From an uncultured Verrucomicrobiales bacterium (GTDB lineage Bacteria > Verrucomicrobiota > Verrucomicrobiae > Limisphaerales > CANJSG01): DNA of 46,205 nucleotides. The first letter of the stretch is position 1, and each line of letters starts with the position of its first letter. The notes beneath the pieces were generated by a model, which was not told the DNA's origin, searched no databases, and saw only the letters and a list, made by a program, of their open reading frames with translations. The stretch lies in assembly GCA_946480965.1 (NCBI GenBank), contig CAMLMI010000002.1, forward strand, positions 1 through 46,205, in the 5' to 3' direction. Positions 1 through 46,205 of the stretch are shown one piece after another. The position numbers and the translations under genes were made by a program.

Positions 1-35
1 TCCGCCTCGGCCTGCCCAAGGTGGTGCCGAAGTGA
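1..35 (+). CDS. C-terminal tail of a gene entering from the left edge (partial)
   Basis: Reading from base 3, the frame gives RLGLPKVVPK followed by a TGA stop at 33-35. It is open to the window edge and is not contradicted by another gene. Ten residues are too few to name a family. It could also be noncoding sequence that happens to be open. Confidence 0.25.
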   Translation, partial: RLGLPKVVPK

Positions 36-103
36 GGACGATGTGGCGATAGCCTCCGGCTTGCGCTCTGGCGGCTCGCCCAGAGCCTTCGCCCCACCTA
101 CCC

Positions 104-574
104 CTACGCTTTGTTCCGGCACGCCCCGGCGCGCTTCAGCTCCTCGCAGGTTGCGGTGATCTGGAGGCGGATGCCCTTCGGACGGAAGCCGTGCTGGTGC
201 ACGATCTCGTTCTCCAGCCGCACGAGCGACTCGCTCTCGAACTCCACGATCCGGTCGCAGTCGGCGCAGATGATGTGGTTGTGGTCGGGGTGGTCCGCGT
301 AGTTCGGGTCGTAGATCTTCTGGTCCTTGCCGAAGTCCATCTCGCGGACGAGCCCGCTCTCCGTCAGCAACGGCAACGTGCGATAGACCGTGGCGCGGGA
401 GACGGAGGCGTCGCGACGGCGGGACCAGTCGAGGAGCTGGTCGGCGGTGAAGTGCTCCTCGGTGCTGAACGCGGCATCGATGATCGCGCGCCGCTGGGAG
501 GTGAGACGCAGCCCCTTGCCGCCGAGGAACGCGAGGAACCTCGCCTTGGCGTTGCAGTTTCCATCGGGCGGCAT
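104..574 (-). CDS. Fur-family metal-responsive transcriptional regulator
   Basis: This 156-residue protein belongs to the Fur/PerR/Zur family of metal-sensing DNA-binding repressors. The N-terminal half (about residues 15-90) is the winged helix, with the family-typical TSQRRAII and SRATVYRTLPLL segments. The C-terminal half is the metal-binding dimerisation domain. It shows a histidine-rich stretch (H95, H98, H100), a CxxC at C103/C106 and a second cysteine pair at C143/C152, consistent with a structural zinc site. The ATG at 574 is chosen because the frame upstream (to 667) codes for an arginine-rich, non-family extension. The second Cys pair is spaced more widely than the usual CxxC. Whether it senses iron, zinc or peroxide cannot be told. 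It is transcribed divergently from the DUF3592 gene at 728. Confidence 0.9.
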   Translation of the reverse strand: MPPDGNCNAKARFLAFLGGKGLRLTSQRRAIIDAAFSTEEHFTADQLLDWSRRRDASVSRATVYRTLPLLTESGLVREMDFGKDQKIYDPNYADHPDHNHIICADCDRIVEFESESLVRLENEIVHQHGFRPKGIRLQITATCEELKRAGACRNKA

Positions 575-727
575 GGTGCGACCGTATTTTTGGCCGGAGG
601 ACAAGTCAACGCGGGGTCGCCTATCGGGTCTGCGGAGGAAAGATGCGGCAACCGCGGGCTTGAGCAATTTGACGCCGAGTGCTCATTCTATCCCATCCAG
701 CTTGGCACAACCTTAACTCTCCCGGGT

Positions 728-1267
728 ATGTCCGACGCCTTCATCGCCACTTTTTCCATTACCTTCTTGGTCGGGTTTGGCCTCTTCGGTTGGGGAGTCT
801 TTTTGCTGTGCCGAAGCAAGGCCGCCGCCGCGTGGCCAACGACCCAAGGGGAAATTCTGGAATGCGATCTCATTGAGACGCCCTGCGGCGACGACTCTTC
901 GTGGAAGACCAAGGTCAGGTATCGTTATGCCTGCAACGGTCGCGAGTTCATCGGAACGAGGATCGCCTTCGGATACACGAACAGCAAAAGCCGGGAAGAT
1001 CACTCCCTCATCGCCGCGAAACTGCGTTCACGAGCGAAGGTGCAGGTTTGGTATCAACCGAACGCCCCCGCCAATGCCGTGCTGGCCGTCGGTTTCCATC
1101 ACCATGCCAATTTTTTCTTGGGCTCAGGGGCTGCGATTCAACTGTTGGCCGGCTTCCTGTTGGTGGGCCACGCTCTGCTGCTTTTGATGGCCGCGCTGTT
1201 TGCGATGCTGATGCTCAATCTGGTGCGTTGGGAACAGATCGACGCCAAGATCCAGCCCGTCGAATAG
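728..1267 (+). CDS. DUF3592-type membrane protein
   Basis: A 179-residue membrane protein. An N-terminal hydrophobic helix (about residues 5-28) is followed by a soluble domain of about 85 residues and two more hydrophobic stretches (about 125-165). The soluble part has the DUF3592 pattern: a GEI strand near the start, a Y-R-Y segment with a following NGREFIG, and a C-terminal VQVWYQPNAPANAVL close to the family's V-x-Y-x-P-x-x-P-x-x-A-V-L signature. The ATG at 728 is preferred over far-upstream starts, whose extra sequence only mirrors the regulator gene on the other strand. Function is unknown. It is followed after 3 bases by another small membrane protein, so the two probably form a transcription unit. 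Confidence 0.75.
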   Translation: MSDAFIATFSITFLVGFGLFGWGVFLLCRSKAAAAWPTTQGEILECDLIETPCGDDSSWKTKVRYRYACNGREFIGTRIAFGYTNSKSREDHSLIAAKLRSRAKVQVWYQPNAPANAVLAVGFHHHANFFLGSGAAIQLLAGFLLVGHALLLLMAALFAMLMLNLVRWEQIDAKIQPVE

Positions 1268-1270
1268 GAC

Positions 1271-1666
1271 ATGTCCGAAACCGTTCTGCCCACCGGGACG
1301 GACGCCGTTGCGCCGCAGAGATCCGCTGGTTATCTGTCCCAGCGTTCCGCTCTGCTGTTCGCCACGCTCGCTTGCCTCGTCATCCAGATCGTGTCCGAGA
1401 TACCCTTTCTGCAAATCCGCACCAAAAGATTCACTGCCGGGGAGATCAATTGGGTCCTTTCGGAGCTGGTTTCCATCACCGTCACTTTTGCGCTGCTATA
1501 CTCGACCCCGCTCTTCGCAGGAAAGCATAGCAGCATCCGACGCTTGGGACGCGTCATCGCTCTGATGGCGACGGCCTACGCAGTCGTGATGGGCGTTCTC
1601 GTCCTGCGGCTTCTTCTGTGGCTCCTCCCTTCATTCGTCCTCGGAATTCCGCCTCGGTTGGCCTGA
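1271..1666 (+). CDS. small integral membrane protein, unknown function
   Basis: A 131-residue protein with about three to four hydrophobic segments, at residues 25-45, 60-80 and 93-125. No family was recognised. The start is three bases after the stop of the DUF3592 gene, so translational coupling is likely. The C-terminus (IPPRLA) follows a long hydrophobic run rich in Leu and Val. It may be a partner of the upstream protein, but nothing in the sequence shows a function. Confidence 0.6.
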   Translation: MSETVLPTGTDAVAPQRSAGYLSQRSALLFATLACLVIQIVSEIPFLQIRTKRFTAGEINWVLSELVSITVTFALLYSTPLFAGKHSSIRRLGRVIALMATAYAVVMGVLVLRLLLWLLPSFVLGIPPRLA

Positions 1667-1688
1667 TCAGTGATCGAGTCGGTTTGGG

Positions 1689-1810
1689 CTCACGCCAAGG
1701 TCGCCGAGGGCGCAAAGGAGGGGAAACTTCTCCGGCGATGAGTTTGCGAGCTCGGTGAGCCGTGAAATCCAGCGCCGCATTCTTCGCGTCCCTTGAGACC
1801 TTGGCGTGAG
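1689..1810. repeat. palindromic intergenic element with 14-bp perfect terminal inverted repeats
   Basis: The arm ctcacgccaaggtc at 1689-1702 is exactly complementary to gaccttggcgtgag at 1797-1810. The interior contains further partly matching pieces (gcgcaaagg near 1710, cttcgcgtccc near 1782). It lies in the 213-base spacer between the membrane protein gene and cinA and codes for nothing obvious. It looks like one of the dispersed palindromic repeats scattered through this window. Confidence 0.75.
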
Positions 1811-1879
1811 GCACTGTCGGCATCGCGATTTGCGCTGTCACTGGCGCGGCCGCCTTCCCCCCGCTAGCTTCCGTGCCGG

Positions 1880-3136
1880 ATGACCGTCGAACTGATCAAC
1901 ACCGGCTCGGAGCTGATGCTCGGGCGCGTGCTCAACACCCACGCCCAATGGCTCGGCCGCCAGCTCTCCGACCTCGGCTACCGTCTTGTCCGCCAAGTGG
2001 CCGTGCCCGACACCGGGGCCGACATCCAGCAGGCCGTGCGCGAAGCCTTGGGCCGGGCACGCATCGTCATCGTCACCGGCGGCCTTGGACCCACTTCAGA
2101 TGATCTCACCCGCCAACTCATCGCCGATCTGCTGGGCAGGAAGCTGGTGATGGACGAACGCGCCTTGGGCGAGATCCAGGAGTTTTTCCGCATCCGCAAC
2201 CGGCCGATGACGCCGAACAACGAGGTCCAGGCCCTCGCCCCCGACGGCGCCATCGTCCTCTACAACCCGAACGGCACCGCACCCGGTTTGGCGATGGAGG
2301 TCGCGCCCAATCCCTTCGCCGCCGAGACCGCCTGGCTCTTCATGCTGCCCGGCCCGCCGCGCGAGTTGCGGCCCATGTTCACCGACCAGGTCGTCCCGCT
2401 GCTGCGGGCCAAGTGCACGCTCGACGGCGAGGTGGCCTGCGAAACTTGGCGCACGACCGGTCTGGGCGAATCGGCGCTGGCCCAGCGGCTGGAGGAGAAG
2501 ATGACCGCGTTGAAGGAGCAGGGCGTGGATCTCGGCTATTGCGCGCACTACGGCGCGGTGGACGTCCGCGTGATGGCCCGGGGCTGCGGCGCGTTCCAGC
2601 TCGTGCGCGAAGCCGGCGAGGTCATCCGCTCCGAACTGGGCGACTCGATCTTCGGCCAGGGCGACGATTCCCTGGAGCTCGTCGCGGTGCGGGAATTGAC
2701 CGAGCGCCACCAGACGCTGGCCGTGGCCGAAAGCTGCACCGGCGGCGCGATCGCGCATCGGCTGACGAACATCTCCGGCGCCTCCACGCCGTTCCTCGGC
2801 GGCTTCGTCACCTACAGCAACGAAGCCAAGGTGAAGTTCCTCGGCGTCCAGCCCGAAACCTTGGCCCGTCACGGCGCGGTCAGCGAAGAAACGGCGCGCG
2901 AGATGGCCGAAGGCGCCCGCCGCGCGATGGGCAGCGACTACGCCCTGGCCGTCACCGGGATCGCCGGCCCCACCGGCGGCACCGACGCCAAACCCGTCGG
3001 CACCGTCTTCATCGCGCTGGCCTCGGCGGAGAAGACCGTCGTGCTCCGCCAGCTCAACCGCTGGGACCGCGAGGCCTTCAAGACGGTGACCGCCAACCAG
3101 TCGCTGGAGCTGTTGCGCCGGGCGTTGGTGAAGTGA
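1880..3136 (+). CDS. cinA: CinA: competence/damage-inducible protein, NMN deamidase type
   Basis: A 418-residue protein with the usual two-domain CinA layout. Residues about 1-170 form the molybdopterin-binding-like (MoCF) domain, with the TGGLGPTSDD segment and MLPGPPREL. Residues about 255-415 form the CinA C-terminal (PncC) domain with AESCTGGAIAHRLT, where the Ser before the C-T-G-G motif is the presumed catalytic serine, and TGIAGPTGGT. In characterised members the C-terminal domain deamidates nicotinamide mononucleotide for NAD recycling, and the N-terminal domain has ADP-ribose pyrophosphatase activity. Length and both motifs are normal. The ATG at 1880 starts directly at the conserved N-terminus. 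It stands alone upstream of the fabG-like gene. Confidence 0.95.
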   Translation: MTVELINTGSELMLGRVLNTHAQWLGRQLSDLGYRLVRQVAVPDTGADIQQAVREALGRARIVIVTGGLGPTSDDLTRQLIADLLGRKLVMDERALGEIQEFFRIRNRPMTPNNEVQALAPDGAIVLYNPNGTAPGLAMEVAPNPFAAETAWLFMLPGPPRELRPMFTDQVVPLLRAKCTLDGEVACETWRTTGLGESALAQRLEEKMTALKEQGVDLGYCAHYGAVDVRVMARGCGAFQLVREAGEVIRSELGDSIFGQGDDSLELVAVRELTERHQTLAVAESCTGGAIAHRLTNISGASTPFLGGFVTYSNEAKVKFLGVQPETLARHGAVSEETAREMAEGARRAMGSDYALAVTGIAGPTGGTDAKPVGTVFIALASAEKTVVLRQLNRWDREAFKTVTANQSLELLRRALVK

Positions 3137-3221
3137 CGGCGCGGAGCGCGCAGGCCGAGCAACGCCCCACGTCGGGCTGGCGGCTTGGGGTGTGATCGGG
3201 AACCATCCGGCCATCGCAGCG

Positions 3222-3953
3222 ATGAACCCACGCACCCTTCTCATCACCGGCGGCAACGGCGGTCTCGGCCAGGCCATCGCCCGGCAGTTCCTTCGCCAGT
3301 CGCCAGACGACTTCGTCTGCCTCGGCGTCCGGGAACGGCGCGACCAGGCGGACGCCTTGGCGCGGGAATTTCCTGGCCGGGTCGAAGCCGTGACGCTGGA
3401 AGTGACCGATCCGGCGGCATGGAAAACCGCCGTCGCCGATCTCGTCACGCGACGCGGCCGCATCGACGTGCTGGTGAACAACGCCGGCCACCACGAAGAC
3501 GCCCTGCTCGCGCAGATGCCGCCGGAGAGCTGGGACCGGGTGCTGCGGACGAACCTCGACTCCGTCTTCCACGGCTGCCAAGCGGTGTTGCCCACGATGA
3601 TCGCCCAGCGCTTCGGCCGCATCGTGAACGTGGCCTCGCTCAGCGCGCTCTTCTCCCCGGCGGGCCAGGCGAACTACGCGGCGGCCAAGGCCGGCGTGAT
3701 CGGCCTCACCCAGTCGCTGGCCAAGGAAGTCGCGCGCATCGGCATCACCGTGAACGCCGTCTGCCCCGGCTACATCGACACCGGCGCGCTCGCCGGAATG
3801 GGCCCGGAAGAGAAGAAGGCGGCCGCGCTGCGCGTGCCGATGCGGAGGCTGGGCAAGCCCGAGGAAGTGGCCGCCGCCGTGCATTTTCTCGCTTGTTCCG
3901 AGGCAGGCTACATCACAGGTTCATCCCTCAAAATCGACGGTGGCATCCTGTAG
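3222..3953 (+). CDS. fabG: 3-oxoacyl-ACP reductase-like SDR (FabG family)
   Basis: A 243-residue short-chain dehydrogenase/reductase. It has the N-terminal nucleotide-binding motif GGNGGLG (10-16), NNAG at 86-89, a catalytic Ser at 139 and the Y152-x3-K156 pair, ending in ITGSSLKIDGGIL as FabG proteins do. FabG reduces 3-oxoacyl-ACP with NADPH in fatty-acid synthesis. The next gene, 19 bases downstream, encodes an acyl carrier protein, which supports an ACP-linked substrate. A GTG at 3192 would add ten residues with no family match, so the ATG at 3222 is preferred. No other fatty-acid genes are adjacent, so this may be a specialised rather than a housekeeping FabG. Confidence 0.88.
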   Translation: MNPRTLLITGGNGGLGQAIARQFLRQSPDDFVCLGVRERRDQADALAREFPGRVEAVTLEVTDPAAWKTAVADLVTRRGRIDVLVNNAGHHEDALLAQMPPESWDRVLRTNLDSVFHGCQAVLPTMIAQRFGRIVNVASLSALFSPAGQANYAAAKAGVIGLTQSLAKEVARIGITVNAVCPGYIDTGALAGMGPEEKKAAALRVPMRRLGKPEEVAAAVHFLACSEAGYITGSSLKIDGGIL

Positions 3954-3972
3954 CGAACCCGATCCCAAGCGC

Positions 3973-4239
3973 ATGGCAGACGAACTCCGGCAGCAGTTGA
4001 AGCAGATGATGGTGGACAACCTGATGTTGCAGGTGACCGCCGCCGAGATCGGCGACGACCAGGCGCTGTTCGGGCCGGAAAGCCTCGGGCTGGATTCCGT
4101 GGATGCGCTCCAGCTCGTCGTGGCGCTGGACAAACACCACGGCCTGAAGATCCCCGATCCCGGCGTCGCCCGCGAAGTGCTCCAATCGGTCAACACCATG
4201 GCCGCAGCGATCGAGAAACACCGCGCCGGAACGCCGTAA
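3973..4239 (+). CDS. acyl carrier protein
   Basis: An 88-residue protein with the phosphopantetheine attachment motif LGLDSVDALQL, the Ser being the carrier site, within a typical four-helix ACP fold. The segment KHHGLKIPD corresponds to helix III. An earlier in-frame ATG at 3940 would overlap the fabG stop and add an unrelated leader, so the ATG at 3973 is chosen. It probably carries the acyl chain reduced by the FabG-like enzyme encoded immediately upstream. The motif DSVDALQL differs from the DSLDTVEL of the housekeeping E. coli AcpP, hinting at a dedicated pathway; this is inference. Confidence 0.88.
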   Translation: MADELRQQLKQMMVDNLMLQVTAAEIGDDQALFGPESLGLDSVDALQLVVALDKHHGLKIPDPGVAREVLQSVNTMAAAIEKHRAGTP

Positions 4240-4243
4240 TCCG

Positions 4244-4310
4244 CTCGTTCTCCTTCTCCTTCTCGCTCTCGGTTTCGATGGGGGAGTAACGGATCGAGAA
4301 GGAGAACGAG
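4244..4310. repeat. pyrimidine/purine-rich inverted repeat (15-bp perfect arms)
   Basis: The arm ctcgttctccttctc (4244-4258) is exactly complementary to gagaaggagaacgag (4296-4310). Beyond the perfect arms both sides continue as iterations of TTCTCC/TTCTCG-like hexamers (to about 4270, and 4311-4326 on the purine side). It lies downstream of the acp gene. It could act as an attenuating hairpin, but it lacks a clean T-tract, so I class it as a repeat. Confidence 0.7.
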
Positions 4311-4452
4311 AACGAGGCCGAGAAGGATTTTCCTGCGTCCAATTCACGCCTCCCGCGCGAACGTCACGCATGTCTTTCCAACTGAAGCTCGGGGAACTGC
4401 CTTGGAAGCCAACCGTTCCGCCCTCGGCATTGGCTTTGCTAGATCGGGAAGC

Positions 4453-5250
4453 ATGAATCCCAAGCTTGGTGCCCCGCGCCATCGTCGTGGTTCGTCATTG
4501 GTGGAGGTTGTCGTAGTGGTCGCGGTGCTGGTGGTGGGCGCAGGGATGCTATTGCCTGCGACCACCCGATGCGGTGGAAGGGCAAGCCGCATCTCCTGCG
4601 TCAACAACCTCAAACAAGTCGGCACGGCCTTCCGCCTTTTCGCCAACGACCATGCTGGCAAATATCCGTTCCAAGTCTTGGCGGAGCTGGGAACCAACCG
4701 GTCCGATGCCTTTCAGTTCGACCCTTTGGACACCAACGACCCGACGCAGATCTGGAAACTCTTCCAAGCCGTCGGCAATGAACTGAGTTCGCCGAAGATC
4801 CTGATTTGTCCCGAGGACTCCGACCGCGATGCCGCCATCGACTTCGGCCAAACTCGGGAACGGTCGAAGAAGAGCTTTGCCCATCCTTCCAATCGGGTGA
4901 ACGCCCTCAGCTACTTCTACGGCCTCAATGCCCATGACGACGACCCGAACCATCTCGTCGCCGGCGACCGCAACCTGACCACCGGCGGCACCGACACCGC
5001 TCCGCCCAAAGACTTGCTGACCGGCCGCGTCGATCTCGCCCGCTTCTCCCAAAACCCAAAGGACGTGGGCGGCCAGCTCCGTTGGGGCCTGGGTCTGCAC
5101 GACAAGGCGGGCAACGTCGGATTCTCCGACGGCCACGTGGAGCAGCTCACCTCCGGCAAACTCCGCGAATCCGTCGGCATGGCCATTTCCGCCAATCAAA
5201 GCTCCAACCAAGTCCTCTGGCTGCCCAATCTCCCGCAGGCCAAGCCATGA
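4453..5250 (+). CDS. pseudopilin-like protein with H-X9-DG motif (copy 1)
   Basis: A 265-residue protein of the prepilin-type family common in Verrucomicrobiota and Planctomycetota. After a short basic leader there is a prepilin-like junction (RRGSSLVEVVVVVAVL), where the +5 Glu and following hydrophobic helix match type IV pilin/pseudopilin processing. The C-terminus carries the H-X9-DG signature (HDKAGNVGFSDG). Such proteins are thought to be exported and assembled or anchored by the type II secretion/pilus machinery; substrates are unknown. The ATG at 4453 is chosen because it places the leader at a normal length. Its stop overlaps the start of copy 2 by ATGA. Confidence 0.82.
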   Translation: MNPKLGAPRHRRGSSLVEVVVVVAVLVVGAGMLLPATTRCGGRASRISCVNNLKQVGTAFRLFANDHAGKYPFQVLAELGTNRSDAFQFDPLDTNDPTQIWKLFQAVGNELSSPKILICPEDSDRDAAIDFGQTRERSKKSFAHPSNRVNALSYFYGLNAHDDDPNHLVAGDRNLTTGGTDTAPPKDLLTGRVDLARFSQNPKDVGGQLRWGLGLHDKAGNVGFSDGHVEQLTSGKLRESVGMAISANQSSNQVLWLPNLPQAKP

Positions 5251-6047
5251 ATGCCGCCCTTCGATCCAAGCCCCCTTTTCGCGACTGCCACGGCTTCACC
5301 CGATCCGAGATCGCCATCGTGGTGGTGATGCTGGTGGCACTCTTCGTATTGGTGGTTCCAAAGCTTCAAAGGGCCAATCAGCACGCCAAGCGCATCGGCT
5401 GTGTCAGCTGTCACAAACAGATCGGCACCGCTTTCCGTCTTTTCGCCAACGACTACAACGGCCGCTATCCGTTCCAAGTGCTCTCCGGCACCAATCCGCC
5501 CTCGGTGCTGCCTTGGGGAATCCCCTCGTTCGACACTAATGACGCCTCGCTGGTCTGGGCGCTCTACCAGTTCGCCGGCAACGAAATCAGTTCTCCCTAC
5601 ATACTGGTCTGTCCGTCGGACGCGGACCGCGCACGAGCCAAGGACTTCCGCGAAGGTTCCGAAACCACAAAGCGGAGCTTCTCCCATCCGTCCAAACGGC
5701 TGAACGCGCTCAGCTTCTTCTACGGGTTGAACGCCAATGAAGAGAGCCCGGACCACCTCGTCTCTGGGGATCGCAACCTTGTGGCCGGAGGAGCCGATGA
5801 CCAACCCGATGCCACCCTCCTGGCTGGAGCCACCGATCTCGTTCCGCTGATGAAAAGCCCAACCGGCTCTCAACTTCGCTGGGGCCGAGGCTTGCATGAT
5901 CGCGCCGGAAACGCCGGTTTCTCCGACGGCCATGTGGAACAACTCACTTCCTTCAAGCTCCGCGAGGCCGCCACAAACTCCATCACTGCGACCGGCGTCT
6001 CGAACAACGTCCTCTGGCTGCCCAACCTTCCCCCGGCCAAGCGATGA
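5247..6047 (+). CDS. pseudopilin-like protein with H-X9-DG motif (copy 2)
   Basis: A 266-residue close paralogue of the preceding gene. It has the prepilin junction GFTRSEIAIVVVMLVALFVL, then the shared core IGTAFRLFAND, NALSFFYGLNA and a C-terminal HDRAGNAGFSDG. Both copies have GTAFRLFAND, YPFQVL and VLWLPNLP, showing a recent tandem duplication. Start and stop overlap neighbouring genes by ATGA on both sides, so the three-gene row is probably translationally coupled. The protein also has a CVSC pair just after the hydrophobic helix, where copy 1 has only a single Cys. Confidence 0.82.
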   Translation: MNAALRSKPPFRDCHGFTRSEIAIVVVMLVALFVLVVPKLQRANQHAKRIGCVSCHKQIGTAFRLFANDYNGRYPFQVLSGTNPPSVLPWGIPSFDTNDASLVWALYQFAGNEISSPYILVCPSDADRARAKDFREGSETTKRSFSHPSKRLNALSFFYGLNANEESPDHLVSGDRNLVAGGADDQPDATLLAGATDLVPLMKSPTGSQLRWGRGLHDRAGNAGFSDGHVEQLTSFKLREAATNSITATGVSNNVLWLPNLPPAKR

Positions 6048-6355
6048 ACGTCTCCGCATCCAAGACGAAGAAGCCGCCGGCAGACTCCCATTTGCCGCTA
6101 CGGCCCCGTAGCGGCGAACGGGAGTTCGCCGCCACATCACCGGGTCGGCAAATGGGCGCAACTTTGTCCGAAACCAAATCGCTGGAATGGGGTTCGGAGA
6201 TGCATCGCCGCACCGGAAACATCGCCTTCAGCGATGGGCGGGTGCAGTCGTTGACCACGGAGACGCTGCGGGAAGCTCTGGCCAAGACGGGCGACACGAA
6301 CAACACGGTCTGGCTGCCGAACGCGGAGGCAAAGAAATCGCCCGGGACATTGTAA
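6044..6355 (+). CDS. truncated pseudopilin-like remnant (copy 3)
   Basis: A 103-residue frame, again starting with ATGA overlap. Its C-terminal half matches the ends of copies 1 and 2: HRRTGNIAFSDG (H-X9-DG), then a thr-leu-rich segment and NNTVWLPN. The N-terminal signal helix and core domain are missing. The first 40 residues are instead encoded largely by a palindromic element (6087-6156). It therefore looks like the 3' end of a third tandem copy whose 5' part was replaced by, or deleted around, a repeat. It may be a degraded gene or may still make a short protein; without a signal helix it should not be exported. Confidence 0.55.
   Translation: MNVSASKTKKPPADSHLPLRPRSGEREFAATSPGRQMGATLSETKSLEWGSEMHRRTGNIAFSDGRVQSLTTETLREALAKTGDTNNTVWLPNAEAKKSPGTL
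6087..6156. repeat. clover-leaf palindromic element inside the copy-3 frame
   Basis: Outer arms cccatttgccg (6087-6097) and cggcaaatggg (6146-6156) pair perfectly. Inside are two further perfect hairpins: ccgctacg/cgtagcgg (6095-6102 / 6107-6114) and cggcgaac/gttcgccg (6112-6119 / 6124-6131). Together they can form a three-way junction in single-stranded DNA or RNA. The element is read through in frame by the truncated pseudopilin-like gene. Confidence 0.8.
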
Positions 6356-6449
6356 AAGCGAACGGCGACGCGGGGCCGCAGTGTCCGGCCCGTCGCTCAT
6401 AGAGAGCGAACCGATTTTTCCCCAAACGCCAAGGAGCCCCAGGGAAACG

Positions 6450-6521
6450 CGGCCGCAACGGAGACGGGTTCCACTGAACGTCCGAAGGACCGGACGAAAC
6501 CGAACCCATCCGTTGCGGCCG
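6450..6521. repeat. long hairpin in the spacer after the pseudopilin genes
   Basis: cggccgcaacgga (6450-6462) pairs perfectly with tccgttgcggccg (6509-6521), and the stem continues inward with gggttc/gaaccc (6466-6471 / 6502-6507). The loop region holds a smaller cgtcc/ggacg pair. No T-tract follows, so it is not a classical terminator. It is directly followed by another inverted repeat at 6538. Confidence 0.7.
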
Positions 6522-6537
6522 TCACCTCAAGTGCGGA

Positions 6538-6619
6538 AACATTCAACGCCCAACGCTGAACGCCCAACGTCGAAGGAGAGCCACGCAGGCGCTCCGTTCG
6601 ATGTTGGGCGTTGAATGTT
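6538..6619. repeat. dispersed inverted repeat of the AACATTCAACGCC type
   Basis: aacattcaacgcccaac (6538-6554) is exactly complementary to gttgggcgttgaatgtt (6603-6619). Related sequence occurs at 24241-24341 and as a half element at 36168-36204, so this is a dispersed family. It ends 20 bases before the stop of the GHMP kinase gene on the minus strand and fills most of the remaining spacer. Confidence 0.78.
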
Positions 6620-6638
6620 CCGCGTTCGATGTTTCCGG

Positions 6639-7622
6639 CTACCCCTCCAGCACCGTCGTTCCCTGGAAATCGAAGCGGAAGCGCACCTCTTTCAATCCGG
6701 CTTCGCGCATGGTGTGGCGGAGCTTCGCCTTGCCTTCGTCGGCGTAGAACATGAGGAATCCGCCGCCGCCCGCGCCGATCAGCTTGCCGCCGAGCGCACC
6801 GTTGGCCATGGCCGCGTCATACCACTGGTCGATCTGGCCGTTGCTCATGTTGCCGCTACGTTCCTTCTTCCGCTGCCAATGCACGTCCATCAGCCGGGCA
6901 AACTCGCGCAGATCGCCCTTCTCCATTGCGGCGGCGCTCTTCAGCCCGAGGTCTTTGATGAAGTGAAGGTTCTCCGTCATCGCCTTGTCGTCCTGCTTCG
7001 ACTTGTCGTGCTGTTCCTTGAGGATGGACGACGCGGAGCGGCTGTAGCCGGTGAAGAAGAGCAGGAGGTTGTCCTCCAGGTTGAAGAGCGTCTCCTCCGA
7101 GATCTTCAACGGCCACGCCTTGACGTTGCCGTCCTTCTGGAACTCGAAGCAGGTGATCCCGCCGTAGGCCGCGATGTATTGGTCCTGCTTGCCGATGGGT
7201 TCGCGCAGCCGGTTCAGCTCGATGTAGCAGGCCTGCGCGGCGAGTTCGGAGGGATGGACGAGGTTCTTCTTGTGCGTGTGGAGCGCCTTGAGCAGCGAGG
7301 TGGTGAAGCTGCCGGAGGAACCCAGCCCGGTGCCGGCGGGAATGTCCGCCATCGAGGTCATCTCCAAGTAGGAACCGTCCACGCCCACGAGATCGAAAGC
7401 TTCGCGGATGATCGGGTGCTCGATCTCGGCGGCGGAAGCCACGCGTTCCAGCTTGGAATACTTCACGATCAGGTCCGGCACGAAGGTCTGGTGCAGGGTC
7501 GTGTAGATGTATTTGTTGATCGCCGCCGCGACGAGGAAGCCGCCGTGGCGCTCGTAGTAGGACGGGAGATCGGTGCCGCCACCGCCGAGGCTGATGCGAA
7601 GGGGGGAACGCGTGATGATCAT
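6639..7622 (-). CDS. GHMP-family sugar kinase, heptose-7-phosphate-kinase-like
   Basis: A 327-residue GHMP kinase most like D-glycero-D-manno-heptose 7-phosphate kinase (HddA type), which phosphorylates the anomeric carbon of heptose 7-phosphate. It starts MIITRSPLRISLGGGGTDLP, as these kinases do. It has the ATP-binding PAGTGLGSSGSF (motif 2) and the C-terminal GGKLIGAGGGGFLMF (motif 3). It is the last gene of the minus-strand sugar operon. Its ATG overlaps the stop of the four-helix-bundle gene by ATGA. No heptose isomerase, phosphatase or nucleotidyltransferase is nearby, so the substrate could instead be another sugar or cyclitol phosphate. Confidence 0.88.
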   Translation of the reverse strand: MIITRSPLRISLGGGGTDLPSYYERHGGFLVAAAINKYIYTTLHQTFVPDLIVKYSKLERVASAAEIEHPIIREAFDLVGVDGSYLEMTSMADIPAGTGLGSSGSFTTSLLKALHTHKKNLVHPSELAAQACYIELNRLREPIGKQDQYIAAYGGITCFEFQKDGNVKAWPLKISEETLFNLEDNLLLFFTGYSRSASSILKEQHDKSKQDDKAMTENLHFIKDLGLKSAAAMEKGDLREFARLMDVHWQRKKERSGNMSNGQIDQWYDAAMANGALGGKLIGAGGGGFLMFYADEGKAKLRHTMREAGLKEVRFRFDFQGTTVLEG

Positions 7623-8050
7623 GGGACGGAAAGGAAAGCGGAAAGCGGAAGGCGGGAAAGCGAAAACAAGAGGAGCACGGACACCACCGCCATTCTGGCA
7701 ATCCGGAGGCCTTTGGCTTTGCGGCCAATGGCAGTGAGAATGGCCAGAAGTTCGTTGGCTTCTTTCAACAACTTCTCCGTCTCGGCGGGATCTCCGAGGC
7801 CGGCTCCTCGGCAAATCTCCAACCAGTAGGCCGTCTCGGCCGCTTCCTTTTCCGCGATGCCGACCTTGTGGACGAAATCTCGCTTGGATTCGGCGCGGTT
7901 GGCCTCGCGGTAGTTGGCTCCCACGGAGGTTCCTGCCCGCAACAACTGACGTCCGACCTCGATCCCATCGACCGTCTTGGGAAACGTGCGGATGAACTTC
8001 ACCAATGTGATCGCGAAGTCGCGTGAGCGACCTTCCAGCTCCGTTTTCAT
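7619..8050 (-). CDS. four-helix-bundle protein of the 23S rRNA intervening-sequence family
   Basis: A 143-residue protein of the S23/IVP four-helix-bundle family. It has the recognisable segments IRTFPKTVDG, QLLRAGTSVGANYREA and ETAYWLEICRGAGL, ending in a helix with LLAILTAIGRKAKG. Family members are found in rRNA intervening sequences and as free-standing cassettes, and they are structurally related to Avd of diversity-generating retroelements; their role is unknown. The last 20 or so residues (LLLFSLSRLPLSAFL) are not part of the fold and are encoded by the GGAAAGC-type repeat arm. The stop overlaps the kinase start (ATGA). The gene interrupts an otherwise enzymatic operon and has repeat arms on both sides, suggesting insertion. 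Confidence 0.87.
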   Translation of the reverse strand: MKTELEGRSRDFAITLVKFIRTFPKTVDGIEVGRQLLRAGTSVGANYREANRAESKRDFVHKVGIAEKEAAETAYWLEICRGAGLGDPAETEKLLKEANELLAILTAIGRKAKGLRIARMAVVSVLLLFSLSRLPLSAFLSVP

Positions 8051-8143
8051 GGTTTGGCTTCCTTTGGGTTGAATCGCCGGAATCCGCGACGAGCGCTATC
8101 CGGCGGTGTTTCCGCTTTCCCGCTTTCCGCCTTCCGCTTTGCC
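7626..8143. repeat. inverted GGAAAGCGG/CCGCTTTCC arms flanking the four-helix-bundle gene
   Basis: The plus strand at 7629-7662 is a run of purine-rich variants (ggaaagcggaaagcgg and onward). At 8109-8143 the complementary pyrimidine run appears (tttccgctttcccgctttcc and onward). The two share a perfect 14-base core in inverted orientation (aaagcggaaggcgg). The arms bracket the IVP-type gene. The right arm supplies the last codons of the Gfo/Idh gene and the left arm the last codons of the IVP-type gene, so the whole 0.5 kb looks like an inserted cassette. Confidence 0.72.
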
Positions 8144-9112
8144 GTAAATCTTCTCCACCACGTTCAGCACCGCGCGCCCTTCCCTCAAGCCCGGCTCCGG
8201 CGTGCGGCCTTCGCGGATGTCGCGGAAGAACTCGTCCATCTCGATCCGCCACGATTCGTCGCCGCGCGGGTATTCGTAGATGGTCGTTTCCGGCGGGCCC
8301 ATCTGCGGCAGCATCTTGTAGTGGGTGAGCCGCTCGACGCCGTAGCTGCCGCCGAGGCCTTCCCAGTGCAGCTTCGCGTCGCGACCATAGATCTCCAGGC
8401 TGAAGAGGTTCTTCCACTCGGTGCAGCTGACGTGCAGCCACGCGGTCTTGCCCTCGGCATTGCGCAGGCTGAGGAACGCGTTGTCGTCCACCGGCATGTT
8501 CCAGAAGTAGGTCGCCGTGTGGCCTTCCACCGTGGCGAAGTCGCCGAGAAAGATGCCGGCCAAGTCGATCAGGTGGACGCCCTGATCGATGAGCTCGCCG
8601 CCACCGGCCAGCTTGGGATCCGCGCGCCACTCCTTGTCGTAGCCGATGCGTCCGCCCTGCCCGTAACGGCCGCGCAGGAACATGATCGGGCCCAACGCGC
8701 CGCTGCGGAAGATCTCCAGCGCCTTCAAGCACGCGGGATGGTAGCGGTGGTTATAGCCGATCCGGACCTGCACGCCGGTCTCCTGGGCGGCGGCGGCCAG
8801 CGCGTCGATCTCCGCGACGGAAATGGCACCGGGCTTTTCCAACAGCACGTGTTTCCCGGCGCGAACCGCTTGGAGCGCGATGGGCGCCAACGCGGCATTG
8901 AGCGTGGCGATCATGACCACATCCACATCAGCCGCGGTGACGGCCTGCTCCACCGAATCGGTGGCCCGGCAATCGGGACTCAGCGCGGCCAGTTCCTGGG
9001 CGCGGGCGAGGTTGAGATCGCAGGCGACGGTGACGCTGCCGCGCGGAAGAAGATTGAGGCGCTTGCGGCCGACGAGGCCGCAACCGATGAGGGCGACGCG
9101 AAGGTGGCTCAT
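8096..9112 (-). CDS. Gfo/Idh/MocA-family NAD(P)-dependent oxidoreductase
   Basis: A 338-residue oxidoreductase. The N-terminal Rossmann fold begins with VALIGCGLVGRKRL, followed by the family-typical GKHVLLEKPGA (the EKP motif) at about residues 85-95. The substrate-binding half contains GGGELIDQGVHLIDL, where the H-x-x-D pair fits the active site. Such enzymes oxidise or reduce sugar and inositol hydroxyls. The ATG at 9112 has a GGAG six bases upstream; an ATG at 9124 is also possible. It begins two bases after the SDR stop. The C-terminus (GKAEGGKRESGNTAG) is encoded by a repeat arm and is unlike normal family tails, consistent with insertion of the adjacent cassette. Confidence 0.9.
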   Translation of the reverse strand: MSHLRVALIGCGLVGRKRLNLLPRGSVTVACDLNLARAQELAALSPDCRATDSVEQAVTAADVDVVMIATLNAALAPIALQAVRAGKHVLLEKPGAISVAEIDALAAAAQETGVQVRIGYNHRYHPACLKALEIFRSGALGPIMFLRGRYGQGGRIGYDKEWRADPKLAGGGELIDQGVHLIDLAGIFLGDFATVEGHTATYFWNMPVDDNAFLSLRNAEGKTAWLHVSCTEWKNLFSLEIYGRDAKLHWEGLGGSYGVERLTHYKMLPQMGPPETTIYEYPRGDESWRIEMDEFFRDIREGRTPEPGLREGRAVLNVVEKIYGKAEGGKRESGNTAG

Positions 9113-9114
9113 GT

Positions 9115-9978
9115 TCAGCTCCATTTCTCCCCGCGATCTTCGGGCACGATTCGGCGGAGGCAGTAGATGTCGGACGACGCGAGCTTGGCTTTGTGCTCGT
9201 GCAGGGTCTTCCAAGGATCCCACTGCGCGCTGATCAGCTTGCCGGTGATGCCATCGCTTTCCGCGCTGGCCAGATAGACCGCGAGGCCGGCGCCCAGATC
9301 GAGCGAGACGGCGCCTTCCTCGGCCCACTTCTTGTTCTTGGCGAAGAAAGCTTCACCCACCTTGTCCGGACCGGCTTCCAGCACTTGTTCGACGAAACGC
9401 GTCTTCAGCGCACCGGGTGCGATGGCATTCACATCCACGTGATGCGGCTTCAGCTCTTCGGCCAAGGTCTCCATCAGCCGCACGACAGCCGCCTTCGACG
9501 CCGCGTAGGCGCTGATGTTCGGGATGGGATTGGTCGCGCCGCCGCCGGAGAGAATGACCATCTTGCCGCGACCAGCCGCCTTGAAATGCCGGATGACCGC
9601 GCGGGCGGGCAGCAGCACGCCGTAGAGGTTGATCTCTATGGCGCGGGTCCACTCTTTCCAATCGACCGACTCCGTCGGCCCCATCGGTCCGTAGATGCCG
9701 GCGTTGTTCACCAACGCCTGGAGCGAGCCCAATTCGCGCAGTGCGAAGGCGACGAGGTCGTTGACCTCGGCTTCGGACGAAACGTCGCAGCGTTGACCCA
9801 GCACCTTCTGTCCGGGCGCGGCCTGTTGGCCGAGTTCGGCGACGGTCGTCTGCAGCACCGCTTCATCGCGCGCGCAAAGCACGAGGTTCGCGCCCTCGCG
9901 CAGGTAATGTTCGGCGATGCGCCGGCCGAGGCCTTGGCTGCCGCCGGTGATGAGGGCGTTGAGTCCTTTGAGTTTCAT
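9115..9978 (-). CDS. SDR-family oxidoreductase
   Basis: A 287-residue short-chain dehydrogenase. The cofactor motif GGSQGLG lies near residues 12-18, NNAG near 91-94, a Ser-containing strand at VILSGGGA and the catalytic pair in YAASK. The C-terminal 45 residues (after LISAQWDPWK) extend beyond the classical SDR core. It sits in the middle of the sugar operon, two bases before the Gfo/Idh gene. It is therefore probably a sugar- or cyclitol-directed dehydrogenase rather than a fatty-acid enzyme; the substrate is not evident. Confidence 0.88.
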   Translation of the reverse strand: MKLKGLNALITGGSQGLGRRIAEHYLREGANLVLCARDEAVLQTTVAELGQQAAPGQKVLGQRCDVSSEAEVNDLVAFALRELGSLQALVNNAGIYGPMGPTESVDWKEWTRAIEINLYGVLLPARAVIRHFKAAGRGKMVILSGGGATNPIPNISAYAASKAAVVRLMETLAEELKPHHVDVNAIAPGALKTRFVEQVLEAGPDKVGEAFFAKNKKWAEEGAVSLDLGAGLAVYLASAESDGITGKLISAQWDPWKTLHEHKAKLASSDIYCLRRIVPEDRGEKWS

Positions 9979-9981
9979 GGT

Positions 9982-11250
9982 TCAAACGCGGCCAACCGAA
10001 ATCAGTTCAACTCCCGGCACCGCCGCGAGCGGCTTTTCGAGGAACCGATTCGCGTCCACGAAGACGGCCTGGGCCATCGCAGCAGCCAGTTTCGCCCAAT
10101 CGGCTTCGCGGAAGGCGGGCCATTCCGTGCAGACCACCGCAGCGGCCGCGCCGGCCAACGCGGAGGAAATCTCGGTCGCGAGCGCAACGGCGGCCAGCTC
10201 GGGCGGGAGCTGCTTCACTGCTGGATCAAACGCGATCACAGCCGCGCCCGCTGCGACCAATTGCGTGGCGAGTTCGACAGCCGCGCTGCGGCGCAAGGTA
10301 TCGGTATTCGGCGTGTAGGTGAGCCCGAGGAGGGCGATGCGTTGGCCGCGCAGATCGCCGAGGCGCGCCTGCAAACGGCGGAAGGCCCAGCCGCGATGGA
10401 GGTCGTTGCTCTGCTTGATGGCCGGAATAACGGAGATCGTTTCGCCGTGGGTGGCGGCGAGCTTCGTCAGCGTGACGACATCGCGGGCCAGCGTGCCGCC
10501 GGCGAAAGGTCCGCCGGGTCCGAGATACGCCTTGGGCCCGATGCGCGGTTCGCTCTTCAACCCGGCGGAGACTTCCTTGGCGTCGGCGCCGACATGTTCG
10601 CCGAGGCGGGCGATCTCGTTGATGAAGGTGATGGAGAGCGCGAGAAACGAATTGAGCGCGTGCTTCACCATCTCGGCCGACTCGGTGCGCATGAAGAGCA
10701 CCTGCGCTGCGAAGGGCGCGAAGAGCTGCTGGAGGAGCGCTTTCTTGGCGTCGGTGCGGATACCCACCACGGCGCGCTCCGCCTTTTCGAAGGCATCAAT
10801 GGCGCGGCCGAGACGGAGATTTTCAGGGGAGCAGGCGAAGTGGAGTTGGGGAAATTCGCTTTCCAATTGGCGGCACGTCCCGACCGGAAGCTGGGCAGAG
10901 ACGAGCACCAAAGCTCCTGCGGGCAGGCTGGGCAATGCCCGGCGCAACCGGCCCAACACATGGTCCACATCCGACTCGTCGTCAGCGTTGACCGGCGTGT
11001 CGTCACAGGCCCAGAGGACGTCGGCTTGGGCGCAGGCTTCGACCGGATCGGTGCTGAAGCGCAGTTGGCCGGAAACGAGCCCGGCTTGGAGCAGATCGTT
11101 CAGGCCCGGCTCGAACAGCGGGGCTTTGCCCTGGCCCAACCCTTCAACGACCGCCGCATCGAAGTCCAAGCCCACGACCTCGAAGTGGCGCGCGCAGCAG
11201 GCCGCCGTGACGGAGCCAAGGTGCCAGAGTCCGAGGACGGTGATCTTCAT
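9982..11250 (-). CDS. UDP-glucose/GDP-mannose dehydrogenase homologue without the catalytic Cys
   Basis: A 422-residue member of the nucleotide-sugar dehydrogenase family, which normally oxidises UDP-hexoses to uronic acids in two steps. Residues 1-180 are the Rossmann domain (MKITVLGLWHLGSVTA) with LPVGTCRQLE. The central domain keeps the conserved Lys196 and Asn200 (EMVKHALNSFLAL...NEIARLGEHVGAD) and RIGPKAYLGPGG. In the family motif G-F-G-G-S-C-x-x-K-D the essential cysteine should follow; here residues 245-257 read GPGGPFAGGTLARD with no Cys. The enzyme may therefore be limited to a two-electron step or have another role. It overlaps the epimerase stop by ATGA. Confidence 0.88.
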   Translation of the reverse strand: MKITVLGLWHLGSVTAACCARHFEVVGLDFDAAVVEGLGQGKAPLFEPGLNDLLQAGLVSGQLRFSTDPVEACAQADVLWACDDTPVNADDESDVDHVLGRLRRALPSLPAGALVLVSAQLPVGTCRQLESEFPQLHFACSPENLRLGRAIDAFEKAERAVVGIRTDAKKALLQQLFAPFAAQVLFMRTESAEMVKHALNSFLALSITFINEIARLGEHVGADAKEVSAGLKSEPRIGPKAYLGPGGPFAGGTLARDVVTLTKLAATHGETISVIPAIKQSNDLHRGWAFRRLQARLGDLRGQRIALLGLTYTPNTDTLRRSAAVELATQLVAAGAAVIAFDPAVKQLPPELAAVALATEISSALAGAAAAVVCTEWPAFREADWAKLAAAMAQAVFVDANRFLEKPLAAVPGVELISVGRV

Positions 11251-12218
11251 CGGCGCTGGAGCACCCATTCGTTCTGCTGGAGCCAGCGGAGGGTGCGGAC
11301 AATGGATTGCTCGATGGTCAGAGCGGGTTTCCAGCCGGTGGCGCGGATTTTTTTCGTATCGAGGAAGATGAACGGATTGTCGCCCACCCAGCCGCGTTCG
11401 CCTCCGGTGTATTCCAGCTTGGGCGAGAGGTTCAGCGCCTGGCAGATGAAGCGGATGGAATCGTTCACCCGGACGTATTCGTCGGTGCCGAGGTTGTAGG
11501 TCTCGACCCGGTGTTTGGCCTTGAGCGCGGTGCCGGCGTTCATCACGTGGAGCACGGCCGAGAGGCAGTCCTGGACGTAGAGGTAGGACTTCCGCTGCGA
11601 GCCGTCGCCGAGGACCCTCAGGTGGTCGGGATGGGCGACGAGCTGCTTGTAGAAGTCGAGCACGTGGCCGTGCGTGTAGCGTTCGCCGAGAATGGAGACG
11701 AAGCGGAAGATGTAGCCTTCGAACCCGTAGCCCTCGCAGTAAGAGTGGATGAGGGTTTCGCCAGCCACCTTGGACGCGGCATAGAGCGAGGTCTGGATGG
11801 GGAAGGGGCAGTTCTCCGGCGTGGGAATGATCTCGGCCTCGCCGTAGACGGAGCCGGTAGAAGAGAAGGCGATGCGCTTGATGCCGTTGGCCCGCATGGC
11901 CTCCAGCACGTTGAAGGTCGCGAGCGTGTTCTGCTCCAGATCCTTGCCCGGATGCTGCAGGCCGAACCGGACATCGGCGTTGGCGGCGAAGTGGACCACG
12001 ATGTCGCACCCCGCCATGGCGGCGGTGAGCTGGTCGAGGTCGAGATTGTCGCCGACGACGAGCTTGAAGGCCGGAATTTTCTCCGCGCCGGCCAGGAACT
12101 CGGATTGGCCGGTGGAGAAGTTGTCCCACCCGACAACCTCTTTGCCCTGGGAGAGAAGCAGGTCCGCCATGCTGCTGCCGATGAACCCGGCCGCGCCGGT
12201 GATGAAGACTTTGTGCAT
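11247..12218 (-). CDS. NAD-dependent epimerase/dehydratase (UDP-glucose 4-epimerase-like)
   Basis: A 323-residue extended SDR. GAAGFIGSSMADLL near the N-terminus binds NAD. The active site has Ser in SSTGSVYG and Y-A-A-S-K. The C-terminal sugar-nucleotide domain contains RFVSILGERYTHG and SYLYVQDC. The best match is to UDP-glucose/UDP-glucuronate 4-epimerases or related dehydratases. The ATG at 12218 starts at the conserved MHKVFITG; an in-frame ATG nine bases earlier is possible. Coupling to the dehydrogenase-like gene downstream suggests both act on the same nucleotide sugar. Confidence 0.9.
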   Translation of the reverse strand: MHKVFITGAAGFIGSSMADLLLSQGKEVVGWDNFSTGQSEFLAGAEKIPAFKLVVGDNLDLDQLTAAMAGCDIVVHFAANADVRFGLQHPGKDLEQNTLATFNVLEAMRANGIKRIAFSSTGSVYGEAEIIPTPENCPFPIQTSLYAASKVAGETLIHSYCEGYGFEGYIFRFVSILGERYTHGHVLDFYKQLVAHPDHLRVLGDGSQRKSYLYVQDCLSAVLHVMNAGTALKAKHRVETYNLGTDEYVRVNDSIRFICQALNLSPKLEYTGGERGWVGDNPFIFLDTKKIRATGWKPALTIEQSIVRTLRWLQQNEWVLQRR

Positions 12219-12249
12219 GCCGCTCATGAGGAGATTTGGGATCAAGGAT

Positions 12250-12903
12250 TCAGCGCGACTTCACGCAGAGGATCGCGGCGGCGGTGTTCGGAAACCAGCG
12301 GCTGACCGTGAGCTGACCGAAGAGCGAGATCAGCCCCCACAGCGCCCGGGGCCGGTATTTGATGCGATGCCATTCACCGCGGATGAACTTCGGCCCGAGA
12401 ATGCCGGTGACCCTGTAGCCTCGCGCCTCCATCTCGGCGGGCAGCCAGCCGGACAGGTGGACTTGGAGGTCGTCGTTGTCCGCGTGGCGCTGAGGCAGGA
12501 AGCCCTTGGGCGTGAAGAACACGACTTTCTTGGCCGCGATGCGCTCCAACGAGTCCATCAGCTTGAACCCGTCTTCCTTGGGCAGATGTTCGATCAGATC
12601 CAGCGCGACACAGGCATCAAATTGGCCGGGCTGGAAGAGCGAATCCATATTCCGAACATCGCCGAGAAACAACTCATGGTGGGTCTTTGCGGCTAGGGCG
12701 GCGCGAAAGGCCGGCTCGTAGCCCTCGATGCCCGCGAGATGCTTGAATCCGAAATGCTGGAGGCTGGAGTTGTTTCCGCAACCTATGTCGAGGATGCGGT
12801 CGCAACCACGCAAAGCCCGACCGAGTTCGATCATCGTAAGCACTTGCATGGGATCGTAGCCCAGGCCGCGAAACGTGCGGATCAGTTGGGAGGTGCTGTG
12901 CAT
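12250..12903 (-). CDS. class I SAM-dependent methyltransferase
   Basis: A 217-residue methyltransferase. Motif I is ILDIGCGNNSSL, followed by the acidic residue in GIEGYEPA, then ACVALDLIEHLPKEDG (motif II region) and KVVFFTPKGFLPQ. The C-terminal part has an AILC strand. The fold is typical of enzymes that methylate small molecules or sugar moieties. The ATG at 12903 is the first in-frame ATG; a TTG about 60 bases upstream, just after the radical SAM stop, would add about 22 residues and cannot be excluded. It lies between the radical SAM and epimerase genes of the sugar operon. Confidence 0.85.
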   Translation of the reverse strand: MHSTSQLIRTFRGLGYDPMQVLTMIELGRALRGCDRILDIGCGNNSSLQHFGFKHLAGIEGYEPAFRAALAAKTHHELFLGDVRNMDSLFQPGQFDACVALDLIEHLPKEDGFKLMDSLERIAAKKVVFFTPKGFLPQRHADNDDLQVHLSGWLPAEMEARGYRVTGILGPKFIRGEWHRIKYRPRALWGLISLFGQLTVSRWFPNTAAAILCVKSR

Positions 12904-12977
12904 GCGGTCGAGAGCGGAGTCTTCGGGAAGGATCGCGCGCTGCGGAAGCCAAAAAGCCAAATGCCGGCCTTCGCAGG

Positions 12978-14105
12978 TCAATCCTTGCGTCCAGCCGCCT
13001 CCGCCGCTTTCACCCGCTGGTCCCACCACGCCCGGTCCACGGGGCGGTAGAGCGTGCAGCCCTGGCAGGTCTCGGGCCGTTTCCCGTCGTAGAAGCCCCG
13101 GATCACGTTCCAGGCCCGGTCGCTCTTGGAGATTTCCTCCAGCGTCTGCTCCTTCAGGTTGCCCACGACCATGTCGTCCATGTCCGTGGTCTTGATGCGG
13201 CAACCGCACATGCGGACGCTGCCGTCGTGGCGGATCAGGTAGCCGAACAGCGCCACGCAGGGCACGTTCACCGGCTCCGGCGTGGACCACATGCGCATGG
13301 TGCCCACCGTTTCCTCAGGCTTGATCGTGCCGCCCCAGTTGTCGAAGCCGGTGGTGAAGTTGATCCGCATCTTGCGCGAGAAAAACGGCCGGATCTTCTC
13401 CCGGAAATCCTTCGAGCGGATGATCGCGCTGGGCTTCTCGCCGTTGCGGAACCGGATCACGACCGAGAGCGGTTCGCCCTTCGACCGGTTGTATTCCAGC
13501 AGATGATGCACCCCGGAGATCATGGCGTCGTATTGGTTCACGCCGTAGATCCGCTCATACATCGCCTTGTCCGTGCCAGGCGCGCTGATGTAGACGGCCG
13601 TCATGCCGGAATCGACCAGCTTTTTGTAGGTCTCGTTCCGGTCCAGCAGAATGCCGTTGGTCGTCAGGGAAAGCTCCTTGATCCCGGCCTTCACGGCGAA
13701 GGCGATCTTGTCCAGCAGCCCCGGGTCCACCAGCGCGTCGCCCACGGTGTGCGTCAGGTCCATGCTGGTGCCGCCCGCCGCGAGCCATTCGGTCACGGCC
13801 TTCTCGAAGACCGCCTGCGACATGACGCCGGTCTTCAGCGTCTTGTTCGCCACCACCTTGGGATAGGCGCAGAAGACGCACTTGGCGTTGCAGACGCTTG
13901 TGACGCCGGTGATCAGGTTGGACGAAGGCAGCAGATGACGGTGTTTGTGGACCTCTTCCGGCTCCACGCGTTTGCTGGAAGCCCGCCGGGCCCGGATCTT
14001 GGCCCAGCGTTCCTGCAGGTGGAATCCCAGCCCATAGACCAGGTCCGCCAAGACCCCGTTGCCATGCACGGCATGGAACACGGCGGCGCTGAGCTTCGAC
14101 ATCAT
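12978..14105 (-). CDS. radical SAM/SPASM-domain protein
   Basis: A 375-residue radical SAM enzyme. The 4Fe-4S/SAM motif is CNAKCVFC (CxxxCxxC) near residues 72-79. It is followed by a TIM-barrel-like region (GGTSMDLTH, ELSLTTNGILL). A C-terminal cysteine cluster (CVALF, MCGCR, CQGC) matches a SPASM auxiliary-cluster domain. Such enzymes perform radical modifications of peptides, sugars or cyclitols. As first gene of the sugar operon it may dehydrogenate or epimerise a sugar substrate, but this is inference. Two adjacent ATG codons (14105 and 14102) are possible starts. The 49-base gap to hisC upstream leaves co-transcription open. Confidence 0.9.
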   Translation of the reverse strand: MMSKLSAAVFHAVHGNGVLADLVYGLGFHLQERWAKIRARRASSKRVEPEEVHKHRHLLPSSNLITGVTSVCNAKCVFCAYPKVVANKTLKTGVMSQAVFEKAVTEWLAAGGTSMDLTHTVGDALVDPGLLDKIAFAVKAGIKELSLTTNGILLDRNETYKKLVDSGMTAVYISAPGTDKAMYERIYGVNQYDAMISGVHHLLEYNRSKGEPLSVVIRFRNGEKPSAIIRSKDFREKIRPFFSRKMRINFTTGFDNWGGTIKPEETVGTMRMWSTPEPVNVPCVALFGYLIRHDGSVRMCGCRIKTTDMDDMVVGNLKEQTLEEISKSDRAWNVIRGFYDGKRPETCQGCTLYRPVDRAWWDQRVKAAEAAGRKD

Positions 14106-14154
14106 GGACGGGCACCCTAGGTTTCGCGGACGGGCGAGTCAATCGACCGACTGG

Positions 14155-15252
14155 TTACGCTTTGCCGAGAATCTCCCTCAGAGCAGCCAGGCAGCGGGCG
14201 TTTTCGTGAGAGGTGCCGACCGAGATGCGGATCCATTCCGGGAGGCCGTAGCCGGCCATTGGGCGGACAATGATGCCGTGTTTCTGGAGCTCGCCGAAGA
14301 CTTTCGCGCCGTCGCCCACGCGCACGAGGACGAAGTTTCCGGCGGACGGAACGAATTCGAGGCCCATCTGGCGGAACGCCCCTTCCAGCAAGTCCAGACC
14401 TTGCCGGTTGTTGTGGCGGGTGGCGGCGAGATGTTCCGAGTCGTCCAGCGCGGCCAAAGCACCGGCCTGGGCAATGGCGTTGATGTTGAACGGCTGGCGG
14501 ACCTTCTCCAACGCGGAGATCAACGCGGGCGAACCGATGCCATAACCGAGGCGCAGCCCGGCGAGGCCGAAGATCTTGGAGAACGTCCGCATCAGCAGAA
14601 TGTGCGGGTGCGTGCCGGCGCGGATCAGCGGGAGGAGATCGACGGGGTCGTTCAGGAACTCGATGTAGGCTTCGTCCATCACCAGCAGCACGCGCTCGGG
14701 CACGGCGGCGAGGAAGGAGGTGACTTCGTCGCGCGTGGCGAGGGTGCCGGTGGGGTTGTTCGGATTGGCCACGAAGACCACCCGCGTCTGCGGCGTGATG
14801 GCGGCGGCCATCGCTTCGAGGTCGTGGCCGAGCCCTTGCGCCGGGACGGTGATGACGTCCGCGCCCATCATCTTCGCGACGATGGGGTAGATGGCGAAGC
14901 AGTATTGGGAGACGACGATGTTCGAGCCCGGGCCCATGAAGGCGTGGCCGATGAACTCGATGATCTCGTTGGAGCCGTTGCCGAGGATCAGGTTGGAGAC
15001 CTCGACGTCCAGCTTCTCGGCCAAGGCGCGCTTCAGGTAGAAGGCATTGCCGTCGGGGTAGAGGTGGAGGTTGCGGACCACCTGCTCCATCGCGGCCACG
15101 GCCTTGGGCGAAGGGCCGAGTGGATTCTCGTTCGAGGCCAGCTTGATGATGGACTTGGCGTCCAGGCCGAGTTCGCGCGCAACCTCCTCGATGGGACGGC
15201 CGGGTTGATAGACAGGCAGCGTGGCGAGCTGGGGATTGGGTTGGGGAGGCAT
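14155..15252 (-). CDS. hisC: histidinol-phosphate aminotransferase
   Basis: A 365-residue PLP-dependent class I/II aminotransferase. It has the HisC N-terminal pattern LASNENPLGPSPKAV, NPNNPTG, the DEAYIEF motif and the PLP-binding lysine in RTFSKIFGLAGLRLGYG. HisC converts imidazole acetol phosphate and glutamate to histidinol phosphate in histidine synthesis. Length and motifs are complete. No other his genes are present. Some HisC-like enzymes serve other amino-transfer steps, and its position upstream of the sugar operon makes this possible. Confidence 0.92.
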   Translation of the reverse strand: MPPQPNPQLATLPVYQPGRPIEEVARELGLDAKSIIKLASNENPLGPSPKAVAAMEQVVRNLHLYPDGNAFYLKRALAEKLDVEVSNLILGNGSNEIIEFIGHAFMGPGSNIVVSQYCFAIYPIVAKMMGADVITVPAQGLGHDLEAMAAAITPQTRVVFVANPNNPTGTLATRDEVTSFLAAVPERVLLVMDEAYIEFLNDPVDLLPLIRAGTHPHILLMRTFSKIFGLAGLRLGYGIGSPALISALEKVRQPFNINAIAQAGALAALDDSEHLAATRHNNRQGLDLLEGAFRQMGLEFVPSAGNFVLVRVGDGAKVFGELQKHGIIVRPMAGYGLPEWIRISVGTSHENARCLAALREILGKA

Positions 15253-15267
15253 GGGGAAAGGGGGAAT

Positions 15268-15716
15268 CTCAATCTTACTCTTCTTCTTAAATCTAGGCTT
15301 CTAGTTCTTCCGTTTGGTCACTTCCTCATCTGTTTTTTCGGTCGTATCAGCCACGACAATTCTCAGCGTGCCGCCTTCGAGATCCGACTCAGTGATGATC
15401 GCCTTTTTGAGCTTCGCAACAGTGACGCTTTCAACCGAGGAGAAGCTGGGACGCGCCAAACAAAACTCCAGATCGTAGTTTGCGGTCGGGAGAAACCAAA
15501 TGCTCCCGGAAATCTCCACGCCTCGCTTCGTTGTTTCGACGCTCACCGGAATGACTCCGTCTCCGGAAGTTCCGGGCGGTAAACAAGGAATCGGCTGTCT
15601 CCAAAAGATGAAATCTATCTCCTGCCAGATCTCTTGGCCGAACACGCTGGGCGGATGTTTCTTCAAGCAGGCGGCGAATCCTGATTAAGACGAAGATTAG
15701 GATTAAGAAACCAAGA
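15268..15716. repeat. inverted AATCTT/AAGATT-type arms flanking a small hypothetical gene
   Basis: At 15268-15297 the plus strand runs aatcttactcttcttctt and onward. At 15680-15709 the opposite orientation occurs (gattaagacgaagattagg and onward). The two runs pair imperfectly in inverted orientation. The right-hand run is very close to the arm of the inverted repeat at 18676-18756. They bracket the 121-residue hypothetical gene in the same way that purine/pyrimidine arms bracket the four-helix-bundle gene. Confidence 0.6.
15301..15666 (-). CDS. hypothetical protein, possible cassette cargo
   Basis: A 121-residue protein that I do not recognise. It begins with a TTG codon (LKKHPPSVFGQEIWQEIDF), has no signal peptide or membrane segment, and is predicted mixed alpha/beta with a charged C-terminus (TTEKTDEEVTKRKN). 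Its codon use is less GC-rich than that of its neighbours. The frame ends inside one inverted arm and begins close to the other. It may be an immunity-type or orphan protein carried by the repeat element; nothing in the sequence fixes a function. The gene call rests on a single complete frame between hisC and the phosphotransacetylase-associated gene. Confidence 0.5.
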   Translation of the reverse strand: MKKHPPSVFGQEIWQEIDFIFWRQPIPCLPPGTSGDGVIPVSVETTKRGVEISGSIWFLPTANYDLEFCLARPSFSSVESVTVAKLKKAIITESDLEGGTLRIVVADTTEKTDEEVTKRKN

Positions 15717-15724
15717 ACCCGATT

Positions 15725-16819
15725 TCACAGCGCCTGGATGATCCGTTCCACATCGACATGCTGGGCGATGAGGTCGCGGATCACGGAGATCTTCGTCGTG
15801 TCGTCGGGACGGGTCTTGACCGTGACGTCGTGGACCTTGCTGGCGGCCTGGTAGGTCTCCATCGGGGCTTGGAGCACGGGGAAGGGCATGCGTTTGACCG
15901 CTTCCACCACAGCGGCGGAGGGCTGGAGATCGCCGGTGAGGATCAGGCCGGAGAGGGCGTGGGCTTGGCCTTTGGCCAATGCGTCGCTGATGGCGAGGAT
16001 CAGGTCTTCGCGGTCGGCGGGGGTGATGACGAGCGCGCCGTCCTTGAAGTGGCGCAGCGCGTTCTGCGGCGACATGGCGCCGACGACGATGCTCTCGACG
16101 ATGTTGTTCGAGCCGTCCACGTCGTTGAGCCGCGCCGCGCCGAGCTCCTCGCGGATGAGCTCGATGGTCGGACTGGAAAGGACGGGCCGGTAGGGCAGGA
16201 CGCCGAGGAGATCAAGGCCCTTCCGCTTGAGGCCGCGTTTGGCGAACTCGGTGATGAAGTCGAGCTTCTCGGGCAGGACCTTGTTCACGATCACGCCGAT
16301 GATCTCGACGCCTTCTTTTTGGAAGAGGGCCTGGTTGAGCGAAACTTCGTCGATCGGTTTCCCGATGCCGCCCTGGGTGACAATGATGGCCTTCGCGCCG
16401 AGCACCTTCGCGACCTGGGCATTGGAGAGGTCGAAGACGGAACCGACGCCCGCATGGCCGGAACCTTCGCAGAGCACGAAGTCCTTTTCCCAGGAGACGC
16501 GGTCAAAGGCTTTCTGGATCTTGCGGACGAGGACGTCGTTGTTCGAGGTCTGGAGATATTTCCGGGTGAAGTCCGGCTCGATGGCGATGGGGCTCATCGC
16601 GGGGAGCGGGCAGTTGAGCTGATAGACCTTGTCCATCAGCACGGTGTCCTCGTCGATCTTGTCCTCGTCCACCGCGACGAAGCGCTGGCCGACGGGCTTG
16701 ATGTAGCCGACGCGGGGGAAGTGCTTCTGGAGCGCGGCGAGCAGGCCGAGGGAGGTTGTGGTCTTGCCGTCGTTCTGGCGCGTGGCGGCGATGAAGACGC
16801 GGGGCGTGATGGAATTCAT
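15725..16819 (-). CDS. P-loop/DRTGG-type protein, homologous to the N-terminal part of long Pta
   Basis: A 364-residue protein. Residues about 5-220 are a BioD/dethiobiotin-synthetase-like P-loop domain with the phosphate-binding segment ATRQNDGKTTTSLGL, VGYIKPVGQ and CEGSGHAGVGSVFDL. Residues about 220-340 match a DRTGG domain (SIVVGAMSPQNAL, GALVITPADREDLILA, LTGDLQPS). In E. coli Pta these domains form the regulatory N-terminal half of one 714-residue protein. Here they are a separate gene 35 bases downstream of the catalytic pta gene on the same strand. It may regulate acetyl-phosphate synthesis; this is inference from synteny. Confidence 0.88.
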   Translation of the reverse strand: MNSITPRVFIAATRQNDGKTTTSLGLLAALQKHFPRVGYIKPVGQRFVAVDEDKIDEDTVLMDKVYQLNCPLPAMSPIAIEPDFTRKYLQTSNNDVLVRKIQKAFDRVSWEKDFVLCEGSGHAGVGSVFDLSNAQVAKVLGAKAIIVTQGGIGKPIDEVSLNQALFQKEGVEIIGVIVNKVLPEKLDFITEFAKRGLKRKGLDLLGVLPYRPVLSSPTIELIREELGAARLNDVDGSNNIVESIVVGAMSPQNALRHFKDGALVITPADREDLILAISDALAKGQAHALSGLILTGDLQPSAAVVEAVKRMPFPVLQAPMETYQAASKVHDVTVKTRPDDTTKISVIRDLIAQHVDVERIIQAL

Positions 16820-16854
16820 GGCGGGAAACGAAAGGCCATCCGATGGAAGATCGC

Positions 16855-17910
16855 TCACTTGTCGCCCGGCAGCGTCTGGCCGGCTTCGGGGTAGAGCTTC
16901 GCGTATTCGATCGACTGGAGGCCGACGATGGCGGCGACGCCGAGGATGTCGTGGGCGCTGGCGCCGCGGGAGACGTCGGCGGCCGGGCGGTCGAGGCCGA
17001 GGAGGATCTGGCCGTAGGCGTTGGCGCGGGCGACGTGCTGGACGAGCTTGCTGGCGATGTTGCCGGAATTGAGGTCCGGGAAGATCAGGACGTTCGCGCG
17101 GCCGGCCACCTTGCTGTCGGGCAGCTTGCGCGAGGCGATCTCGGGGATGAGCGCGGTGTCCACCTGGAGTTCGCCGTCGAAGTCGGCGTCCACGCCCTGC
17201 TCCTGGGCGCGCTGCTGGGCGAGGGCGGTGGCGGCCTGGATGCGGCCGACGTTGGGCTGGCTGGCGCTGCCCTTGGTGGAATAGGAGAGCAGCGCGGCGT
17301 GGGCGCGTTTGCCCATGAGCTGCTTGGCCAGGCGCGCGGTGGAGACGGCGATGTCGGAGAGCTGTTCGACATCGGGCTCGGGGATGACGCCGCAATCCGC
17401 CATGAACATGACGCCGTTGCTGCCGAAGCGGGAATCCTCCACCTCCATCACCATGCAGCTCGACGCCGTGGTGGTCTTGGGCGCGACCTTGATGATCTGG
17501 AAGAGAGGCCGCAGCACGGAGCCGGTGACCTCGCTGGTGCCGGAGACGAAGCCGTCCGCCTGGTGCATCGCGACCATCATCGCGCCGTAGTAGTTCGGGT
17601 TCAGCATGGCCTCGCGGGCCTCGCGCTCCTTGATGCCCTTGGAACGGCGCAGCAGCTCGAAGCGTTTGGCGAAGCTTTCCAGATCCTCGCTCTCCTCGGG
17701 ATTGATGATGCGGACGCCTTCGAGCGAGACGTTCAGGCGTTCGGCGGCTTCCTTCACCTTGGTGCGGTGCCCGAGCAGGATGGGGACGCCGAGGCGCAGG
17801 GAATAGAACTGGCGGGCAGCCTGGATCACGCGCGGCTCCGTGCCTTCCGGGAAGACGATCCGCTTGGGGTGGCGCTGGAGCTTGTCGATGACGCTGCCGA
17901 TAAAACGCAT
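16855..17910 (-). CDS. pta: phosphate acetyltransferase, short catalytic form
   Basis: A 351-residue phosphotransacetylase of the PTA/PTB family, converting acetyl-CoA and phosphate to acetyl phosphate. It starts MRFIGSVIDKLQRHPKRIVF and contains PNYYGAMMVAMHQADGFVSG, SYSTKGSA and LNSGNIASKLVQ, all in the usual order for the catalytic domain. The ATG at 17910 fits the conserved N-terminus; an upstream in-frame start would add a basic leader with no match. The regulatory half of long Pta is encoded by the next gene. No acetate kinase gene lies in the window. It is divergent from the methyltransferase gene at 17984. Confidence 0.93.
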   Translation of the reverse strand: MRFIGSVIDKLQRHPKRIVFPEGTEPRVIQAARQFYSLRLGVPILLGHRTKVKEAAERLNVSLEGVRIINPEESEDLESFAKRFELLRRSKGIKEREAREAMLNPNYYGAMMVAMHQADGFVSGTSEVTGSVLRPLFQIIKVAPKTTTASSCMVMEVEDSRFGSNGVMFMADCGVIPEPDVEQLSDIAVSTARLAKQLMGKRAHAALLSYSTKGSASQPNVGRIQAATALAQQRAQEQGVDADFDGELQVDTALIPEIASRKLPDSKVAGRANVLIFPDLNSGNIASKLVQHVARANAYGQILLGLDRPAADVSRGASAHDILGVAAIVGLQSIEYAKLYPEAGQTLPGDK

Positions 17911-17983
17911 GGGCGAATGCGTATCGGAGCGGGGGGCAAACTGCAATTGGCAAGTCCTGCGCCGCGCGCCAGCCTGCACGCGG

Positions 17984-18661
17984 ATGCCCGATCCCGCCCA
18001 GCATTACCGCGCCGCCGCCGGCCAGCAGTATCACGGTGGCAAACGCGCGCTGCCCGCCGCCGCCCTGCCGTGGGTCGCCCGGCTGCGCGCGGAGAAGTTC
18101 CAGCCGCACGTCCGCCCGACCGACACGGTGCTGGAATTCGGCGTGGGCGCGGGCTGGAACCTCCGGGAACTGCGCTGCGCGCGAAAGCTGGGTTGCGACG
18201 TGGCCGATTTCCTTGCCGAGGATCTGCGCACGGCCGGGATCGAATTCTTCCCCGCGCTCGACGATCTGCCGGACGCCGTGGCCGACGTGGTGATCTGTCA
18301 CCACGCGCTGGAACACGTGCTGGAACCAGCGCGGGTGTTGGCCGACCTGAAACGCATGCTCAAGCCCGGTGGCCGACTGCTCCTCCATGTGCCGCTGGAA
18401 ACCGGACGGCGCTTCCACCGCTTCGATCCCACGGAACCCAATCACCACCTCTATTCGTGGAACGCGCAGACGCTCGGCGCGCTCGCGACGGAATGCGGCT
18501 GGCGGGTGGAGGCTGCGGGTGTCGGTCCCTTTGGCTACGACCGCTTCGCCGCCGTGCAGGCCCTGCGGTGCAAGCTGGGCGAAGGCGGCTATCGGCTGCT
18601 GAGGCGATTCCTCCTGTTGCTCCGCCCGGAGCGGGAAGTGCGGATTGTGGCGCAGGCGTAG
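17984..18661 (+). CDS. class I SAM-dependent methyltransferase
   Basis: A 225-residue methyltransferase. The SAM-binding motif is VLEFGVGAGWNLREL near residues 45-60. ADVVICHHALEHVLEP is the post-motif region, and LKPGGRLLLHVPLE is the typical motif III. A histidine-rich segment (FHRFDPTEPNHHLYSW) may line the active site. It resembles methionine-biosynthesis W-type and glycan-associated methyltransferases, but the substrate cannot be identified. It is transcribed alone, divergently from pta with 73 bases between the starts. Confidence 0.82.
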   Translation: MPDPAQHYRAAAGQQYHGGKRALPAAALPWVARLRAEKFQPHVRPTDTVLEFGVGAGWNLRELRCARKLGCDVADFLAEDLRTAGIEFFPALDDLPDAVADVVICHHALEHVLEPARVLADLKRMLKPGGRLLLHVPLETGRRFHRFDPTEPNHHLYSWNAQTLGALATECGWRVEAAGVGPFGYDRFAAVQALRCKLGEGGYRLLRRFLLLLRPEREVRIVAQA

Positions 18662-18675
18662 CCCGGAGCTCGGTT

Positions 18676-18756
18676 CTTGATCCTGATCTTCGTCGTAATC
18701 TCCCTCTCCGTCTCGATCGCCAAGGCTCGAAGATTTCGATGAAGATTAGGACCAAG
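18676..18756. repeat. 26-bp imperfect inverted repeat downstream of the methyltransferase
   Basis: The arm at 18676-18701 (cttgatcctgatcttcgtcg and onward) pairs with 18731-18756 (agatttcgatgaagattagg and onward) with about four mismatches over 26 bases. The arm is close in sequence to the one at 15680-15709. It could stop transcription of the methyltransferase gene, but there is no clear T-run. It sits 65 bases before the exbB-like gene. Confidence 0.7.
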
Positions 18757-18821
18757 GGGGGAGGCACCGGGCCATCCCGTCATTTGCATTCAATCCGGCC
18801 CCGCGTATAACCCGGCCCAAC

Positions 18822-19445
18822 ATGTTGCCGAGTTTCTTTTCGCAGGGCGGCCCGCTGATGTGGGTGCTCCTCGCGTTGAGCGCCGTGGGCCTGGCCGTCT
18901 TCATCGAACGCCAGCTCCACTACCACCGCGCCCAGATCAATGCCGCCGAGTTCCTCAACGGCGTCCGCAACGTGCTCAAACGCGACAACATCGTCGAAGC
19001 CGTCGCCATCTGCGACGCCACCGCCGGTCCCGTGCCGCGTCTCGTGAAGGTCGCCGTGCTCAACCGCGAACGCGGCCGCGAGGGCGTGCGCCAGGCCCTG
19101 GAGGACGCCGGGTTCCTCGAGGTGCCCAAGCTGGAGAAACGGCTCAACATCCTCGCCACCGTGGCCCACATCTCGCCGCTCGTCGGGTTGCTCGGCACGG
19201 TGCTGGGCCTGATGAAGGTCTTCCGCGAGCTGGAAGCCGCCGGGCTCATGGCCAGCGTTTCCAGCCTGTCCACCGGCGTCTGGGAAGCCCTCATCTGCAC
19301 GGCCGGCGGCCTCGTCGTGGCGATCGTCGCCTACGGCGGCTACAACTTCCTCGTGGGCCGGGTCAACGCCATCGTCCTCGACATGGAGCAGGCTTCGACC
19401 GAGGCGTTGAACCTGGTGACGGAAAGCTCCGGCTCTGCGGAATGA
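18822..19445 (+). CDS. exbB: MotA/TolQ/ExbB proton-channel family protein
   Basis: A 207-residue inner-membrane protein. One transmembrane helix lies near the N-terminus (MWVLLALSAVGLAVFIER). A cytoplasmic region follows, and two helices near residues 105-170 contain the family core ATVAHISPLVGLLGTVLGLM and a Thr in CTAGGLVVAIVAY. ExbB forms the pentameric channel that uses the proton gradient to energise outer-membrane processes with ExbD and TonB. It starts a four-gene operon (ExbB, ExbD-like, TonB-like, zinc-ribbon) with 4-bp or near-zero spacings. TolQ is an alternative name; neighbours favour the Exb type. Confidence 0.9.
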   Translation: MLPSFFSQGGPLMWVLLALSAVGLAVFIERQLHYHRAQINAAEFLNGVRNVLKRDNIVEAVAICDATAGPVPRLVKVAVLNRERGREGVRQALEDAGFLEVPKLEKRLNILATVAHISPLVGLLGTVLGLMKVFRELEAAGLMASVSSLSTGVWEALICTAGGLVVAIVAYGGYNFLVGRVNAIVLDMEQASTEALNLVTESSGSAE

Positions 19446-20104
19446 AATTCCCGCGCAACGTGAAGGTCTTCCGGGGCGAGCTGAACGCCGCGCCGTTGGT
19501 CTCCGTGTTTTTCCTGCTGGTGCTGTTCGTCGTCCTGACGGGCCTCGTTTACACGCCCGGCATCCTCATCCAGCTCGACCCCTCGCCCTCCGGCACCAAC
19601 GCCGTCGCCGCCGTCATCGGCGTCACGCGCACGGGCACCGTGCGGATCATGGACGGGGAGTTCCCGGGCGACGATCTGGCGGGCATCCGCGACCGGCTGG
19701 CCGCTTTGCCCGAAGGCACGGCGGTGCGGGTGGAAGAGGAGATCGGCGCGCCCAAGGATCTCGCGCCGTCCATCCGGGAACTCGTCCGCAACGCGGGCCG
19801 GATCGAGCTGCCGGTCCTCTCGGGCCGGTTTGGCGGCACGGCGAACCGGACGGTGGCCGTGGCGATGAACTTTTCCGGCCAGCTCTTCTACGAGAACCGC
19901 CGCGTGTCCGAGGACGAGCTGCGCATGGCCCTGAGCAAGGCCGTCGGAGCCCGGCCCGATCCCCTCACGCTCGTCGTCCTGGCCGATCGCGCGGTGGACA
20001 ACGGCGCCCTCATGCGCCTGAGCGCCGTGGCCCGCGAGGCCGGCATCCGCGAGCTGCTGCTGGCCGCCCTCCCCGGCACCTTCGAATCCAGCCGAATCCG
20101 TTAG
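19442..20104 (+). CDS. exbD: ExbD/TolR-like biopolymer transport protein
   Basis: A 220-residue single-pass membrane protein that overlaps the exbB stop by ATGA. A short cytoplasmic N-terminus precedes one transmembrane helix (VSVFFLLVLFVVLTGLVY, about residues 21-38). The periplasmic part is about 180 residues and ends with the ExbD-like pattern LVVLADRAVDNGALMRL and AREAGIREL. The usual ExbD transmembrane helix carries an essential aspartate (LIDIMLVLL); here that position has no Asp, which is unusual. The periplasmic domain is about twice the normal length and seems to contain two related halves. It acts with ExbB as the force-transducing stator. Confidence 0.8.
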   Translation: MKFPRNVKVFRGELNAAPLVSVFFLLVLFVVLTGLVYTPGILIQLDPSPSGTNAVAAVIGVTRTGTVRIMDGEFPGDDLAGIRDRLAALPEGTAVRVEEEIGAPKDLAPSIRELVRNAGRIELPVLSGRFGGTANRTVAVAMNFSGQLFYENRRVSEDELRMALSKAVGARPDPLTLVVLADRAVDNGALMRLSAVAREAGIRELLLAALPGTFESSRIR

Positions 20105-20106
20105 CC

Positions 20107-20898
20107 GTGACCGCTCCGAGGCCCATCGATCCCGCGCCCGCGTCCGCAGACGACGGCGCGTGGCCTTCGCGCAAGCTCGCGCTGGTGGGGCTCGTCCTTT
20201 TCGCGGGGCAGGTCGCCCTTGTCTTCGCCACCGGAGGCAAGGCCAACGGCCCGTCCGATCTGGCTCCGGCCGGGCCGGAGGTGCGCTGGATACCGGCCGT
20301 GATCGACGCCCGCACCTTGGCCACCGAGTTCGGCGTGGCCGATCCGGTCGGCGCGGTCCTGCCCGGACCCCACGGCTTCTCCGCCGAAGGCTGGCTGCGC
20401 TTGCCCAGCCTGCCCCAGGTGCGGATCGACTGGGTGGACGCCACCCATTGGCTGGCCCTGGCCACCAACCGGCTGGGCGAGGCCTACCGGCTCCTGCCCC
20501 AGGAGCAACGCCCCCTGCTGGCCGCCACCGGCCCGCGCGAGTTGCCGCCCACCCTCCAGCCGCCCGCCCTGCCGATCCCCGAGCCGCTCCGCACCGCCTC
20601 GGCGGCGGAACTGGAGCCCGCCTTGGCCGCTCGCCTGGAAGCCCCTTGGCCGAATCTTCCCCCGTTCACCTACGACTCCACCCTGAAGGACAGCGTCGTG
20701 CATCTCTCCGTGAACGAAGAGGGACGCGTGCTGACCGCCCGTCTGGCCGAGCGCAGCGGGCTACCGGACGCCGATCAGCTCGCCGTCCGCACCGCGTTGA
20801 ACCTTTCCTTCCGTCCGCAGGCGGCCAGCGGAGTCATCGCCGGCCGGATGCGTTTCCGCTGGCACACCCAGCCCTCCACGGGAGGGCCCAACCCATGA
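20107..20898 (+). CDS. TonB-like energy-transducer candidate
   Basis: A 263-residue protein starting at a GTG two bases after the exbD stop. It has one N-terminal membrane anchor (LALVGLVLFAGQVALVFA, about residues 24-41), a proline-rich middle (GPRELPPTLQPPALPIPEP) and a C-terminal domain with SVNEEGRVLTARLAERSG and ALNLSFRPQ. That order (anchor, Pro-rich spanner, small alpha/beta C-terminus) fits TonB. The C-terminal domain contains the G-x-V-x-x-x-x-x-x-x-S-G pattern of TonB. Sequence similarity is weak, so the call also rests on the exbB-exbD context. Confidence 0.65.
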   Translation: MTAPRPIDPAPASADDGAWPSRKLALVGLVLFAGQVALVFATGGKANGPSDLAPAGPEVRWIPAVIDARTLATEFGVADPVGAVLPGPHGFSAEGWLRLPSLPQVRIDWVDATHWLALATNRLGEAYRLLPQEQRPLLAATGPRELPPTLQPPALPIPEPLRTASAAELEPALAARLEAPWPNLPPFTYDSTLKDSVVHLSVNEEGRVLTARLAERSGLPDADQLAVRTALNLSFRPQAASGVIAGRMRFRWHTQPSTGGPNP

Positions 20899-21119
20899 CC
20901 CCGGAAACCCAGATCACGCTTTATCTGATGGTCCTCCTGGCCGCCCTGCTGGCGCTGGTCGTGTTCTGGGAGTTCCGCCGCCGCCGCTTCCGCTCCACCC
21001 ACGCCCCCGACCGGATCTTCCGCTGCGAAAAATGCGGCTACACCTACACCGACGACCCCGACGTGGACCTCTCCAAATGCCCCCAATGCGGCCGGATGAA
21101 CGAACCGTATCAGTTCTGA
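20895..21119 (+). CDS. membrane-anchored zinc-ribbon mini-protein
   Basis: A 74-residue protein whose ATG overlaps the preceding stop (ATGA). One N-terminal transmembrane helix (LYLMVLLAALLALVVFW) and a basic stretch (RRRRFR) are followed by a zinc-ribbon: CEKCGY near residue 43, then CPQCGR 18 residues later. The basic residues after the helix suggest that the ribbon faces the cytoplasm. Its position at the end of an Exb/Ton operon is conserved nowhere that I can verify. It could regulate or assemble the complex; no function can be assigned. Confidence 0.7.
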   Translation: MTPETQITLYLMVLLAALLALVVFWEFRRRRFRSTHAPDRIFRCEKCGYTYTDDPDVDLSKCPQCGRMNEPYQF

Positions 21120-21625
21120 GCCGGACCGACACATTCGGCGGGAAACGCGAACGGGGAAGCGCGCCGAAGCAGGTCAGGCTTCCAATGGCTCCGTAGAAGC
21201 CGTCGCGAGCACTTCCACATGGCCCAACGCGCTGTGGGCTACCCCCGGTCAAGCGTCGTTCTCTGGCCAGTGAATCTGCTTCTGCCAATGGCTTTCCTTT
21301 GCCCCAGCCACCCCGGGTTGGGGAAATCCGACCTAAAGGCTCCTGCAAAACAACCCGCTACCCCTCCCTGAATCCGCAGAAACCGGGAAACACCGGATGC
21401 CTCAGCCCCCAACTGTGCCTCCCGGACTTTCCCCGTCCCTAGAGTCCAGCCGGAGACTGATCCTCCCTCGCCGGGCATCGGCCCGGCGGAGCGGGAAGAA
21501 ACGACCCGCTGCCGGACGAAGCCCCGCAGAACCGCTCCCCCCCGGTCCGATCAACCGCTGTGGGGAAATCCCCTACAATCGGCGAAAACCGCGCCGTGCT
21601 GTAGCCCGGCTGAGCCAAAAAGGTG

Positions 21626-21654
21626 TTGTCAACCCGAACACCATTGACCTATCT
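21626..21654 (+). promoter_or_regulatory. candidate sigma-70-type promoter for the porin
   Basis: TTGTCA at 21626-21631 and CTATCT at 21649-21654 are separated by 17 bases. This would give a leader of about 90 bases for the porin gene. An alternative -35 (TTGACC) lies close by. Prediction by eye only. Confidence 0.35.
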
Positions 21655-21737
21655 ACTCGCCCAATGCGTGGCCGTTCAGCCACCCAAGGGCAGATTTTTT
21701 TGCCCGCAAAACAACGCACACAACTAGAACCATACGC

Positions 21738-21743
21738 AGGAGG
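21738..21743 (+). promoter_or_regulatory. strong Shine-Dalgarno site of the porin
   Basis: AGGAGG lies nine bases before the ATG at 21753. It is one of the few full consensus sites in the window, where most genes have weak or no Shine-Dalgarno. This fits a highly expressed outer-membrane protein. Confidence 0.75.
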
Positions 21744-21752
21744 AACTACGAA

Positions 21753-22937
21753 ATGAACGTGAACAAGTGGACACTCGGTCTGGCATCCGTCGGGATGATC
21801 AGCCTCGCGTCGGCCGCCAAGGCAGACGAAACCCCGCTCTCTCCCGTGCTGACCAAGGTCGCCAGCACCACCCTGAGCGGCTATGTGGACGTCACCGCCG
21901 GTTGGTCGTTCCAGGGCAGCGACAACATGCCCGGCCGCGTCTATGACGGCAGCAGCACCGCCAACCCCGGCTACAACCACAACGGTTTCAACCTCAACGT
22001 CGTCAGCCTCACTCTCGACAAGCCCATCGACGAAGAGGGCTGGTCGGCTGGCTACCATGTCCAGACCCTGATCGGACCCGGTGCCACCAAGCGTGGAACC
22101 ACTTCTCTCGCCAGCGGCGGCAGCGACCTCTCCCTGAACGAGGCCTACATCGCCCTCAACGTTCCCGTCGCCAACGGCATTCTGCTGAAGGCCGGTCAGT
22201 TCGGCACCTACAACGGCTACGAAGCCTACGACACCTACAAGAACCCGAACTGGAGCCGCTCCTACGGATTCTTCATCGAGTCGTCCGCTCACGTCGGTGT
22301 CTCCGCCAGCTACCAGATCAATGACAACATCAGCGTGATGGGTGGCATTGCCAACACCGCCGGCTACAACAACGCCGTCGATGCCCAGAGCACCGATCAG
22401 GACCGCTATGGCTATCTGGCCATGGTCAACTTGACCGCTCCCGAGAGCTTCGGCTTCCTCGAAGGCGCAACGCTCTCGCTCGGCTACACGCAGGGCGATG
22501 CCGCTGAAGGCCTCAACAATCCCGACGGCCGCACCCAGCGCAACTACTACGCCGGTGCCAGCATCCCGCTCCCCGTCACCGGCCTGAGCCTCGGTGTCGC
22601 CTTCGACTACACCACGGACCAGTTCCCCGTGGCCGGCGACAATTGGGCTTCTGCCACCGCTGTCTATCTGTCCTACCAAGCGACCGAGAAGCTGAAGCTC
22701 AACGGCCGCTTCGACTACGCCAAGGGCTCCAATGGCGCTTTTGGATACGCTACCCCCGGCGATCAGAACGAACTCTTCGCGATCACCGTCACTGCGGATT
22801 ACTCGCTCTGGAAGAACGTCATCAGCCGCGCCGAGCTGCGCTGGGACACCGCCCTCGAAGGCGACCCGTTTGGCGGCACTCCTGCGAACGAAGACACCGC
22901 CGTCACGCTCACGGCGAACGTGATCTACCTGTTCTAA
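21753..22937 (+). CDS. outer-membrane beta-barrel porin (BBP2/OmpL-like)
   Basis: A 394-residue exported protein. The N-terminal signal peptide (about residues 1-25, ending SAAKADE) is followed by alternating beta strands rich in aromatic and glycine residues, for example TLSGYVDVTAGWSF, FNLNVVSLTLDKP and LLKAGQFGTYNGYEAYD. The protein ends in VIYLF, the terminal aromatic residue expected for BAM-dependent insertion. The sequence fits the putative beta-barrel porin-2 family found in Verrucomicrobiota. It presumably allows diffusion of small solutes; specificity is unknown. A strong ribosome-binding site and a perfect terminator suggest high expression. The adjacent Exb/Ton-like operon is a separate unit. 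Confidence 0.85.
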   Translation: MNVNKWTLGLASVGMISLASAAKADETPLSPVLTKVASTTLSGYVDVTAGWSFQGSDNMPGRVYDGSSTANPGYNHNGFNLNVVSLTLDKPIDEEGWSAGYHVQTLIGPGATKRGTTSLASGGSDLSLNEAYIALNVPVANGILLKAGQFGTYNGYEAYDTYKNPNWSRSYGFFIESSAHVGVSASYQINDNISVMGGIANTAGYNNAVDAQSTDQDRYGYLAMVNLTAPESFGFLEGATLSLGYTQGDAAEGLNNPDGRTQRNYYAGASIPLPVTGLSLGVAFDYTTDQFPVAGDNWASATAVYLSYQATEKLKLNGRFDYAKGSNGAFGYATPGDQNELFAITVTADYSLWKNVISRAELRWDTALEGDPFGGTPANEDTAVTLTANVIYLF

Positions 22938-22957
22938 TCGTCTTAGAACGCATCAAA

Positions 22958-22989
22958 CCCCTTCCGGTCTCCGGAAGGGGTTTTTCTTT
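22958..22989 (+). terminator. intrinsic terminator of the porin gene
   Basis: Ten-base perfect stem ccccttccgg/ccggaagggg (22958-22967 / 22971-22980) with loop TCT, followed by TTTTTCTTT. It lies 20 bases after the porin stop. Confidence 0.93.
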
Positions 22990-23113
22990 GTCCGCCGACC
23001 AAGCCGTTGTTGGACCTGCTGAAGCCGCTGACGGAAGCTGGGAGAGCGCGCGGTGCTGCTTCGAACGAGGCACGGGGGAGATGGGCAAGGTTTCCCCCTG
23101 CCGTCGCCTCATC

Positions 23114-23148
23114 AAAAAGCCCGTCTCCCTTTGCGGGAAACGGGCTTT
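23114..23148 (-). terminator. intrinsic terminator of the malate dehydrogenase gene
   Basis: On the minus strand a nine-base stem aaagcccgt/acgggcttt (23140-23148 with 23116-23124) encloses a 15-base loop and is followed by a T-run (gggctttttgatga). It lies 19 bases past the mdh stop. Confidence 0.8.
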
Positions 23149-23166
23149 GCCGTTCGTTGCCAGCGG

Positions 23167-24156
23167 TCAGGCAGGCAGCAGCTCGCCCACGAGGCTCTTC
23201 TCCTCCTTCAGCTCGTTCTCGGTGGCGGCGATCTTGGAACGGCTGAAGTCGTTCACGGGCACGCCCTGGATGATCTCCCATTGGCCGTTGCCGTGGGAAC
23301 GGATCGGGTAGCTGAACAGCAGCCCCTTCTCGATGCCGTAGCTGCCGTCGGACACGACGGCCACGCTGGTGCAGTCCCCAGCCGGGGTGGCGGCGGTGAG
23401 GCTGCGGACGGTGTCCACCACCGCGTTGGCCGCGCTGGCGGCGCTGCTCAGGCCACGCGCCTTGATGATGGCCGCGCCGCGCTGCTGGACGGTGGGGATG
23501 AAGGCATCCTTGAACCATGCGTCGTCCTTGATGGCGTCGGTCGCCGCCTTGCCGCCGATCTTAGCGTTGTAGAAGTCGGGATACATGGTGGAGCTGTGGT
23601 TGCCCCAGATGGCGAGGTTGGAGACCTCGGTGATGTCCACCCCGGCCTTCTTGGCGAGCTGGGTCTTGGCCCGGTTCTCGTCCAGCTTGGTCATGGCGAA
23701 CCAGCGGTTGGCCGGCACGCCGGGGGCGTTGCGCTGGGCGATGAGGCAATTGGTGTTGCAGGGGTTGCCGACGACGAGCACGCGCACGTCGCTGGCGGCG
23801 TTCTTCTCGATGGCCTTGCCCTGACCGGTGAAGATCTTGCCGTTGATGCCGAGGAGGTCCTTGCGCTCCATGCCCTGTTTGCGCGGCACGGAGCCGACCA
23901 GCAGCGCCCAGTTCACGCCCTTGAAGCCTTCGTCGAGGCTGGCCGTGGGGACGACGCCTTTGAGCAGCGGGAACGCGCAGTCGTCCAGCTCCATGACCAC
24001 GCCGCCAAGGGCGGGCAGGGCGGGCTCGATCTCGATGAGATGGAGAATGACGGGCTGGTTCGGCCCGAACATGGACCCGGAGGCGATGCGGAAGAGCAGG
24101 GAATAACCGATCTGGCCGGCGGCGCCGGTCACTGCGACACGGATGGGAGCGTTCAT
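23167..24156 (-). CDS. mdh: malate dehydrogenase
   Basis: A 329-residue NAD(P)-dependent malate dehydrogenase, oxidising malate to oxaloacetate in the TCA cycle. The cofactor motif is [17 protein letters not shown] (near residue 11). Substrate-binding arginines lie in [20 protein letters not shown] follows, and the catalytic His is in [13 protein letters not shown]. The sequence and length fit the cytosolic-type MDH group (about 329 residues), with [11 protein letters not shown]. The ATG at 24156 begins the conserved [11 protein letters not shown]. It is a single gene with its own terminator. Confidence 0.95.
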
Positions 24157-24240
24157 AGGTCCGCCAAGGATCGGTCCGGGGCGGCAAGCCGGGCAAGCGC
24201 GCTTTCGGGCCATGCGTGAAATTCGTGGGCAACCGGAATG

Positions 24241-24341
24241 GAAAACATCGAACAACCAACGTCCAACAAAGAACTCCCGAGCGCATCCTTCGGAGCCGAC
24301 CTTGGGTGTTGGGTATTGAATGTTCGGCGTTCGATGTTCCT
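24241..24341. repeat. dispersed inverted repeat of the AACATCGAAC type
   Basis: aacatcgaac (24244-24253) pairs perfectly with gttcgatgtt (24329-24338), and weaker pairing continues inward (ccaacgtccaaca against tgttgggtattg). The sequence is related to 6538-6619 and 36168-36204. It lies between mdh and the tRNA gene. Confidence 0.75.
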
Positions 24342-24402
24342 CATCCTCGGAAAATGCCCTTGCCTTCGGACCGGCGAGGTGGCACTTATCACCGCCCTTG
24401 AT

Positions 24403-24479
<77 letters not shown>

Positions 24480-24484
24480 ATTTC

Positions 24485-24513
24485 CCCGGACGAAGAAATT
24501 CGTCCGGGTTTTT
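24485..24513 (+). terminator. intrinsic terminator of the tRNA gene
   Basis: Perfect ten-base stem cccggacgaa/ttcgtccggg (24485-24494 / 24499-24508) with a four-base loop and a following TTTTT. It lies six bases after the CCA end. Confidence 0.92.
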
Positions 24514-24554
24514 GTTTGCCTGCATAGGACGCATCTCTAGCCACTTCCCAGCGG

Positions 24555-27188
24555 CTAGGATCGGAGCTGTTTTGCGACCGCCTCGGACAACGACCGGATG
24601 CCATAGGGCTTCGGGAGGAAGGCCACGGGGAGATCGTCGGGGGCGGGATCGGGTTCCTGGCCGGAGGCAAGGATGAGCTTCACCCGGGGATGCGCGGCGC
24701 GGACCTGGCGGATCAATTGGCGGCCGTCCATCCCGGGCATGTTCAGGTCGGTGATGAGCAACTCGACGGGGGGCAGGGCGGGGTCGGCCAAGCGGGCGGC
24801 GACGGCTCCGGGATCGGAGATCAATTCGCCCTCGTAGCCGAGGCGCTTCAGCATGGCGGCTCCCACGCGGCCCACGGCCGGTTCATCGTCCACCAGCAAC
24901 ACGCGCTGGCCCCGACCCAGGGTTGACTCCTCGGACCGGGCCTCAACCTGCGCTTGGGCGCCTTCCGCCGGCTCGAAGTAGATGCGGACGGTGGTGCCGC
25001 GGCCTTCGGCGCTGTCCACCGCGATGGCCCCGCCATGGTCCTGCACGATGCCGAGCACGACGCTGAGGCCGAGGCCGGTGCCCTGGCCGGGCGGCTTGGT
25101 GGTGAAGAAGGGCTCGAAGACGCGGGCCAGGGTGGCGGCGCTCATGCCGCAGCCGGTGTCGGAGACTTCGAGCACAACCTTCGGCCCTTTCTTCAGCGGC
25201 GGATGGCGGCGGACGAACTCGTCATCGACCGGACGCAGGTGCAGCGCGATGGACAGCTTGCCGCCGTGGGGCATGGCGTGGGCGGCGTTGTGGCCGAGGT
25301 TGAGCAGCACTTGGCCGATACGGGTGCGGTCGGCGAGGACCGGCGGCAGGCCGGGATCGCACTGGACCTCGATGGCCACGCCGCTGCTGAGGCTCGCGCG
25401 CAGGAGCTTCCGCGATTCCTCGACCACTTCCGCCAAGGCGACGGGTTCGAGCGTGTTCTTGCCGGCGCGGGCGAAGGTGAGGATGCCCTTCACGACCTCG
25501 GCCGCCCGATGGCCGGCGTGCTGGATCTCGCGCACGGCTTCCGTGGATTCGGCGTCGGCCGCCGTCGCCTCCAGCAGGCTGGCGTGTCCGAGGATGGGCG
25601 TGAGGAGATTGTTGAGATCGTGCGCGATGCCTCCGGCCAGCGTGCCGAGGGCCTGCATCTTTTCGGCCTGCCGCTGTTGCTGCTCGACCTCGGCGCGGCG
25701 CGCCTCGGCCTGGACGCGCGCGGTCACGTCGCGCAGCACCAGCACGTCGGCATGGCCACCCCGGCGAGTTGACGATTCCATGTAGCGCAGCGAACCGTCG
25801 GCATGGCGCAGGCGGTGCACCTGGCGATCAGCCGCGCCGTTGCCCCGGGACGCGGAGGAATGCGCGGCGTCCGCCGGAGCCAGGTCCTCAAGGCGCCGTC
25901 CCGTCAGCGCCGAGGGCTCCAGCCCCAGCCAATGGCGGCTGTTCGGGCTCGCGTAGGTCACGGTGCCCGCGTCGTCCAGCTCCAGCACCAGATCGTCGGA
26001 GTTCTCCACCAGATGGCGGAAGCGCCCTTCGCTCCGCACCAGCGCCCGCTCGGCCCGGTGCTTCTGCCGCAGCACGAACAGCAGGCCTAGGATCAGCGCC
26101 GTGAGCGCGCCGAAGACACCCGTGACCGCCAGCACCGCCGCCCGGTGCTCGCTCCAGAGCGTGGGCGGGCGGTTGACGAACTCGCAGCCCGCAGGCACCC
26201 GCGATTCCGGGATGCCGAAACGCCGCAGCGCCTGCACGTCCACCACCGAGCGGTAGCGCGGCACCCGCTGCACCGGAATGGACGCCACCGGTTCTCCGCC
26301 GAGGATGCGCACCGCCATCTTGGCGGCGTCCTCGCCCTGGAAGGCCGCGTCCACCATCACCCCGCCGAGCCCGAGCCCGCGATACGTCGGCCACTGCATC
26401 GGGTAGATCGGCACCTTCGCCCGCCGTTCGATCTCCGCGATGTAGTCCTGCGCGCGGGAAAACCCGCTGAAGAGGATCACCGAATCCTCCGGCATCGTCT
26501 CCAGATGCGTGAAGAGCTCCTGCGCGTTGAACCCACTGAAGAGCTCCACCCGGGGCGACGCCCCCTGGAACGGCAGCACCGACTCCACCGCCGCCACCTC
26601 GCCCTCGCTGTCCGGATCGCCCCGCACCACCACGATGCGCCTCAGATGCGGCTGGAGCGTGAGGGCGAACCGCGCGTTGGCCCCCGGATCCATCCGCTCG
26701 ATCACGCCCGTCACGTCCGGCATCGAAGCCGCCCGCTCCTCGGAAAAATCCTCCACCCCGCAGAACACCACCGGCGTGTGCGGGAAGAGCTGCTCCCGGT
26801 GCTTCAGGCCGAACTCCAGGCCCGACTGGTCGAACAGCATCACCACCCGCCATGCGTTCGTCCCGTATTTCTCCAGCAACGCCGGGATGATCCGCTCCTT
26901 CTGCGCCGGCGTCGTGAACCGCACCAGGTCCAGATACTCCACGTCGATCTGCACATCCGGCCGCTCCCGCCGCAGCACCGACAACGCGCCGTCGATCTCC
27001 GCCTGCTGCCAGTAATGCCCCGAGTGATACGACGACAACACCAGCACCCGGGGCGGCTCCTCCGTCGCGGCCACCAGCGCCCAGGCACCGAAAACCCACA
27101 GCCACAGCCACAGCATCCGGACACGGACCTGCACCCCGCGCCCGCGCGCGAAAGCTCCGCCCGCCTTCCATTCTCGGGGGACCGCCAT
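24555..27188 (-). CDS. hybrid histidine kinase with periplasmic binding-protein-like sensor
   Basis: An 877-residue hybrid sensor. The order is: N-terminal signal or anchor ([15 protein letters not shown], about 27-41); an extracytoplasmic domain of the ABC-substrate-binding-protein type (about 46-320, [32 protein letters not shown]); one transmembrane helix (about 349-373); a PAS domain (about 384-491); a HisKA domain with His523 in [12 protein letters not shown]; a HATPase domain with DTGCGM and GTGLGLSVV; and a receiver domain with Asp814 in [13 protein letters not shown] and Lys860. All catalytic residues are present. The ATG at 27188 has GAGG six bases upstream; the in-frame TTG at 27200 is less likely. 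The ligand and output partner are unknown. Confidence 0.93.
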
Positions 27189-27373
27189 CGATGGCCTCAA
27201 TGTGAAGCAGCCCCTACCTTCGGCAAAGCCTCTTCGCCCCCCAACCCCGTCGCTTCTGTGGACGACACCGCCGACTTTTCAAATCGCCTCATGGAGAAAC
27301 CATCGACAGTCCCGTTTCCCGCCTAAGCCGGAACGACGACGTTGAGACAATGGGAGAGGGCGGCATCCGCCGC

Positions 27374-27501
27374 TGTAGGACAGTGCTTCCAGCCTGTCCC
27401 GCGAAGTCTCGGTGGAGCCACCAAACGGTGGGTCTGGTGGACGGGATGGAAATCTCCGGATTCTCCACTCTCCACGGGGACGGCTGGAAGCCTGACCTAC
27501 A
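27374..27501. repeat. imperfect inverted repeat (TGTAGG...CCTACA)
   Basis: tgtaggacagtgcttccagc (27374-27393, continuing to 27400) pairs with 27476-27501 (gacggctggaagcctgacc and onward to cctaca) with a few bulges. It occupies the first part of the 614-base spacer 27201-27814, in which no gene was found. A second, larger element follows at 27551. Confidence 0.72.
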
Positions 27502-27550
27502 ATCAACCTGTCCGAAAGAATTCAAAGACCGACCGAAGCTCACGGGATTC

Positions 27551-27783
27551 AGCCCGGAGGGCTGGCAGAAGGCAGCCGGAGGTCGCAGGGCAGCGGAGAC
27601 CTCCGGTAGAGCACCTCGCACGAAAGCACTCCGGCGGGGTGCTAGCCCGCTCCCTGTCCGTCACCACACCCTCAGTCTCGTTGATTTCTGGCATCCCTCG
27701 GGGATGCGTCCCGTCTTGTTGCGGGTTCCGGAGGTCTCCACTGCATTACAACCTCCGGCTACCGTCTGAAAACCCTCCGGGTT
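27551..27783. mobile_element. MITE-like element with 56-bp imperfect terminal inverted repeats
   Basis: The 56-base left arm (27551-27606, starting agcccggagggctggcag) is complementary to the right arm (27728-27783) at about 45 of 56 positions. The interior of about 120 bases carries a perfect small palindrome, gcatccc TCG gggatgc (27691-27707). No transposase or other convincing gene lies inside, and no target-site duplication was established. It may be a non-autonomous mobile element or a large palindromic repeat. Confidence 0.6.
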
Positions 27784-27814
27784 TCAGGACCGATCCACTT
27801 TTCTAGACCGTTTC

Positions 27815-30463
27815 TTACGGCCGCGGCGCCCCCTGCTGCTTTGCGATGTCCTCATCCGAATGCACGCGGTTCCCCGCCGGATCGATAATGGTCGGCGTGA
27901 TCAGGACGAAGAGGTGTTTCGTGACCTTCTGCTGGGTCTTCGTGCCGTCGGCCGCTTCGACCTCCTGTTCATCCTCCGCCTTGAGCCCGCCCAGCAGCAG
28001 CGATTGGCCGTCCCAAACCACTGCAGAGGCCTCGATGGTGAGGGAGCGTATCCGGGGCAGCGGCAACACACCTGTGTTCGGTTCCGCCGCGCCAGCGGTT
28101 CCCTGCGGAACGAACGCGCCGGGATCGTCATAGCCAAGGAACTTCGAGGAATTCGCTTTGACCATCAGCCAAATCGAAAATCCGTCGGACCTAACCTCGG
28201 GAAGAACATCCAGCACCGGACCAAAGGGAACATTCGTCGTCTGATAGTTGATGGCCCGGTCGGAGCCATCGGTCACACTCACGCCCGCCACGACCGTCTT
28301 CATGTCCTGGACCGCGATTTGGGCCTGCATGCCGCTCAAGGTCGTCACCTTTGGACTGGCCACGATCGACACCTCCTTCTGTTGCTCAAGTTCCTTGAGC
28401 AAGCGCCACCCCTGCGGAGCCGTCAGGACCGAGGCGCTATGTGTCGTCTCGCTTTCGATCCGGAAGTTCTCGTTGGTCCTCTTCAGCCCGGACCAATCGG
28501 GCAACACCGGCCCGGGCTCGAACGGCTTGCCTCCGACCGGATGCGGACTGAACACGGGCCATTCCTTCGCCAAGGCCTTCATGCCCTCGTCGGTGATCTC
28601 GATCCACTTCGCTTCGATCGTGATCTGGGGTGGCGAGATGTTCAGCACATCGATGGCCGTTTGCAGAAGCTCCAGATCCGCGGCGGCGGCTCTCACCATG
28701 AGCAAGCCTGTTCGGTCGTTGAAAAACATGGCCTTGGGCGGCGTCAGATCCACCCCGACTGCGGTGAGATACCTTCTGATCAAACCACGCGTGTCCACGC
28801 CGTTTTCCAGCTCTTTCCGGAACGCGTTTGTGTCAATCACAGCGCCCTTGAACACGGGAACCTCCATGACGTTTTCAAGCCCCTGCACGAACGTGTTGGG
28901 GTCCACCTTGAAGGTCCGTGTGATCAGGCCGGTGTCCGCCTGTCCAGCCGGTGCTGGATCTGCGAGGAGAAGCCCGTTGTTTCTCAGGATCTCCGAGAGC
29001 CCCAGCATCTCTCTCGCATTCAAACGCGCCAGGAACAGTCCGCCTCCAGAGTCGTAGTTGATCGCCTGCTCCGCCAACCCATCGAGGTTCATCTTCCCCA
29101 TCGCGTTAGTGATCTGAAAACCAACCACCAGGCCTAGCGGCAGTCCGAAATGGGCGAAGTATTTTTGCAGGGCGGCCGCCCGCTCTCTTGCCCGCAAGGA
29201 CGCCGTCCCTGTAGGAACCGCTGCCACCAGTTCGTTCCACGAAACCCCGGTCGCCTGCTGAAAACTGACCGCAAACTTGTAGGGGTCCACCTTGAAGGAC
29301 CGTGTGATCAAGTTGGTGTCCCGGGAATTCGCCGTCGCTGTCTCGGTGCTTTCGTCCTGTCGAAGAATGTTGCCCGCCTGTTTCGCCGGCGATTCGCCTC
29401 CCGTGCGGCACGCGCTCAGGCCTGTCATCAACACCGCCGCCGCCAGCAAGGCTCCAGCGCTCCAGCGCCATCCAGCTTTCGGCAAAGCCGGCGGCGTGTC
29501 CGGGGAATCGAGCAGCCGCTCCACGCGCTGGCCGAGGTCCGAGTGGTAGCCGTCGCCCGCCGCCGCCAGCACCGGCCACGGCGCAACTCGGCCGGGCTTC
29601 GCGGCCAAGGCCACCAAGGCTTCGGCCAAGCTGCCTTCCACCGGACCCGTCAGACGGCTGGCTTCGTCGGCCGCGAATTCGCACGCGCTGTGCAGCCGTC
29701 GCCGCACCAGCCACACCGCCGGATGCCACCAGAGCAGCGCCGCCAGCACTTCGCCCACGCAGCGCCAGAGCGCGTCCAGCGACGCGACGTGTGCAAATTC
29801 GTGCGCCAGCACCGCGCGTTGCTGCTGCGGCGGAAACTCGGCGACGAACGGCTCGGGCAGACACACCACCGGCCGGAACAGGCCGAAGGTCATCGGCGAC
29901 GCCACGCTGCCCTGGCGCAGCTCCGGCGTCCGCTTCAGGCCCAGCCGTTCCCGCACTTCTTTGGCCAAAGCGAGCAGCTCCGTGTCCCGCACCGGCTGCA
30001 ACCGCCGCCGCACGAGCGGCAACAATCCCAGCGCCAACCCGCATCGGGCCAGCAGCAGCGCCACACCGCCCATCCAGACCAGGGCCAACCAGCCCGCCAC
30101 ACGCTCACCCGAGGTCGTGGCCTCCAACAGCGGCTGCGCGGTCAAGGTCACGGTTGGGACTGCGATGCGTTGGGCGGAGAGCGGCGTTGGCGGCAGATTC
30201 GCCGGGGCAAGCGACGGAGCGGACGCCGCTGCTTCCGCCTTCGGCGCTTGAGTCCATATCGGCTCCACCAGCACGCGGGCTCCGAACCATTCGGCCACGG
30301 TCAGGCCGAGCAACAGCGTCGCCGCCGCGATCCACACGGCGCGCTGCGTCTGCGCACGTCCGGTTCGCCGCGACACCAGCTCGGCCAAGGCCACGATCAT
30401 CACCGCCGACAGGCCGAGGCCGAGGAGGGTCACAAACAACGGATTCCAGTCGCTCGGATTCAT
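27815..30463 (-). CDS. M56 (BlaR1-like) metallopeptidase fused to a secretin-like region
   Basis: An 882-residue fusion. The N-terminal 350 residues are a BlaR1/MecR1-type M56 membrane protease. Hydrophobic helices lie at about 8-30, 42-60, 123-150 and 334-350. The zinc motif HEFAH is at 221-225 and the distal acidic motif CEFAADE at 261-267. After the last helix, about 530 residues follow instead of a penicillin-binding sensor. Two repeats of an S/T-F-K-V-D-P motif (388-394 and again 130 residues on) resemble secretin N-type modules. The C-terminal region (ITIEAKWIEI, VSIVASPKVTTLSGM, HLFVLITPTIID) matches secretin-family signatures. The start overlaps the blaI-like stop by ATGA. By BlaR1 topology the secretin-like part should be periplasmic and act as sensor. 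A lipobox-like L-S-A-C lies at 349-352. Confidence 0.85.
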   Translation of the reverse strand: MNPSDWNPLFVTLLGLGLSAVMIVALAELVSRRTGRAQTQRAVWIAAATLLLGLTVAEWFGARVLVEPIWTQAPKAEAAASAPSLAPANLPPTPLSAQRIAVPTVTLTAQPLLEATTSGERVAGWLALVWMGGVALLLARCGLALGLLPLVRRRLQPVRDTELLALAKEVRERLGLKRTPELRQGSVASPMTFGLFRPVVCLPEPFVAEFPPQQQRAVLAHEFAHVASLDALWRCVGEVLAALLWWHPAVWLVRRRLHSACEFAADEASRLTGPVEGSLAEALVALAAKPGRVAPWPVLAAAGDGYHSDLGQRVERLLDSPDTPPALPKAGWRWSAGALLAAAVLMTGLSACRTGGESPAKQAGNILRQDESTETATANSRDTNLITRSFKVDPYKFAVSFQQATGVSWNELVAAVPTGTASLRARERAAALQKYFAHFGLPLGLVVGFQITNAMGKMNLDGLAEQAINYDSGGGLFLARLNAREMLGLSEILRNNGLLLADPAPAGQADTGLITRTFKVDPNTFVQGLENVMEVPVFKGAVIDTNAFRKELENGVDTRGLIRRYLTAVGVDLTPPKAMFFNDRTGLLMVRAAAADLELLQTAIDVLNISPPQITIEAKWIEITDEGMKALAKEWPVFSPHPVGGKPFEPGPVLPDWSGLKRTNENFRIESETTHSASVLTAPQGWRLLKELEQQKEVSIVASPKVTTLSGMQAQIAVQDMKTVVAGVSVTDGSDRAINYQTTNVPFGPVLDVLPEVRSDGFSIWLMVKANSSKFLGYDDPGAFVPQGTAGAAEPNTGVLPLPRIRSLTIEASAVVWDGQSLLLGGLKAEDEQEVEAADGTKTQQKVTKHLFVLITPTIIDPAGNRVHSDEDIAKQQGAPRP

Positions 30464-30843
30464 AGGTCCTTCTTTTTGTCCGCGATGAGTTTCTCGATCC
30501 GGGCCAGCTCCTTGGCGCTGACCTTGCGGTCCTTCAACAGGTGGCTGACGAGATCGGCCACGCTGCCCTGGAAGAGCCGCTCCAGCAGGTGGCTGGTCAT
30601 GCCCTGGTTGACCTGCTCGGGCTGCACCTCGGCGCGGTAGATGAAGGTGCGGCCCTCGCTGCGGTGGGAGACGAGCCCCTTCTCCTCCATCCGCCGCAGG
30701 AGCGTCGCCAGCGTGGTGTAGGCGTGGTCCCGGGTGCCCAGCGCCTCGTGGACGTCCGCCACCGATGCCTCGGTGCGGGACCAGAGAAACTGGAGGATGC
30801 GATGCTGGAGATCGCCCAATCGTTGGATCCTTGGCTCTGCCAT
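30460..30843 (-). CDS. BlaI/MecI/CopY-family repressor
   Basis: A 127-residue winged-helix repressor of the penicillinase-repressor family. The N-terminal DNA-binding part reads RIQRLGDLQHRILQFLWSR, with the recognition region YTTLATLLRRMEEKGLV. The C-terminal part is the dimerisation helix region with Glu-rich segments, where BlaR1-type proteases cut in the characterised system. The ATG at 30843 is the conserved start. A palindromic site lies 17 bases upstream of the start. It is coupled to the M56 gene (ATGA), the normal order for BlaI-BlaR1 systems. It is probably autoregulated. Confidence 0.93.
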   Translation of the reverse strand: MAEPRIQRLGDLQHRILQFLWSRTEASVADVHEALGTRDHAYTTLATLLRRMEEKGLVSHRSEGRTFIYRAEVQPEQVNQGMTSHLLERLFQGSVADLVSHLLKDRKVSAKELARIEKLIADKKKDL

Positions 30844-30859
30844 AATGAACGACAGTCGT

Positions 30860-30879
30860 AATACTACTATTGTAGTATT
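30860..30879. promoter_or_regulatory. BlaI/MecI-type operator
   Basis: aatactac TATT gtagtatt is a perfect eight-base palindrome around four bases. It contains TACTAC-N4-GTAGTA, the same layout as the known MecI/BlaI operators. It lies just upstream of the repressor gene, overlapping where its promoter should be. Confidence 0.88.
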
Positions 30880-30943
30880 GAACGCAAGGCCGAATCGTTC
30901 GCGGCTCCAGATCTTTGAGGATGGTCCAGGGCGTCGCTGGCTT

Positions 30944-31777
30944 CTACCGTCGGCGTGCGCTGGGATCGCTCGTGGGCGGCGGGGCCAAGTCGGTGGCCGC
31001 ACGGGGGCCGAGGAGTTCGGTCAGCACGGGATTCAGCGCGTCGGCCCAGAGCTGGTAGGCCTTCACGGAAAGATGGAGGCCATCGACCGTCATGCCTTCG
31101 AGCGGCTTTCCGTCCGCGTCGCCGAGGCGGCCGGAGAGATCGAGGAACCGCAGGCTCCTTCCATCGGCCAAGTCCGAGAGCCGCTGGTTGATCGCGCGGA
31201 TGGTGGCGACATGGGCCGGCTGGCCCGAGCCGGTCTTCCGGGGCGTGATGCCCATGAGCACCACGCTGGCCTTGGGTGCTTTCTCGCGGATCACGGCCAG
31301 CATGGCGCGAATGCCGTTCACCACCTGGTCCACGGTCTCGACATCGGCCTCGGGCTTGGTGGCGTTTTCATCGCGCAGGTTGTTGGTGCCGGCGAGGAGC
31401 ACGATCGCCTTGGGGTTCACGCCGTCGAGTTCGCCGTTCTCCAGTCGCCAGAGGATGTTCTCCACGCGGTCCGCTCCCCAGCCGAAGTTGCCCGCGTTCC
31501 AGCCGTGGAAGTTCGTCTGCCAGTTTGCGTAGAAGTCGCGGTAGGCCGCGTCGCTCGTGCCCCAACGGCGCGTGATCGAGTCGCCGACGAAGTAGAGGTC
31601 GATCCGGCCGGATTTGGCCTTCACCAGCAGTTCTTCGTGCGCGAGACGCGAATTGGCGTCGGAGCGCGGCACGCCTTTCACGGGGGATGCAGCGGTGGCG
31701 GTTTCCGCCGCTTGAAGGAACGGAGCGAACGCCAGTGAAGCGGCGATGCACGCGGAGCGGAGCAGTCGTGGGAACAT
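30944..31777 (-). CDS. exported SGNH/GDSL hydrolase
   Basis: A 277-residue secreted esterase-like protein. The signal peptide (about residues 1-23, ending LQAAE) is followed by the SGNH blocks: GDSITRRWG with Ser67, NAGNFGWGADRV, LLAGTNNLRD and the C-terminal DGLHLSVKAY with the catalytic Asp/His pair. It is most like platelet-activating-factor-acetylhydrolase-type GDSL enzymes, which in Verrucomicrobiota and Planctomycetota act on acetylated glycans or lipids. Its tail after LLGPRAATDL is low-complexity proline/serine/arginine. It is a single gene, with the DUF1080-ThuA pair divergent to it. Confidence 0.88.
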   Translation of the reverse strand: MFPRLLRSACIAASLAFAPFLQAAETATAASPVKGVPRSDANSRLAHEELLVKAKSGRIDLYFVGDSITRRWGTSDAAYRDFYANWQTNFHGWNAGNFGWGADRVENILWRLENGELDGVNPKAIVLLAGTNNLRDENATKPEADVETVDQVVNGIRAMLAVIREKAPKASVVLMGITPRKTGSGQPAHVATIRAINQRLSDLADGRSLRFLDLSGRLGDADGKPLEGMTVDGLHLSVKAYQLWADALNPVLTELLGPRAATDLAPPPTSDPSARRR

Positions 31778-31885
31778 AAGCCGATTCTACGGACCACCCA
31801 TTCGGGGCTCAACCCCGGTCGTGACAAGCCCGGCGGAGCCTGCCTGAATCTCCGGACCAGTCACCTCGTCCATCCAGCCAAACGC

Positions 31886-32977
31886 ATGAAAACCGCCGCC
31901 GGACTTCTCCTCGCTTTCACCACGTTCGTCGCCGTCGCCGCCGAAGACGGCTTCACGCCGCTCTTCAACGGCACTGACCTGTCCGGTTGGACCGGGAACG
32001 CCGCATTCTGGTCCGTGCAGGACGGAGCGATCACCGGCATCACCCCGCCGAGCGAGTCGAATCCCAAGAACTCGGTGCTCAAGCACAACACCTTCTTGGT
32101 TTACACGAGCAGGACCTTCGGCGACTTCGAGCTGCGTTTCTCCTACAAGATCGTGGGCGGCAATTCCGGCGTGCAATATCGCAGCCAGGTTCACGCGCCG
32201 GGCGAGAACGGTCCCATCGTCGGCGGCTACCAGGCCGACTTCGAGGCGGGCAAGACCTATTCCGGCATTCTCTACGAGGAGCGCGGGCGCGGCATCCTCG
32301 CCCAGCGCGGCCAGGTCACGATCCTGAAGACCAACCCGGCCGATGCGAACAAGCCCAAGGTCGAGGCCATCGGCACCGTCGGCGCGACCGAGGAGCTCCA
32401 GGCCAACATCAAGCACGAGGACTGGAACGACTACGTGGTCATCGCCCGGGGCCACCAGCTCACTCACATCATCAACGGCCGCGTCACCGCCATGGTGTCG
32501 GACGAAGACGTGGCGAAGGCGGCGAAATCCGGTTCCTTCGCCCTCCAGATCCATGCTGGCCCGCCGATGAAGGTCCAGTTCCGCAACCTGCGCGTGCGCG
32601 AGATCGCCGGAGGCGCGGCCACGACCGCAGCGGCCGCTCCCTTGCTCGACGGTGACTGGAAGGGGACGCATCTCGTCTTCAACGGCGAACCGGCCGGAGC
32701 CGACTTCCTCGCCGATCTGGAAATGAGCATCACCGGCAAACGCTTCGTCGTGACCACGCCCGAGCGCGACATGCGCGGCTCCATGAGCTTCGACGCCGCC
32801 GCCGGCACGATGGACGTGGAGATGGACGAGGGCGAGGTGAAGAAGTTCTACGCCATCTACGAGCTCAAGGGCGACACGCTGAAGATCTGCTACGACGCGG
32901 CCGCCCGCCCCAAGGAGTATTCCTCCGAGCCCGACTCCCAACGCATCCTCGCCATCTACAAGCGCATCTCCAAATAA
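31886..32977 (+). CDS. DUF1080 (3-keto-disaccharide hydrolase family) exported protein
   Basis: A 363-residue exported protein. The signal peptide (about 1-19) precedes a DUF1080 concanavalin-like domain (about 22-235): TPLFNGTDLSGWTG, FGDFELRFSYKIVGGNSGVQYRS, WNDYVVIARGHQLTHIINGR and a closing LQIHAGPPMKVQFRNLRVREI. The C-terminal 115 residues (LLDGDWKGTHLVFNGEPA to RILAIYKR) resemble the small TIGR03067-like lipocalin-type domain of Planctomycetes proteins. DUF1080 proteins include 3-keto-glycoside hydrolases. It is followed after nine bases by the ThuA gene, a pairing often seen in sugar degradation clusters. Confidence 0.85.
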   Translation: MKTAAGLLLAFTTFVAVAAEDGFTPLFNGTDLSGWTGNAAFWSVQDGAITGITPPSESNPKNSVLKHNTFLVYTSRTFGDFELRFSYKIVGGNSGVQYRSQVHAPGENGPIVGGYQADFEAGKTYSGILYEERGRGILAQRGQVTILKTNPADANKPKVEAIGTVGATEELQANIKHEDWNDYVVIARGHQLTHIINGRVTAMVSDEDVAKAAKSGSFALQIHAGPPMKVQFRNLRVREIAGGAATTAAAAPLLDGDWKGTHLVFNGEPAGADFLADLEMSITGKRFVVTTPERDMRGSMSFDAAAGTMDVEMDEGEVKKFYAIYELKGDTLKICYDAAARPKEYSSEPDSQRILAIYKRISK

Positions 32978-32986
32978 GCCATTCCC

Positions 32987-33913
32987 ATGAAACAACTCGC
33001 CTTCTTCCTGGGCTTGTTCGGCATTGCGGCCGTCTCGGCGACCGCCGCCGACCACAAGCTCGTCCTCATCGCGGGCCGCCCGAGCCATCCGCCCGGAATG
33101 CACGAGTTCCGCGCCGGTTCCATCCTCCTGCAAAAGCGCCTGGAGAAGGTGCCCGGCCTGACCGTCGTCCTCGCCACCAACGGCTGGCCCACCAAGGTCG
33201 TGGACGGCAAGAACGTGGACGACAACAGCGTCTTCGCCGGTGCGGCGGCGATCTTCATCTACGCCGACGGCGGCGGCGGACATCCCGCCGTGCAGGGCAA
33301 CCGGCTTCAGGTTCTCGGCGAATTGATCCAGAAGGGCGTGGGCTTCGGCTGCGGCCACTACGGCGTGGAGGTTCAGGCCGACAAGGGCGGCAAGGAGTTC
33401 AAGGCCTGGATCGGCGGCCACTACGAGCACGAGTTCTCCGTGAACCCCATCTGGGAACCCGCCTACGAGAAGTTCCCCCAGCACGCCATCGCGCGCGGCG
33501 TGAAACCGTTTCAGGCCAAGGACGAGTGGTATTTCAACATGCGCTTCCGCGACGACCAGAGCGGCATTACCCCGATCCTCGTGGCCAAACCCTCCGACGC
33601 CGTCCGCGACGGTCCGTATGTCCACCCGCGCGGCCCCTACGCGCACATCCAGGCCGCCAAGGGCCGGGACGAAACGATGATGTGGGCGGTGGAGCGGCCC
33701 GATGGCGGTCGCGGCTTCGGTTTCACCGGCGGCCATTTCCACATCAACTGGCAGAACGAGAACTTCCGCCGCGTGGTCCTCAACGGCCTGGTGTGGCTCT
33801 CCAAACTGGAAGTCCCCGAGAACGGCATCGACTCCTCGCCCGTGAGCGACGAGGAGATCCTTTCGAACCTCGATCCCAAAGGCGGCAAGTTCGAACTCCC
33901 TGCGAAGAAGTAG
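32987..33913 (+). CDS. exported ThuA-domain protein
   Basis: A 308-residue protein with an N-terminal signal peptide (about 1-20, VSATAADHK) and a ThuA-like class I glutamine-amidotransferase-fold domain. LVLIAGRPSHPPGMHEF, VGFGCGHYGVEVQ, MWAVERPDGGRGFGFTGGH and HINWQNENFRRVVLNGLVWL fit the family. The usual nucleophile position (after GFGCGHY) holds Cys-Gly-His. ThuA proteins take part in trehalose or keto-sugar utilisation. It probably forms an operon with the DUF1080 gene and ends at a terminator. Confidence 0.87.
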   Translation: MKQLAFFLGLFGIAAVSATAADHKLVLIAGRPSHPPGMHEFRAGSILLQKRLEKVPGLTVVLATNGWPTKVVDGKNVDDNSVFAGAAAIFIYADGGGGHPAVQGNRLQVLGELIQKGVGFGCGHYGVEVQADKGGKEFKAWIGGHYEHEFSVNPIWEPAYEKFPQHAIARGVKPFQAKDEWYFNMRFRDDQSGITPILVAKPSDAVRDGPYVHPRGPYAHIQAAKGRDETMMWAVERPDGGRGFGFTGGHFHINWQNENFRRVVLNGLVWLSKLEVPENGIDSSPVSDEEILSNLDPKGGKFELPAKK

Positions 33914-33930
33914 GCGCGGCCTGAACCAGC

Positions 33931-33966
33931 AACTCCCCGTTCCACATCGATGGAGCGGGGAGTTTT
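33931..33966 (+). terminator. intrinsic terminator of the DUF1080-ThuA operon
   Basis: aactcccc (33931-33938) pairs with ggggagtt (33957-33964); an inner ttcca/tgga pair extends the stem. Four T residues follow (ttttgctttg). It lies 17 bases after the ThuA stop. Confidence 0.8.
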
Positions 33967-34004
33967 GCTTTGCTGCTCTGCGGATGAGAGCCGGAACCGC
34001 GCTC

Positions 34005-34703
34005 CTACCGCACCTGCAAGCCCTGCCGCACCGGGCGCGCGCCGTCGCTGCGGAGCTGGAGTTCGCGCAGCTTGGCCCGGAGCGCGATTCCGTAGGACTG
34101 GCGGAAAAGGCGGTTCAGATGCCGCACGGTGCAGCGGCAGCGCCGGGCCAGATCTTCCGGCGTGCTCTGCATCAGCTCGTCTTCCGGGATCTCGCCCATC
34201 AACCGCCGGAACCGTTCCGTGGCCGTCGGTGAAGCGGCCGCGTCGGCATCGTCCTCCGCGTTGGGCAACGGCCCCACCACGTCGAGCGCGAGGCTGAGGA
34301 GCTGGAGCCGCTGGTTGGGCGAGCGGCCAAAACCCGTCGGCATGTCCGCCAGTTCCAGCGCGGCGGGATGGTCCGCCGGGAGGAACCAGCCGGAGCGCAC
34401 CTTTTCCCCCGCCAGACACCGCAACGCCGTGTCTTCCTCGATGGTCAGGATGCCGACCATCGCTTCGACCCGGACCTCGAACCGCCGGATGATCGCCGGA
34501 CGGAGCTGGCTGGAGCGCAACAGGGCACGGTCGCCGGGCAACAGCAGGACGATCCCGCCGAGCGGCAGGTCCAGCACGGCGTCCGCGCCCAACCGATAGG
34601 CCAGTCCCTCGCGCAATTGCGCGCACATCCATCCCTCGGTCGGTCCGGGCAGCTCCCGGCCCTCGGGCAGCCGGACATCCTCGACGACCATTTGTGACAA
34701 CAT
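34005..34703 (-). CDS. AraC-type HTH transcriptional regulator
   Basis: A 232-residue regulator. The first 170 residues look like a cupin-like ligand-binding region with a poorly conserved, beta-rich sequence. The C-terminal 55 residues contain an AraC-type HTH (EDLARRCRCTVRHLNRLFRQ), followed by YGIALRAKLRELQL. Only about one HTH is visible because the protein ends soon after (QVR), so the second HTH helix region is short or lost. The ATG at 34703 begins MLSQMVVEDV; the ATG at 34691 is an alternative. It is convergent with the ThuA operon. The target is unknown. Confidence 0.75.
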   Translation of the reverse strand: MLSQMVVEDVRLPEGRELPGPTEGWMCAQLREGLAYRLGADAVLDLPLGGIVLLLPGDRALLRSSQLRPAIIRRFEVRVEAMVGILTIEEDTALRCLAGEKVRSGWFLPADHPAALELADMPTGFGRSPNQRLQLLSLALDVVGPLPNAEDDADAAASPTATERFRRLMGEIPEDELMQSTPEDLARRCRCTVRHLNRLFRQSYGIALRAKLRELQLRSDGARPVRQGLQVR

Positions 34704-34877
34704 CGTGCGGATCAGACCGGCTCTGTGTGACGGCCCCGTGTCGCCTCGCCGACAATTCCGCTACGGCTCGGTGACAACGCCCGCGTCGCCACCGGGTGGC
34801 CGGGGTGATGCTGTGCTCCGCACCTGCAATGGAACCCGGTGACGACCCCGCCGAAACCTGCCTACAGTGGCGGCCCG

Positions 34878-36654
34878 ATGCCGGACATCGTCCTCAGCAC
34901 GCTCAATGCGAAGTTCATCCATGCCGCCTTCGGCCTGCGCTACCTGCTGGCCAATCTCGGCGAGCTGAAGCCGCGCGCCTGCCTCCTGGAATTCGACATC
35001 AACCAGCGACCGCTCGACATCGCCGAGCTGCTGCTGGCCCAGAATCCCCGCATCGTCGGTCTCGGCGTCTACATCTGGAACGTGGTGGAAACCACCGAGG
35101 TCGTCGCCGCGCTCAAACGCATCCGTCCCGACCTCGTCGTCATCCTCGGCGGCCCCGAAGTGAGCTACGAGGTGGACCAGCAGGAGATCGTCCGCCTCGC
35201 CGACCATGTGATCACGGGGGAAGCGGATCTGAAGTTTGCGGAAGTGTGCCGAACACTGTTGGGCTCCGTTGTTCCGGCATCCGGCATCCGGCATCCGGCA
35301 TCGCCCCTGCCCAAAATCATCCCCGCCGATCTCCCCACCTTCGACCGCCTCGCGCTGCCCTACGACCTCTACACCGACGACGACCTCAAACACCGCGTCG
35401 TCTATGTGGAAGCCTCGCGCGGCTGCCCGTTCACCTGCGAATTCTGCCTGTCGTCGCTCGACATCCCGGTGCGCGCCGCCGCGCTGGACCCCTTCCTGGA
35501 CGCCATGCAGCGCCTGCTGGATCGCGGGCTGCGGCAGTTCAAGTTCGTGGACCGCACGTTCAATCTGAACCTCGCCGTCAGCCGCCGCATCCTGGAGTTC
35601 TTCCTTGATCGCTGGACGCCAGGGCTCTTCGTCCATTTCGAGATGATTCCCGACCGGGTGCCCGAGCAACTCCGCGAGATCATCGCCAAGTTCCCGCCCG
35701 CCGCGCTCCAGTTCGAGGTCGGCATCCAGACCTTCAATCCGGAAACGGCCAAACACATCAGCCGCCGCAACGACTTCGCGAAGCTGGCGGACAACTTCGC
35801 CTACCTGCGTGGCCACACCGGCGTCCACATCCACGCCGACCTGATAGCCGGCTTGCCGGGCGAGACGCTGGAGAGCTTCGCCGCCGGGTTCGACCGCCTG
35901 ATCGCGCTGCGCCCGCAGGAAATCCAGGTGGGCATTCTCAAGCGCCTGCGCGGCACGCCCATCATCCGGCACGATGCGGCCTTCGCGATGCGCTACGGCG
36001 CGGTGCCGCCCTACGAGATCCTCTGCAACCGCGACCTCGATTTCGCCACGATGCAGCGGCTGCGGCGCTTCGCGAAGTTCTGGGATCTGGTGGGCAACAG
36101 CGGGAACTTCGTGGAGACCACGCCGCTGCTCTGGGCTCCCGTCGCTCTACCCGGCAGAAGTGGGGGCAACATCGAACATTCAACTTCGAACTCTGAACGC
36201 CAAGGCGAACCCACCCCTGACCCCTCCGAGGAGGGGAATTGGAAGCGCACGTCCGCCGGTCGAATGACGCTCTGCCCTATCCCCTCTAGGGAGGGGTCAG
36301 GGGTGGGTTCTTCCTCTGGCCATGACGGCCACGAATCCCTTCGGCACGGCAAGGATGCCCGGCCTACGTCGCCCTTTTGGGCTCTCTGGGATCTCTCCGA
36401 CTACCTCCACCGCACCCTCGGTCGCCAACACGGCATCGCCTTGCCGCGCCTGGCCGAAGCTCTCTTCACGTTCCTCGCCGAGGAGCGCGGCCTGGATCGC
36501 GAACTCGTCGGCCGCACCGTCTGGCGCGACTGGCAACGCGCCGGCCGCTCCGAACGCCCGCCGTTCCTGGCCCCGTTCGTCAGCGATGAAGAAGCCCGAT
36601 CCGTGCGGAAAGAAGCCTTGGCCCCGAAGCGCCAAGCCCGACACTTGGCCGTGA

Positions 36655-36680
<26 letters not shown>
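34878..36680 (+). CDS. B12-binding-domain radical SAM protein (DUF4080 type)
   Basis: A 600-residue protein. The N-terminal about 145 residues form a cobalamin-binding Rossmann-like domain ([30 protein letters not shown]). A radical SAM domain follows with CPFTCEFC (CxxxCxxC, about residues 185-192), [18 protein letters not shown] and [11 protein letters not shown]. The C-terminal part corresponds to DUF4080. Two low-complexity repeats interrupt it in frame: CCGGCAT copies at residues about 133-142, and a composite palindrome-derived insert at about 430-497. Without them the length would be about 520 residues. The enzyme's substrate is unknown; it may be a methyltransferase-like or ring-forming radical enzyme. 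Its end overlaps cstA by 26 bases, tail to tail. Confidence 0.9.
35274..35301 (+). repeat. four tandem CCGGCAT copies inside the radical SAM gene
   Basis: CCGGCAT occurs four times in a row (35274, 35281, 35288, 35295). Translated in frame it gives [11 protein letters not shown], a linker between the B12-binding and radical SAM parts. Confidence 0.85.
36168..36366. repeat. composite palindromic insert inside the radical SAM gene
   Basis: The first part (36168-36204, aacatcgaacattcaac and onward) is a half element of the family at 6538 and 24241. Then a 21-base perfect inverted repeat follows: gaacccacccctgacccc (36207, arm to 36227) against its complement at 36290-36310, with gaggggaa/cccctctag bits inside. 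A third piece (36321-36366) runs ccatgacggccacgaatccc and onward. All of it is translated in frame into about 70 residues. Confidence 0.82.
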
Positions 36681-39021
<2,341 letters not shown>

Positions 39022-39091
39022 CGGTGAACGGGCGGGAGGATGTCGAAAGGCCGCAACGGACACAATGGGCGCTTAAAGGGGACAACGAAAA

Positions 39092-39117
39092 GGCCCGCTC
39101 CGTTGCCGGAGCGGGCC
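39092..39117 (-). terminator. intrinsic terminator of the LamG gene
   Basis: Perfect 11-base stem ggcccgctccg/cggagcgggcc (39092-39102 / 39107-39117). On the minus strand it is followed by TTTT. It lies 22 bases past the LamG stop and upstream of cstA. Confidence 0.85.
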
Positions 39118-39139
39118 ATGTGGGAATCAGATGACTCGC

Positions 39140-42100
39140 TTACTTCTTCAGCTGGAAGAAGGCGTTCGTGCCGCCAGCCGGAACCGGGATGGTGGCCTTG
39201 ACCACGCCACCGGCGGTGGTGGTGGTGACGTTGGCCGGAGCCCAGGTGCCACCGAGCTGGTTCACGTATTGGAGCACGTAACCGGTGGCGCTTTCGGGCC
39301 AGGTGATCTCGATGTTCGAGCCGACCTTGCCGATGGAGACGCTCGGGGCGGGACCGGCACCGATGGTGTCGGGACCGGCGGCGAAGTTGGCCGCGACGTC
39401 GTCGTCGAGCAGAGGTCCGTTGTAGATGCGGAACTCGTCGTAGGAACCGTTGAAGAGCGAATCGGTCCAGTTCGAGCGGCCGAGATAGACGTTGATGTCT
39501 TCGAGGACGCTGACCGGATGTGTGACGACGCCACTGGCGACTTGGACGCCGTTGACATACATGCGGGCGACTTTCTGGACCGTGTCATAGACCACGGCGA
39601 TGTGGGTCTTCACCCCCGGAGTGAGCGGGCTGTTGTTGAGCTGGGGCAATTCGGCTCCGTCTCCCTGCTTGATGGCGAAGCGCAGGGTGTTGTCGCCGGA
39701 CCGGGGCGTGAGGAAGGTGTAACTGCGGCCAGGATTCTGGTAAGTGTCTTCCTCGGTCGAGCTGGTGCGGCCGATGTCCCAGATGCGCTGCCAGGAGGAG
39801 TCGGCCGGGCCCTGCCACGTCACCCAGGTCTCCATGGTGAAGCTGGGCAGCGACGAGAGCAGGCCGTTGGGCAGGTTCACATAGGGAGCGCCGGAGTCGA
39901 ATCCGCCGCCGGGCAGCACCAGCTCACCGGTGCCGGTGAAGTTGTTGCCCGTGCTCGCGACGACTTCGCCGTGGGCGGTGCCCACCGAGTCGGTCACCAC
40001 GGTGCCATCGACCGCTCCGTTGAAGCTGTAGCGATGGATCAGCGTGCCCTTGGTGAATCCGGGAGGAGCGGCCACGGTGACGGTGGCGTGGTTGGTGAGG
40101 GCGTTCGTCACGCCCGCCTGGACCCACCGATAGACGGCAGTGACGACGGCGGTGCCGGTCTTGCGGGGAGAGACCAGACCGGCGTTGTTGATCAAAACAA
40201 CGTTCGTGTCCGAGGACGAACGGGTGACGCCGCCGAAGGTGGTGGCGTTCACGTTGTTGGTGCCGTTGTAGTCCGCGCGGAGAGCGGACACGAAGGAGAG
40301 CGAACCGGAGATCAGGTTCGTGGCGAAGCCGTCCTGACGGATCGTGTTCGGGGCGAGGACACTGACGGTCGTGGTGGCGGACAGACCGCGATAGGAGGCG
40401 ATCAGATTGGCCGTGCCGATGTCACGCGGGGCGACGGCGCCTGCGGCGGTCACGGTGAAGACATCCGTGTTGCTGGACGTGTAGGTCACGCCAGACAGGC
40501 CGGAGATGTCCACACCTGTGACGTTCTGGAAGTTGCCGGTGAACGCGGCTTGGGCTCCGCCAAGGTTGCCGATGAAGGTCGGTGGAATCGGGGCCAGGGA
40601 TACGGCGAGCAAGCTACCAGGGGTCGCCGGGGGCAGAGCATCAGGGCCGGCTTTGGCGCTGAGGGCGATGTCGAGATCGCTCATCTCGCCTTCCCAGACG
40701 CGGAACTCGTTGAAGGAACCGCGGAACGGCGGATCGTCCCAGTTGGCGGCGCCGAGCCAGACGTTCTGGTCGTTGAGAGTGCTCAACGCGAAAGGCGCAC
40801 CACCGGAGGCAACGAGACGTCCGTTGAGATAGATCTTCGAAGTTTGATTGTTCGGAGCGTAGATGCAGACCAAGTGATGCTGCTGACCGGACGGGAGAGG
40901 AACGGTGCCGTTAACCACCACGGTCGAGCTGCCGTTCCAAACATCCATGCCATAGATGGTGCCACCGCGAACAGGGCTGAACCACCAGGCGGCGGTGCCG
41001 TTGCCGGAGTTGGTGGCGTAGCCGTCGGCCTTGGTGCTGGAACCGATGTCGAACAGGCGGGTCCAAGTTTCGGAATTGGCTCCGTTCCACGTGAACCAGA
41101 ATTCCAGCGAGGCGTTGCCACGGGCCGAGATGAGGCCGTCCGGCAGATCGATGTAGCTCGCGTTGGCATAATTGTTCGCTCCGTTGAGCGTCAACGCCGA
41201 GCCGTTCTGGACCGGAGGATTGGTGCCGAGAATGACCGTGCCGTTCTGGCTGCCCACCGAATCGATGATCGTGGTCGCGCCTTGGGCTTCGCTGAAGCTG
41301 TAGCGGTTGATCAGTTGAGGCGGATTGGCCTGGACGCTGATGGTAACGGTGGCCGTGCGGCCGCTGAGGGATGCCGTGATGGTCGCCGAGCCGGCACCTT
41401 CGGCCCTCAGACGGCCGTCCTTGGCGATCGATACCACCTCTGGGGCTGAAGAGGTAAGAGTGAGATCCGGGGCGTAGAGATTGACGGCACCGACGCCCGA
41501 AAACTCGCCAACGATGATAGGCAATTGGGATTCACCCCCCAGCATCGCGGTAGTCGCGGTGATGGAGAGCGAGGAGAGCGTGCCAGCGTCGTAGGTCAAC
41601 GCATCCGGATTTCCCGAGGCGTAGCTGGCCGCGACTGCCGGGGCGGTCAGCGCATGATTGTGGATACGAAACTCGTTGAACGATCCTTGGAACAACGCGT
41701 CGCCACCATACTGCGAGCGGCCCAGGAAGTTGTTCACGTCGTTGATCGCGGAGAGCGGGATCTCCGTCGCCCCAATCGCCGTCTGGACACCATTGATGAA
41801 GACTCGGGCGACGTTGGTTGAATAGACGACTACTACATGGTTGTCGCCCACCGCCAAAAATTCTCCTGACTGAAGGACAGGGCGCTCAGTGGTGCCCGAA
41901 TCCCCGTCTCGCGCGGCAAAACGCGGAGTGGCTCCGGTGCCGCCAGCCGCTGGTGCAAAGAACAGATAGTCCACGCCGTTGCCGAGCGCCACGGAGCCGT
42001 CGGTGTCTTCACCGGCAGAGGCCACGCCAAAATCGAAGACCCGCTGCCAGTTGCCACCCGAGAAGTTCCAGTTGAACCACATCTCGATGGTGAGGTTGGT

Positions 42101-42370
42101 GTGGGCGGAAATGATGCCGTTGGGAAGGTCGATGTAGGAGCCGACACCGTCCAGGATGGCCGTCCCGGGCGCGCTGGCGAAATCCACCGCCGCCCCGTTC
42201 GGCGTTCCGCCGGTGCTGGTCTGCTTGGCGGCGCCGTGCGCGGTGCCGACGGAGTCATTGGCGTTTCCGGTGAACGAGTATCGGTGGACGAGTTCCGCAT
42301 GGCTCAGTGGCACCCAGGATAGGGCGGCCACGGCAGCCACGCGCCACAAATGCGTGACGAGAGGTTTCAT
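39140..42370 (-). CDS. large surface protein with three LamG modules and Ig-like (Big_2) domains
   Basis: A 1076-residue exported protein. The signal peptide (about 1-25) ends at ...SWVPLSHAE. Three concanavalin/LamG-like modules start at about residues 26, 352 and 775, each beginning L-x-x-R-Y-S-F and ending G-S-F/Y-(N/D)-E-F-R. Between them lie bacterial Ig-like domains, for example SSAPEVVSIAKDGRLRAEGAGSATITA. The C-terminus (about 1005-1076) is a fibronectin-like end region (ITWPESATGYVLQYVNQLGG, FFQLKK) common in Verrucomicrobiota exported proteins. The likely role is binding of carbohydrate or other surfaces. It is a single gene. No catalytic residues were seen. Confidence 0.88.
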   Translation of the reverse strand: MKPLVTHLWRVAAVAALSWVPLSHAELVHRYSFTGNANDSVGTAHGAAKQTSTGGTPNGAAVDFASAPGTAILDGVGSYIDLPNGIISAHTNLTIEMWFNWNFSGGNWQRVFDFGVASAGEDTDGSVALGNGVDYLFFAPAAGGTGATPRFAARDGDSGTTERPVLQSGEFLAVGDNHVVVVYSTNVARVFINGVQTAIGATEIPLSAINDVNNFLGRSQYGGDALFQGSFNEFRIHNHALTAPAVAASYASGNPDALTYDAGTLSSLSITATTAMLGGESQLPIIVGEFSGVGAVNLYAPDLTLTSSAPEVVSIAKDGRLRAEGAGSATITASLSGRTATVTISVQANPPQLINRYSFSEAQGATTIIDSVGSQNGTVILGTNPPVQNGSALTLNGANNYANASYIDLPDGLISARGNASLEFWFTWNGANSETWTRLFDIGSSTKADGYATNSGNGTAAWWFSPVRGGTIYGMDVWNGSSTVVVNGTVPLPSGQQHHLVCIYAPNNQTSKIYLNGRLVASGGAPFALSTLNDQNVWLGAANWDDPPFRGSFNEFRVWEGEMSDLDIALSAKAGPDALPPATPGSLLAVSLAPIPPTFIGNLGGAQAAFTGNFQNVTGVDISGLSGVTYTSSNTDVFTVTAAGAVAPRDIGTANLIASYRGLSATTTVSVLAPNTIRQDGFATNLISGSLSFVSALRADYNGTNNVNATTFGGVTRSSSDTNVVLINNAGLVSPRKTGTAVVTAVYRWVQAGVTNALTNHATVTVAAPPGFTKGTLIHRYSFNGAVDGTVVTDSVGTAHGEVVASTGNNFTGTGELVLPGGGFDSGAPYVNLPNGLLSSLPSFTMETWVTWQGPADSSWQRIWDIGRTSSTEEDTYQNPGRSYTFLTPRSGDNTLRFAIKQGDGAELPQLNNSPLTPGVKTHIAVVYDTVQKVARMYVNGVQVASGVVTHPVSVLEDINVYLGRSNWTDSLFNGSYDEFRIYNGPLLDDDVAANFAAGPDTIGAGPAPSVSIGKVGSNIEITWPESATGYVLQYVNQLGGTWAPANVTTTTAGGVVKATIPVPAGGTNAFFQLKK

Positions 42371-42529
42371 AATGAGGTTAGGGTCGTTTGAACAGTAGCA
42401 CCCGTGGAGACGGCACAGCCATGAGACTTTGCGTATTCGGGAGGGTGCTTCTGCGCAAACACTAGTGAGTCGCGGCGCGGAGGCGCATGTGGCCTTTTAG
42501 GGCCTCAGTTGACGGGGCATTAAGGAGGA

Positions 42530-43963
42530 ATGGCGGCGTGCCGAGAATGCTGTGTGGCGCTGCACTGGTGGATAGTTCAACAACTCAAGTCGAAGGGGCC
42601 GCAACTGCGCATCGAAGCCATCCAGAAGATGGCTTCCTGGTCCATTGCGGAATCGTATCCGCACCTGGTCCGCATGCTGGCGGACCCCGAGGCCGTCGTG
42701 CGCAAAACCGCCATCCAGACCCTCGTGGCCGCCGACGATCCGCCGACGCTGGAGCCGGTGGTCGATCTGCTGCTGGGCACGAACCCCGAGGCGCGCGAGG
42801 CCGCCGGAGCCGTGCTGATGAGCTGGCGACACCCACAATCCGCTGCGCTGCTGCCGAAGCTCCTGAACCATCCGCAACACGATGTGCGCTGGCTCGCGGC
42901 CCGCACCCTCCAGGCCTGCGGCTGGACTCCGGGAGGGGATGCCGAATCGATCTCCCTCCTGATCGCGCTGGGCGATTTCCAGGCGGCGGCCCGCTACGGA
43001 GCCACCGCCCTGGACGCCATGACCAACGCTCTGCGGGATGAAACCCGAACCGACCGGCGCAAGATCGTCCAAGCGCTGGGGCTGATCGCGGACGTGCGAA
43101 TCCTGAAGTCGCTCATGGTCGCGTTGAAGGACCCCGATCCCGCCGTGCGCGTGCTGGCGGTGGAGGCTTTGGGGGAATTCCGCGAATCTCAGGCCACGGA
43201 GGCCTTGGTATCGTCTTTGGCCGACACCGACGCGCATGTGCGCGTCGTGGCCGTGAGCGCCTTGGGCCGGGGCGGCGATCTCAATGCCGTGCCGCATTTG
43301 ACCGCCGTTCTGGAAGATGACCGATGGGACGTGCGCAAGTCCGCCGTCGAAGCCCTGGCCCGCATTCGCGATGCCCGCGCGACCGAGCCGCTGGGAGCCC
43401 GGCTCCGCGATTCCGACCATGACGTCCGCGAATCCGCAGCCAAGGCCTTGGGGGAACTCCGCGACCCGAAGGCCATCGAACGCCTCGTGGTGGCGCTCTG
43501 CGACGCGCAAACCGCCGTGCGCCAAGCGGCCTCTGCGGCCCTTGCCCGGATCGATCCCGAGTGGGACAAGTCTCCCGGGGCCCGGAAAGCCATCCCCCAG
43601 CTCAAAGTGGCGCTGAAGGACCGCGAGTATTGGGTCCGCCAATCCGCCGCCGACGTGCTCCAGCGGGTCAGCGCCATGCCCGCCTTCCAGCCTCGGCTGG
43701 GCGGATTCAGCAATCCGGTGAATTACCGCCAGCAAGCGGCCTTGGAAGCGCTGGTGTGCGGATTGTGCGATGTGGACCGGGATCTGCGTCTGGCCTCGGC
43801 CGAAGCCTTGGGCCGCGTGGGCGACCAACGTTCCATCCAGGCGCTTGTCCGTTCACTGGACGATGCCGATGAATGGGTGCAGGACGCCTGCGCCAGATCG
43901 CTGAAATCTTTGGGCTGGAGTCCGGATGCGCCGGACACCGCCGCGAGAAACATTTGGGCTTAG
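42530..43963 (+). CDS. HEAT-repeat (PBS lyase-like) protein
   Basis: A 477-residue all-helical protein of about 12 HEAT repeats, for example LVRMLADPEAVVRKTAIQTL, DPAVRVLAVEALGEF, DDRWDVRKSAVEALARI and DSDHDVRESAAKALGEL. These repeats form protein-protein interaction solenoids, and PBS-lyase-type versions occur in Verrucomicrobiota. No enzymatic motif was seen, and the first residues (ACRECC) are cysteine-rich. The ATG at 42530 has AAGGAGG immediately before it. Its stop is 16 bases before the REC-HDOD gene, so the two are probably co-transcribed; it may be a scaffold for that signalling protein. Confidence 0.88.
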   Translation: MAACRECCVALHWWIVQQLKSKGPQLRIEAIQKMASWSIAESYPHLVRMLADPEAVVRKTAIQTLVAADDPPTLEPVVDLLLGTNPEAREAAGAVLMSWRHPQSAALLPKLLNHPQHDVRWLAARTLQACGWTPGGDAESISLLIALGDFQAAARYGATALDAMTNALRDETRTDRRKIVQALGLIADVRILKSLMVALKDPDPAVRVLAVEALGEFRESQATEALVSSLADTDAHVRVVAVSALGRGGDLNAVPHLTAVLEDDRWDVRKSAVEALARIRDARATEPLGARLRDSDHDVRESAAKALGELRDPKAIERLVVALCDAQTAVRQAASAALARIDPEWDKSPGARKAIPQLKVALKDREYWVRQSAADVLQRVSAMPAFQPRLGGFSNPVNYRQQAALEALVCGLCDVDRDLRLASAEALGRVGDQRSIQALVRSLDDADEWVQDACARSLKSLGWSPDAPDTAARNIWA

Positions 43964-43979
43964 AACCGGGACTTTTACC

Positions 43980-45185
43980 ATGAATGATCGAGTGCTTTTT
44001 GTCGGAAGCGACACTTCCGTGTGGGATGAATTGAACCGGCTCTTCGCCACCTCTCGCAGCGGTTTCCACATGTCGTTCGCCCGCTCGGGACCGGAAGCGC
44101 TTTCCCAAATGGAACAGCTCCCATTCCGGGCTATAGTCGCGGACATGCAGATGACCGGAATGTCCGGCGCACAACTCCTTGGCGAGGTGCTACATCGCTA
44201 TCCCTCCACCCTCCGCTTCATCCGGGCTGACTTGGCGGACCATCAAGCGGTGATGAAATGTGTTGGCACCGCGCATCAGTATATTGTCACTCCTTGCGAT
44301 GCTGAAGTTATCGTTAATGTTCTTAGCCGAGCCTTCCAACTGGACACTTGGCTGCCCAGCGACGCTACGCACAAAGTCATCACCCAGCTCCGTCGTTTGC
44401 CTAGCCCGCCACAAGTGTATTTCAAAGTGGTGGAAGCACTTCAATCACCCGAAGCGAACCTCGAAACCATCGGCGAATTGATTGAAAAAGACCCCGCCAT
44501 GACAGCCAAGCTCTTGCAGTTGGTCAACTCGGCGGTCTTTGGGCTTCAGCTCCAAGTTTCCAGCCCGATCGAGGCCGTTATGTATCTCGGCATGGAGACG
44601 ACCAAGTCGGTCATCCTTTTGGCGCACACCTTTTCCTATTTTGATCGGATCAACGCCAAATCTCTTTCGGTCGGCTCTTTGTGGGAACATTCCATCCGAG
44701 TAGCGCGCACGGCTCAAGTTCTGGCCCAAGCGGAGGGAGCTTCAGAGGACATTGCTTCCCAAGCCTTTACCGCAGGAATGCTGCACGACTCGGGCAAACT
44801 CGCCCTAGTTGCCAATCTGCCAGAGGAATACATGCGGACGGTGGATCTCGCCCGCCAGAAGAAGATCGAACTCTGGGAAGCCGAGCGTGAGGTCTTTGGC
44901 GCAACCCACGCTGAGATCGGTGGTTGTTTGCTGGGCATCTGGGGCTTGCCCGTCGGTATCGTGGAAGCGGTGGCGTTGCACCACTTGCCTTCGCAAATGG
45001 TTTCCAAGGGATTTTCAGCCTTGTCAGCCGTCCACGCGGCCAATGCCCTCAGCCATCGTCGCCAAAGCCCAATCAAAGACATCGTGCCTCCCAAACTGGA
45101 CGAAGCTTATTTCGCCGAGCTGGGCCTTTCCAACCGGCTGCCGGAATGGGATCAGCTGGCAGTCGTGGGCGAACTGGACCAGTGA
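43980..45185 (+). CDS. response regulator with HDOD output domain
   Basis: A 401-residue protein. Residues about 1-120 form a receiver domain with the phospho-accepting Asp in AIVADMQMTGMSG (about residue 54); the beta-1 acidic pair is weak (LFVGSD). Residues about 135-340 form an HDOD domain (LPSPPQVYFKVVEALQSPEA, MTAKLLQLVNSAVFGL, AGMLHDSGKLAL). HDOD domains act in signal-dependent regulation and cyclic-nucleotide pathways. No histidine kinase gene is adjacent. The ATG at 43980 is preferred over an upstream in-frame ATG (43926) that overlaps the HEAT gene. Confidence 0.9.
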   Translation: MNDRVLFVGSDTSVWDELNRLFATSRSGFHMSFARSGPEALSQMEQLPFRAIVADMQMTGMSGAQLLGEVLHRYPSTLRFIRADLADHQAVMKCVGTAHQYIVTPCDAEVIVNVLSRAFQLDTWLPSDATHKVITQLRRLPSPPQVYFKVVEALQSPEANLETIGELIEKDPAMTAKLLQLVNSAVFGLQLQVSSPIEAVMYLGMETTKSVILLAHTFSYFDRINAKSLSVGSLWEHSIRVARTAQVLAQAEGASEDIASQAFTAGMLHDSGKLALVANLPEEYMRTVDLARQKKIELWEAEREVFGATHAEIGGCLLGIWGLPVGIVEAVALHHLPSQMVSKGFSALSAVHAANALSHRRQSPIKDIVPPKLDEAYFAELGLSNRLPEWDQLAVVGELDQ

Positions 45186-45195
45186 TCGGCCAAGC

Positions 45196-46205
45196 TCAAA
45201 GATCCCCGCAACAACCCGTGTGGCCGGGCAGGCCATCAAGGTTCTCTTCCGCCGCGCACACCGATTGGTCATCGACCGAAGGAACCGTCTCGGCAGGGCC
45301 TCGTTTCATGAAGACCAAGAGGATCGACAAATCACTGGGGGTGATCCCGGAGATGCGATTGGCTTGGCCGATGGTGCGCGGGCGGATCTGACCGAGCTTT
45401 TGTCGGGCTTCTTTCCGCAAACTGGGAACCGTTTCGTAGTCCATCCATTCGGGAATCTGCTTGTCCTCCATCTGTCGAAACCGAGCAGCTTCGGCTTCTT
45501 CCCGTTGGATGTAGCCTTCGTATTTGAGAGCGATCTCCACTTGGAGCGCGACCTCCGGGGCCAAATCCGCGCGTCCGCCGGGCAGGGTTTGGTAGGTGAT
45601 CTCAGGGCGGCGCAGCAGTTGGGACAAGAGATGACCGCCTTGACGCGTGGAATCGAGACGTTGGCGTTCTTCGGCGATGGCCTCCCGCTTCGAAGCAAAG
45701 ACCCTGTAGTTTCTCTCAGGCAACAGCCCGATGTCATGCCCCAGCTGGCTCAGTCGCAAATCCGCATTGTCTTGGCGCAGCAGGAGCCGGTATTCCGCCC
45801 GGCTAGTGAACATCCGATAGGGTTCCGAGGTGCCCTTGGTGACCAAGTCGTCGATCAGCACGCCGATGTAGGCCTGATCACGCCGCAAGATGATCGGCTC
45901 TTTTCCCTGAACCCGACGGGCCGCGTTGATTCCAGCCATGAGGCCCTGGGCACCGGCTTCTTCGTATCCCGAGGTGCCATTGATTTGTCCGGCCAAGAAA
46001 AGATTGCGGCAGGTCTTGGTTTCCAAGCTGGCGTCGAGCTGCGTCGGAAAGGCGAAGTCATACTCCACGGCATAGGCCGGACGGAGGATCTCCGCCTTTT
46101 CGCAGCCCACGATGGTCCGCACCAAATCCACCTGCACCTCGTAGGGCAAACTAGTGGAAAAGCCGTTCACGTAGATTTCGTCGGTCGCAATGCCTTCCGG
46201 CTCCA
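45196..46205 (-). CDS. mnmG: MnmG (GidA) tRNA uridine-5-carboxymethylaminomethyl synthase, 3' part
   Basis: The window shows the C-terminal 336 or so residues of MnmG; the 5' end lies to the right of the window. Recognisable parts are LFLAGQINGTSGYEEAGAQG, MFTSRAEYRLLLRQDNAD and the C-terminal NRISGITPSDLSILLVFMK. With MnmE, MnmG modifies the wobble uridine of several tRNAs. After the conserved end there is an extra tail of about 34 residues (ending GHTGCCGDL), unusual for the family. The stop is ten bases from the convergent REC-HDOD stop. Confidence 0.95.
   Translation of the reverse strand, partial: EPEGIATDEIYVNGFSTSLPYEVQVDLVRTIVGCEKAEILRPAYAVEYDFAFPTQLDASLETKTCRNLFLAGQINGTSGYEEAGAQGLMAGINAARRVQGKEPIILRRDQAYIGVLIDDLVTKGTSEPYRMFTSRAEYRLLLRQDNADLRLSQLGHDIGLLPERNYRVFASKREAIAEERQRLDSTRQGGHLLSQLLRRPEITYQTLPGGRADLAPEVALQVEIALKYEGYIQREEAEAARFRQMEDKQIPEWMDYETVPSLRKEARQKLGQIRPRTIGQANRISGITPSDLSILLVFMKRGPAETVPSVDDQSVCAAEENLDGLPGHTGCCGDL

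Follow-up and report, generated by a model that had tools for sequence, protein, structure and literature searches.

What does an M56 membrane protease of the BlaR1 kind respond to when a secretin-derived domain stands in the place of its penicillin-binding sensor? The question is raised by two genes on the reverse strand of the window, by which is meant the whole stretch of DNA analysed here (46,205 nucleotides of contig CAMLMI010000002.1, assembly GCA_946480965.1, from an uncultured Verrucomicrobiales bacterium).

The protease gene, its repressor and a putative operator

The larger of the two genes (27815..30463, reverse strand), as defined from the ORF list and Pfam, encodes an M56 protease-secretin fusion of 882 aa. 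It is preceded by a blaI-like repressor gene (30460..30843, reverse strand; 127 aa) with a Penicillinase_R winged helix (PF03965; Pfam 3e-31, 108.6 bits against a cut-off of 22.6), whose relatives in the PDB include MecI (1sd6, 2.4e-7) and a "Penicillinase repressor" (1sd4, 1.9e-5). As read from the window sequence, the blaI stop and the start of the fusion gene share an ATGA overlap. A putative BlaI operator, the perfect palindrome AATACTAC-N4-GTAGTATT, lies at 30860..30879, and its exact core, TACTAC-N4-GTAGTA at 30862-30877, ends 18 nt ahead of the BlaI start. This core occurs once in the window, as an exact copy, when up to two mismatches are allowed, and would rarely be expected by chance (mean 0.03; 3 of 100 shuffles contained one). 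The ORF list also holds a longer version of blaI with a GTG start (30460-31002); because that ORF would span the operator, the gene probably starts at the ATG at 30843. The sole operator of the window adjoins a GDSL lipase gene, and no sigma-70 promoter was found in a scan of 27500-31000.

The Pfam Peptidase_M56 match, which takes in the zinc protease and transmembrane part, covers residues 23-290 (29594..30397, reverse strand; 4.3e-26, above the curated cut-off). The HEFAH zinc motif lies at residues 221-225 (29789..29803, reverse strand), and the distal zinc-ligand region, E262..D266, at 29666..29680 on the same strand; the H, E and H of the former and the E and D of the latter are invariant in all 57 aligned fusions (28/28 and 29/29 in two alignments). 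An earlier, sequence-only reading of this DNA had claimed an intact protease half, a coupled BlaI-like gene and an exact palindrome, and all three claims are borne out, also by their recurrence among relatives as described below. In its HExxH-bearing M56 domain with a distal E, and in the adjoining BlaI-type repressor with a putative palindromic operator, the pair resembles BlaR1/MecR1 and BlaI/MecI. The BlaR1 and MecR1 proteins of Staphylococcus and Bacillus, however, have a penicillin-binding sensor where the window fusion has a secretin-derived domain, and, unlike in the bla and mec systems, no beta-lactamase or PBP gene was found beside the window pair.

The secretin-derived C-terminal half

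Pfam Secretin matched residues 692-836 of the window fusion at 5.6e-14, above the curated cut-off, and predicted models matched secretin structures over residues 508-863 of the full model and 160-513 of a model of the C-terminal part, so that the C-terminal half is not unrelated to secretins. The sequence-only reading had extended the secretin-like region over residues 380-880; by profile and predicted fold the homology is upheld from about residue 512 to 865, and not over the whole of that span. The models indicate that an N3-like domain (residues 512-610, starting ITRTFKVDPNTF; 28634..28930, reverse strand; assigned from structure-model matches to secretins) and a double-barrel core with both gate regions (residues 611-865; 27869..28633, reverse strand) are present. 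Residues 353-511 take no confident fold in two predicted models, a candidate second N-domain at 386-510 being of low confidence in both; this segment holds a second ITRSFKVDP motif, where 10 of 23 residues match the first copy. A PHROGs search with the C-terminal half returned only filamentous-phage secretin matches (8.4e-9).

The closest stand-alone relatives of this half are verrucomicrobial TPR-secretins of the Amuc_1098 (PilQ) type. The corresponding NCBIfam family, NF042912, is the best match for the window fusion (77.8 bits), for four of four stand-alone proteins tested (333-370 bits) and for three of three other fused proteins tested (222-326 bits), in every case below its cut-off of 750. 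In passages of PMC4960237, Amuc_1098 is described as a 907-residue TPR-secretin named PilQ that exceeds all other outer-membrane proteins of A. muciniphila in abundance. Secretins of this type have TPRs, lack a protease and keep both the lip and the loop motif, and the window fusion differs from them in these respects. The type II secretins GspD and EpsD likewise keep, in the alignments, the sequence VPLLGDIP as well as a lip or cap region that is long, whereas the window fusion is without both.

The lip is described, in passages of PMC6532946, PMC6155069 and PMC7545093, as the main membrane-spanning part of a secretin, and the amphipathic loop as the most conserved secretin sequence, which touches the membrane. 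Judged by its position and conservation, the motif VPxLGDxPxxG would be this loop. Among the matches listed, a loose form of the motif is found in 63 of 63 stand-alone proteins versus 22 of 57 M56-bearing ones, and it is gone from the window clade and from the window fusion, where the alignment places the loop at residues 823-848 (27920..27997, reverse strand). A lip start of the LGF[D]W kind (LGFDWYLG type) is present in 53 of 63 stand-alone versus 10 of 57 M56-bearing proteins among the same matches. The median length of the lip region is 93 aa in 63 stand-alone proteins versus 55 aa in 53 fused ones, in an alignment that leaves out P0046, P0074, P0097 and P0107. In the window fusion the lip (residues 622-679; 28427..28600, reverse strand) is shortened to 58 aa, polar and partly of low model confidence; taken together with its four closest relatives, the range is 55-58 aa, again polar. 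Because the insertion-linked motif is missing and the lip is short, the window domain does not appear to be simply a whole secretin placed as a sensor. The 22 M56-bearing relatives in which this motif is intact may be secretins that do insert into a membrane, and the reading given to the window protein may therefore not hold across the family.

Recurrence of the fusion and reach of the operator

Proteins bearing both M56 and secretin domains number 56 among the 120 matches listed, out of 198 found and 7996 scored. Sorting these 120 by an HExxH rule gave 57 M56-bearing and 63 stand-alone proteins, P0097 being M56-bearing and without a listed secretin. By these sequence matches the M56-secretin fusion is a recurrent family and not a lone odd gene. 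When the order to which G002, a Limisphaerales MAG, belongs was searched (146 genomes), 120 matched the query with E no higher than 1e-20, many of the matches listed covering the secretin end alone (677-874). From the hits, 40 M56 places in 37 genomes were chosen by similarity to the query; the secretin score in the same ORF as M56 was at least 100 bits in 30, 30-100 bits in eight and below 30 bits in two. Since ten of the 40 have a weak or no secretin match, not all of these loci are clear fusions. No description of an M56-secretin fusion was found in the open-licence literature, where the papers listed, among them PMC9834060, PMC7593790, PMC12578637 and PMC4960237, deal with BlaR1 as such, with different secretins or with topics that have no bearing on the fusion.

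A Pfam rescan of 57 fusions, preselected for both domains (the window fusion in place of P0001, 55 other fused proteins and P0122), found M56 and secretin in all 57. With E limited to 1e-4, four of them also carry SecDF_P1_head, three ExbD, two each Poly_export and Thioredoxin_7 and one YscJ_FliF, and TPR and HEAT repeats are found as well. In the examples viewed in full, SecDF_P1_head, Poly_export, YscJ_FliF, Thioredoxin_7 and the ExbD of P0080 score above the Pfam cut-off; the ExbD matches of P0114 and L103 fall below it. Other M56 fusions combine the same protease with non-secretin C-terminal domains, which we take to be TonB_C, HEAT, WD40, LRR and ankyrin, some of these names coming from Pfam accessions. 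A FastTree phylogeny built on 140 rows brings 62 stand-alone copies together in a single group (support 0.888) and places P0117, a short row labelled stand-alone, among the fused proteins. In a 75-row subsample from which P0117 was left out, the fused label needs three changes and a single clade is not rejected (p-AU 0.242); with three changes needed in the tree, a single fusion event is not established.

In 37 of the 40 M56 loci a BlaI gene precedes the M56 gene on the same strand, and the remaining three are cut off there by a contig end, so that BlaI adjoins the M56 gene in all 37 loci with upstream DNA. If an operator is taken to be a site with at least 10 of 12 matches that falls between 150 nt ahead of the blaI start and 20 nt inside the gene, 35 of 38 loci (the window included) have one, as against none of 1694 control fragments taken from these loci. 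The three loci without one (L097, L113 and L114) have the most divergent BlaI proteins (46-60 bits). The relatives' loci show no conserved third member of the operon: any one further neighbouring gene family is shared by four of them at most. A candidate for such a third gene in 11 loci proved to be mostly an antisense frame of blaI, and two other recurring neighbour families, in three and four loci, occupied varying places and were set aside.

The exact palindrome occurs at 19 places in 18 of the 146 genomes and a backward control pattern at about 99, so that the palindrome is not enriched as such and only its position is. Fifteen of the 19 sites are directly upstream of a BlaI; at one of these, L120, there is no M56 gene within the flank covered, and an ORF that matches PQQ_2 runs divergently 64 nt away. 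The other four are away from BlaI, those of L119, L129 and L130 inside ORFs and that of L128 within the 5' portion of an ORF that matches GH39. A search for the tandem operator with up to three mismatches, made in 34 draft genomes selected for holding the pair, gave 35 distinct places, of which 33 are at blaI (31 in the fetched loci, plus L115 and L118) and two elsewhere; the backward control gave 17 hits in the same 34 genomes. One of the two outlying places, G492:C52, lies inside an ORF for 2-phosphosulpholactate phosphatase and was judged a chance near-match. At the other, G429:C110, a double palindrome of the TACGACC/GGTCGTA type lies in front of an ORF of more than 800 aa that carries a PATR (autotransporter-type) repeat, with 36 nt between the end of the palindrome and the first ATG; from its sequence, this is a credible second operator target, in one genome, and it counts against a fully closed loop. 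Among the matches listed, neither of the two adjoins a stand-alone secretin. Unlike in the bla and mec systems, operator near-matches in these relatives are thus almost confined to the blaI-M56 pair, leaving little sign of a stress regulon. Of the proposals made by the sequence-only reading, a sensing role for the secretin-like domain, and envelope stress as its stimulus, are conjectural. The recognisable regulon appears to be mainly the pair itself, a near-match search being blind to weak or altered operators.

What the pair may do

The reading that we prefer, with a probability of about 0.52, is that the two genes form a self-repressing signalling unit with a secretin-derived periplasmic input domain, arranged as a near-closed homeostatic loop. 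BlaI bound to the palindrome would repress both blaI and the fused protease gene, as the conserved operator and the gene order suggest. The fusion would sit in the inner membrane as BlaR1 does and have its zinc protease on the cytoplasmic side, the fold being that of the model and the topology presumed. Its C-terminal half would be periplasmic, consisting of an N-domain and a gated double-barrel core without the parts used for outer-membrane insertion, and as the input it may dock on, or compete with, the rings of the cell's own PilQ-like secretins or a different machine of the envelope, and so shift the state of the protease; that the signal comes from an envelope machine is what we infer. 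The protease would then cut BlaI, by analogy with BlaR1, which cleaves BlaI directly according to passages of PMC9834060, and the pair would be made in larger amount. Because nearly all recognisable operator copies in the genomes of relatives are at the pair, the main output would be more of the same protein, and the fusion would probably be sensor and effector in one homeostatic loop. Against this unit counts the stoichiometry of its presumed parts, as BlaR1 is a dimer (PMC9834060). Secretin rings have about 12 to 15 subunits, and there is no obvious fit between the two.

The near-confinement of operator near-matches to the pair would also suit a self-regulated working secretin, in which the C-terminal half forms a ring in the outer or inner membrane as an effector and not a sensor, M56 and BlaI only setting its dosage. 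The retained barrel core and gates agree with this, as do the 22 of 57 M56-bearing relatives whose loop motif persists, six of which also retain the LGFDWYLG-type lip start among the matches listed; but the window protein and its four closest relatives have no loop motif and only the short polar lip, and the fourth helix ties the domain to an inner-membrane protein, which makes this rather unlikely. That helix (29408..29464, reverse strand) ends in a lipobox-like LSAC (residues 349-352), whose cysteine may, judging by the motif, be lipid-modified. If signal peptidase II were to use this site, the secretin-derived domain would be freed as a lipoprotein that may reach the outer membrane, and this cleavage may at the same time inactivate the protease. 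Passages of PMC9834060 report that the signal peptidase SpsB cuts BlaR1 directly after its fourth helix, and such a cut is proposed to be a protease off-switch; the window clade carries LSAC in the same linker. Release is further favoured by the retention of LSAC-x-TGG-[ED]SP in the window fusion and P0001-P0005 despite variation in the surrounding helix, and by the best PDB sequence match of the window fusion, BfpB, being a lipoprotein secretin by its PDB name. However, the pattern is found in six of the 92 rows of the helix-4 comparison, all within the window clade, and is absent from the other fusions compared, of which L100 and L103 merely have a Cys at a similar place. As the pattern is confined to this clade, lipoprotein release cannot be the mechanism of the family, and for the window protein too we consider it decidedly unlikely. 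A signal peptidase I site after helix 4 was also considered as a family trait and rejected, AxA-like triplets occurring in 78 of 92 rows at helix 4 versus 72 of 92 at helix 2.

That the secretin domain is an inert leftover, a passive extension of an M56-BlaI part that alone matters, would accord with fusion lengths of 653-1543 aa (some of them fragments), with the highly variable middle regions and with the ten of 40 loci whose M56 ORF has a weak or no secretin match. This is very improbable in view of the 13 core positions that are invariant across 41 aligned proteins, fused and stand-alone, of the many more that are invariant among 28 aligned fusions, and of the secretin scores of at least 100 bits in 30 of the 40 loci. 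Least credible of all are a BlaR1-like beta-lactam receptor and a false joining of two genes during assembly. BlaI and the protease half do resemble the bla system, but no penicillin-binding Pfam family matches the fusion at E up to 1, its C-terminus being occupied by the secretin. An assembly error, which the sequence-only reading had named as a possible source of the fusion, is very unlikely, as the joined ORF recurs in 56 relatives among the 120 matches listed, including the near-identical P0001 on another contig, possibly from a related sample.

The preferred reading of a self-repressing unit with a secretin-derived input may be extended, speculatively and with the extension itself unlikely, to a class of receptors that mimic envelope machines. 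In this form, M56 proteases would bear retired subunits of trans-envelope machines as decoys that report the assembly state of the real machine; they would govern little beyond their own synthesis through BlaI, and the dose of the decoy would regulate the machine. The retired pieces would be the secretin core and, sometimes, SecDF-P1, Wza-type export, a YscJ/FliF ring or ExbD/TolR.

The pair in the window is a recurrent and well-conserved variation on BlaR1-BlaI; its loop is apparently near-closed, which is unusual, and its input domain is probably a stripped secretin. BlaR1-BlaI is known as an antibiotic-resistance switch; if the present reading is true, the same protease-repressor switch would also serve envelope machines in Gram-negative bacteria, in a family that is probably verrucomicrobial. 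The fusion would be a candidate case of a pore subunit turned regulator, and it hints at a way in which this phylum may monitor or dose its PilQ-like secretins, Amuc_1098 among them.

Variation in the C-terminal half of the M56 protein

Two relatives of the M56-secretin fusion protein of the window, P0002 and P0003, exhibit a patchwork of identity. Their N-terminal 300 residues are 92–100% identical and their final block is 98% identical, whereas 50-residue blocks spanning residues 301 to 700 share only 30–74% identity. This contrast would reflect either exchange of the sensor cassette or chimerism of the metagenome contig. In the M56 genes of seven loci in relatives' genomes (L077, L080, L082, L084, L088, L099 and L100), the C-terminal half has a weak secretin match or none, and BlaI and the operator are present at every one of these loci for which upstream DNA is available. 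These C-terminal halves are possibly decayed secretins or other sensors. The M56 ORF of locus L103 (G494:C227, 2383–8622), which adjoins blaI, encodes more than 2000 residues and additionally bears Poly_export, with secretin and ExbD matches that both fall below their respective cut-offs.

Other genes in the window

Downstream of the protease gene lies a gene (24555–27200, minus strand) for a hybrid histidine kinase, which combines PAS and response-regulator domains with a sensor of the ABC_sub_bind type; the neighbour comparison detected no recurrent gene at this position in the relatives. The C-terminal end of a 414-aa ORF (18860–20104, plus strand) matches ExbD/TolR.

Operator-like sites at other genes

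At locus L120 (around 1501), an exact operator separates a BlaI gene from a divergent ORF that matches PQQ_2 (BamB-type), and M56 was not found within the flanking sequence examined around this BlaI gene. In L161 (G429:C110), a double palindrome of the TACGACC/GGTCGTA type (site 2471) is positioned shortly ahead of an ORF that starts at 2527, encodes more than 800 aa and contains an autotransporter-type repeat (PATR). This ORF is a possible further BlaI target.
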